From NCBI GenBank assembly GCA_030549335.1, contig CM060190.1, positions 67,160,118 to 67,224,117 on the forward strand: a stretch of 64,000 nucleotides of DNA, read 5' to 3'. Source of the DNA: Pontederia crassipes. Lineage: Eukaryota; Streptophyta; Magnoliopsida; Commelinales; Pontederiaceae. Each line of letters starts with the position of its first letter. The first letter of the stretch is position 1. Positions 1-64,000 of this stretch are shown piece by piece. The notes beneath the pieces are model-generated. The model worked only from the letters and a program-made list of their open reading frames with translations, was not told where the DNA came from and ran no database searches. Made by a program: the position numbers and the translations under genes.

Positions 1-339
1 AATAGATATCATTTAATTTAATTATTTTTGTACTATCAAGAGAATATCCTTCTTGACCATACAATTAGATTTATCTTTTTAATACCAACTTTATACTTAA
101 AATATTTATGCATATTTTTAATTTTTATATATATGGATATTTAAATTTTAGATCAATAATATTTGATATTATATGTGAACCCACTAGTCAATTTGTCTGG
201 CTTCCCGAAGAATCCAACTCAACAAGAACCGCATGGACAATGGCCTCTTACCAAATCAAGCTGGTTATTTGTAATGCGCTAGGGAGACACCGCACGTCAT
301 GTCGTTTATGATGTCAAGGTCGCAAAAAATTTTTAGATG

Positions 340-1380
340 CATGAGGTATGTTTTGGATTAATCTCATATGTACAAATCACGAGAGAGATGAATGATATGT
401 ATGGGATGACCTTGATTTGATAGGACGAGTTAGAAAATCGTGAGTCAGCGCAGGGGCAGAGCGGACAATATCTTATTAAGTATAGAGGTAAGTCGCTACG
501 CTACTATGATATTGGTGGATGCATTTTGGAAAAATTGTGCGGGCCGAGGTCCAAAGTAAATAATATCCTACGTAAGTGTAAGGATGTTGCATATGATATT
601 AAAGTCACTCCACATAAATCTCTGTCCATGGTGGAGTGCGATCACTCAACGAGGACGTTAAGTCCCCTAAGAAGAGAAGAATATATGAGACATGCCTTGA
701 ATTAGTTTCACATGTACAAGTAATCGGAGAAATGTTAGTATATATAGGAATATAACCTTAATTTGGTATGACACATTTGATAATCGTGAACCCAGCGTAG
801 GGCGCAGAGCGGTATTTTGCCAAGTATAGAATGAACCGTTGCAATACTCTAATACTGAAGGACGTGTTTTGAAAAAATAATGCTGGCCGAAACTCAAATC
901 AGACATTATTCTACACAAGTGCAAGAATGTTAATATCAGAGTCACTCTGCATTAGCTTCTGTGCATGATGAGTGAGTACATTGAGTCTCTTAAGGGAGGA
1001 AGGGTCATGAGAGAAATGTTGGGTATATGACATTGATTTTGTAGGACGCGTTAGAAAATTATGAGCCTAACGTAGGGGATCTTGTCAAGTATAAAGGTGA
1101 GCCATTGAGCTGCTCTCATATTGAAGAACGCGTCTTGAAAAAAATCATGTAGGTCAGAAGACGAGAAATCATGAGCCCTGGGGGAGGGGGCAATATGGAC
1201 AATATTTTACACAAGTGCAAGATATGTGGGTTGAGGCCCACGAAGAATATTAGTGTCATTCTGCGTTTACTTTTTAGAAGAATATCAGTGTCACTCTGCG
1301 TTTACTTTTTAGTATGTGGGATGCGATCACTTAATAAGAACTTTGAGTCCATATCTTGAATTAGTCTTACATGTATAAGT
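340..1380. repeat. Degenerate tandem repeat block, three to four copies
   Basis: Three to four diverged copies of one module follow each other. Each has a block like TAGAAAATCGTGAGCC, then a GTAGGGG(C)AGAGCGGACAAT-like block, then AAGTATAGAGGTGAGCC, a GACGCGT-TTGAAAAAAT block and ACACAAGTGCAAGAATGT. Recognisable copies of the first block start near 424, 770, 1045 and 1165, so spacing shrinks from about 350 to about 115 bases. No copy holds a credible coding region. The wording resembles non-coding parts of plant LTR elements, but I cannot assign a family. Confidence 0.6.
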
Positions 1381-2342
1381 GAGAAGAAAGATGCTGCATT
1401 GTGAGAAAATGTTGGAGGGAATGACAATAATTCATCTTTCCACATTTTTTCCTTAAAGTGTTGATCCCGTTAATTTTACACTAGTAATTTTAGGTTTTAT
1501 GGATGGTTTTCGTCACATTAACCTCTTTGCCTAAACATTTGCATTGATGTTAGATTTTAGAATCTTAACGGAAACTTGAAAATTTTTGTGACCACGAAAA
1601 TTTTATGTAAAATTTGAATAGATTCTCAACAATCCGTGTTAGTTGTATAATATTAATTTCATATGAAATAACAAAAATACGGAATATAATATGATTAGTA
1701 TGACCATTATAATACAAAAAAAAACATAAATATCATATTTATTTTGTGAATTTTGTAAAGATTCTAATATAAACAATTATCCGATTAAATTTATTTTTTT
1801 TCAAAAACCATGTTACGAAAATCATATTGTTTGCATTTAAATGATTTTAAAAAAACAATATTGTAGGATCTCTAGAATTTGGCAAAATAGTTACAAGAGT
1901 CATATTTAACATCGTTTTTAATATGCACACGGGGACAAAATCGGGCATTACATAACGTCGTTATGCAAGTATGCGGTGTTGAAATATCAGATTTGCGTAC
2001 GTATGCAATATATTCATTTTGTTATGTCTACATTTACAACCCGACTTGGCATATGTATACTTTAATTGAAAGATAAACATAATCAGTCAGTGATGCAGTT
2101 CTGCACAAGGAAAAAAACAAATGTAAATAAACCAGCATGGACCCGATAACGAAAGTAAGTCAAAATCTCGCACAGCAAAAACCTAGTGTTTAACAAAGAA
2201 ATAAGAGCAAAATCAAACATTCGGAAATTTTTGTTCCACTGGAGATGGCTGAAAGAAACTAATATTAATTCTCACTACATGTTATGCGGTCCGAGAAAGG
2301 TCACAAACAATGTTCATGTAGTAAATCAAGCACGGGGGTGAA
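1381..2342. other. Non-coding DNA downstream of the S20 gene
   Basis: No coding region is supported here. The part next to 2343 should include the 3' untranslated region of the S20 gene on the minus strand. The rest is AT-rich and without recognisable structure. Confidence 0.5.
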
Positions 2343-4298
<1,956 letters not shown>

Positions 4299-4359
4299 CT
4301 TCCTCCGCCTGCAATTCTAACGAGAAAACAAGGAGTACAATGCAGCGGCCGCGAGAGGG

Positions 4360-4459
4360 TTAGGGTTTGTTGCAATACGTGATAAATATATCGAAGTCGA
4401 TCGGGCTCCTCCTCAAGAAAAAACTACAGTTCGGCCCAGTGGGTTAATTATGATGGGCT
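4360..4459 (-). promoter_or_regulatory. Telo-box and two site II motifs upstream of S20
   Basis: On the minus strand AAACCCTAA occurs at 4368-4360, about 60 bases upstream of the S20 start codon. TGGGCC is seen at 4438-4433 on the minus strand and TGGGCT at 4454-4459 on the plus strand. Telo-boxes combined with site II elements (TGGGCC/T) are a known promoter signature of plant ribosomal protein and growth-linked genes. The function here is inferred from this combination and its position. Confidence 0.65.
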
Positions 4460-5884
4460 CTTTATTTTTTAAATTTAAATTTTAGTCTTTCTCTCTCCCT
4501 CCCCCCTCCCTCGTATTTTTGTATTCCTATTCATCTAATTGTTAATTGTTGTGTGTTAACTGTAAACTCCAATTTGTAAAACAATGATTCCTTATTTAAA
4601 GGAAGATAAATTAATATATTGCATGAAATAAGTTTTGAATATGAAATAGAAGACAAATATTTACCCGTCAATGGACTTTCTCTATCTCCTTTCTGGCTTT
4701 TGTATTATAGTAAACTAACTATATCGTTAAAGATCAGGAATAAATTAGTTTTTTAACGAACATTTTTCTCAACTTGCAGTCAATAAAACAAAATCGAAAT
4801 TATTAAATGAAAAACGGATTTGGTAGAAGTACAAATTTAAAATTTTCATCTCATTAGGAGAACAATCGGTTTAGGAGTGTTTCTCTGCAATTAACTTTTC
4901 ATGATCCGAAATTAAATTATTTATATTCATCGCATTGTATTATTTACTTTATTATAATTTGTATATAATATGAATTATTTAACATATTCATGAAGTGACA
5001 ATTCATATTAATTAGAGGGGATAATCCATCTAAATTGCTACTCGAGAGATATTTTTTTTTTTCATTTTTGTCATTTTCAATTTTAGACAAAAATTTATAT
5101 TAATACAAGAAAATTGTATAATTACAACAAAAAAATATTATCATTATCCTTATCATAATAATAAATAATATTATTTTATTTTAAATATTATTTAATAATT
5201 ATTATTCACAATAATAACATACTATTATTAATCATTATTTTGAATCACATATATTTATTACCAATATTTTCATTTAAAAATATTTATTAATTTATTATCA
5301 TTACTTTATTTATTAATTTTATAATTTGTTTGTTCAAATTTTTTGTCAAACTAAATATGATAAGGACAATGATAATATGCATTAATAATCTTTATTATAA
5401 GTACATAAAAAATTATAAATAAGGTAACGCACCTTAAAGTAAAGCGCCTTAAAGCGAAAGAACTAGTGATGATTTTAGTTTAGATTGTGAGGTGTACGAT
5501 TCATATTAAACAATTTTGCAAAGCGCAACTGTTTCAAACCATTGCACATTCATTAAATAAAAAGGCATATGAAACAATTATTTTTTCCTTTTTGAGAAAA
5601 GATTTTATATCACAGTAACCAAACCTTAATGGCTTCTGCTGAGCATTTGATCGACAGGGGAAACACACGTTTTCACATTTCCGGAAAACATATAATCTCA
5701 ACCGCCACCAGGACGTGCAGTAAACATACTCTAGTAATATTGACTTGAATAGACCTACAACAGCACTACTAGGCAGAGTAAAGTAGCACCAAAAACAAAG
5801 CATATGCTATGTGATGAGGCACTAAAGACGCTCATTGGACTCCAATCAACAGATATCGAAGTGCATTAAGGGTTAATGTGTCGA
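4460..5884. other. AT-rich spacer between S20 and pICln genes
   Basis: No supported gene. The sequence is AT-rich with many short A/T runs. The part next to 5885 presumably contains the 3' untranslated region of the pICln-type gene, which is transcribed leftwards. Confidence 0.5.
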
Positions 5885-8800
5885 TCAGTGATCATATGAA
5901 TCACGTTCAGCTTCCTCCGCATCCTCAAAGCGTTGATCATTGATCTGGAGCTGAGGCAAAACAAAAAAAAGATCACCGGATCAGCCACAAAAATAAAATA
6001 TGCTATAATTACTGGAGAGAAAGAACTCTGGGTCAAGATCTACTATAGACCTATATCTTGATAGAGCGACTTTTCTGCATTGGTGTATCAAAATATTGGA
6101 AGAAACGGGTGAGGGATCTAGAGTGGGTATTATGTAAGGAAAAAATGCCATAGAACATGATACGCTTTATTTTAATCGTCAATGAAATGGACATGCATTC
6201 AAAACGAGTTGCTGGGTGCCAGCACAGAACAGTGGTGTCCGTATCATATTCTAACCACACAATCCAATAATCCCAAATAGCATGAAGAACCTTGGTTTAA
6301 CAAAAACCAGCAGAAGTATGAAAGCATTTTACCAGCATTAATAGGAAAGAAAAAAACTAAGAGTTTTTTTTTAGCAGAAAAAAAAACTAAGAGTTCATAG
6401 CAAAATCGTGGGAAGTTATCAATAATGAAACATATGTATAGAAATCAAAACAAGAAGAGTATGTTTCTTGTTTAAAGATTATAAGTCCAATGTACCTCGT
6501 GGACAGTCCGAGCAAGGTCATGATGTCCATTTGTGAAACCAATGGGATTAGCCATGCTCTCAGAAATTTCAGAATCACTGTCTGCACTTGGATAAAAACG
6601 AGATTGGTAACTTCACACCAGAAATGAATAATAAATATACATAAAGCAACCGTTTCTTTTTTTTCCCATCATCATCCATACCTTCATCACCAAAAACCCA
6701 GCTATTTTCTTCCTGTTCCTCTGAAGGATTACCAACATATGTCAACAAGTATTACTATGAAAAGGTTCACTATAAATAGAGTAATCATAAACAAGACTGA
6801 ATTTCTACTAACCTTCATGAGGATCAGGATTTAGTTCAGCACATTGACAAAAAACCTCAAAGAGGCCATCCACTATGAAATTGAATTAAGGATGCAAATT
6901 GTGTTTAATGTAAAAGGGAAAGACTATCATGTAATGATTGAGCATCAAGGAAACAGTGTTATAAGCCCAGAATATCAACATCAATAAAGATCTAATACTA
7001 GAAACTGAAATTAAAAATATATCACAATAGGGTTCAATGTTCAGCTGATTGAGCTGCATTATTACACTACCAACGAAACCTACAAGTCTCAAAGTAACCA
7101 AAGACACAAACTATACATGTAAACATATGTGAGCAACCACTAACAGTTTTGTGGCACATTCAGGAAATAGATAAGAACATCCTACAAAATACAACAAAAA
7201 GAATGCTACATCTAAGCAAGATGGGCTATGGTGGTAGGTACATTACACGGCAGATTTGAGCATAACTCTGGCATTCTCACCCAGTACTTTTCCTAGTTAA
7301 GAAGTAAACCAGACAGCTTCAACTGTCAACTAAAGTTTAAATTTATTTAGTACAGAACTACAGTATCTTACCAAAAAGTTTTCTGCTTGAACAATGGACT
7401 CCTGGCACCATGTTATCTTAGACATAATCTCATGGGTAGAGGCATAGAAGAAATCAAGATTCTTATGTATAATTGCTCAGGTAAGTACAAAAATACCCTG
7501 ATTTATGGAAATTCATTGCTCAGATATAAAGGCTATCTTTATGATTGACTGAGCATATTTATTTCCTAACTATATGGTTACAAAAAAAATTATGGCTTCA
7601 TAGCTATTGTTTGGAGGCATTATTCAATAAGAGATCTAGAAGAAACCGAGGGGAGTATATGAGCTCCAGGTGCATGAATTTGATGCATGAATATCAAGAT
7701 ACAGCTTTCTTTGGAGAAGAAAATTTGATCATGTTTCAAATCATGGTATCTTTTTTTTTAGAACAAACTCATGGTATCTTTATCACCAGATAAAGAATGA
7801 AATGGGATAACAATAGTCATCCAATATTCTTTTAGTCTAACTTTTTTGAGGTCTTTTTCTGACAGTAAAAAACATCCAAATGCATGATTAGACATAGGCA
7901 TGAGAAACACACGCAGATTTTTGCATTTTAAGCACAGAGAAAATACTATTATGAAGAGTAAATTATATCAAATTGACAGAATGCCAACCCCTTCTAGGGG
8001 ACTAAATGTCAAACTTCAGAAAGTAATAAGAAAAAAATGGATACATTGACTAGAGTCCGATGGCACAAGCCTCATTTCAGTGACTTTTGAAAGTTCAACA
8101 GGTTCATTAGTATCTGAATCTGAGTCCTCAGACTCCATCTCCTCTTCATCGTCTTCAGTATCAATCTTAAACATGACATTATGATTAATAAAAAAAAAGT
8201 AGATTAAAAGATACATCATGACGTAAATTCTAAAACAAGGTATATCAAAGCATTTCAAATACAACACAGGCGACACTAAGTAATTTGATAACGATTTCTC
8301 AAACAAAAAATTGAAAGCCAATTCCACATTGTCTTCTATTGCAGGGAAGTCCGTGTACAAGAAGACACCAATGAATTCATTATGGGACTATCTAAAATCT
8401 AATAAACACAAGGAAGTTTAATTGTCCTGATGATGTCATCAGAGAGATCAGTGTTACAGAGTTCCATCTAAATTCAAATATTATTTAGGCGGAAGCAAAT
8501 CCCTATAGTGAAAAATAACAGCAAAAAGTATTAATAAGACAATGGATTCTTTCCAATCAAATAAGCATTACTAAATTCCATGCACCCAAGAAATAAAAAA
8601 ATAAATTACTTAAGAACTCTGCCGTTCTAAAAGAACAAAAAAAAACTTTTCTCCACCCACCAGTATCGATTGGAAAAAGCTCTAAACCCTAAAATCTAAG
8701 CCCTGCGTCAGAAGTAATCCAGAAGAGCAATACCTGAGTATAGATACATGGAAGTGGGTAGGTTTCGGGGTCTCTCGATACGGCGTGAAGCGAAATCGAC

Positions 8801-9104
8801 AGGAAATCAACCGCGTAACCCTTCCCTTTTTCTGTATCGCTCAACCAAATCACTCTCCTACAGCGCACCGAATTCGTGAAATAAAGCAAAACCATCAACG
8901 TCGCCAAGATAAATAGAAATAAGAGGGACCAATATGGTACCTGGTGGAGATGTAGAGGGTGCCACGGGACTCCGGCGGTCGGCTGCCGAGGACAACGGCG
9001 ACTCCGGGCTCGACACGCATGAGCTCCTCGCCAGCTTCAGCATCGAAGAGAGGACGTCCCTCTTCGTTGACGGTGCCGTCGAAGTGCTGCAAACCTAGAA
9101 CCAT
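5885..9104 (-). CDS. ICln: pICln-type methylosome subunit (chloride conductance regulatory protein family)
   Basis: pICln proteins chaperone Sm proteins and present them to the PRMT5 methylosome before snRNP assembly; the old name reflects a disputed chloride-channel role. Seven coding exons on the minus strand: 9104-8941, 8857-8734, 8165-8045, 6872-6813, 6720-6682, 6581-6496 and 5950-5885. All introns are GT-AG, and the exons join in frame to 219 residues, close to plant homologues. The start MVLGLQHFDG matches the family. The same frame stays open upstream to an ATG at 9233, but that extension is not family-like. Landmarks are GVAVVLGSRPPESRGTLYIS, VIWLSDTEKGKGYAVDFLSI and SLHAVSRDPETYP (the PH-like fold). 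An acidic stretch with DDEEEMESEDSDSD follows, then EMRLVPSDSSQLDGLFEVFC, a short ENSWVFGDEG exon and the conserved LQINDQRFEDAEEAE near the C-terminus. No defect is seen. Confidence 0.95.
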
Positions 9105-9271
9105 TACTGAGGATTGATGGCTATCGATTCCTCTCTGACGCGCAGCTTTTACTTTTGCCGTAAAGCCGGGAGGTCGCGTTCTGCTCTTCTCGCTGGGAAC
9201 TAGAAAAAAAAATAGCGGTAAGGAGGAAGACATATTTCAAAGGGCACCCCGAAGTTTCCAGTCATTTGGGT

Positions 9272-9328
9272 TGGGCCCGCGTAACACTTTTTACGATTAG
9301 GCCTTTATTACCCCCAAAAGACTGGGCC
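9272..9328 (-). promoter_or_regulatory. Two site II motifs upstream of the pICln-type gene
   Basis: TGGGCC occurs at 9272-9277 and again at 9323-9328, 170-220 bases upstream of the pICln start codon. Paired site II motifs are common in promoters of plant housekeeping genes. The position supports a promoter role, but this is inference. Confidence 0.45.
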
Positions 9329-9893
9329 TTTATTACGATTTTATTGTCAACGCGTGATTCTGTGCACTTTTTTAATTGGAGGCTCTTCGAATTATATTTT
9401 TTTATTTTTACCGGAGCGTTTGGTTGCATAATAAGACAACGAATAGATGCTTATTTAAATAAATATTGTCAAACACGTAAGTGAATAAGATTATATCAAT
9501 AAAAATGCATTTTTAATAAAATTATCTTGAAAATCATGATATCATTGAATTTTTTATTCCATCTAAATGATGGAATACATATATTCTCACATTTTCAACG
9601 TTTTATCATTTCTTTTATTTTTTTATAATTTAATCACATATTATTATACTATTATTTTTTATAATAATAATTAAATGTCAATGATTTATAATAAAATATT
9701 TTAATTATAAAATATATTATATTTAAAATTTATTCTGATTGAACCAAACAAAGAGAAGAATAAGAATATTAGAAGAATATTATATTCTTCAGAATAAATT
9801 TTCATTTTCTTATTCTCTAAAATATATTCTATAACAAAACGACCCCTACGTAGAAAACACAAATATTTTATTATTATAAAATAACTAGTCCTA
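9329..9893. other. AT-rich spacer
   Basis: AT-rich sequence between the pICln promoter and the Helitron array. No coding region or RNA gene is supported. Confidence 0.5.
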
Positions 9894-9922
9894 AGTCCCA
9901 TGCGATGCACGGATGAATATTA
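9894..9922 (-). other. Helitron 3' terminus: hairpin plus CTAGT
   Basis: On the minus strand the sequence reads CCGTGCATCGCATGG, then nine bases, then CTAGT, with T as the next host base. This is the hairpin-plus-CTRRT arrangement of Helitron 3' ends. A partly decayed relative (CTAGT preceded by CATGTATCACGG) lies at about 17123-17146, directly against the right edge of the array. Confidence 0.65.
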
Positions 9923-10949
9923 CAAAAATAATATAGAATTAAGATAATATATTTTATAATAATTAAGAAAACTAATTTATTATCATTTAAATATGATAAA
10001 TAAGTTAGTCTATTTTAAATTTTTTTAAATTCAATTTAAATGTATCAAGACCCCAGTTCTTAAATTATTTTTTCTTAAATAATTAACTATTTTCCAAAAA
10101 CAGAATTTTTTTATGATTTGTAAATTTGCATTTATTTTATAAGGAAATTTTAAATTTTATTGGACTCAAATAAAATTCTTTGTTTAAATTATTTCTAAAT
10201 TTTGAAAATAAGGAATGTTTTCTAAAAATTAAATAGTTGTACATTACCTTTTAGAAAGAAAAGATTATTTATTTTAATCATACTCAAATTGATAAAAAAG
10301 AAAAAAGTAATCTGAATTTGACTTAGTCTGAATTATTTATTTTAAATTATTTTTATATTTCGAAAATAGCATGTTCTCTTTTACAACAATATTATTTTTA
10401 TCTATACATTATTCTTAGAAAATAAAATATTATTTATTTCAATCATAACTGCTTATAATAAAAATACTCATAAATTTAATCTTCTTTTATTTCGAAATTT
10501 CAAAAATAAAAAATACTTATCAAATATCATTTAGAAATAAAATAATTTATTTTCGTGTACTCAAATGGATAAAAAGAAAAGATTAATATTAATTTGACTC
10601 AAATTAAAATGTTATTTTATATTATTTTTTTAATTCCGAAAATAACAGATTATTTTTATTTACATAATACCTTTTAGAAATAAAATAATATTTATTTTAA
10701 TCATACTCAGATTGATAAAAAAGAAATTAATATGACACAAATTGAATTATACATTTTAAATTATTTTTTATATTTAAAAAAACAAAATAACATGATTATA
10801 TTTTAAAATGAATAATAAATAATTTCAAATTCTTTTTTAATTCCAGAAAATGACAAATTTTTTAAATAGGAATTATTTTTACTTGTAATCATACTCAAAT
10901 TGATATAAATGAAATATTAAACTTAATTTGACTCAAATTAAATTATTTA

Positions 10950-12990
10950 TTTATAAATTTTCAGTTTGAAAATAACAAATTATTTATTTCTTTTCTTACC
11001 TTATATAACATACTATTATAAGATTATTTATCTTTAATCTGTCATACTCAAATTGATAAAAGAAGAAAGATTAATCTTAATTTCACTCAAATTTAATTAA
11101 TTAAATTTTTAAATTTCGAAAAAAAATACTTACAAAATCGCTTTTAGAAATAAAATAATCTATTTTAATATACTCAAATGGATAAAAAGAAAAGATTAAT
11201 CTTACATTGACTCAAATTAAAATTTTATTTTATATTATTTTTTAATTCCGAAAATAACAAATTATTTTTTACTTACATAATATGTTTTAGAAATATAATA
11301 ATATTTATTTTAATCATACTCAAATTGATAAAAATGTTTAATCTTATATGACTCAAATTGATAAAAAAAAAAAGCTTTATATATTGTTTCCTTATGTAGC
11401 ATACTTTCTATGATTAGTTTTATCTTTTAGATTTAAACAGAATTTGTATTTTATTTTATTTTTAATCCTGAAAATAAAATTTAAACTTTTTAATTATGTT
11501 AATTATTATTATTTGACATGTGTAGTCATGCTAATCTATCATTTAGAAAGAAAACAATTTATTTTAATATACTCAAAAGGATAAAAATAATTACTATTAA
11601 TTTGACTCAAATTAATTTTTATTTTAAATTATTTTTAAGTCCAAAAAAATTTATTTTTTATTTACATAATATGTTTTAGAAAGAAAATAATATTTATTTT
11701 AATCATACTCAAATTGATAAAAAAGAAAAGTTTAATCCTAATATGACTCAAATTGAATTATATATTTTAAATTATTTTTTAAGTTTCTGAAATAACAAAT
11801 TATATTTTAAAAGGAATAATAAATATTTTTCCATTTTTTTGTTTTAGATCATTTTTTAATTCCAGAATATGACAAATTATTTTTAAAATAGAATTATTTT
11901 TACTTGTAATCATACTCAAATTGATATTAATGAAATATTAAATTTAATTTGACTCAAATTAAATAATTTATTTATAAATTTTTAGTTCTGAAAATAACAA
12001 ATTATTTATTTCTTTTCTTACCTTATATAACATACTATTATAAGATTATTTATCTTTAATCTGTCATACTCAAATTGATAAAAGAAGAAAGATTAATCTT
12101 AATTTTACTCAAATTTAATTAATTAAATTTTTAAATTTCGAAAAAAAATACTTACAAAATCGCTTTTAGAAATAAAATAATCTATTTTAATATACTCAAA
12201 TGGATAAAAAGAAAAGATTAATCTTACATTGACTCAAATTAAAATTTTATTTTATATTATTTTTTAATTCCGAAAATAACAAATTATTTTTTACTTACAT
12301 AATATGTTTTAGAAATATAATAATATTTATTTTAATCATACTCAAATTGATAAAAACGTTTAATCTTATATGACTCAAATTGATAAAAAAAAAAAGCTTT
12401 ATATATTGTTTCCTTATGTAGCATACTTTCTATGATTAGTTTTATCTTTTAGATTTAAACAGAATTTGTATTTTATTTTATTTTTAATCCTGAAAATAAA
12501 ATTTAAACTTTTTAATTATGTTAATTATTATTATTTGACATGTGTAGTCATGCTAATCTATCATTTAGAAAGAAAACAATTTATTTTAATATACTCAAAA
12601 GGATAAAAATAATTACTATTAATTTGACTCAAATTAATTTTTATTTTATATTATTTTTAAGTCCAAAAAAAATTATTTTTTACTTACATAATATGTTTTA
12701 GAAAGAAAATAATATTTATTTTAATCATACTCAAATTGATAAAAAGAAAAGTTTAATCCTAATATGACTCAAATTGAATTATATATTTTAAATTATTTTT
12801 TAAGTTTCTGAAATAACAAATTATATTTTAAAAAGAATAATAAATATTTTTCCATTTTATTGTTTTAGATCATTTTTTAATTCCAGAATATGACAAATTA
12901 TTTTTAAAATAGAATTATTTTTACTTGTAATCATACTCAAATTGATATTAATGAAATATTAAATTTAATTTGACTCAAATTAAATTATTT
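10950..12990. repeat. Recent tandem duplication, unit about 1,021 bp
   Basis: Two almost identical units follow each other with an offset of 1,021 bases. For example, landmarks at 11043, 11555 and 11862 recur at 12064, 12576 and 12883. A more diverged third copy of part of the unit begins near 12944. Each unit is itself built from degenerate short modules around TACTCAAATTGATAAAA and TGACTCAAATT. The high identity suggests recent amplification inside the Helitron body. Confidence 0.85.
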
Positions 12991-13569
12991 ATTTATAAAT
13001 TTTTATCTCTGAAAATAACAAATTAGTTCTTTTATTTTTTTACCTTATATAACATACTATTATAAGATTATTTATCTTTACTTTTAATCATACTCAAATT
13101 GATAAAAGAAGAAATATTAATCTTAATTTGACTTCATTTAAATGTTTATTTTACATTATTTTTAAATTTAGAAAATAAAAGAATATTACAAAATATCTTT
13201 TAGAAAGAAAATAATTTATTTTAATATACTCAAATGAATAAAGAGAAAAGATTAATCTTACCTTGACCCGAATTAAAATTTTATTTTATATTATTTTTTA
13301 ACTCCGAAAATAACAAATTATGTTTTACTTACATAATATCTTTAAGAAAGAAAATAATATTTATTTTAATCATACTCAAATTGATAAAAAAAAGGTTTAA
13401 TCTTATATGACTCAAATTGTTAAAAAAAAAATTTATATATTTTTATCTTATGTAACAAACTTTCTATAATTAGTTTTATCTTTTAGATTTAAATTAAATT
13501 TTGATTTTATATTATTTTTCAATTCAGAAATTAAGATTTGAACTTCTTAATTATGTTAATTATTATTAT

Positions 13570-16500
13570 TTGACATCTGTCATCCTTATATTCCGCCACT
13601 TGTCATGCACGAGTTTTATATTATTTTTTATATCCGAAAATAACAAATTATTTTTTTACTTACATAAAATAATATTTATTTTAATCATACTCAAATTGAT
13701 AAAAAAAAAGTTTAATCTTATATGACTCAAATTGATAAAAAGTTTTATATAATGTAACAGACTTTCTATGAATAATTTTATCTTTTAAATTTAAACTGAT
13801 TTTTTATTTTATATTATTTTTTAATTCCAAAAATAAGATTTAAACTTTTAATTATGTTGATTATTATTATTTGACATGTGTCATCGTTATATTACGCCAC
13901 TTGTCGTATTCTCGGCTCTCATGTTATAAAAATAGTATAAATATAAGATATTATATTTATAATAATCAATAAAAATAATCTATTAGTGCTTAAATGTGAT
14001 AAGAAAGTTAGTCTATTTTGAAGATTTTAAAATTCAATTTAAATCTCTCAAGACCCCCACTTTTTAAATTATCTTTTCTTAAATAATTAACTATTTTTAA
14101 TAAAAATAATGTATTAGTGCTTAAATGTGATAAATAAGTTAGTCTATTTTGAAATTTTTAAAATTCAAGTTTAAGACACCCACTTTTTAAATTATTTTTT
14201 CTTAAATAATTAACTCTTTTCCAAAAATAGAATTCTTTTATGATTTTGTAAATTTGTATTTCTTTTATAAGGAAATTTTAATTTGTATTGGACTCAAATA
14301 GAATTCTTTGTTTTAAATTGTTTTTAACTTTTGGAAATAATCAATATCTTCTAAAAATGAAATAGATGTACATTAACATTGATTATTTATTTAATCACAC
14401 TCAAATTAATAAAAAGTAAAAATTAATCTTAATATGACTTGGTTTGAATTATTTATTTTAAACTATTTTTATATTTTGAAACTAATATGTTATCTTTTAA
14501 AAATAATATTATTTTTATCTGTACATTATTCTTAGAAAGAAAATATTATTTATTTCAATTATAACTAAAGAATGTGCTTATAATATATTTCAATTATAAC
14601 TAAAGAATATGCTTATAATAAAAATATACTCATAATTTAATTATTATGATTAGTTGTGTTTAGGACATAAAACTAACGTATATAGATTTATTTATATTGC
14701 GTTCTAAATTTGGAGGATTAAGTTTATGATTAGTTTAAGTTATTCGATAGTATATATTTATATATATTAGGATTATTATTATGTTTATGATTTGAAATAC
14801 GATGCTATTATCATGTTAATATTAGGATACATTGATTATGATTAATTATAAAGGCTATATTTAAGTATTAGTTATATTTAGGAACACAAATTAACATAAC
14901 AAAATCGAAAATCATATTTCTAACCAAATTAGATTTATTTTCTATATTTAATTTATTATAAGCCTACGACACAAATCTTATCTAATATTTTATATATTAG
15001 GATTTTAATTATTTTAAAATTTTAAATTTGAATATTAATTTTATCTGATGACACGTCTAGTATATATTAAGATTATGATTAAAATTTTAAATAGATTAGG
15101 ACTTTTAAACGAAAATCCTATTCCTAATCAAATTAAATTTATTTTCTATATTTAATTTATTACCAACTTTATTATAAGATTTATATATATATATCCTACG
15201 ATACAAATCTTATCTAATATTTTATTATTTTAAATATATTTTAAATTTTAAATTTGAATATTAATTTTATCATCTAGTATACATTAGGATTATGATTAAA
15301 ATTTTAAATAGATTAGGACTCTTAGTTTGAGTAAACTTAAAAATTAGAATAAATTAGTTTGAGTAATAAACCACTTGTCTTGTTCTCTTTTAGAACAATA
15401 TTAATATTAATATTAATACTCAAATGGATAAAAAAGAACAGATTAATATTAATTTGACTCAAACTAATTTTTATTTTATATTATTTTTTAAGTTCGAAAA
15501 TAACAAATTATTTTTTACTTACATAATATCTTTTAGAAAGAAAATAATATTTATTTTAATCATACTCAGATTGATAAAAAGAAAAGTTTAATCTTAATAT
15601 GACTCAAATTGAATTATATATTTTAAGTTATTTTTTAAAATTTCTGAAATAACAAATTATATTTTAAAAGAAATAATAAATAATTTTAAATTATTTGTTT
15701 TAAATCATTTTTAATTCCAGAAAATGACAAATTATTTTTTAAATAGGAATTATTTTTACTTGTACTCATACTCAAATTGATATTAATGAAATATTAAACT
15801 TAATTTGACTCAAATTAAATTATTTATTTATAAATATTTAGTTCTGAAAATAACAAATTAGTTCTTTTACTTTTTTTACATTATATAACATACTATTATA
15901 AGATTATTTATCTTTACTTTTAAACATACTCAAATTGATAAAAGAAGAAATATTAATCTTAATTTGAGTTAATTTAATTTTTTATTTTACATTATTTTTA
16001 AATTTAGGAAATAAAAGAATACTTACAAAAATATTTTAGAAGGAAAATAAATTATTTTAATATACCCAAAGGATAAAAATAAAAGATTAATGTTAACTTG
16101 ACTCAAATTAAAATTTTATTTTATATTATTTTTTAATTCCGAAAATAAAAAAATATTTTTTACTTACATAATATCTTTTAGAAATAAAATAATATTTATT
16201 TTAATCGTACTCAAATTAATAAAAAAAAGTTTAATCTTATATGACTCAAATTGATAAAAAAAAAGTTTAATCATACTAAAATAATACTTTCTATGATTAA
16301 TTTTATCTTTGAAATTTAAACTGAATTTTTATTTTATATTATTTCTAATTCAGAAAATAAGATTTAAAGTTCTTAATTATGTTAATTATTATTATTTGAC
16401 ATGTGCCATCGTTATATTCCGCCACTTGTCATGCATGAGTTTTATATTATTTTTTAAATCCAAAAATAACAAATTATTTTTTACTTACATAATATCTTTT

Positions 16501-17094
16501 AGAAAGAAAATAATATTTATTTTAATCATACTCAAATTGATATAAAAAAAGTTTAATCTCATATGACTCAAATTGATAAAAAAAAAAGTTTTATATATTG
16601 TTACCTTATGTAACAAACTTTCTATCATTTGTTTTATTTTTTAGATTTAAACTGATTTTTTATTTTATATTATTTTTTAATTACGTAAATAAGATTTGAA
16701 TTTCTTAATTATGTTTATTATTATTATTTGACATGTGCCGTTATTATATTCTGCCACTTGTCGTGCATGCATTTTATATTATTTTATAAATCCAAAATAA
16801 CAAATTATTTTTTACTTACGTAATATCTTTTAGAAAGAAAATAATATTTATTTTAATCATACTCAAATTGATAAAAAAAAATGTTTAATCTTTTATGACT
16901 CAAATTGATAAAAAAAAGTTTTATATATTGTTACCTAACAAACTTTCTATGATTAGTTTTATCTTATAGATTTAAATTAAATTTTTATTTTATATTATTT
17001 TTTAATTATTTAAATTTTTAATTGTGTTAATTATTATTATTTTACATGTGTCATCGTTATATTACGCCACTTGTCGCGCTCTTGGCTCTCATGC
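13570..17094 (-). repeat. Five copies of a GC-richer 5'-end module
   Basis: A module with GACATGTG, CGTTATATT and CGCCACTTGTC occurs at about 13570-13612, 13871-13923, 16396-16439, 16728-16770 and 17041-17094. Only the second and fifth copies continue into GGCTCTCATG as at a full 5' end; the others run back into AT-rich repeat. The same order of modules recurs around 13.0-13.7 kb and 15.8-16.6 kb, showing a larger duplication with an offset of about 2.8 kb. Confidence 0.75.
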
Positions 17095-17122
17095 TTTTAC
17101 CTCACTTTTTTATATATATAGA

Positions 17123-19659
17123 CTAGTCTAAGAACCGTGATACATGATTCTTATAAAATATGTTAATATAAATTTAAAAAGTAATATATTAACAAAATTG
17201 AACTTCATTAATTTAGGTCAAATTATGAAATACTTCTCTATAAACTATATTCTTTACTTCATTTCTTAAGACACATAAAATTGTATTTGTGAAAATATAA
17301 TTTTTTTTTAAAAAATAATATCACATGAGATAATCATTGACATTGATCTTTTTTAATATCATTGTAAAAAATATAAAATTATTTACGTTAAAATTTGAAT
17401 AGTCCTAATATATCGGATGAAGTCATTGCCATTTTTGGGAGAATATATTTTCTCCAACTTTATTTCCTAATAATTCTTTACCTGATGTAACCAAAATAAA
17501 ACTTTGAATAAAATATCTATTATTTTTTCCTCTCATATTCAATTTTTTATTTCATATAATTTTTAGAGAAAATTTTACACATGTTAGTTCTTTGCTTCTA
17601 GGTATAATTTATTTGTCTCAAACTAACATATAAATATTGATTCATTTATGTTTAGTCTATTAGCAACAATGTCGATGAGATCATTGTTAGATAATATAAT
17701 AGTTTGTTCGTTTGATAAATGGAACTCTAGTTTCTGAACCAGATGTCTTTTATGGTGAGTAAAATAAGTCAAAAATTTTCAAACTTCACTAAACGATATA
17801 TATCGACGATTATAATAGGTATTTATCTCATCAGCAACATTTGATGAATCTTTCTTTTGAGCACTTTTAGAAAAACTAATAGTAATACAATCAAGTCCTT
17901 TGTTAACATATTTAAATAAATATATTATGAATCTTCATTGGTTGCAATATTCTATATTAATATGAGCATCATACTTCAATAATAAGAGTCGATTATTGGA
18001 AGAAAAGCAATAAAATAAATATTATTATCTTAAATTGAGCTCGTATCACATTGTAGATGTTTATTTTAAGCCATCTAATGTTTACGAGATAATCCAGATA
18101 GATTATCAGTTATTTTATTTAAAATTTTCAGGACCCATCGTATTATCTCATTTGGCTGTAACTGATTATCGGTAATTTTAATTGCTCTAATAATCTTAAT
18201 TACCACATCACTGATAATCCAAATAGCAGGCAGGGGAGGTGGCTTTCCTGCAGTTGCTTAACATGCTTTTGACAAAAATATCCATTCCATAAAACTTTTA
18301 ATTTCAATATTTTATTATTAAATAAATATCATTTAACTGCATCTCTTTTATTATTTGAATCTTTTATAAATAACTCTTATTTTTTCACTCATCTTATTTT
18401 ATCTATATTCGCTTTTGTATTTTTTATCTTTATTTATTTAGATACTATATCATGAGCATGTAAAATAATTTTTAAAGATATTTTGGTAATTTGCTCACTA
18501 ACTATTTTAGCCATTATTTATATTATCAATACTTGCCAAGCACTGTAATGTGATATTATCGATAATTTAAATAGTGATAATCTTTTTAAATATTGATCTA
18601 AATTATCAGTTAATTAAATCGGTAATGCATCAAATGATCTCTTAACTTATATAAGGTGGTTATCCAAAAGTAACTATATATTGTTAACAAAGTAAAATCA
18701 TATTTCTTCACCTAACCAATATAAGGTGATCATCCAAAAGTTACTACACAATATAAACAAAGTAAAACAGCTCCAATAGCATAACAAAAAAGGACGACTA
18801 TGCAAAGCTCATTATTACATATGGTCACATTGATTGTTTATACATTTTCATAAAAGAAATATAAAATATTACTGGTAATATTATTTTTAAAAGTTTGATT
18901 TTAAATAATGTCTTTTGTGCATTTACTCTGTAGTTGATTTTGTAAGTAGTTTGACCATATTATTATAGCATAGAAATTTTCTTTAGAGAAAAAATAAAAT
19001 AATATATCAAATAATGTTATAAATATAGAAGCAATATGTATGCATAAAGTTCTATGCAGCTTAAGGAAAAAATAAGAACATAATACTATAGGAGTAAGTA
19101 AAATTTTACTACAAATAAAAAAATAAAAATTTATGTTTTCACCTCTAGAGAATATTGTTTGAAATTTTCATTCCGAAGCTTTTCACAATATTACAAGAAA
19201 AATATCTTTAAATTTCTTTGAAATTGGTTTGATTAATATTTCCATAGTATTACATTATTTAAATCATAATGAAAAAATACTATATACATATGTGTGCGTC
19301 TATGTGTATACAAATATAGGAACAATGGTTTATCATTATTGTTAATTTATAAACCGATTTAAAAAATTATTAATCATGTGACATATACTATTTCTATTTT
19401 TATTTTCTTTAGAAATACATTTTCTTCATTTAATTTGATAAAATACTTATGCTCAAATTGAATTAACTTTTCTCAGTAAATAATTATTATATATATATTT
19501 AAGAGTTACTAAATTTTTTTATAGCAATTAGAAGTGATCAATGGGTCATACTACTTTAACAAAGACATATTGAATGGATATGAAGAAAATGGCAACATTT
19601 AAATTATATTGAAAGGAGGATTTCAAAAAGGGTGGTGAATTGTATTAAACACATTGTTT

Positions 19660-19739
<80 letters not shown>

Positions 19740-20377
19740 CTGATAATAAAAAAAGATAGATGTTCCTCATTTAAAAAGGGACATTTTCATTTTATCCTAC
19801 ATACATGTGTGTATGTAGAGATGTAGACAATAATCAATATTATTAATTTAAATATTAAATTATTGTAAATGAATTTTTGTTTTCTTACTATGTAATTTAA
19901 ATATTTTTTTTGCATAAATGAGGTGGCTCTAATAGATGTTGTCTAATGTCATAAAAGATATTAATCAGATATTAAATATGAAATATCATCTTTATATATT
20001 ATGATTGAGCTTAGGATTAGGTATTAGTATGGGTATCAGGATATATTTAATTTAGTTAGGATGCTTTTTAGGATTAGGATTCTATCAAGTATGAAATAGT
20101 TTATTACTTTGCCACCATTAATTTTTAATTATTTAGTTCATTGATAATTAAATATTATTATGCTAATAGTTATGGTCCTTATGGATAACTTATCCACTTA
20201 TAAGATAAAATCATACAATTATATAATTAATGAATCTTATAACATCTCTTATAGTTAATCACTAAAATAATATAGTTTCAAACACATGAAATTAGAATTG
20301 CTAATTTTTATTTTTCAATTATAAATAACAAAATATAATTAGTTTCTATTAGTTAGTATACCTAATATTATATATAT
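17123..20377. other. AT-rich intergenic DNA, no gene seen
   Basis: The first 25 bases look like a decayed Helitron 3' end. The remainder is AT-rich, with no recognisable coding region, RNA gene or clear element ends apart from the microsatellite at 19662-19736. Confidence 0.5.
19662..19736. repeat. (TA)n microsatellite
   Basis: Perfect TA dinucleotide run of about 75 bases. The short open frame across it, encoding repeated Tyr-Ile, is not a gene. Confidence 0.97.
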
Positions 20378-21026
20378 GGGATAAATGCACTTCCAAAGTG
20401 CCCATTCTCTCGAGGGATGCGGAGCATATCACAACCATACATTTATCATCTGATGGCCCATGTTCATCTTCACCGAAAGGTGACTCACGAGCCACCTTCT
20501 TCCCCCCTTAGCTTCCTCTCCCTCGGCTTCTGTCTAAGGTCGAATGAAGCATGGGAAGGTCTACGGACAGACCTTCATTGGCGACATCATTTTCTCCGGA
20601 CAGAGCTCACCACCTTGTGGGGTTGCCATTCTCCCCCTTCCTCTCGTCGAACAAAGCAGCCACGGAGGAATGGTTAACGATGAGCGAGGTGCAGCGTAGG
20701 GGATCGATCGTGAGCGGGGGAAGAAGATGGCGTAGGGATGGATCTTCGGAGAAGGGCGAATGAAGCATATGCGGAGGAATGACGAACGAGGCGTGGGGGT
20801 GGGTGGGGATGGCGCAGGGGATCAATCATCGACGAAGGGCAAACGAAGCAAACCTGAAGGAACGACGAACGAAGCGTGGCTCATGAACCGATCACAAAGA
20901 TGCTGTAGGGAATGATCACAAGTAGGGGGAAGACGAACATCCACCAACCATAATATTAAAAGTGAACGGTTGTGATCTGCTCTGCATCCCTCGAGAGAAT
21001 GGACGCTCCGAAGGTGCATTTATTCA
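20378..21026. mobile_element. Mutator-like non-autonomous element with long terminal inverted repeats
   Basis: The two ends are inverted copies of each other over roughly 70-100 bases. Both arms contain ATAAATGCAC followed by the shared core CCATTCTCTCGAGGGATGC and then ATCACAACC. The interior of about 450 bases is much more GC-rich than its surroundings. It consists of degenerate repeats around GAACGAAGC-GGG-ATGGCG blocks, with no recognisable protein. Long inverted repeats, a GC-rich interior and no transposase suggest a Mutator-like (possibly Pack-MULE) element. Flanks are TATATA runs on both sides, so a 9-bp target duplication is possible but cannot be proved. A foldback element of another family is the alternative. 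Confidence 0.65.
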
Positions 21027-21944
21027 TATATATATATATATAATTAAAAATTGACACATATTAATATTATTATTCTTTTTATTTTTTGCCTTTATAAATG
21101 ATTATATGATATAATTAGTGATTGACTATCTATGTGATATATTAAATTAATGAAAAATTTATAATAATGATGAAAACAAATTTATTAACAATTAAATGTC
21201 ATAAATGGATGAGTCTATTTTGAGGGAAAAATAAATTGAATTGATATAACGAAATAAAGTATCATTTAACTAAATTGAAATTAAAATATTGAAACATGAT
21301 AATATAAATATATTAAAGTACTTGTATATAATTATTAATTTGAAATAGATTAGGATTATTAATTTATACATGGAATCCCAACACATATATTAGGATTATT
21401 AATTTATTGATTTCACGTATTCTGAACACAATAAATGATCTTATATGGTTGTATATTAATATTAAATATTCGAATCTTATAAAATAACATATTATGATTA
21501 GAATTTGGATTATATTTGGATTATTAATTTAAATACTTATTTTATTAGCTGGCACATACATCCACTCAAATTAATTTTATTAGAATTTGAAATAAATTTA
21601 GGATTATTAATTTATTTATTTCACGTATTCCGAACATAATACGTGATCTTATCCGATTGTATATTAATGTTACATATTAGGACGTGACTCTTATAAAATA
21701 ACATATTTTGATTAGACTTTGAAGTAGATTAGGACTATTAATTGGAATACTTATTTTATTAGATGGCACATACGTCCACTCAAATTAATTTTATTATACA
21801 CTTAGTGATTGATTTCTCTCTCTTATATATAGATAACTTTCTGTTATGATCCGTTAGAAGGATAATTTTCTTAGCTTTTCTCAAAAAATTGTTGCATTAT
21901 ATAATTAATGATTGATCTCTCTCTCTTCTAAACAAAAGAGCTTT
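21027..21944. other. AT-rich spacer
   Basis: AT-rich, no supported gene. A phrase around ATTAGGATTATTAATTTA and CACGTATTC recurs (about 21350-21460 and 21600-21690), showing a degenerate internal duplication with an offset of about 230-250 bases. Confidence 0.45.
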
Positions 21945-24900
21945 TCACTTAAGGAGGACCATGTAGATCAAAGTACAAAAATGAGGCGAGGCCCGATGGT
22001 GTAGCACCCTCACAAAAGTTTTCGCCACTAAGTGACCAAAAAATGCCAAATAGTTCGCTGCTTGGTTAGTATGTCTCGGCCAGTAATTGACAATGAAGGG
22101 GGAGATAGGCATCAAAAGAGTGTGAATGTTGGGCAAGGTCTCTTCGCTAGAATAATGTCCTCTAAATTCCTTGAGTCGAAGCTGATTTTGACCCGCCTGA
22201 GACCCGACGCGAGCATTCTCGAAGCCTTGCAAAATACTCCAAGCTTCCACCTCTATAGCAAATGATCCATGTCCACGTCTTGCAAAAATAAGAGTGCCAG
22301 TATCAGTTCGTAAGAGGTAACTATTTCCTCCCTCGCCCATGGCCTCAACGAAGGAGCCATCGGTATTGAGAGTGACCCAATGAAGTTGGGGGACTCCCAC
22401 CGGATCCGCAGGGGGGTCTTGGGGGCAAATTGCCTTAGGAGTGTGGGTCGAAGTATACTCATGAAAACCAGCCAACGTCCACTCCCAAACGACCTCAGCG
22501 GTTGCATGTCAAAAATTAAAATGAATATCATTGCGCAATTTTCAAATCCCCCGAAGGCAAAAAGCAAAGATAGAGAGGTTGATCGTTTGTTATTCAGGCT
22601 TTTCATTTGTGGTCGCAAAAGTTGCACCTTTTAATACTGTCTTAGTTGGTGTGGTATCAACTCTAGAAGAATTTCGTTATACAGAAAGTATGCTAAATAA
22701 GGATGCAACATACGATGCTCGTTCAATTTGACGCTCCATTCTTTCAGCAAGAGAGATGTTTTCAGCTAAGGTATAGGTGATCTGCCCTTCGACACGATCA
22801 CGAACATTGGAACGCAGGTCATTGACAAATCGAGCAATTTGTTATTGATCACTTTCCATCAGGTCATTACGAGCAGCTAGATGAAAGAATTTAGTTGTAT
22901 AATTAGCCACAATTCTAGATTCTTAGCGGCAATTGCAAAGTTAGTTGGTATAAAATCTGTTGATAATCGTGTGGAAGAAATTGTGCTCTAATTAACTTTC
23001 TCATTTTATCCCAAGATTGAACAAGTTATTTTTATTGCCGAAGACGCATTATCTGCACTTGATCCCACCATGTTGAGGCTCCAGCTTTTAGTTTGATGTT
23101 GAGGCTCCAGCTTTTAGTTTGAAGGCTACCATCTTGGCTTGTTTATATTCTGAAACATAAACACTGTCAAATAATCTATCAATTTCTGAGAGCTAGTTCA
23201 AAAAATCTTTCATATGAAATTGTCCATTGAAAGTGGGTATTTCCATTTTCATATGGTAACTTTGTCTGTTTTGCACAAACTGATCATCATCTTCATCTTC
23301 TTGTTCTCCACCATGAACAGGTTGAAAACGACAATTTCGAAGTGGCTGTCTCGGTTGTTGTTGAGGAGGAACAGGTTGCACATGAGGAGACAATCGATCT
23401 TGAAGCAGCGTCATCATCTCATTAGATCGTTCATTGAGTTGATGAAGCTCATCCTTCACTTTGTCAAGTAAAACTAAGGTTATTGTAGCAGTGAGTACTG
23501 TAGCGACGCGACACTATAGCACAATTACTATAGACGGCTGACTGAGGGCAAAATTAGGATTTGAGATGAGGGTGGCGATGGGACTGTAGCAGTACTGTAG
23601 CGGCGCGACACTGTGATACAATTACGACGGCTAGCTGAGAGAAAAATTAGAGTTTGAGATGAGAGTGAATTTTGATCGGCTTTGATACCAATTGATGAGG
23701 GGGCAGCGGCGGCACAACAGAGGAATTAATTCCTGCGAGTCACCGTAGCAACTAATACGACTAACATATCAAAATTGACATGCGAAGAAAACAACGAGAC
23801 ACAAAGATGTTAAGAAAACACAGCATGAGACGAATCTGCACTACAACTTGGAGAACACCAAGAGAAAGGGACAATTGTTTCTGAAAAGTTTGAATAACAA
23901 TAATGTCGCCAAATAACTCAGTTGTTCTATTTTATACGGTTAAACAATATAAATTTTACTCTACGTAAGACTCTTAATATACTAGATAAGGAAATATCCA
24001 CTCAACAAAAATTAAATACTAACAGCAACTAAACACCAAAAATTAAATGCTAATCAGCAACTAAATATCTAAAGTAGCTCAGACTCAACTCCTAAAATAA
24101 CTCAAACTTGGATTCCAATTAATCTCATGTCTTGTAATCTCAAAATCCATCTCCTACATCATATGGTGTCTGGACCGTTGATCCATACCTGATCCCTCGT
24201 GAACCCAGGAGACAGAGTCCTATGAGTCCATATATTGAAAAGAGATATGAAGCTTTGTCTGAAAAATGTTCCAGATTTGAGTTCCAAAAGTACAATGAAA
24301 AAACATATGATGATTTGTCTCCAGAGCATGTCCACATAGAGAGCAGGAAGGATCAACGGTATTATTAAATTTCATAACATACTCAAGAGTGGGGAGTTTG
24401 CAATGCAGAAGCTTCCAAAGAAAGTGGCTTATCTTAGGGGAAATGAAAATTCACCAAATCATATTCCACGGTTGCCCTCCAGCCAAAGGTGTCAGTAGAA
24501 CATGATGGCTAACACCGATTTAGCACTGGGGAGCCCATGGGTATTCATCGCCCATACCCACGCATCATCGTAGGCATAAAAAGGCACGTAAATCTGAGAA
24601 ATAAGTTCACGTAAACTCGCAAAGAAGGTCCAAATAAGACTTGAAGACGAGTCCCATGTACCATTGATAATAGTGTGAGCAATCTTCATATCGGTGCAAT
24701 CAATATCCATGTTGATATACGTAGAATTCCATCAAAGAGGGGTGCAAGGGTCATATAGTATGGATGTACTAGCCCCATCACCTAACAAAGCCCTCGCGAA
24801 TGTCATTAACAGAGTTAGTAATGAGATGCCAGGACCAAGCCATCGCATAGGTGGAACGGGGGAACCAGAGGGAGAATTTTTCGTATTTATTAGAGACCAA

Positions 24901-25505
24901 GTTAACTAGGGGGACTGATCATTGTTAAGAAGCTGGAGGATTATATGAGCTATGGGTGAGGTGAATATGATTTTAAGATTTCGAATACCTAGGTCTCCAA
25001 TAGGTTTAGGAAGCTGGACTATAGCCCAATTAATTAGATGCATACCCCTTCGACCACTGCCCATGTCCCAAAGGAACGCACGCGAGTAACGCTCGAGCGA
25101 GGCGATAATGCCATATGAAAGGTGAAGGGAGCCCAATGAGTATATTGGTAGAGTGGAAAGACAGATTTGATTAGTGTGGTGCGGCCTGTCAAATTATAAA
25201 GCTTTTCCATCCCCCAAACCATGAGGTAACTTTGTCAACAATGAAAAGTTGTTTGTTAGAAAAGAATAACTTTGTGGAGATAAGAGTATCCAAATAAGAG
25301 AAAGGGAAGGATCCAATATCAAAACTGAGGTGTAATCAAAGAGATTTTTCCTTTGGACAATCATCTTGGGGGAGGAAGAGTACTTACTTCTGAGGATTAA
25401 CTCGTTGATTAGTAAGCCTATAGTACTTGTTGAACATGTTCTTCAAATTGATACAATTCCTTTTAGTAGCACCTATTCGGACTAGAAGATCGTCAACATA
25501 TAAAA
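21945..25505 (-). mobile_element. L1-type LINE fragment (reverse transcriptase end, zf-RVT, RNase H), interrupted
   Basis: On the minus strand the order is as follows. The YVDD core of reverse transcriptase lies near 25500-25470 (LYVDDLLVRIGATKRNC), followed by YYRLTNQRVNPQK. The downstream thumb/connection region is at about 25220-24920, with EKLYNLTGRTTLIKSV and RAFLWDMGSGRRGMHLINWA. A zinc-binding zf-RVT region is at about 24420-24240, with LWKLLHCKLPTLEYVMKFN, CSLCGHALETNHHMFFHC and IWNIFQ. An RNase H domain is at about 22480-21960, with HWVTLNTDGSF and AIEVEAW. The 5' part (ORF1, endonuclease, most of the reverse transcriptase) is absent left of the break near 25505. The coding frame is broken in many places. 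A gypsy-type fossil is inserted between zf-RVT and RNase H, so the LINE is the older element. Confidence 0.85.
22560..24161 (-). mobile_element. Ty3/gypsy-type LTR retrotransposon fossil (5' LTR plus gag part), nested in LINE
   Basis: One LTR is visible at 23693-24161 (about 469 bp), bounded by TG and CA on the minus strand. Directly inside it is a primer-binding site reading TTGGTATCAAAGCC, matching initiator tRNA-Met. Gag-like sequence follows from about 23460 down to about 22570, with a proline/glutamine-rich linker and the family signature FNG...DFL. The pol region and the second LTR are absent, so the element is broken and truncated. The left junction with the LINE is placed only roughly, near 22560. 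It is younger than the LINE it interrupts. Age cannot be estimated without the second LTR. Confidence 0.8.
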
Positions 25506-25511
25506 AGTGTT

Positions 25512-25661
25512 AGAACCGAGGTCATGTGCTCTGATTGGTGGAACCGGGGTGCTGAAATCGAGGTCACATGCGCTCATATTCCAACTTTTTTTGGTGAAAC
25601 TGAGGTCCGCGTTTGGCGAAACCGGAGTGCTGTTCCACCTCGGTTCCCAAACTGAATGCGA
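25512..25661. repeat. Short element bounded by a 10-bp inverted repeat
   Basis: GAACCGAGGT at about 25512 is mirrored by ACCTCGGTTC at about 25650. The 150-base segment between also has internal repeats of the type GAAACCGGGGTGCTG and GAGGTC-CATGCGCTC. It abuts the 5' break of the LINE. It may be a small MITE or part of a larger repeat; the family is unknown. Confidence 0.4.
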
Positions 25662-25945
25662 CCTAAATGAATAAGAAATACCAATTATCAATAGTTGTTG
25701 GTTCTTCAAAAAACTGAGAGAAGACACTACTGAGTTCCAGTGCCATTCTAAGAAAATCATTTAAATAAGAAAAAACGTTCCTTGGTATCATAGCAAAGTA
25801 CAGAAAAAAAACTATCATATTGATAGAATCGTCAATCTCAACAGACAACTTTATCCCTGAGGTAAAATCAATCGTTATGCGTTCCAGAAGAAGATTCTAG
25901 TTATATCCCTTATTTTAATTACCCTTTATTTCAAGTGTTTCCAGC

Positions 25946-25996
25946 AATGATCATGAAACAACAACAAAACCTTATCCCACTCAAATGATCATGAAA
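25946..25996 (-). mobile_element. 25-bp 5'-truncated SINE insertion with 13-bp target duplication
   Basis: AATGATCATGAAA occurs at 25946-25958 and again at 25984-25996. Between them are 25 bases that on the minus strand read AGTGGGATAAGG followed by a TTGTTG tail. The same 3' tail occurs at 63503-63561. A TTG-tailed, 5'-truncated copy between perfect 13-bp duplications is the signature of LINE-assisted retroposition of a plant SINE (TS-like family, by tail). Confidence 0.6.
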
Positions 25997-28145
25997 ATGT
26001 GAAAGAAAAAGAAAGATTCATTGAACATAATTCAGATAACTTGCATAAAATGAAATGTCTCCTGGGTGTGTCAAAATGGAGGAAATATGCAATAAAGATT
26101 ATATTAGAGAAAAGATATAGAGAACGCTACCCAACGGAGAGGACGTTTGTCGAAGAGGATCGCAATCACAATTTCTCCAACAGTATCCACAAGACTTCCA
26201 TGCACATTTGCACCACAACCATTGTGAAAAAAAAAGAGAGGTGGAGAGGAAGAATGAGAGAAAGAGTCTATTGATAATTAATACATTATTTTTTAAGATT
26301 AATATATTATTATATAATGAAATGGGAAGAAAAATTACGTAACTTCTTCTCCATAATTACTTTCTCATTCATGATAGAGGGGAGCAAGTTAAGGGCAAGA
26401 CAATTTTGGCCGTCTATTAAATCTATTATCATATAATAATTAGAATATCAATGATTATCATTTGATCATCGTTCAATTAAATTTAGGGCACACATTTTGT
26501 CCATTGTCTAACATCAAATTATTCCAAAACCTAAAAGAAATCAAAATACCCTGTAATAATGCTAAAAGATTCATTGATACTCATTCTAGGTTTCTTAAGC
26601 ATAAATAATAGTCTGATAATAATGTTTCTTAGATTTTCTGTGTAAATTCTACATGCAAAATTACAACATGCGAAGTGGGTGGAAGTTACATTCTTCGTGC
26701 CAGGTTCCTATGAAAAAAAAAGAAAACAAAGATGGTTTCATCCTTGTGTTATAATTCATCTAGGGGACCATCTAAGAGGTTCACAAAACTATCTGACTGT
26801 GATGTCTTATATCTATCCAGATTGATCTAACCTTATGTATTCAGGTTACTGAGAACCATGTTGTTGCCCTACGAGGTTTATACTTATAGAATGTTATTAG
26901 CAATTTATTATAATCAGTATGTGACGAAAGAAAAGGTATAGTGAAATCACAACAACATGCAAACAAGGATTTCAAATTACTTGCATACAAAACAAATGCA
27001 TGTAGGCTAGATTAGCTCAAGTAGTTATACATTGTAGCAACAAGAACTTTTTATAAGCTTCCATTGTAAAAATGTGTTTTCCTCATCCATTCATAAGATG
27101 ATAAGAACAGAACTGAAGGGCTCCAGATGCATGTGTCTTCGGCGAAACATCTGAAGAGAACATTGGTCATCTTTTTTTCTCAATTGCACAGCAGCAAGGG
27201 GTGTATGGGACAGATCTGGCTGTGGATGGATTGATACAGGTCAGCATTGAGCTTATGACATTCATTCAAAATGTGAAAAAAAAAAAGTGCAGCAGTCAAG
27301 TCTAGGTTAAGGTTTATGTTTCTAGAAGACAGCGGGTGGCACCTTTCACCTTTTAATGATCTATTTGCATTCAAGCGAATGGATGTATCTTTAGGTGAAA
27401 GGGTGTATCTGAAAAACATAACCAAAAATCTGGTGCGAGTGAATGAAAATCTAATACGTCATTATAATATGCACATGTAAATTGGCAACATATGAATAAA
27501 TATTCTCAAAAACAATCATATGAATAAAATGGAGGGGTATTCTTGGTGGCCATCATTTTCCCTCTCAAAAATAAAAAAAGGTCCATACCAAATAGCAAAG
27601 TACATTCAAGCACAATATCACACTCTAACATGAAGCTTCAAATCAAGATTTTCGTTTTTTTAAGGTGGCTTCAGATAAAGATTTGAGGAACCAGACAATA
27701 TCTGTTTCAGCACCGAAATATCATGGCTGAATTTTGAGAAAGAACAATTCAGGTGTCTGGATAATTTGTTGAGATTCTGATGAAAAACAGAAAAAAAAAA
27801 CATACCTCAACAGCTAGTTTCCCGAATATCTAATTTTAGGGCATCACCAATGACTTCTTAGCCAATTAGGTGCCTCAATATGGTTACAGATAAGAGGTTA
27901 GATGGTTAGCATCATAAGTGCAGCCATAACTTTTGAGCAACATAAGATGTTAACCTATTAAACGTGCACAAAATGGCGAAATCATAAATGTATCTTAAAA
28001 TATGAATGAAAAGCAGAAACGTGTAGAGGGCCACCAGCCCTTATATGATGTTATATGTTAACCCACACATGTATGGATTTCTACCAGGGTTACACAAGCA
28101 CGTGTCCTAAAGCAAAATGCTGTGAATTATATTCTCATGCTCAAG

Positions 28146-28781
28146 CTAGATGCACAAAACCAGATTGAATTCTTCTAAAGGTGGAAGTATGCACAAGCAG
28201 GAAGAGGAATATGGCAAAGGAAAATCATCAAATGAAACAAAGAGGAGAATGGAGAGATGCACAGAGTTGTAAAGGGTGTAGATAAGCCATCTTTGTGCAT
28301 TTAACCAATTTAACATTTGTCTTTATATATCAGTGACCACTTTTTCTATATACTTTTAGTGTGCCAATAATCTAATCCCATGTCTTTGTCTAAGTTGGTG
28401 CACCATAGATTGGCATATAAGAGATGCATGTTGACAATTGATAGGAATGCTTAGAATAACAAACTAGATGCACAAAACCAGATTGAATTCTTCTAAAGGT
28501 GGAAGTATGCACAAGCAGGAAGAGGAATATGGCAAAGGAAAATCATCAAATGAAACAAAGAGGAGAATGGAGAGATGCACAGAGTTGTAAAAGGTGTAGA
28601 TAAGCCATCTTTGTGCATTTAACCAATTTAACATTTGTCTTTATATATCAGTGACCACTTTTTCTATATACTTTTAGTGTGCCAATAATCTAATCCCATG
28701 TCTTTGTCTAAGACGGTGCAGCATAGATTGGCATATAAGAAATGCATGTTGACAATTGATAGGAATGCTTAGAATAACAAA
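28146..28781. repeat. Tandem duplication, 318-bp unit, two copies
   Basis: The unit beginning CTAGATGCACAAAACCAGA at 28146 is repeated at 28464, and the first bases (CTAGA) appear again at 28782. The copies differ at only a handful of positions, so the duplication is recent. No coding region lies inside. Confidence 0.95.
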
Positions 28782-29438
28782 CTAGAAGGCATAGATATTA
28801 AAGAAAGAAGCAAACACCATATTATACAAAATAAACACAAGAAACATGCAATAGAGAGCCTTCCAAAATGTGGATAATTCTTGAAGAAAGGGAAGGAGAA
28901 TAATCAGGTGAAGGTTATCACGACACCTAGTTATCATTTTTTGTGGAAAATCTGAGATCATAGCACGTCAAGTCTAAAAGAGAAGCAACTCTATAAGGCT
29001 CTTCCTTTCTTAAAATGATAGCCTACATTAACTTAGAAGTATGAGAGCCATTTCTAAAGTCGCTTCATAAGTGTTTACCAAAAATTATAGATCTGTTTCA
29101 TGTGAAAAGATAATGATTATGTTCAAGCTTTTTTTGTTGGGTGATAGATCTCACCAACATGGAATAATTTTGTATAAAAATGTGGTTAAGATAAAACAAG
29201 AAAAGAAATTAAGGTCAGACACCATTCCATCTCCCCAAAAAAAAGGACAGACACCATGGACACCACAAAATAATACCATAAATTATGCTTGGAACAGGTC
29301 AGCGATGATGAGTGATATTACTAGAGGTTGAACAATTATTTGACTTCTGAGAGAACGCAGAAAATCATAGCAAATGTAGCATCACTAGAACATAGTTTGT
29401 TTACTCCACTTGTAAACCTACGAGTGAACAACTCCATT

Positions 29439-29588
29439 CTCATGCATATAATTCGATTTTCTAATTATCCCTATAACTGGAGTCTTTTGATTCAAGTGGA
29501 TGAACACTACGTTCTCATGCATATAATTCAATTTTCTAATTATCCTTATAACTGGAGTCTTTTGATTCAAGTGGCTGAACACTATGTC
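29439..29588. repeat. Tandem duplication, 75-bp unit, two copies
   Basis: The unit around CATGCATATAATTC and TAACTGGAGTCTTTTGATTC occurs at 29441 and 29516 with few differences. Open frames across it on both strands are repeat artefacts. Confidence 0.9.
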
Positions 29589-30401
29589 AAAATAGTCGCA
29601 TATGCATTTCACTTCATCAAGAACAAAAAATGGGAAAAATAGCCCAGTCAAGTAATACCAAAAAGAGAGAACAACATGGAGAAAATGCTCAATGTGTGTT
29701 CCTTAATGCAAAAGATAACTAAGTAAACAGATCCCTAAACATTCTTTTATGACTGTGCAAATTTAAGAACATATCCATGAAGGCAAATTGATCATTTGGC
29801 ATGGGATATTCAGATTGATCCATTAAATTTGTTGGAAGACGTATCAGAAACTAGAAACTAGTGACAAAACAAAAGAAACTCGGATCAACATGGTATATTT
29901 CTGGCAACTTCGAGCGCTTGATCACACTTTCATCATTGGGCGCTATGAATTACATTATAGCATTAGCACGCCTGAAATGTAAATAAACCTTATAGGTCTT
30001 CTTTTGCTATGTTTACTATATTGAACACGAATGGTCCACATGAAAGTCCGCTATATGTAAATTGCATATTGCATAAGAGATCGCAAAAGACAGACGGATT
30101 GATAGAAAACAATTAATCTAAGACCCAAAACATAGTACACCATTGAATATGAAAAATTATTTCATGGAAACACGTAATAGTACCCACAATTAAATATCAC
30201 AAAAGCATCCTAAAATAAACATAACAGATCAAAGCACCAAGCAAACTAAAGCAAAGTAGAAGAAGCCATCACAACAATTCCGTTACATATCCATCAGATC
30301 CGAACTTCTAATGCGTTGGTACAACATGAAGATCTACCACATACCAAAGGAAACGAGAATGAGGCCAAATCTCTCTTTTTCTGAATCGAGCAAATGAGCC
30401 G

Positions 30402-30848
30402 TCACTTAGCGACCATGCGGAGAATGAATTCCTCGTACTTGATGGTGCCGTCGGGGGAGACGTCGACCTCGCGGATCCACTCGTCGAACTCGGCAGGGTC
30501 CAGCTTCTCTCCGATGGAGGTGAGGACGTGGCGGAGGTCGGCGACGGCGACGAGGCCAGTGCCGTCCTTGTCGAGGACGCGGAAGGCGTCGCGGAGCTGG
30601 CGATCGAAGGGCTCCGGGCGGAGGTGGCGATGCATGAGGTCGAGGAAGCGGGGGAAGTCGAATGGGGCGGTGAGGCCCTCGGCGGCGGTGATCTCCTTGA
30701 GCTGGGCCTGGGTGGGGTTGCCGCCCAGGGAGCGCATCAGGATGCCGAGCTCTGACGGGGCGATCCGACCATCGCCGTCCGTGTCAAAGAGGGAGAACGC
30801 CTCTCGCATCGACGCCACCTGCTCATCCGTGAGTCCCTCCTTCACCAT
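30402..30848 (-). CDS. CML13: Calmodulin-like protein, CML13/CML14 type
   Basis: Single-exon gene of 148 residues, [10 protein letters not shown] to MVAK, closely matching the CML13/CML14 branch. That branch includes the shared phrases [20 protein letters not shown] and [14 protein letters not shown]. These proteins are known calcium sensors or light chains that bind IQ motifs of IQD, CAMTA and class VIII myosin proteins. EF-hand 1 loop (22-33, [12 protein letters not shown]) is canonical. EF-hand 2 (about 55-68) has lost its acidic residues. Loop 3 (93-104, [12 protein letters not shown]) ends in Asp instead of Glu. Loop 4 (129-140, [12 protein letters not shown]) keeps the ligand positions. 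The coding sequence is strongly GC-rich against AT-rich flanks. The next upstream A/T-rich TATA-like stretch is AAATAAATA at about 30939-30947, roughly 90 bases before the ATG. CML13 and CML14 cannot be told apart here. Confidence 0.93.
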
Positions 30849-33680
30849 TCTTCTTCTTCTTCCTCCTTTTTCTGTCTTTCGAACTTTGCTCTCCTTTCTC
30901 TGATTTGCTTCGCCTATGTTGTTTTCTTTTCTGCCGTCTATTTATTTGGGGATTACAGACGGGAGAGTGTGGCGTGTCTTTCACCTTTTTCTTCTGTTTC
31001 TTTACTACTGATTTAATTCAAAATATAATATTACATAAAATTACCTTTATTAAACTTTAAGTCTTTAATCCATTTTTCGGAAATCATAATTTAAATTCTG
31101 GTTAGATTTATATTTAATTAATTAGGTAAATTTTTTTATTTGATATTGGAATGAAAATATAATGATGAAGAATAAAAAGTTGAATAAACAGATAAATTTT
31201 AAAGTTTGAATAAAAAATAAGAATTGTAAAATAATTTATTATTTTATGAAGTTAAATTATATTTAATAAATATAAATAAATATTTTAACATAATATAATT
31301 TATAAAATAAATATTAATTAAATAGTTTAACACAATACAATTTAATTTAATAATTTACATAAATATCATGTTTATGTTGAGCAAAATTGCAAAGTTTGCG
31401 TTACTTCATCCAGTTGGTATTATTATTGTAATCGTAATTATATTTATATTAAAATAATAAATAAATAAAATAATTACTTTATTATTAAATTTAAATAAAT
31501 ATATTTATAAGTTGAATGATAATGTATTAATAATATTTTCTTAAATCTCCCTAAATTATAGTGATTTTTTCATTGTAACACCCTCCTTAAATTATTTTAT
31601 AATTTTTAATCTACTTCTATTAATTTTTCCATCATTTTTTTATTTTTTTATTTATTAAATGACTAAACTATCATTCTCTTGTCTCTTTTAATACTTACAA
31701 TAATAAATATAAAAAGAAAAATAAAAAATGTTCGGTGAGGGAGGGGATATATATATATCCAATTTTTTCCAAAGAGTAAAAAGAAATATACAGTTACAAC
31801 AATATTTTAAAAATATATTAAATGTTTAGAATTAAACTTTAAATTTTTAAATTTAACTATTCCATGATAATATATTATGATACACATTTCAACATATTTT
31901 GTTTTATTTTATATTCAATTTCATGAAAATAGGATGACTAATAGCATTCACATTCAACTACATCAAAATAATTTTAGCTCGATCTAAATATAATTTAAGA
32001 GAGGCTATAGAATAACGAAATATTATTTAAAAATAAAAGTTATATTTTACTTGTGATAAGCATTTTTTATACACGTAGGGATGAAAACAAAAAATGGAAA
32101 ATGGAAAACCTAAAAAATCAATTTGACCCGCCTTAAAATTTTTAGGTTGTTAATAAAGAAAAACCACTTGAAAAGTCTAATGGAGATCTACGTAATTAAA
32201 ATTATATAAAATAAATATTATTATTACACTTTAAATATTTCTAGTATATACAAAATTACATAGTAAACATAATGTTTTTATCACTAAATACATAGAAAAT
32301 CTATATAAGTCATAAATAATGGTATGACAACATATAATATGTGATTAATATCAATTTATATAATAAAACATGTCTTAATATTTTTAATATATTTTATTAA
32401 ATACAAAATTTATAAAAAAATCTAGGACTAAAAAAAACTGATAATATTTTTTTTAATTCTAAAAAATAACTTGAAAATACAGGGTGTTTTTATAAAAAAA
32501 TACACCACAGTAGTACTGCTTTCACCTCTAGCGTCCAATGTTATAAGACATATGCAGTCTATTAATTCGGATTGATCAACGAGTCTAATCCGATCAAATC
32601 GAACCGAATTATCATACTTGATAATATAAAATAATAAAAAAATAAAATAAGTTAATGAGATTATTGTAATATTAATAATATGTACTTACTTTACAAATAT
32701 AGAAAATATAATATAATAAAGTAAAAAATAATAATTCAGATCAAATAACATAATAAAGTAAGTAAAATTAAGTATCAATCAAATATTTGCTAAATAAAAA
32801 AAATCTTGTAAGGTATAAATAAAAATATAATATGCATGTGACCAAGATGATATTAAAGTATAAATTTAAGTAAAAATATATATAAATAATATGTTTAAAT
32901 GTTTTAATATTTTTTATATTTAAATTTATTTTATTTTATAACTTGACAGGTCAAATCCTTTTTCAATTTTCAATCAACCCGCACCCCCTTTTAAGTTTCG
33001 GACACCGAGTAGTCATATCCATTTGATACTTTTAGTTAGGGATTCTAAATTTAATGAATGATTTATTTATTCTAAGAAAACTAAATTTTTAATCAGGGTT
33101 CAAAGTTTTTATTTTTAAATCACTTTCCCGTATGTTTATGTTTTCCCGATACCACTATTTTAAACTTTATTGAGTATATTTCTGGTGTATTATAACTATT
33201 GGGTTTTTCTCAACAAACAAAAAAGGGTGGGGGGGGGCAATTAGTATTAGAACTAATAACAAATGGGCAAATTTGATTTATCACAAAATTCAAAATATGT
33301 TCATTTAATGTGCAACCAATAAAAAGACAATTCCCAATAATAAATAAGGAAAGAGGGAAAGAAAGAGGAGCACAATAATTTGTTAATAATATTTTATCAT
33401 CTCTTAGCGTAATTTTCACTGTGATTTTTTAAGTCTCTAGTCCGTCAAGTTTCACTTTAATTTTTCACGTACTGAGACAATGGATGTGTATGCATCACTT
33501 TTTCTTAAAAAAATTGCATGAAGACAGCATTCATACAAGATTAATATACATTAAATGTATTTTTCTCTCGCTAAAGATGAAAGGCAAGATTCTTCTACAA
33601 ACTGAATATTTCCCGAACTTTTTTTCTAACCCATAGTTAAGAGGGAAAAGACCTATTACCTCAAAATCAACTTAGAAAAT
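30849..33680. other. CML promoter region and AT-rich intergenic DNA
   Basis: The first 100-150 bases are the pyrimidine-rich (on the plus strand CTTCTT) 5' leader and promoter of the CML gene. From about 31000 onward the DNA is extremely AT-rich with no supported gene. A segment around 32080-33010 starts with GGGATGAAAAC and ends near GTAGTCATATCC, with CGGGTTG/GACCCG phrases inside. It may be a decayed element, but I could not define its ends. Confidence 0.45.
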
Positions 33681-34177
33681 ATGGGTGTTCACATGATCGG
33701 GTCGACCCGTGAACCCGATGATCCGACCCGGTTCGGGTCGGTGGTCGGGTCGGATCCGACCCGACCCGAACTCGACCCGACCATCGGATCAGATACGGGT
33801 TGGATTTTTTCGACTCGACCCGATTGACCCGATTTTTTTATTTTTTATTTAAACTTAAAGCTTATATTTGATTTTAAAAAATTTAAAATTGAAATAAAAT
33901 ATTTTAAATACAGAAATAATATTAAATAGTTAGAAAACATATTTTATACTTTTAAAATAATATTAAATAATATTTTTAAATTAAATAAAATATAAAATAG
34001 TAAGAAAAAAATAAAAGAAAATTGGATGGTAAGATAACCCGACCACCCGACCCGATCCGATCCAACCCGACCCCGAACCAAGTCCGGTTGGATCGGATCC
34101 AGTCCCCAGCCCCCTAGACCCGACCAAATTTATTCACGGGTCGGGTTGGGTCCAACCCGACCCGTGAACACTCCTAT
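33681..34177. mobile_element. hAT-like non-autonomous element with (CCGACCCG)n-type arms
   Basis: The ends read ATGGGTGTTCAC at 33681 and GTGAACACTCCTAT ending at 34177, which are imperfect inverted repeats of a GTGTTCAC-type end. The flanks TAGAAAAT (33673-33680) and CAGAAAAT (34178-34185) agree at 7 of 8 positions, fitting an 8-bp hAT target duplication. Both arms carry GGGTCGGGT / ACCCGACCCG repeats that can fold together, around an AT-rich centre. No transposase is present. Confidence 0.65.
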
Positions 34178-34185
34178 CAGAAAAT

Positions 34186-37100
34186 GTAATTATGTTCCTT
34201 ATATAATATATCTTTTACAATAAGATAGAAGGAAATATTTATAAATTTGATACAAGAAAATTCAAAGCTTCATCTTCCTTTAATGCATGTTCATTTTGAG
34301 GTCTCACTTTACTTTGACTCTTTCAAAGTTTTCTTCCAGTTCTTTTTCATCAATATGACTTAGTAATCATCTGAAGAAAAAAAGTACACACTATATTTCT
34401 TAGCTAAATATTACCATAATTTTTTTCCCACACAAATATTCAAATTAGTTAATTTTTTATTTTGAAAGTCTATAATTTGATGACAAATTCTTAAAATTTA
34501 AATTTTCTTAAAGATTTAATGGGCGTCCTTCATAGTAAAATAGGGAGGACACTCCTCTTTATATGTACTATCGTTTTATCTTAAACGAACGACGGATCGA
34601 ATAAGCGCGGTTCAAAAGAAATTTTGGATGAAAGAATTTAGTTCAAAACATTCGGTTCGACAAATTTCCTACTCTTCGCTGCCGCCCCCTGCCACCGAGT
34701 TCAACTGCGTCGTCTCCATCCATGACGGCGTCACCACGACGCACAATTAGGATGAGGGAGGAGGGGTCAAGGTGGGGACGGAGGTTGTCGGAGGTCCTTG
34801 GCATGATAACGGTGGTCGAAGTCGGCTGCTGCACCGGAGTTGCAATCGCAGGTGGGAACGGTGGGTGTCCCCCACAATTGCTCTCTTGGAGACGACAACA
34901 TCACGCGGTGGTAAGGACAGACGCGAACGAACTTGCCATCGATGTGAATTCTCTATGTCGCCAACCTCCATCTTCTCCGCCGCCGATCTCCTCTCTCTTC
35001 TCTGTTGAACTCCTTCCTCTCTGGTGACCTCCCTCCTCTTCACTGCCGATCTCCTCGCTCTATGTCACCGCTGACCTCCTCGCTTGGTGCCTCGCTCTAC
35101 GTCGATGCCGACTTGTCTCGGCGAGATCGGATGATGATCGACGGTGGCAGAGGTCGGTTAGCAAGATTGGCCAGATGTGCAGAGTGCAGCGGCAAGCACG
35201 AAGGTGCGTAGTTTTGCCGAGATCTGTTAATGATCAAATCGGTTGACATGGATCGACAAGATCCACCACATACTATGAGCAAGGAGATCAGCGGCCGGCG
35301 AATGTTTCCTGAACTGTCGACATGAATTGTGCCTTTCCCATCTTGCCATTCATTGCACATCTCTACCGTCGCTATTTGCTTGCTGCTGATGCCGTCACCG
35401 TGGCTACTGCGCGTCGCTTGCCCGCTGCTGCTGCCATTGCTCGTTGCTGCCGCCTTGTTGTTGTTGCCGTCGCCTATCGCTGCGCTATTGTTATGGTCAC
35501 CCGCCATTGTTGTTGCCGACGCCGTTGCTGTTGCTTGCTGCCGATGCCGTTGCTTACTGCCGATGCTGTTGCTTACTGCTCACTATCACCGTCGCTCGTT
35601 CGCCTGCCCATTTGTTGTTGCCACTGCTCGCAGTCGCCGCCGCTCGTTTCCTACAGAGGCGAGAATGGGGTGAGAACACGAAGAGGGGAAAAACCGATCA
35701 AATGAAACCTACCATTTGTGAACGCGCATATGAATTGTGTATCACCTGCCTTGCCGTTAGATTTTGATCCAATGGGAAGTTGAGTAGATCCTCTCTACTT
35801 ATGCTCATTAAATCATTTTCTTATACTAGCTGTCATAAATTTTTTAACTCGATACATCTATATTCCGTTGGTCATAACTTTCTAACACGTATTGAATTGA
35901 GATGATTTTGTTAATAAGATTATTTCCATTTTATTTATATTTAATATAAACATAGTAAAGTATTAATATAAATTTTAGTGTGTCTGTGTGCAATTTGACT
36001 TTAGAAAGTTGCCATATATTTACATTTTTTCCGTATTTTTTTTACAAATATTGCAATGAGATGGTTTTTTATGTTGAAAAAAGTTAATAGAATTATTTAT
36101 GGCTTTTTATTAATATTTAATGAGAACATAAGTTAATATTTAGTTAATTTATAAAGAATGTTTATTGAATTTTTTCACGATGCACATAACATTTCTGTCA
36201 TAGTTATGTTTATGTAGTAATAAGATTGAAATACATTTTATCTTTATAAAATTATAACATAGTATGCTATAATTTTCTCTATGTATCTCAGTAAAACAAA
36301 TAAATAGTCAATTATTAACTTGAAATTTTTTAAAAAATATTTTTTAATATGATTTTTTCACGGTTCAAATATATATCTTTAGTTATTTAAATTTATTATC
36401 ATCAAAATATTAAAAATATAAATTTTAAATTATATCTCAATGTGCAAATTTGGTCCCTCGATCTTTTGACCAACCTTAGAGGATGCCATCAAACCATTTT
36501 TTTCTCAAGTGAAGTAAAGTTTTTTTAATCTTACAATTATATTTCAATACATCAGGTTATTTAATTATCTGAACCTCCATAGCCCCTCAATTAGAAATAT
36601 GTTTCACGTCTAACATTAAATTATTAACTTATAGTATGATGTCCCAAAATTTTATCATAATTTTTTCTTAAGTTCTTCCGGCTAATTTTATTAATTTTTT
36701 AAAAACATTTATATGATAAATACTAAAATGACCTTCCACAAACTATCATCTCTTTTAATATTTTAAATAAAATAAAATTTGACAAGTGAACAATATATTT
36801 TTTAAAATTATTTTATATTTTAAATATTAAATTAGATAACAATTCGCCAAATGATATTTTAGTCTTTTCGTAAATAAAAAATAGTAAAAAAAGTTCATAA
36901 AATTAGATGAAAGAATTGTGATAAAATTTAGAAATTTTTTAAAAGGGGAGGCTTAGGTCCCCTACCTTCCTCAATTCCAATGCAACTTATCCTTTTGGAG
37001 CTGACGTAACAAACTACGCGAGCCTCCCGATGAAGCCAACAGAAATCCTATCCGAATACTAAAAATAAAAGGCAATTTCATTATGGTGGTATACCAGCCC

Positions 37101-38408
37101 CTGTGCGGGTCCGCCTTGTTTGGAATATGTGTTTTAAAGAAATATCATAGTTTTTTTTTAAATATTGGTTGGCTTTAATATAATAGAGTAACCATTCCAT
37201 CCAAACATCACATTGTGAATGAAGTCATATAACATTCAATTCTATTATTATTTTATAGAACTTATGTTCGTTGTTGTATGAATGTAAATCATATCCAACG
37301 ACTCCGAATCAGCGAGCTAATATGCAATAAGTGAATGAACAATAGAATGACAACCAAGCACATCCATTCAAAAGAATATCTACATCACATTCTCGTTCTG
37401 ACTCTGTGCCTGTGAGCCATATTACGTAGCAACCATGATTCAAAAAATATTATTAAAAAAGTTTGTATCAATTCGATGAGAAAGATGACTGATCAAATTG
37501 AACCGTTGAATTGAGTCAATAGAATTTTGTTGATGAAATGCAATATACAGAGGATGAAAAAAAAATACACTAAGCAACTAAACACTCAATGAAGAGTGCC
37601 AATAATCCATGGGACTCCCGGATTATATATTGTTATATTCCGGAAATATTAAAATCAGCTAAAATCGAAATAGTTTGATCATGAAATCACCCACTTTACC
37701 TGCAAAAGAAGAATATCAATATTCTTTAAAGACGTCAAAATATTCATATTCCCATTTTTCTTAACAGTATCTTATTTTTTATTTATAGTCATACATTATT
37801 ATATTATTAGTAATATTATCATAACAAATTATTGATAGTAAAATATTTTAATTATAAAATATTATTTTTGTAAGAATGCTTTATATTATTTTATTATATT
37901 TAATTTTATCCTCAAATTCTCGTTCAAGTTTAAAAACCCATTTACAATTAAGATAGAATGGTAAACGATTCTTTCTCATTTAAGCGAGATTATGAATTTC
38001 GATTCATGTGAATAAAAAAAATTATTATTTATTATTATTAAGTACAAGACACAAACAATTTTTTATCGAATCAGTTGAATTTAATGATGAATTAACTTTT
38101 AATTTATGAAAAATGCACATGTTGTGCGGATTAAATTATTGACTCCCCTTCTTAAAAAATTTGAGGCGGAGGAATGACTTCATTAGGATCGGAGAATTGC
38201 TGCAATCTTTCTTAATAGAGGCCGAAAACATTTGAAAAGAATACATTTGAATCTATAAAGAACAAAAAAATAAAAAAGGCAGATGTGAACGCGACCGCAT
38301 TGAGCCAACGGACTCGAGTCCGACTAGACCCGATCCCTTATACGACCCACCAATAGAAAACCCAGCGCCTGTGACCGTACGAAAAAAACACTCTGCCGCC
38401 CTCATTTT
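34186..38408. other. Intergenic DNA upstream of CWC22
   Basis: Apart from the GC-rich patch at 34640-35700, the stretch is AT-rich without recognisable genes. A possible degenerate inverted repeat (TAATGGGC at about 34518 and its mirror GCTCATTA at about 35807) surrounds the GC-rich patch, but no target duplication was found. The CWC22 promoter must lie in the last few hundred bases; no clear TATA box is seen there. Confidence 0.45.
34640..35700. repeat. GC-rich low-complexity patch, doubtful coding
   Basis: Islands of GCC/GTT/GCT trinucleotide-like sequence give long overlapping open frames on both strands, such as repeated Leu/Ala/Cys on plus and Asn/Ser/Gly on minus. None resembles a known domain, and openness in several frames is the usual effect of such composition. 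It may be the interior of an old Mutator-like or other element. Confidence 0.5.
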
Positions 38409-41400
38409 ATGGCCCAAAGTACCTCCTCATCCTCCTCCGATTCCGACGACCGCCAGCGAGAGCGCCGCCACGGCGACCGCCGGAGACTGGAAGCTGCGCC
38501 CTTCACCAATGGTCGTGATCAACATCGATCCACCGATGAAGGCACTGCCGCCCGTACTTCTAGGGTTTCACCATCCGACGGCGCCGCGAGGCGCCAGCGG
38601 GACCGACGCAGCTCGAGCGGAGGCTCTGAATCGAACGATGTCAGAGAAAAGAGCGCGAGATACAGGGATAACCAGAGCGACGGACATCGAGAGGAGCAGC
38701 TGGAGGATGGTGAGATCGAGATGGATAGGGGCCGCCACCGATCTAATGGAAGAGATTGCGGGAGTAGGAATGACTTCGGGAAAGAGGAAGAGAGGGAGGG
38801 GAATATGAGAAGGAAGGACGGGGATAGGAGTAGGGAGAGTGTAGGCGAGAGGGGGAGGGACAGCGAAGAAGGTGATGAGAAGAGAAAAATTATTACGCGA
38901 GAGAGGACGAATGACGAGGGCAACGATTACTGGAGGAAGGAAACGAGAACAGAGGACCGGGGCGACAAATACTCAGATCGAGGGAGAGATAGGTGGCGAG
39001 GGAGGCTGAGTGACGAAGACAATGCTGAGAGGATTGAAAGGAGAACGGAAAAGGAAACAGACACTTATGGTGATGACAGAAATCGAGAAGCACAACGAGA
39101 GAGAATGCCTTCGGATGAGGACGCTGATAAAAAGTGGGGTAGCAGGCAAGAAAGGGGGAGAGACGACCGAAAGGCTCCAGACAGAGTTAGAGGTAGCCCT
39201 CAACGAGAAGATAGGACAAGAGAGCGGCGTCGCCACGTCCGACATGAGTCTTCGGATGAGGAAGTAAGTCCTCACAGGCGCGAGAAGAATAGAGGTCGAG
39301 ATAGTGGACGTGATGCTAGAAAGCAGCGAGTAGAAGGTGATAGCAGGCGAAGAGAGGAGGAAATGAAAAAAGTGGAAAAGCAATCAAAACCACTGCCTGC
39401 ACCTGATCCTATGGCAAAGAGGACAGGTGGAATTTACATACCTCCCTTCAAGATGGCGCAGATGATGCGGGAAGTCCAGGATAAGAGTAGTGAGGCATAC
39501 CAGAGGTTGAGCTGGGATGCTCTCAGGAAGAGTATCAATGGACTGGTGAATAAGGTGAATGCCACTAATATTAAGAACATTATTCCGGAGCTGTTTGCAG
39601 AGAATTTAATTCGTGGGAGAGGTCTTTTCTGCCGGTCGTGCATGAAGTCACAGATGGCTTCCCCTGGGTTTACTGATGTTTTTGCTGCATTAGTTGCAGT
39701 TGTAAACACGAAGTTTCCTGAAGTGGGTAGGCTACTTGTATCTAGGATTGTGTTACAGCTCAAGAGAGCATACAAACGAAATGACAAAGTAGGCTATTAT
39801 GTTTTGGTGTTTCATTTCATTGCTGTTTTCTATGGTATTTTTTTGACTGATATGCATTGTGAATCCTTCCTTTTTGCAGCCTCAATTACTTGCTGCAACT
39901 AAATTTATAGCTCATCTTGTGAATCAACTAGTTGCTCACGAGGTTATTGCTCTGGAGCTTCTAACAGTGTTGCTGGAAAATCCAACAGACGATGGTGTGG
40001 AGGTAAATTACATCTTCTCAAGTATCTGACGTTGTATTGTCTCTGTTGTGCTATTCTTATTTTTCCACCTTCTGGTGGCCTTTTTGCAGGTTGCTGTTGG
40101 GTTTGTTAAGGAATGTGGTGCTTTGATTCAGGATATCTCTCCACAAGGTCTCCACGGTAAGTTACTTTTGAGTTTTTAAAGGGTATATAGCAATTTTTCG
40201 AGACTCATGCAGTACTGTAGGTACATCGTGCAGTGAATATGTTCACAATAATAACACTCTAGGATAGTCATCTCAAGTTACATACTAAATTATCTCCTAA
40301 CAACTCTATTGTTATCTGAATTTAGGATTAAATGGATGCAGTGACCTAAATCAAAATTTCAATTTTCTGATGTCTGGCCCATAAGGAAAATGTTACTTTC
40401 TATTAATTATTATGTTCTTTCAAATATGAAATCCAATCTCGGAAACATGGCATTTCAGTTACTCGAGAAGTCTTTAATGCGATCCTTACACTTACTAGAT
40501 AACTTGATTATCTTATTTGCAATATTGTAATCTTAACATATGCAACTTAACCTCCTTGTTTCCTCGTCCATCCTTTTCCTGCTGCGACTTCTATACGAAT
40601 TATCTGGTTGGCATGTTGCCCTGGCTTGTGTCACTGGATGCAATCCTTTGTGATATCAGTGTCTTCTTGCATGCCTATTATTTGAAATTTTCAAGTGTCT
40701 GATGTTGTTGAACTCGTCAAGTCAAGTCAGCCTTAATGATACTTTCTTCTGGTTTAATCTATTTAACTAGATAACTTTCTTTTTGCAAATGTGGATTTTT
40801 TTTAAAAAAATTGGGTTGTCGAAACAAGATGCAAATTCATCACCAACTTGATCTTGTTTGGTTTAGGCTTGCTGTGTTTGAGAAAAAAAAGGTAGGAATG
40901 ATTCCAGAGAACCTGGCATAGTTGCTTATCAACTATCTTGCTGCAGCGCTTAAAAAATGTTTCACAGCAATCTTCTATGATTGATATTGAAAGTGGTCCT
41001 AAGTTATCTTATTTATTTATATGTTTCCTATCATTATTGAACAAATAATGCATCCATTTTGTGATCCCATATTCAATACTATCTCTACTGTTCAATCTTG
41101 CTCAAAAGAAAAGAAACTGTTCGAGCTAGTGTTAGACTGTATTCTTAACTCTTTTTTTTCTTAAAAAGTGTTTCTTAACTCTTTTGTTCTATGATTGCCA
41201 AACATGTCAACGTGTATCATGTATCTGTATCAAATATATGCATGTTCCAATATATATCTCCACTGTACATGTATACTAGAAGCATTTTGTTAATTTCTTT
41301 GGGATGTATTTTAGCATAGTGTCTATAGGCCAACCACTTGAGGTTAGCTAAAGTAGCAGGTGCTTGTAGCCATTTCGACAATATTCTTAAGTATATTATA

Positions 41401-44400
41401 GTGCTTTGATCCTTTGTGATGGACCTTTAATTCTTCACATTCTAAGCTTTTCAGGTATCTTTGAACGTTTCCGTGGAATACTTCACGAGGGAGAAATAGA
41501 TAAAAGGGTCCAATTTCTCATTGAAGGCCTTTTTGCAATACGAAAAGCCAAATTTCAGGTGCACCTTCAAATTTCTTACTTCTCTATATACTTTTATCTT
41601 TTTTGAAAAATTCTTATTTGTCACGATAAAGTTAGTAACATATGTGATTTTGTTTGACATTAAAATTCAGGGCTTCCCTGCTATTCGTCCAGAGTTGGAT
41701 CTTGTGGAGCAAGAAGATCAATTCACTCATGAAATATCTCTTTCTGAGGACATAGACCCTGAGACACATCTTGGTGCTTCTTTGCTTCAAATGTTTGGTT
41801 TATTATATCAAAGTTTCCAGCATGGGATCCATGGATGGAAGTTTCTTATGTTTTTTCCTGAATTTGTGAATTTGCAGATATTTTTAAGCCAAATCCAAAT
41901 TTCCTAGAGGACGAGAAGGCTTATGAAGATCTCAAAAGAAATATTCTTGGAGCAGAGTCTTCTGAAGAAGAGGAAGGTTCTGATGCAGGGTCAGATGATG
42001 AAGATGAAGAATCGGAGGAAGACGATGATGAACAAATGCAGATAAAAGATGAAACTGAGACAAATCTTGTTAACCTACGAAGAACTATTTATCTCACCAT
42101 CATGTCAAGTGTTGATTTTGAGGAGGCTGGTCATAAGTTATTAAAAATCAAACTTGAGCCCGGACAGGAGGTAACCATTCTATACCTTAACAAAAAAAGC
42201 TTCATATCTATACCCTTATACACAGTTTCATATCCACTAAAAATTTAAAGGATGCTCATACTGTTCCTTCAATTTTCATTGTGCACGCTGGAGTCCTGCA
42301 TTTTGAATTTTGATGACTTTTTGATAGTTTCATGTTCTGTTTGTAACAGGAATACTGGTGCAATATTTTTCAATCTTACCTTTTTATGTAAGATTCATAA
42401 GCTAATGAGATAGTTTCTTAACCTTAGAGCTCCTTCCTTATGTTAAGAACTTCCATATGTTTTCCTCTTAACAACCTGACATGTCACCCCCTTAAAAAAC
42501 CTAACATTGTCATAAGTGCCCTCAAAATGTTTTAATTATGTACTATGCCCCTGAAAAGGATCAAATAATTTTGAAAATATCCATATACGTGGGATAATGT
42601 CATCTGGGACCAAGTACCATCACTCTTATACAACCTGTTGCCTTCATGTCGCCATCACCATATTCACCTACCTCCTTGTCTCTTCAGTATCATTTGTGCT
42701 CAAGTAAGTTTTAGTAACTATCCTTCTGAGCATATTAGTTTATGCTATTTCATAAGTTAGTATGGATTAGGAAATTTACAGGTGAGGTCCTCTGAAGAGG
42801 ATAATAAGGTGTGACTTTGCATACAGCCTCATAACTCCATGTGAATCACACTAGTTACTATGAACTAGGAAATTGACGCAGCGGGGATCGCCAAGTGGAG
42901 GAGATTACAACTTTTGGACGAATCTCGAAAGAGGTTGACGGTTCAAAGCACCATCAATAGCTTGATAAACTCGGAATCCACCGAGGCTCGAAATTCACCG
43001 AGAAATAAAACCAAAGGTTTATGGAATAATTGGATAATAATTGAACTGTCTAATAATGAAAGAGGTTATGCCTATTTATAGGCATTTACAATCAAATCTA
43101 AAAGAATCTAAAATCTATAAAGATAAAGTAACAACAATATCTAGATAAAAATCCCAACTAACAATACTTATCTTCTATCATATCTATCCTACATCAGTCT
43201 CCCTTTCTTTAAAAGAGTTCGACCTCGAACTCTGAAAAATTGAATCTGGAGGTTCACGCTTAATATCCTGCAGTGGTCTAGTATTCTTTCTCAACTCATC
43301 AGATAACGCATTTAGACCAAACATATTGTATAATAGTACCAAATAATAAGGTATTATCCTTAAATCTTGACTTGAAAATATAATCCGCAGAAAAATTAAA
43401 ATATTTGGCGTTGACAAAAACTTTCATGCATCTAAGATCAACTGGAAGCATTTGAAGTAGATCTCTTTTGTTAGTTTACAAATTTACTTCCAACTTTTCA
43501 TCCAACTCCTGAATAAATTTATCTTCTTTTCCCTCAGAAAGAAAATTCAAGATAACAAACTCTTCAATATCTGTATAGATTGTGATATTTTGAGTAGTTT
43601 CTTGTAATTTTTCAATTGGAGCAGACATAACTTCCAAAGATAATTGATCTTCATAGGATTGCATAGATTCTGGAAGAAAATCCAAAATAACCAACTCTTC
43701 AGTATTTGAATAGATTTTGATATCTTGAGTAGTTGTTTTTGTGATTCTTCAATTGGAGCAGATATAACTTCCAAAGACAATTGATATTCACAAGATTGCA
43801 CAGATTTTGAAGGAGCCTCAGGCATTATACTATCCAACCGTTGTTGAACTTTGTCAATTGAATTCTTGATGTTCTTCAAATGAAATTGCACTTCTTGCAA
43901 TAAATGATGCCTCTCTTGTTGATATTTGCTTGATTGCTAAAAAACAAGATAATGATATAACGAAGTCAAAAAATATTCGACGAGTGATTTTTTCAACTTT
44001 TTTTATGTCCGAACAGGTTGTTTGTGATAACAAACTCGTAATTGTTTATTCTCTTTCCACTAAGAAAGTGCTCTGACTGTAAATTTGTTGGCAACTAATT
44101 TGGCTTGTTGAGATTGTGGAACATCCCAATAATCAAAGAAATAATCGACCTTAGAAATCCAATACAAAAATTCATCGATATCAAAATACCCATTAAATGA
44201 AGGTGGATCTATCCTCATCTAATTAGTTAAATAAAAGAAAAAGAAAATAAGATAAAAATAATGTAATTAACAAATGACGAGGGAGAAGAGAAAGAGAAAG
44301 AAAAAGGATAAAGAGGTAGTCAAATAAGAAAATAAACAAAATAAAAATAATGGAGACATTTCAGTTAGGAAGGAAAATAAAATAAAATAATAAATGGATA

Positions 44401-46442
44401 ATGAAAAAAAAAGACGAGCACCGGGACAAAGAGGTAAATCTCCTTGAAGGCTCTGAAGGAGATTACAACTTTCGGACGAATCTCGAAAGAGGGTGACGGT
44501 TCAAAGCACCATTAATAGCTTGATAAACTCGGAATCCACCGAGGCTCGGAATCCACCGAGGCTCGGAATCCACCAAGAAATAAAATGACACAGGTTTATG
44601 GAATAATTGGATAATAATTGAACTGTCTAATAATGAAAGAGGTTATGCCTATTTATAGGCATTTACAATCAAATCTAAAAGAATCTAAAATCTATAAAGA
44701 TAAAATAACAACAATATCTAGATAAAAATCCCAACTAACAATACTTATCTTCTATCATATCTATCCTACATCAGAAATTTACAGGTGAGGCATGGTGAAG
44801 AGGTTAGTAAGGTCTCCTAAAAAAAAAAAGGGTTAGTAAGGTGACACTTTGCATACAAACTCATAACTCCATGCGAGTCACATCTCAAATGGTCCCCATG
44901 TGAGGCGGGACCCACATGGGAACTGATTCGGAACCCATGGTGTATGCCAAAATTTTGGTACAACTTACTCTCCCCACTGAATTACTCATAGATAAATATG
45001 TATCAGTTTTTCACCCATAGGTTGAATGTAACTTTTCTGCAGGAGGACCAAAGTCACCAAACCATTAACAGGTGATTGAACTTTGAGACGTTTCTCATGA
45101 CCCCTTCAAAAGAACTTAAAGTGGTTCAAGTGCATAAAAAAACGTTCTCAAAGATATATATGTCGAATCCTCTAAAAGAAGATATATCTCAAATCTCACA
45201 TTAACAAATGTTCTGAAACTAAAAGTCTGAAATTGATATTTCACAACTTAATTAGTAGACTTACAGTAGGGAGATATTAGGCTTTGCAAAAGTTAAGTAC
45301 ATGATATTCACCTTGGAGGCTAATCCAAAGGTCCTTTGCATGATTTAGTATTGACTCTTTCATTTTTTTTGTTTTTGAATTTTGTTCTACTTTTTTCTTG
45401 TCTTTGGTCACTGCCTTTTGTTTTTGTTTTTTTTCCTTTTCTTATATTTAAGTGTGTTCTTGGGAGTAAGTATTAGGGTGGATTAATATGCTGTCAACTT
45501 AAACAGCAAAAAGTAATTACATGTTCAAATTCTTCCTGCATATATATCGTTGGTTTCCCATTTGTGGTGCTGTGATTGGAGTTCATTTATTTGATTGACA
45601 TATTTTTTGCATTTGTTTCTATCACAATCGAGGCACTAAAGGTTTGTGCACGTGACAGATGGAATTGTGTATAATGCTTCTGGAGTGTTGTAGTCAAGAG
45701 AGAACATACCTCCGCTACTATGGTCTTCTTGGGCAGCGATTTTGCATGATTAATAAAATTCATCAGGAGAATTTTGAGAAATGTTTTGTTCAGCAGTATT
45801 CCATGATACATCGTCTTGAAACTAACAAGCTAAGAAATGTAGCAAAATTTTTTGCTCATTTACTTGCAACAAAGGCACTTTCCTGGCATGTTTTGGCCTA
45901 CATACGTTTGACAGAGGAAGACACAACCTCGTCATCTCGCATTTTTATTAAAATTCTTTTTCAGGTATGTAGTTCATTTAAATCAATCCCTGATAACTTA
46001 TCAAATGATTCTCTACTTTTTTCAAAGAAAAAATGTCCATCTGCTTATACTTATTGTGGCCAATTTTAAATTGTTACAGGAGTTATCAGAACACCTTGGC
46101 ATTCGTTTGCTCAATGAAATTTTAAATGATCCAAATATGCAAGAATCGTTTGAGTCAATATTCCCAAAGGACAATCCAAAAAACACTCGATTCGCTATTA
46201 ACTTCTTCACATCAGTTGGTCTGGGCGGTATCACTGAAAGCTTGCGAGAATACTTGAAGAATATGCCTAGGCTTATTATGCAGCAGCAACAACCTGTTGC
46301 TGAATCTGATGAGGAATCCGGAAGTTCAAGTGGGTCAGGTTCAGATTCTGGGTCAGAGTCTGAATCAGAGTCGGAGTCGGAATCAAGCTCTGATGGAAGC
46401 AAAAGGAAGAGAAGTCATGCCAAGAGGAGGAAGAGAAATTGA
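38409..46442 (+). CDS. CWC22: Pre-mRNA-splicing factor CWC22
   Basis: CWC22 is a spliceosome component that escorts eIF4A3 to the spliceosome and so places the exon junction complex. Eight coding exons: 38409-39788, 39880-40002, 40090-40156, 41455-41558, 41671-41773, 41878-42170, 45659-45964 and 46080-46442. All introns are GT-AG, and the exons join in frame to 912 residues. Residues 1-330 form a very charged, disordered Arg/Glu/Asp-rich region with RS-like and DRxR patches. [14 protein letters not shown] near 340 marks the conserved entry, followed by a MIF4G domain (about 360-550; [20 protein letters not shown]). An acidic linker (about 610-640) and an MA3 domain (about 660-775; [20 protein letters not shown]) follow. 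A Ser-Glu/Asp tail ends in [13 protein letters not shown]. Exon 1 holds the whole N-terminal region. Intron 6 (3,488 bases) contains an LTR element. The gene looks intact. Confidence 0.96.
42771..44891. repeat. Host tandem duplication split by the intron-6 LTR element
   Basis: A segment starting GAAATTTACAGGTGAGG and running through TTTGCATACA and CTCATAACTCCATG occurs at about 42771-42852 and again at about 44774-44891. The LTR element lies exactly between, with GAAAT on each side. This fits a duplication of about 100 bases already present in the intron, with the element landing at the start of its second copy. Confidence 0.75.
42874..44773 (-). mobile_element. Internally deleted Ty3/gypsy-type LTR retrotransposon fossil in CWC22 intron 6
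   Basis: The element runs antisense to CWC22. It starts and ends as TG...CA, and GAAAT is duplicated on both sides (42869-42873 and 44774-44778). One LTR is 42874-43196. The other is recognisable from about 44457 to 44773. Both contain the TATA-like CTATAAATAG on the minus strand. A purine-rich tract (43210-43197) lies next to the 3' LTR. The interior is only about 1.2 kb. It keeps a gag signature at about 44225-44095 ([18 protein letters not shown]) and a short pol-end-like segment near 43330-43200. Most of pol is missing and several breaks are present, so it is a dead, non-autonomous copy. The LTRs differ visibly, suggesting a moderately old insertion. Confidence 0.85.
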
Positions 46443-49232
46443 TGTATTTGATGTTACAGAACCCTTTGCCATGTTTACGCCATTTGGAAACTTGTTCATG
46501 ATCAGGTATCCACAGTTCTTATTTAATGTAGGTCGATTGTTTTCCTGTACCATCGTTATGTTGCTATAGTTTATTATCATTTCAATTGACCTGTCTACTA
46601 GGCTTGTCGTGCTCAAGGGCACTGTTACTTCTTGGATTATACGAAAACATCATCACTACAAGAAGTGAGGAAACCTTTTTGAAATAAAATGTCACGTCTG
46701 TCTTTTTTGTTGTCATGATGTTTTGTGTGCTTCAAAAAGCTTTTGCAGTCTGAACTCTTAAGGGTTGTTGATGGTACTTATTAGAAGAAAATTTTACAAA
46801 AAGTTATCATTCCGTAAATCTCAGACCTATCATGAGCATTTGTTTTTGATAGAGAAATCATCAACCTTCATTTTCTGTCTTGATCTATCTTTTTGTCAAA
46901 ATTGCCATTTTCTGATCTTGCTATGTCACATGATCAAAGCAGCCACAATTACCTAATCAACACCAGAACTTTCAAGAAGGTCATTAGCATTCAAATTGAA
47001 CCACAAAATCTAGAGAAAGAAGAGGGAGTTGATATAAAATCATCTTTGTGTGCAATGTTGATGTATGTGGTCATGACACACTGATATTTCTTTATGTACA
47101 TTCCAATGCCACATCATTAAATGGCATTTTAATAGAATATTGATTGGTGATAGATTGACAGCAAAAAGATAACAAAATATGTGTTTTCGTTGAAAAAAGA
47201 CTGATGAGGGAAGTTGATTACGTTTTTTCTCTAAGTTACATATTATTAGGATTAATGGTTGTCGACAATAGAAGGTTCTTGAGCATGTGTGCTAGTTGAC
47301 AGTGCTTAAACTTGACAAATATGAAAATGATCGATGATAAATAAATTAAATTTGAAATTTCTAGGTATCAGAACTGTTTCAATGGGAAAACACTTTTTCT
47401 GTTCCCTACATAGCATCAGAATAAATCAAATACTTGACCTTTAGTTTGGAGCCTAGGCCTCTTCCAAAAGGCTTAAAATTCTTATTTTCCTTGAATTGGT
47501 AAAATGTGTAAATAAGTTTTGATGCCATATTGTTTTTACTTCAAATATAGTGCTGAAGCAAATCAAAGTCAGCCAATCATCCAGAGACACAGGGGATGTC
47601 TATTTTAAGCTGTGCCTGCAATTGATGTTGGAGTTGCGGTATTGTGAGCAGAGAAGATGCATTTGAAGTTCAACCATACTCTGACAAAGGCAACAGCTTT
47701 CTGGATTTCTTATCTAGAATGAAAAAAAAATGGTTCTCGCTTCTCTTGACGCATGTGGTATTGATGGTATGCATATATACACATTTTGATTGTACCATGC
47801 CTTCATTATGCTTAGTTGCAAAATCAGTGCAAACCACGTTGGCCTCTGTGTAATCATCATATGCTGGTTATTTGTTGCCAAAATGAACAGTATATAATAA
47901 AATGAGGAGTTTTCCCGTAATTGCAAGAATTTGATGCATAATTAACTATGGACGACCCCAGTACATCTGTAATTCTGTGCAGGAGTTAGCTCTTCGTAAT
48001 TGCAAGAAACTGGCTGATACATCATTTACTATAGACTATCCTGGTTGTCTCTAGTTCTGTGCGGAAGCTAATAATGTTTTAAGTCATGTGAATTCACAAC
48101 CAATGGGGCAATGTCTAGCAAAGCAGCATAGTTATGTAATTGTTCTAAGTAGATTTACATGTATCCAAATAGTTGACATGAGCATTACAATATGATGTGG
48201 CTGGTCATGTCTATGTGATGGTGGTTTGATACTACTATGTGCAGGTCCAGTCCGCGCTGCTATGGTAGGATAATTTGAACCCTGATTTCTGTGCGAACCC
48301 TGCTAATAGTTGACATGATCTGTAGGCACGTTTTTAGTAATAGAAACTTGAATTTCCTTCCTGTTAAGCTTTCACATACTAGTAGAATTACTGTTAGTTT
48401 TCACTGATTAGCGTACTGGATTGCAATCAATCATCCTTTTAGTAACGATGACCATTGTCAATTTTATTGGAAGAAATGGTTAAGAGAGATGAAATGACAT
48501 TATTGCATTTCCTATTGGGGACGTAATTTGTCTTTCTTCATTTTTTATGCGGCTGAATAATGCAAACCTTGTCCTGATTTTCAACCGAAACGAACACCTT
48601 ATTTGATTTTTTGTATCAGAGGCCAGGATTTAAATTTTCAGGTGATGGCGTATTTATGAATGAAACAACATGAAGAAAAACAAGGATTGAATGGAGTGGG
48701 AAAATCCATGTAAATGTGAAGAAGGTTGAAGTTCCTTTCGTCTATTTCCTTCTATCAAGTTCAACTCACTGATGGCTTTCACCACATTGCCTTCGAACCA
48801 TTTCAAGTGGGCAAGATACAAGTTAGGCCGTAAAATTGCACAGCTTCTTATGTTCAGGCATATTTTAAACTGTTACATGTGAACAAATTCTTTGGAGGAG
48901 GGAAACGAATTACAAATTACAAAATCCTTATTTTTTTTTACTTGATGATCGTGTCACTCAAAATTACAAATGGTATATGACTAGTCACCATCATCATCAC
49001 AGAATCAAGTGAGCCTATAATCATCTGGCTCAAAGATACAACTTGTTGACTAGTTTTGTGTTTTGCACGTAGCCACCGTTAAATTAATTACTTAGGTGGT
49101 GTAAGAGATCAGAGATTTTTGCTTCTAGATTCAAATATATCAATAGTTCTTTAGAATAAGTTAATCTTATTTCGCAAGTAGTGTTGAGACGTCAAAGAGC
49201 ACCATGCGTCTCTCCCTCTCCTTTCTGCTCTG

Positions 49233-49236
<4 letters not shown>

Positions 49237-49288
<52 letters not shown>
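49237..49288. repeat. (AT)n microsatellite
   Basis: Perfect AT dinucleotide run of about 52 bases. Confidence 0.95.
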
Positions 49289-49291
<3 letters not shown>

Positions 49292-51793
49292 TTTCCATTG
49301 CGGGGCAAGGGGAAGAAACTATCTATTGATATGGACTCCCGTGTCCTGGTACAATAGTTGGAGGATGCCAGACAAAAAACGATTAGCCTCTCTATAACAA
49401 TGCTGAAGATGTCACAGCTCAGATGTACTTCCGAGGGCGATGTTGAGTTGGTAAGAATTAGTTCGTGATGAGTTGGTAAGAATTTATTTATATTGCTCCC
49501 ATTTGAATACTAAATTAATGAAGTGCTAATAATTCTATACACTTAAAAAAGTATGAAGTAAGGCCAAAATGATCAAATAAAAGTTCAAGCGGCGGTAGTT
49601 ATACGAGTGGCGATAGACGGTTCCTAGTTGCCGATCGGAATCTGAGTTGGAATCAGATGGTCGATGTATGGAGAAACTAAAGTGAGAATCCAATACTAAA
49701 ATCACTTCGGTTCCAGCTGTTCGATTTGAACACTTTAAAAAGGATTTTTTAAACTGCGGCGCGAGTTTTCAACTGTAATTTATAGCAAGTGATTGCAACC
49801 GTCAGATGTAACAGAATGGTTCCGATTTTTTTGAATATTATGACTCTCTCTCTAGTTTTCCCATCACGAATTGCGACTGGCTGGAATTGAGACCGAAGGT
49901 GAATGTTCCCCATCGGCTGGAGGTGAGAAAGGACGAGCAAAAAACTTGTCTTGAATCATTTCTTTTCTCCTTCCTTCAGTTGTTATCAGTCCCTACTTTC
50001 TTTGTACCCCACCTCTCTAGTCCCTTCTTTCTTTTCCTACTTTCTTTGTACCCCACCTCTCTCTGAGACTTTTCTCTGATAAGGAAATTTTTTTTTCCTT
50101 GTTTGAATAAAATTTTAAAAAAGAAAAATGAAAAAATATTTTTGTTATTTTTTTTATTTCTCTCCATTTGTACAATTTTATTTTAATTTCAAAATTAACG
50201 CGTAAAAGTTTCCTTTCTTTTTCTCCTTTTTTTTACCCCTTATTGTCTTTCCTTTCTCTTAACGAGCTTCATCCAAATATAATACTACTTCTTTCTCTCC
50301 TCTCCTTGCAAGAAGATTTCAGAGTATTTCAGCAAATAGTGGACAAAACTCTTGTAAAAAATTTTTACAAAAATTTTAACAATTCAGACAACGTATTTCA
50401 GTGCTTTTCCTAGATAATTTGTGTCAGATCTCCAAAGTCTTTTATATTGTCAAAGTACCAAGCAGTATAGCCGGCCAACAATAATTTAGTTCATTAGACA
50501 TAGCGAGCAAACAAAAGGCCGGATGCATCCTACACATAAGGGCATGAGCTGAAGCAATGGAGACCTGAACTCTTCTTTGTTGGGTTTCTCCTCTTGTAGA
50601 TCTTCCTTTGCTGGTTAAAGCTATAAAGGGCTTGGCCATCGGGTGAGGAAAGCACCGGCAATAGTTGAGAAATGCTCCACTGCTGACAGGTGAAGAATGC
50701 TTCAAGGACCATTCGCAAGCGGGAGGAACTATTCTTAATTTTCCTTTCCTTTTTTTTTCTGCGATTCTTTTTTCCTTTTATCTATTTTGATCAAGCAATG
50801 GGACGATTCAAACATCTTGCTGTAGGTTACAAGTTACAACCCTTAGCTTGCTGTATACTTTACCCAATTTTTTCACTCCTTTCTCATCATTTTTCTTTTT
50901 CATTTTTATTCTAATAATAATTATTTTAAATTTAGTTATTTATTAACTTAATTACATAGTTAACTCCATATTTTATAATTAGCATGAATTTCATCAAAAT
51001 AAGTATTAAATATATTATTATATCATAATTATTAAAATAAGAGTTACAATTGATATTATTTATTAGTTTCTGATTTTTTTTTAAAAAAATACATTTTTAA
51101 TAGATGTGTAAAGAAAATGAATTATCATAATTTTTATTCCATTTTCTCCTTATCTCTTATTAAATATATACTTTTACTCATATTCTATCCAAAGACTAAT
51201 TGAAATTAAACTATTAAATTATAACTGAATTTAACTTATCCAAATATAATTAAAATTAACTTATCAAATTAACTATTGAGAACAAAAAAAAATCGTGATT
51301 TTGTTCACTATCATAAGATCATGCAAACCAAAGTTCGAATAGACAAAATCAAGCAACACATGTTGCACATGCCACATGGCCATGTCCTACGAAAGCTATA
51401 GACGTCCACAGCACACACATAAAAGGGACGGACCCACGTGGAGAACTCGATCTGCATTCTATTTTTTAAAATTTCAATTATTGACATAGTAATTTTATAA
51501 TTGAAATTATTTTAATACTTTTTAAAATTTTTATGTTATGATATTTAAAACATAAACAATAGTTTATATACAAATGTTCTCATCTCATTCAAACAAAAAA
51601 GAAAAGATAAAGAAATGGGAATATAAATAAGACAAGAACTTTGAAACCCTAATTCAGAACAAACCTGAAAGCATCCAAGCAGAAGTACATATTCAGCATC
51701 TTTTCTCTTTGGTCAATTAACGCCGGACAGAAAGAAAACTAGAAAAGGTGTATGAAAGAAAAATAAAAAATGGACCACAGCAAATTGGAAAAG

Positions 51794-51903
<110 letters not shown>

Positions 51904-53028
51904 AAGAGAGACAGGTCAGCTGCTAAAAATCAGAATTAAAGACGAATAATACAATTCAATTATGCATGCATTGGAACCTACTTATTTTATTTTTTGAAAC
52001 AATGATAGTGTCTTTGGTGATGTAAATATAATAGTAAATTAATCAACTAATCAGGGTTAGCGTCAATCTTGATTAAGTATCCCGGCCTTGATGCGTCAAA
52101 CGTTGACTTGTATGTATTTGAAAAATCCTGGAACATTTTTTTTTTGCAATTACAATGGAAAAAAAATATAAACAATCCAAGTATTGAAGCAACTATATAA
52201 TTTGATTTCCCTTATCTGTATTTTTTTCTTTTTACATAAAAAAAACATAAAATGTATCTATCAACTCCTGCTGTGGATAGACTTGCTGACAAGCGGCAAC
52301 TTTTGATTGGGTAGAAGGCAAAGAATAATTGTCCAAGTCTTTTGTGACATGTTCATCATATGCCTTTTTATAAGGGTTTGTACATATACTTCAGCTGTGT
52401 ATTTTGTTTTTTCTTTTATATTTATCGTCTACTTTTGCACTTTGTCTGGCCATCAGACGAAAACATGGACTTTAAATTACACGTGGAAGCCGTACGTTAA
52501 GGAAATTAGAAGAAAAGTTGTAACAACGTATGTACGGCTGTTCAAATGTTCATGACTGAAGGAACAATTAATTCTACGACTGTTCAAAGAAGTCTTAAGA
52601 TTAACGTTCATGACTCATATTTTACTCGTCAACTTTTATGTGCCGCTTTCAGATCGAGCCAAAGTTGAAAAATAATTAAGAAGCATACAAGTTAAGCTAA
52701 CTTAAGGACATTTGACTTTGTACTTGTATATAAAGAGTACAACGAATAACTAGTTCCAAACCATGAAATGTCTTCCCACTTCTGATCCATATTGTCAACT
52801 CTTGCATGAGCTGAAGAAATAAAGATATATTATATATAATGGAATCGTGTGCATGACAGCTATCCTTGACATGTCAATTTGATCATAAGCACCACTTACC
52901 AACGTGTTAGTTTGATCACAAGCTTTGCCAGTTAATTAACAACAAAAAACGGAAATTAACTAATATAATCATTTAACGCTAACATATCAAATCAACAGTA
53001 CGTAAACTTAACAAAAATTCATATATAT

Positions 53029-53031
<3 letters not shown>

Positions 53032-53060
<29 letters not shown>
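53032..53060. repeat. (TA)n microsatellite
   Basis: TA dinucleotide run of about 29 bases; more TA-rich sequence follows. Confidence 0.85.
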
Positions 53061-53068
<8 letters not shown>

Positions 53069-53693
53069 CCTCCTTTCAGTAACATTAATGCACAATGTGC
53101 ATGGTATCAAATATGAGATATATGATATATTTGAATGAGAAAGCAGACACATTAAAATGCACATTAGTCATTAGATCACTTTTATCATTTTTTCTCTGAG
53201 GTAATAAATTAAGGTCACATTTAGGTAGTATAGGAATCTTTGCTCAACTTTATCAACATGAATGATATATGGGAATTAGGTTTAATTTTTTTCCATATTT
53301 TCAGTTTGAAATTATATATTTGTAAATATTTTCTTTGATAACTTCATTTATATATTGTAGTAAAATATGTAACCTGGAATGGTACATATTAGTTTGATTA
53401 ATTAATCGAGAAGACGCTCTGAATTTTTATTCGTCCCGTGCTCTGACAGTCGGGATAAGAAAGTTTCTTTGGAGCGGACCCCACTCGTTATTTTTCTACT
53501 TATAACACTTAAATGATAATATTGTTATAGAAAGTACCGAAGATGATAATTGCCAGTTCTAAATTGAAATTGATGTGCTAATAAATTTTCTTAAAACATA
53601 AAACCTTTTAAGAAAATACATCACGGGTGTTAGTGACAATTTTAATTCAATGCTAAAAGAAGAAAATATTTTTTAATAAAAAGTTTGAACTCT

Positions 53694-54019
53694 CACTACA
53701 CCAAAAAAAGTTTTTAGAAACCAAACACATTAGTTCCTAAATCCTTAATTTTAGTCTTTAATACTTTTTGAGATCAAAATATCTTGATCTCCCATAGTCC
53801 CTACAAGTTGGTCATTAAAAATTCTTAGTGACCAAAATTCTTCTATTAGTCCTTAAAAATAAATTTTTAGTGATCACAAATTAAATTTTAATTTCAAATG
53901 AATAAGAATTTGAAAATTCTTCTACTAGTAGCACATTAGTCTTTAATATTTATACTTTTAAGAACCAAATATAATTGGTCTCTAAAAATTGATCAATAAA
54001 TCATAATTTTGTTGTTGTG
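53694..54019. mobile_element. CACTA-type MITE, 326 bp
   Basis: The left end reads CACTACACCAAAAAAAG. The right end, on the minus strand, reads CACAACAACAAAA, agreeing at 11 of 13 positions. The 3-bp target duplication TCT is present on both sides (53691-53693 and 54020-54022), as expected for CACTA elements. The interior has subterminal repeats around AGTGACCAAA and TCTCTAAAAATT in both orientations. No transposase is present, so it is a non-autonomous miniature element. Confidence 0.85.
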
Positions 54020-54022
54020 TCT

Positions 54023-54895
54023 TGATCTCGCTACGATATCATATAAAAATTGATAACTAATCTTTTTAAAAGTTTAGACCGATAAGAGAAGCAACACAAA
54101 TTATTCTATATTTTTACACTATACACTCTAACTTAGAATTAATGAAAGACATGATTTGTGATTTCACAAAGAATGAGCTTGAGACATTAATTACCTAATA
54201 TATTAAAATCTACACAATATGTGTTTTCAAAACTAGTCTCCATTAAGACTTAACTATGATATTAACTGGAGTAAGTTAATTATTCCATATTAACTTTTAT
54301 ATTTGATTATTCATATATTTACGATTGAACCAATTAGATTGTCACAACTTTTAGATTCAATTTTTGAAATGATCATTTTAACCCATTTGAATTAGTTAGA
54401 TATTCTAAATATTGGGAGTATCGAGTGGATATATCAACCCGATCGATACAAACATAATTAAACAACTTTTAAACACTGCGATGACAATTACAAAAATTAT
54501 ATTATTGATTTAAGAGTTACTTTGATCAAAATCCGACGTCCACGTAACACGAATGGAAAATTTAGACCAAATTGGATAGAAAAAGAAAAAATTGTCCGCG
54601 TTTATCTATAAAAAAAGGGGCAAAATTGTCGGCAATAATCTATTGACCTCTCGTACGTGTACCCACATCACCATCCTGTTGGCCGGCCAACTGTTCAGTA
54701 TCCACCTCTCCATGTTAACGCATGCACGCAGTGCGCCACCATTTTTATAGCACAAGATTTGCGGCCAAGTCTTCCTTCCCAACTCATCATTACATTTACA
54801 CCAACAACAAGCCTCCACTGGTTCCTCCTCCAGCTCTCTTTTAACCTCAGAATCGATCCATCAAGCATTCTTCGGAACTCCTTGCTTCCAAGGCC
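54023..54895. other. Upstream region of the DUF1442 gene
   Basis: AT-rich to about 54600, then more GC-rich. A TATA-like TATAAAAA lies at 54607-54614, and a weaker TTTTATAG at about 54744-54751. Either could serve the DUF1442 gene starting at 54896. No coding region is supported; the minus-strand frame over this area is a shadow of the GC-rich gene. Confidence 0.4.
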
Positions 54896-55555
54896 ATGAA
54901 GCTCGTGTGGTGTCCGGACTCTGCTTCCAAGGCCTACGTCGACGCCGTCAAGTGTCTCGTCGACCTCCCGGAGACCAACGTCGCCGAGCTCATCTCCGCC
55001 ATGGCCGGCGGATGGAAGGTTCGGCTCATCGTCGAGGCCTGGTCGCGCGAGGACGGCGCCGCCACCGGACTCGGACTGCGCTCCGTCGCCAGGCAGGCCG
55101 AGGACGCGCGCCATGTGTGCGTCGTCCCCGACGAGCAGGCGGCCGCCGAGTACGCGGAGGCCATGCGGCGCGCGGGGGAGCCCGTGGCGCTGGCGCCGGA
55201 GTTCTCGGTGGTGGTCGGCGAGGCCGAGGAGGCGATGCGGGATCTGGAGGGCGTGGACATGCTCGTGGTGGACCTCCGGCGGCGGGACGCCGGGACGGTG
55301 CTGAGGGAGGCGCGGCCGGGGCCGCGGGGGATGGTGGTGGTCTGCAAGGGCGCGGGGAAGGGGAGGCGGGGGTGCGCCGCGGCGGCGCTGGGCGCGGGGC
55401 GGAGGGTGGTGCGCTCGACGTTCCTGCCCATCGGGAGCGGCGTCGAGGTGCTGCACGTCGGGGTCGGCAAGGGGCCGAGCGTTGGCGGCGGCCGGGCTCG
55501 GTGGATCAGGCACGTGAACCAGCACACCAAGGAGGAGCACGTCTTCCGGCGGTGA
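54896..55555 (+). CDS. DUF1442 family protein
   Basis: Intact single-exon frame of 219 residues. The family is plant-specific, with a predicted Rossmann/methyltransferase-like fold and no established function. The N-terminus MKLVWCPDSASKAYVDAVK is the family start and fixes the initiation codon. Other landmarks are AELISAMAGGWKVRLIVEAW (about 31-50), ARHVCVVP (about 71-78), VDMLVVDLRRRD (about 119-130), GMVVVCKG (about 145-152), STFLPIGSGVEVLHVGVG (about 174-191) and the end WIRHVNQHTKEEHVFRR. Third codon positions are nearly all G or C, so other frames are also open on both strands; those are shadows. A broken relative lies 4.5 kb downstream on the same strand. No signal peptide or membrane segment is evident. 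Confidence 0.92.
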   Translation: MKLVWCPDSASKAYVDAVKCLVDLPETNVAELISAMAGGWKVRLIVEAWSREDGAATGLGLRSVARQAEDARHVCVVPDEQAAAEYAEAMRRAGEPVALAPEFSVVVGEAEEAMRDLEGVDMLVVDLRRRDAGTVLREARPGPRGMVVVCKGAGKGRRGCAAAALGAGRRVVRSTFLPIGSGVEVLHVGVGKGPSVGGGRARWIRHVNQHTKEEHVFRR

Positions 55556-57748
55556 GAGGGAGGGCGTGACATGACGACGATGACCACAGACAGCTGCTTA
55601 GTTTTGCTTCTTTCCGTTTTGTTTAAATTGAACCTTCTATTTTTTTTTTATTTTTCTACTTGTTACATGTGAAGATGTACAAACATAAAAAGACGTACAT
55701 AGTCCTCTTGGGTATTGAATATTGTAACTATTTGATCTCCAATTTTTAATATTTTAATTTTCTTGCATGGATCGTCGACTTATCGATAATAACTGGATTC
55801 TCGATTAAATTGCTCGCCAGGCCGGAGGCGTCGGTCTTCGTTTTCTTCATCTTGCACTGTTGCAGGTAAAAAAAAAAAAGTAAAAACCATGCGAAAGAGA
55901 AAAAAGAAATCAGTCGCCAGATTTGGAATCGCATCGACAAGAAGAAGTGCAGCATATGGGAAAAGAAGTAGTCACACGGATAAGTGCACGAGAGAGAAAG
56001 AAAATAAAACGGAGGTCTGACTTAATTTTTTTTCCACCAGATAATGCTCTGAATGGATTTAACTGCTTCCGATGGAAAAGAAGTTATCCAAACGGAGCCT
56101 TATATTTATCTTGTTATAATTACAATTATGAATCACATAATTAGTTATAATATATATCTAATTTTTTTTATTTTGAATCTTCTGACACTAATAAAATTTA
56201 TTATCAAATATTACAAAAATAGATATATATATTCTATATAATGATTAACAATAATATAACTATATTGGCCTGGCTCCGTCCCCGGTGGTGGTCTTTCGGT
56301 GTACCCATTACCGGAAACTATGAGCTTTTGAAATTTTTGACTCAACTCATGGCAGAGTGGAGTTCAAGTATCCATTGTGTTAGTAGTCTTAGGTTTGAAT
56401 TTTGAAGTTGGACTGAGAAAAAAATATTTCTGTTCTACTTTCTCATTTTAAATTAGTCAAATATTAGTAGTCGGAAGCTCACGTGAATCACCGGTAAAAA
56501 AAAAAAAATTATTGAAACGAATGTGGGAAAGGGTAAAACGTGTGAGAAGTTGCATTATTTTTACCTTACTAGTTGCGTTGTTCCTACCAGCAGCATGCTG
56601 CCGGGAATGATACTGAAGCAAACCATAATGAACAAAGATTTCGTGGAGAATTTAAAAGCCGGCATGAAGCAAGAAAAAATTTGAACTGACACGCGGACAC
56701 TACCAGACACGGAACTTAGATAAGACGCATTGCACTACGAAGTTGTCCACTTGCTGTTAAAGTATTATCCATTGCTCTTCCTGTAAGCGGTCCATTTGGA
56801 TCACTGTCCGTTACAATATACACTAGAGAAGTTTTGGTAAGAGCAAGCTGTGAGCAGATCGCTCCTGTCACTTTGAATGGTGGTTCATCATATCCTAGCA
56901 ACATATGAAGATAGTTTTTATATCAGAAACTTCCTGTAGTCCCCCAGGAATCGTACATTAGCTTGGACATCGATTTTCCAGGCTCCTCGTCCACTTTGTT
57001 CATGCGTGTCTTGCCAACTAGAATTAAAAAAAAAAAAAACAGAAATGTACACGGTGCTAATTCGAAACTCAGACAAAAAAACAGAAAGCAAATACAGCAT
57101 GAACTCCTTCCAGGAGATGGCTAAAAAAAATGTTTGGGTCTGTCAGACAACCCCAAGGCCGCCCTAGAAGATGGATAGCATCATTCCAGGAAACGATCAT
57201 CTACAGCATCGTGGAGTAACCACAGCCGTTAATCACGCTCGGGCGATGAGGTCACGAGTCATCCACCAGACTTGGTTGCCTGTCTCCTTTGTGTTCAAGG
57301 ACACAGTTGTACGAGCCTATAGAACAGATCCTGTTCAAGTAAGGTCGTGCTGAAGAGATGTTCCTAGTCCTATTTATGCATTCTTTTTCTTTTCGAATAT
57401 CGACAGTGGGACTAATAATCTTGCAGATGCCTCCAATAAATTACGACATCTGTGCATCCAGGATGGACAATTGAATTGAATGCATACTAATTCAGCACTC
57501 TCCTAACAGCTGTACAGTCATGTGATCATCCAAGAAGTTTGGAGTTATCGAAATCCCCTAACTTAGCAATCAAATTTCAGCACTTGAAGTCTCCAGCATT
57601 TTTCAATTTCCCTCTGGAGTATGAAAAGTAATCAGTTTAAAAAGATGACAGATTTAAACTTTTACAATTGTTGGCGGCTCTATAAAGACTTCTTTTCTTT
57701 TTCTTTGTATACATTGGCAATTTAATTGAGGTTTAGGAAATTTTAATT
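55556..57748. other. Intergenic DNA with one unrecognised gene-like segment
   Basis: The start presumably holds the DUF1442 3' untranslated region. At 57040-56716 on the minus strand are two stretches with protein-like texture. The second, from 56898, has a preceding AG and reads GYDEPPFKVTGAICSQLALT and so on to a stop at 56719. I do not recognise it, and the two stretches do not join cleanly. It may be a pseudogene fragment or chance. The rest shows nothing supportable. Confidence 0.35.
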
Positions 57749-57782
57749 GAGTTATCAGAACACCTTGGCATTCGTTTGCTCA
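57749..57782 (+). other. 34-bp exact copy of the start of CWC22 exon 8
   Basis: The 34 bases from GAGTTATCAG to TTTGCTCA are identical to 46080-46113, the first 34 bases of CWC22 exon 8. Similarity stops at both ends; the copy is not preceded by the intron or followed by more exon. TTTTAATTG-GTTATCAG occurs on both sides of the inserted stretch (about 57741-57758 and 57783-57800). This looks like filler DNA copied during break repair. It has no coding role here. Confidence 0.85.
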
Positions 57783-57847
57783 TTTTAATTGTGTTATCAG
57801 GAAATTTAATTGTGTTTCAATGTTTCATATGCTGCAAGAATCTCCTC

Positions 57848-58542
57848 TGTTAGATTTCGATCTCTGACGGTGAATCCCGGCCCACTAGTACTGATTCTGT
57901 TAATTTGAATTCCGAATTAATCTGATTCGTTCAATTAATCCTATTAGGAGGAACTGAGTGCAAAACAATATCTAATATCTTGATTTACGGTGTAAAATCT
58001 GGGATGCATAGCATTATCCTTATTCTTACACGTATTAAAAATATTAGAGTTCTAATTAGAGGTTTGTTTTTTTTTTCTTTCTGGAACATATAAGATATGC
58101 ACCAACTGTTGATAATGTCTTGAATCTGAACCTAATGTGTCCCCTTATGCAATCAGACGCTTCAGCAGATTTTCCCTACGGGGGGTCTCGCTGTCCGGTC
58201 AGCGAGCTTGTGGGAGGGTCAAGGGGGGATCCCCCTGCGGGAGTTGCAAGGGGCTGAGCGAAAATTTTTTAGGGGTGTTTTGTATGTGATTCAGATTTGA
58301 TTTATTTTCTTATCACGAGATAAGTGTCTTATTTTTGAAGATTAATTCAGAGTATCAGTCGGTCTGTAATTCTTATCATCTGTTAAAGGAAGTGCCTATA
58401 TAAACTTCCTAGGGGTCCAAAGAGAAAATAATCTGATCTTATAATCCTCTTCTGTTTCTTCCATCTAATACAATTCTGCGTCGCCTTAAATTTCTCGAAT
58501 TTTCTCGCGGTGCATAATTTCTCTCGTGCAAAAATCCTAACA
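57848..58542 (+). mobile_element. LTR-like fossil, about 695 bp
   Basis: The segment begins TGTTAGATTT and ends ATCCTAACA, so its ends form the short inverted repeat TGTTAG/CTAACA typical of LTRs. It contains a TATA-like CTATATAAAC at about 58395. About 50 bases beyond the right end is GGAATCAGAGC, resembling a tRNA-Met primer-binding site. A 5-bp duplication around the segment was not found. It is probably an LTR with a remnant of internal region, perhaps Ty1/copia; no coding part is recognisable. The second LTR is missing, so it is broken and its age cannot be judged. Confidence 0.6.
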
Positions 58543-58889
58543 CCAACAATGGCCCATATCTTGGTGCAGAAGATAGCTTTGGAATCAGAGCTCATTTTTG
58601 GATTGTTTTCTTAGATCTCTTGAGCTAGAGATACATGCACATGAGATCAAGAAATAGGCTTAAAGTCCACTCAAATGGCAACCTATATTTCGTGGAAATC
58701 AAAATGGCTATATAAAAAACTTGAATTGAACGTTACTCATTTTTTATTTTTTTGTACTATTAGTCCTTTTGATCGTGAGTTTCCCGATTGCTTGCCTATG
58801 TGGCTGTCACATGAGTCATATCTCTCTTTCATCCACGTCAAGGCAATCGTTAAAATATATTACAAAAATAATAAAAATAATAAAAAATG

Positions 58890-59915
58890 AGGCCGGCGCC
58901 CGAGTTTGCCGCCGATCGAGGCCGGCGCCTCCCCCGGGCGAGCTCGCGGAAACACACGTGAGGGAGGACGAGGGGGGCGGCGGCATCCTCTACGATTCTC
59001 GCTGCGCCGGTTGGAATCGGAGGATGATCAGAGATAAAATTTCTCCCATCCTCAATCCAAAGAAGAACAACATCTTATAAGATGGTCGGAGACAAGAAGA
59101 ATCTCTTGACTTCGAGGACTAAAGAAGGAATGGAAGATGGAGATGATTGACATAGTGAACGTCACCAGAGAAGAAACTGAAAAAGAAACAATGAAACAAA
59201 GGAAAAGATGAATAATTACAGTCGATCTTTGGAAGGGAAACAAAGCTGGAAACAATGAACAAACGAAGAGGATGAAGACGACCAAGAACAAAGATCATGA
59301 CCGGCAAGGAAGAAGAAGCTCGCCGATCCTTTGGTGAGTTGCGAAGCAGAGATCAGACGCGATCGACCTCCAATTGCGCTCCTTTGTGATGACGCCATTC
59401 GCGCTCCACTCGACGACAAGCTTGACATCACCGTCAAGATCGACAACCATATCTTATCGGCCAAGAGCATATTGGTTAGATCGGCATCAGTCACGAACAT
59501 ATCAGTGCCCGTCGGGGCTTGCTGGAGCCATGTAAGTTGATGGCGCTTCAGTTGGCGAGACCTTCACGAAGAAACAGTCGCCAACAGAACAGAGCACAGC
59601 AGCAGCGACTTCGACAGCACGACAGACGGCGAATCAAAGCTTAGCAGGATCTTTGATGTGGAGGCTCTGATATCATGTCAAGAAATGGAGAGCTCCGAGA
59701 TCACTCGCCGGAGAATAGAGATCGAAGGTGGTAAAGAGGAACAGAGAAGAAGAAAAGAAGTGGGTGAAGAAGCGAAAGTCGCAGACTATTCTATTAAGTT
59801 GGAAAAAGCGAATTACATGACACCTACTTTGTACTAATTACAGTCTGACATGTAAGATGATAATAGTGTTACAAAGTAACGGTATCACCAGTAGCATTTT
59901 GTATTCACCGGCTAC
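58890..59915 (-). mobile_element. Ty1/copia-like LTR retrotransposon fossil, partial
   Basis: On the minus strand an LTR-like segment starts near 59915 (TGTAGCC) and ends in TTGACA at 59676. It is followed directly by TGATATCAGAGCC (59675-59663), a tRNA-Met primer-binding site. A GC-rich leader and start-of-gag-like region continues down to about 59250. Beyond about 59050 the sequence becomes an unrelated GC-rich patch (58885-59040) of unknown origin. No pol domains and no second LTR are seen, so it is a truncated copy. The outer LTR limit at 59915 is a best guess. It lies just upstream of the DUF1442 remnant. Confidence 0.55.
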
Positions 59916-60044
59916 AGCTTCTCTTCGTGGATGGCAGAGGTAAGAGACGTGTTAACCTTCAACATCCTGCATGGACACTTTATATATATAGTGCACAGAT
60001 TGCAATCCATCTCCATGAGACCAGCGTCATGGATGCGTGCGCGG

Positions 60045-60287
60045 GGCGTTGTCGTCGCTTGTCGGGGTACAACGCGCTGCCGATGAGCTCGTCAGTGGCG
60101 CCGCAGCCGCGGGAGCGGCCACATGAGGGTGGACCTGCTGACCGTTGGAGGAGGCCTGAGCACGTGCCGGGTGCTGCCAGCCCACAAGAGAAGCCTGCAG
60201 GTCGTGCGAGTTGACGAGTGCACCGGAGAGGAGCATGTGTTTAGGGTCTCATTGCCGCGACGGAGATCGATCGAAGTTTCATGCAAA
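60045..60287 (+). pseudogene. DUF1442 C-terminal remnant
   Basis: In one frame the plus strand reads GVVVACRGTTR, then after one stop (60084-60086) VDLLTVGGGLSTCRVL and VRVDECTGEEHVFRV, ending at TGA 60285-60287. These match, in order, the DUF1442 blocks GMVVVCKG, STFLPIGSGVEVLHV and HVNQHTKEEHVFRR of the intact gene at 54896. The N-terminal two thirds are missing, and sequence of LTR type lies directly upstream. The wording is nearer to general DUF1442 members than to a fresh copy of the neighbour, so it is probably an old tandem paralogue that decayed. A very short live exon is unlikely because of the stop. Confidence 0.65.
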
Positions 60288-61916
60288 TGACAAATGACAA
60301 ACTACTGAATATGAGGGGGATGCAAATATATAATAACTGTTTTATGGATAGAGAAATATATAACTTCCCATGTAGTAATTAAAATTAAGAAGTTTTTTTA
60401 AAGAAGAAATTCGAACCTCGCTTAAAGGAGAAGTTCGCTGATAAAATAATTAAGTTAATTTACTTCGCGCAAATGATCTGATCCTTGATGGTTCCTTCAG
60501 CTTTATAGATCTTATTATTGTCACTACAAGAACTGAGGTAAGTACAAGTAGTGTTCTTTCTAATGAAAAGCAACTCCAGGGAAAGACAGCTTCACATGAT
60601 GATCTAGTACTATATTCACTTAGGCAGCTGGCAAAGTTTAGTGACCCTTGTTTTTATAAATTGTACTTTTGTCACATCTTTCTCTGGACTTCGTGAGTTC
60701 TGATTCTTAAATTTGCTACATTATAATTTTGTCTTCCAAGAAAAGAAAGAAAAAAAAAATGCAAAACAACCTTAGAGAAAGTGCATTCTTTTTTTGTCGA
60801 ATACCTGAATAGATACAGATTTGAGATGCAATATAGAAAAATCATAAAAAAAGGTTCCACACGATATTAACCAAGTGGTTCAAAGAAACGGAACATGGCT
60901 GTGAAAATAATTAATTATTTTCGGAGTTAACTGTGGAAAAAAAAATGTGAAAATTGGTCTTCAGTTGGACCAAAGCTGGAATCTGAATGATGCAAAGTAT
61001 AATCTTAAACCTTTTGATTATTAGATGGTAAACTAATTAAAGGAAGAATCCATTCGGGACTTTACGTTTAACTGAGGGAACTCTTGCCATCAATTTGTCT
61101 ATGGAATATATAGCAACTCTGAACGTTCATTTCTGTGAACTTATATATAACCAAACGAGATAATGCCCCCACGTATAAGACAAGATGTTGAAGTAAAAAA
61201 AAACTCCAGTTGTTGTCGGCTGAGAATTTTTTTGGGATCTGCAACCAGATGGGAGATGATATGAAGGATATAAACTCCATTTAGTAAACACTGGACACAG
61301 CTGCTTTGCCTACATTTAAGAAGGATATTATGCTGCATGAGTCATGATGACGAGCCAGTGTGCAACACAGAAAACGTGCACCATTGACTTGTTCGGGATC
61401 AAAACAATCAGATTCATGCATGCCTGACTCCATGCCACAAAGAAAGATGCAATTTTAGTTTAGTAGCCTAAATGTTACCTTCTCCATAATGACAGCAGAA
61501 CAGTGTGTATAAACATCCTTTTGGTACAACCAAACTAATTTAGTTCTCAACTATAGTAAAGAATTCCGACTGATTTTTCCACAATGAAAGTAAGAGTAAA
61601 GAAAGATGCTTATTCCGACCCCCCCAAAAGATGCAAATGACTTGGGGAGTATCATCATTGTTTTACACAAGTTGAGATCGCACAAGAGCGATATATAAGA
61701 TGGAATGATTGTTGCCACAAGATTCTATTTGGGTCATCAAATATTCAGCTTGAGGCGTGACAAATTAGACTTGTTGGCCACTCCACACTTTGCAATCTGT
61801 TATCCTCTACTTAAATAGATAACGTTAAGTAGGTCTTCTCTTTCACTGCTTGAGGTGCTTCACCTAAAATGTCAGAAGATCACTACCTGAAGGGGAAAAA
61901 CAATCTGAAATGATCA
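60288..61916. other. Intergenic DNA between DUF1442 remnant and PAT14-type gene
   Basis: No supported coding or RNA gene. The last few hundred bases before 61917 probably include the 3' untranslated region of the PAT14-type gene. Confidence 0.45.
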
Positions 61917-64000
61917 TCAGAACTCCTCCACATGCAAGTCAGGCTTGGTTGGATACTCGAGCCCATGTAATACTGGCATTCTTCTCAAGTCATCTTCAGA
62001 GTATGAAGGGATAAACCAAAACCTCTTGTCCATTCCAAATACCTGATTCCAAAACATTGCAGGTGAATTACCATACACTTTAAAGATCCGTGTCATTCTC
62101 ATACTACGAATGAAAACAGCTCCGAATAAATATAATTACAAAAATGAAGGGGAAAGTGCAATGCAGATAGTATGCATGTATTGGTCGTATAAATTTTGTA
62201 CCATCATTGCAATTGGCATGGATATACAGTGGTGGCCAGGTTCACCTCATGCGAAATGACTAATGCTGGAATTCAAATACCTATGTTTATTGTTTGATGC
62301 ATAATGAAGCTTGCTCAGTCTAGATTATCTCATTCAGAAGTTTCAGAACCAAAGGAAATAAAAACTACACCATTGAAGATTTAAGGTTGAAGCGATATAA
62401 ACTATGCCATGAATCACCTCACAAATCATCTTTCCAACTCCAAATCCTTCTTCCTGTAAGCACTATCTCCTTTACAATTCTCACATAATTACGCACATTC
62501 TTATTAGATGATACAATAAGACTGCGAACTTCAGCAAACATATTATACATAAAGGAACATGAGACAAGACAAGAAAATGATTTTACAACTCAATAACGGA
62601 GAATGAAACATAACTAACCTGTTCAAAATTCTTTTTTCGGCCCAGATCATACTTCCATTTTGGGGTTGTTTTCTTTTCATAAGCCTAACAATTGAAGATA
62701 CCCATTTAACTTTAACTACACTACAGATCAGAACAAAAGTGGAAAATACCATGGGAAACATACTTGCCTCAATTGTCGTGGTATTACCAGACACCAAGGA
62801 TATGTGCATGATTAGAAATCCAACAACACTTAAAGAGAAAGCTAGGTTCAATACTAAAGAAAGAAAGTCAGTGTCAGTGCGCAATGGAATAAGTCCAATT
62901 GGGCGATTTCCCACAATTGAATATGGTTTATCAACAAAGAAGAAAAAACTTACCAAAAGTAATAAAAGTAGTTGCCAGAGTTCCTGGAGATCCAGGGAAC
63001 GCTGCATCACCAAAAAATATAACGAAGCGGCGCAAGAGCAAGAGTGTCACAAGAGTGGTCACAAGAAATGTATAAAACTGCGTAAGAAAGAATACAAGAT
63101 ATCATGGCTATGAAATAGAACAATGACAATACAAGAGATGATATAATCAGAAACTGCAAGATCCATAAAATCTGTAGAAGGGATACCATGGCTCACTAGA
63201 TAAGTTTGCTACTCCATTTCAGAAACGTGAGGCACATCAACCTCTTAAGAAAAAGAAGCCATGGAGATATCAAAATGAGCATCATATTTGTCTCTCATAC
63301 AGCTACACAAACTTGGTTATTGTTTTGAGCATGTTCCAAAAACAATAACCACAAAGTAAGATTCCTTTTGGCAATTGGATAGTTTTCACTTTGCAGATAA
63401 TTATAAGGTAGACCATTTCTAAATTGTTAGACCTAGGATAAAACTTTGAGAAGGGACCTAGGATAAAACTTGTCAAAAGATTAACATCAATAGGATAATC
63501 ATCAACAACAACAAAACCTTATCCCACTAGGTGGGGTCGGCTACATGGTAAAAAAAGCCTTATCAATAGGATAATCATAGAGGAGAAATATGTATCAGGA
63601 TTTCCAAATGAAATAGTTCGCTGTATCCTTCAGTTTGATGCAATATTATTTGAGTACAGTAAAAAAACAACATTCACTTTGAGAATAAATAGAATTGTCA
63701 GGACATCAAGTTAATGAATCTAAGTAAATATAATTCCATCTCACACATGAAATTGAAACATATGCAAGGAAGTGCTAGAAGCAAATTTGTATCAGAAACA
63801 GGACATATGAGATATCCCTCTCTCACGTTTAGGATTAGATAATAAATATAATAACAAAATATATTTTTGAGGAGAATAACAAAGTATCTGGTGGTTTCCA
63901 ATCTTTGCAGAGACCATCTTTTGCCATAACAGAATGAAGAATATAATTACATGCTAAAGATGCTTACCAGGAAAAGTAGGAAAAACTTATAATTCAAGGC
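61917..64000 (-). CDS. PAT14: DHHC protein S-acyltransferase, PAT14 type (3' part, runs off the window)
   Basis: Palmitoyltransferases of this branch sit in endomembranes and S-acylate target proteins. Five exons are visible on the minus strand: 64000-63968 (edge), 63077-62954, 62853-62768, 62684-62619 and 62042-61917. They join in frame. The order is ALNYKFFLLFL (just after the catalytic domain), FYTFLVTTLVTLLLL (third membrane span) and VLNLAFSLSVVGFLIMHISL (fourth span). Then come SGNTTTIEAYEKKTTPKWKY (the conserved TTxE motif), DLGRKKNFEQVFGMDKRFWF and a cytosolic tail ending PDLHVEEF. The DHHC motif itself lies beyond the right edge. The intron after IE begins GCAAGT (62767 downwards) and ends in AG, a GC-AG intron; the others are GT-AG. 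The large intron 63078-63967 carries a small SINE insertion. The PAT14 assignment is by resemblance to the Arabidopsis protein; PAT13 is the alternative. Confidence 0.92.
63486..63578 (-). mobile_element. 59-bp 5'-truncated SINE with 17-bp target duplication, in PAT14 intron
   Basis: ATCAATAGGATAATCAT occurs at 63486-63502 and again, unchanged, at 63562-63578. The 59 bases between them read, on the minus strand, CATGTAGCCGACCCCACC, then the small palindrome CCACCTAGTGG, GATAAGG and a TTGTTGTTG tail. This phrase is a widespread plant SINE 3' end (TS-like, TTG-tailed). The perfect 17-bp duplication indicates a recent LINE-assisted insertion. Confidence 0.75.

Follow-up and report, generated by a model that had tools for sequence, protein, structure and literature searches.

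The presence of two homologous bodies side by side between Helitron termini raises the question of whether they were made together, as a tandem array, or arrived separately. The locus considered here, within a 64,000-nucleotide stretch of Pontederia crassipes DNA (the window), was described in an earlier note as a head-to-tail array of non-autonomous Helitrons, with rolling-circle read-through as the inferred mechanism. Two copies of the same common plant Helitron family lie end to end there, beside the wreck of a different Helitron; most likely they inserted separately and were fused by a deletion, which makes the locus an ordinary instance of a known pattern (Table 1).

Table 1. Features of the compound element and its neighbour, in window coordinates.
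Feature	Position	Strand	Basis
Compound element: two units from the same non-autonomous Helitron family (A at the 5' side, B at the 3' side)	9885..17122	-	Termini, self-alignment, no ORF of at least 160 aa inside
3' terminus: hairpin and CTAG, then host T at 9884	9885..9915	-	Sequence; sibling 3' ends
Unit B: 3' end intact, around 28 bases gone from 5' start	9885..13923	-	Self-alignment, tree, siblings
Young tandem duplication inside unit B, with a 1022-base period and 98.73% identity	10955..12998	-	
Middle junction: A 3' subterminal fused to B 5' subterminal, around 63 bases (both termini) absent	13923..13924	-	
Unit A: 5' end intact, final 35 or so bases gone	13924..17122	-	Self-alignment, siblings, tree
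Segment of unit A lacking a long counterpart in unit B	14640..15380 (limits approximate)	-	
Helitron 5' terminus TCTATATATATAAAAAAGTGAGGTAAAAGC	17093..17122	-	
3' end of separate decayed Helitron: decayed hairpin and CTAG (17126-17123), immediately before unit A's TC	17123..17155	-	
Neighbour's disrupted RepHel (Helitron transposase) remnant: 133 codons, three stops	17587..17985	-	Helraiser 7lcc_A match

Termini, bodies and dispersed relatives

On the minus strand, the element closes with the hairpin CCGTGCATCGCATGGG followed by CTAG at 9888-9885, and a host T at 9884; this is a real Helitron end of hairpin and CTAGT, as previously claimed, but it lies around ten bases from the position given for it then (9898-9894). 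The opposite end, TCTATATATA, begins with TC at 17122-17121, just as had been described, with a CTAG directly before it. The 5' TC and 3' CTRR (here CTAG) termini of plant Helitrons are therefore both present, although the base preceding the TC of unit A is G rather than A, because another Helitron abuts there. The element seems to have no transposase of its own: none of the seven ORFs of at least 160 aa listed for the window falls within 9885-17122. The classification of this element as a canonical plant non-autonomous Helitron is supported. No further copies of the family were found in the window at an E value of 1e-15. A scan of the window for other ends composed of a hairpin and CTAG returned two weak matches; it missed the imperfect stems of the element itself, and was left unused.

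Self-alignment confirmed that there are two homologous AT-rich bodies in the same orientation, with collinear matches between 12591-13907 and 15416-16764 (88.6% identity over 1362 columns), 9963-10450 and 14097-14566 (84.1% over 491 columns), and 9917-10093 and 13921-14097 (84.4% over 179 columns). The associated E values, all 7e-45 or lower, overstate the case, since the low-complexity filter was off and the DNA is only about 15% GC; however, the lengths of the matches and their collinearity place the homology beyond chance. The segment of unit A at 14640-15380 has only matches of 66 bases or fewer in the 20 sibling loci that were fetched.

These siblings came from a search of the species' own genome, in which 40 of 1303 candidates, the window copy included, were scored on many contigs; 20 of the 39 other copies were fetched and examined, with the short loci L002-L008, which are the same places as seven of these 20, not counted twice. 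They are dispersed, single-unit copies with the same two family termini, in the arrangement A|TC...CTAG|T. The TC start is readable in seven of the 20 loci, and in all seven it is preceded by A and target duplication is absent, which bears out the Helitron identity through the check that had been proposed for it; as TC follows A in every readable start, A|TC represents a ready canonical Helitron target. Elsewhere the 5' start is a TA run (eight loci), is preceded by a foreign end (two), has no 5' match (two) or, in L009, takes another form. A script found the 3' terminus in 18 of the 20 loci, as GACTAG in 16 and GACTAA in two, followed by T in all but L011, which has G; by eye, L010 also ends in CTAG. 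The hairpin CCGTGCATCGCACGGG or a close variant was recognised by eye in 17 loci, and is damaged in L010, L019 and L022.

Kinship of the two units and the joint between them

It seems probable, though well short of certain, that A and B inserted independently and were fused by a later small deletion, with an unrelated third Helitron ending at the 5' border of A. Two copies of this AT-rich plant family would have inserted nearby, at different times and in the same orientation, unit A probably being the older copy and unit B the younger. Each insertion would have occurred through rolling-circle transposition by a RepHel transposase, presumably supplied in trans, a mode of movement established for Helitrons. 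A deletion of approximately 63 bases, plus any host DNA between the copies, may then have joined the 3' subterminal region of A to the 5' subterminal region of B, whilst a decayed and apparently unrelated coding Helitron ends exactly at the other border of A. Published accounts report preferential insertion of Helitrons near other Helitrons (PMC3288121), and attribute the G/T junctions of unrelated maize Helitrons to consecutive insertions (PMC2267711).

The 3' region of B is 93.1-95.4% identical to that of each of the 20 siblings, which were among the best matches to B's own 3' end, but only 85.6% identical to that of A. The sampling hence favours B-like copies, leaving A's own relatives unsampled. 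In a first tree of this region (FastTree), which kept a 131-base internal duplication of A, the branch to A was 0.26; when the analysis was repeated with either of A's duplicates dropped, B grouped with L022 (99/96 and 100/97 in the two treatments) and the terminal branch of A (0.12 or 0.11) was over four times longer than that of B (0.026). In this tree, with its siblings sampled toward B, a clade of A and B had a p-AU of 0.079 or 0.002, depending on the copy of the internal duplicate that was dropped; at the lower value the clade is rejected, at the higher it is not. In a tree of 18 5' modules, picked by hand out of those seen, the module of B again groups with that of L022 (SH-like support 0.876), and A, B, L010b, L022 and L022b form one five-row group apart from the others (support 1.000); here B is 89.2% identical to A, the same figure as to L022b, its sister in the tree. 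These comparisons suggest that A and B are not sister copies as far as their 3' regions go, while their 5' modules are closer and the relationship is less clear.

The middle junction sits at 13924/13923. The loss of A's 3' terminus at about 13925, as reported in the earlier note, is real but incomplete as a description, as the 5' terminus of B has gone too: relative to the siblings, around 35 bases of the former and 28 of the latter are absent, the 63-base sum being a hand count, and the joint has no precise CTAG|TC. A fusion of 3' subterminal to 5' subterminal sequence was found in none of the 20 fetched loci; five alignments in four loci do span the joint, yet on our own reading these pair its AT-rich half with TA runs. 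Had B inserted inside A, A's missing 3' piece would lie behind B; by eye, the 40 bases past B's CTAG do not contain it, so a deletion must be added to the explanation that we favour.

A rather unlikely, if reasonable, alternative is that an A-B dimer arose long ago by rolling-circle read-through or from a circular concatemer, and that its CTAG|TC joint was later deleted whilst the two halves diverged unequally. This would account for the homology and shared orientation of the bodies, for the missing bases lying exactly where such a joint would sit and for the shared group of 5' modules, and tandem Helitrons are reported from bats, plants and other organisms (PMC5876387 and PMC5148889). However, a single event should leave two equally old units, more closely related to one another than to any other copy, whereas the 3' region of B is nearer to all 20 siblings than to A; the absence of the joint from the fetched loci also counts against it.

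Internal repeats and the 5' border

The internal amplification claimed for this locus was borne out by two 1022-base repeats in unit B, 10955-11976 and 11977-12998, which share 98.73% identity (1008 matches in 1021 columns, with two gaps). Internal repeats are a habit of this Helitron family: L010, L014, L021, L022 and L023 contain internal 5' modules whose start lies at (C)ATGAGAGCC or close to it, and full 5' ends are repeated three times in L011, four times in L012 and twice each in L015 and L019. Template switching among such repeats and 5'-type modules, or recombination between them, whether ectopic or unequal, could have fused pieces of two copies, making the A/B joint one more repeat boundary. 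We regard this as improbable, since the last 255 of the 566 columns of the 3' region match the 20 loci only at their 3' ends, minus-strand pieces in L026 excepted, so that the joint differs from the usual repeat boundaries of the family.

At the other border, the CTAG at 17126-17123 directly adjoins the TC of unit A. Upstream of A, and in the same direction, lies a transposase remnant overlooked in the earlier note, which in a search of solved structures matches residues 706-831 of Helraiser 7lcc_A (E value 1.8e-14); a Pfam search of it found no family at an E value of 0.01. Comparison of 17123-19700 with the 20 sibling loci was swamped by TA runs when run without the low-complexity filter, and with the filter on gave one 40-base match (E value 4e-5). 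As the upstream body is unlike the family loci and encodes the RepHel remnant, this CTAG is assigned to a different, decayed coding Helitron. Hence the second CTAGT with a decayed hairpin, previously seen as fused to the 5' end, does exist, but as the end of an unrelated element rather than as part of a family array.

That all three Helitrons form one continuous tandem array is extremely improbable, for although CTAG stands directly before TC at 17123/17122 and both 3' hairpins look alike, the upstream body with its transposase remnant is unlike the family loci, and plant Helitrons commonly have similar 3' hairpins. Overall, a head-to-tail array generated by rolling-circle read-through is unsupported, the upstream CTAG being foreign and the two units differing, in their 3' regions, in nearest relatives and in terminal branch length; their 5' modules give a less clear picture.

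Separate insertion is also favoured by two of the 20 loci, L021 and L026, in which the 5' end of this family likewise stands against the 3' end of a foreign Helitron. The foreign-CTAG|TATATATAAAAG joint is the same in both, and their upstream DNA is homologous, while the DNA past their 3' CTAG differs. A family 5' end so placed, in these loci or in the window, might move together with the foreign element as a composite by bypassing the first terminator, which we think unlikely. The foreign part is less alike between L021 and L026 (79.5-85.6% in two long pieces) than the adjoining family part (93.9%), which favours two insertions made independently of each other, both into the same TA-rich target. 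No 5' end of the foreign Helitron was found in L026.

Comparison with known Helitron arrangements

Tandem replication by a rolling circle cannot be inferred just from a CTAG|TC joint and a pair of similar bodies; the deciding factors are the age of the units, their kinship and the identity of the neighbour. In the adjacent Helitrons at maize r1 (AF466202; PMC2267711), one CTAG is likewise followed by the TC of the next element, in a G/T junction between unrelated contents, and the pair is explained by consecutive insertions; in the window, unlike that case, a decayed RepHel element stands upstream and a fused non-autonomous pair downstream. The tandem Helitrons of bats and of plant centromeres (Pritham and Feschotte; Xiong, Dooner and Du 2016; both as cited by others) are head-to-tail and of one family, as here, and are explained by amplification on a rolling circle or through a circular intermediate; by contrast, the window has only two units, of differing 3' kinship, and no intact junction.

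This family, with a TA-rich 5' end where other Helitrons occur and a tendency to repeat its own 5' sequence, could serve the study of Helitron-on-Helitron targeting. Several siblings (L011, L012, L015 and L019) have more than one 5' end but a single 3' end, and in this they resemble the multiple-termini Helitrons derived from nested elements that are described for maize (PMC3288121) and FoHeli (PMC5148889), but unlike these the family also repeats shorter internal modules that lack the outermost 25 or so bases.

The compound feature and its siblings

The feature is a Helitron, as the earlier note had claimed, and this is borne out both by its termini and by the sibling copies which share them. 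On the minus strand it starts with TCTATATATATAAAAAAGTGAGG at 17122 and ends with CATCCGTGCATCGCATGGGACTTAGGACTAG at 9885, followed by T; the 5' end previously proposed stands, whereas the 3' end had been placed about 10 bases away. Aligned over 1362 columns, the repeat zones of its two units, A (5') and B (3'), are 88.6% alike; the 3' zones agree at around 84%. The body has a GC content of approximately 15-18% and is composed of degenerate repeats, with no open reading frame of at least 160 aa found within it.

Coordinates of the units and of other features in the window and at two sibling loci
Feature	Position	Strand or sense	Remarks
Unit A	17122-13924	minus	
Segment of unit A	14640-15380	minus	no long counterpart in unit B; own internal repeat, 14946-15107 vs 15179-15324, 83.5%
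Unit B	13923-9885	minus	
Broken Helitron transposase remnant	17587-17985	minus	3 stops; Helraiser-like
Putative TIR element	~20381-21023		GC-rich, ~600 bases
Open frame	54896-55555	plus	219 aa; DUF1442 match over full length, E 2e-63
Foreign joint, sibling L021	~4850-4900	element sense	
Foreign joint, sibling L026	~1840-1890	element sense	reverse-complemented

A 407-base query running inward from 9894 gave 40 scored matches, the window's own among them, out of 1303 candidates in the 1.13 Gb genome (43 contigs); eight more short matches sit in internal repeats. Twenty of the 39 other copies were taken as 10 kb pieces, and their 3' consensus is CATCCGTGCATCGCACGGGATTTAGGACTAG followed by T. The terminus was located by script in 18, L012 and L015 having GACTAA and the other 16 GACTAG, and is followed by T in 17 and by G in L011; the two left out are L010, which has a CTAG end by eye, and L019, the hairpin of which is damaged. 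Seven siblings (L011, L012, L014, L022, L023, L024 and L028) have a readable TC start, always directly preceded by A and without target duplication. Eight of the other 13 start in a TA run, that of L015 containing a TC; L009 starts differently, L021 and L026 sit behind a foreign end, and no 5' match was found for L016 or L020. The distance from outermost 5' motif to 3' end ranges from around 1.7 kb (L018) up to 7.5 kb (L026, which contains a nested minus-strand copy). The siblings are non-autonomous Helitrons of an ordinary kind.

The 5' neighbour and foreign 3' ends

CTAG (17126-17123) directly precedes the TC of unit A. The DNA upstream was ruled out as a third unit, as 17123-19700 gave a single match to the 20 sibling loci with the low-complexity filter on (40 bases, E 4e-5). 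The transposase remnant lying there, absent from the earlier note, matches residues 706-831 of the Helraiser transposase 7lcc_A (E 1.8e-14), and a Pfam search of it returned no family. Because this DNA is not a third unit and encodes a broken Helraiser-like protein, it is read as a decayed coding Helitron that runs in the same direction and ends at unit A. Also in the window is a putative TIR element, whose terminal inverted repeats (ATTCTCTCGAGGGATGC...) extend outward into AAATGCAC...

A comparable foreign joint is present in two of the 20 siblings, L021 and L026, where a 3' end foreign to the family, its hairpin of the CCGCGCATCGCGCGGG type, lies directly against the family's TATATATAAAAG. 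The DNA upstream is homologous between the two (79.5% and 85.6% in two long pieces), the adjoining family part is 93.9% alike over 635 columns, and the DNA past the 3' CTAG differs. The 5' end of the foreign element is seen in L021, where it opens with a TA run and GCAGAGGTA motif of similar kind; in L026 it was not found. The unequal divergence of the two halves favours separate insertions, each into the same TA-rich target, over a single mobile composite.

The middle junction and kinship of the units

At the junction (13924/13923) A stops at TATTTTTATAA and B begins at CATGAGAGCC, with approximately 35 bases of A and 28 of B absent when measured against the siblings. In none of the 20 sibling loci was a 3' terminal zone found joined to a 5' module on the same strand. 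Five alignments cross the joint, in four loci (L012 twice, L013, L024 and L027); we read their first half as a match to TA-rich runs. Away from 3' ends, the last 255 of the 566 columns of the 3' region are matched only by minus-strand pieces in L026 among the 20 loci.

In its 3' region B shares 93.1-95.4% identity with every one of the 20 siblings but 85.6% with A; the siblings were picked by likeness to B's 3' end, such that kin of A may be absent from the sample. IQ-TREE analyses of these regions, in two treatments that each leave out a different copy of the duplicate inside A, join B to L022 (support 99/96 and 100/97) and place A apart, with terminal branches of 0.12 or 0.11 for A and 0.026 for B; when A and B are constrained to form a clade, the cost is 10.2 or 16.8 log units, with p-AU at 0.079 or 0.002. 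The 5' modules are less clear: B's lies beside L022b, a module of L022 (support 0.876), is 89.2% identical both to it and to A's, and groups with A's, L010b, L022 and L022b (1.000), the other 13 of 18 being apart. This evidence leans against a common recent origin of A and B, without settling the matter.

The two homologous units of the head-to-tail array proposed in the earlier note are confirmed, but an origin by read-through is not supported, given the unrelated 5' neighbour and a 3' kinship that leans otherwise. The best account is one of separate insertions plus a deletion, beside an unrelated decayed Helitron: A and B would have inserted separately, and the deletion would have followed.

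Internal amplification and known Helitron arrangements

Unit B contains a tandem duplication of 1022 bases, 98.73% identical, and L010 has six internal modules behind its 5' end, spaced by 670-679 bases. Tandem, adjacent and nested Helitrons are described in passages of earlier papers (PMC2267711, PMC5876387, PMC5148889, PMC3288121), which include maize Helitrons with multiple termini (PMC3288121) and FoHelis with several 5' ends and one 3' end (PMC5148889). Like the FoHelis, siblings L011, L012, L015 and L019 carry full 5' ends repeated in tandem (three, four, two and two, respectively), each with a single 3' end.
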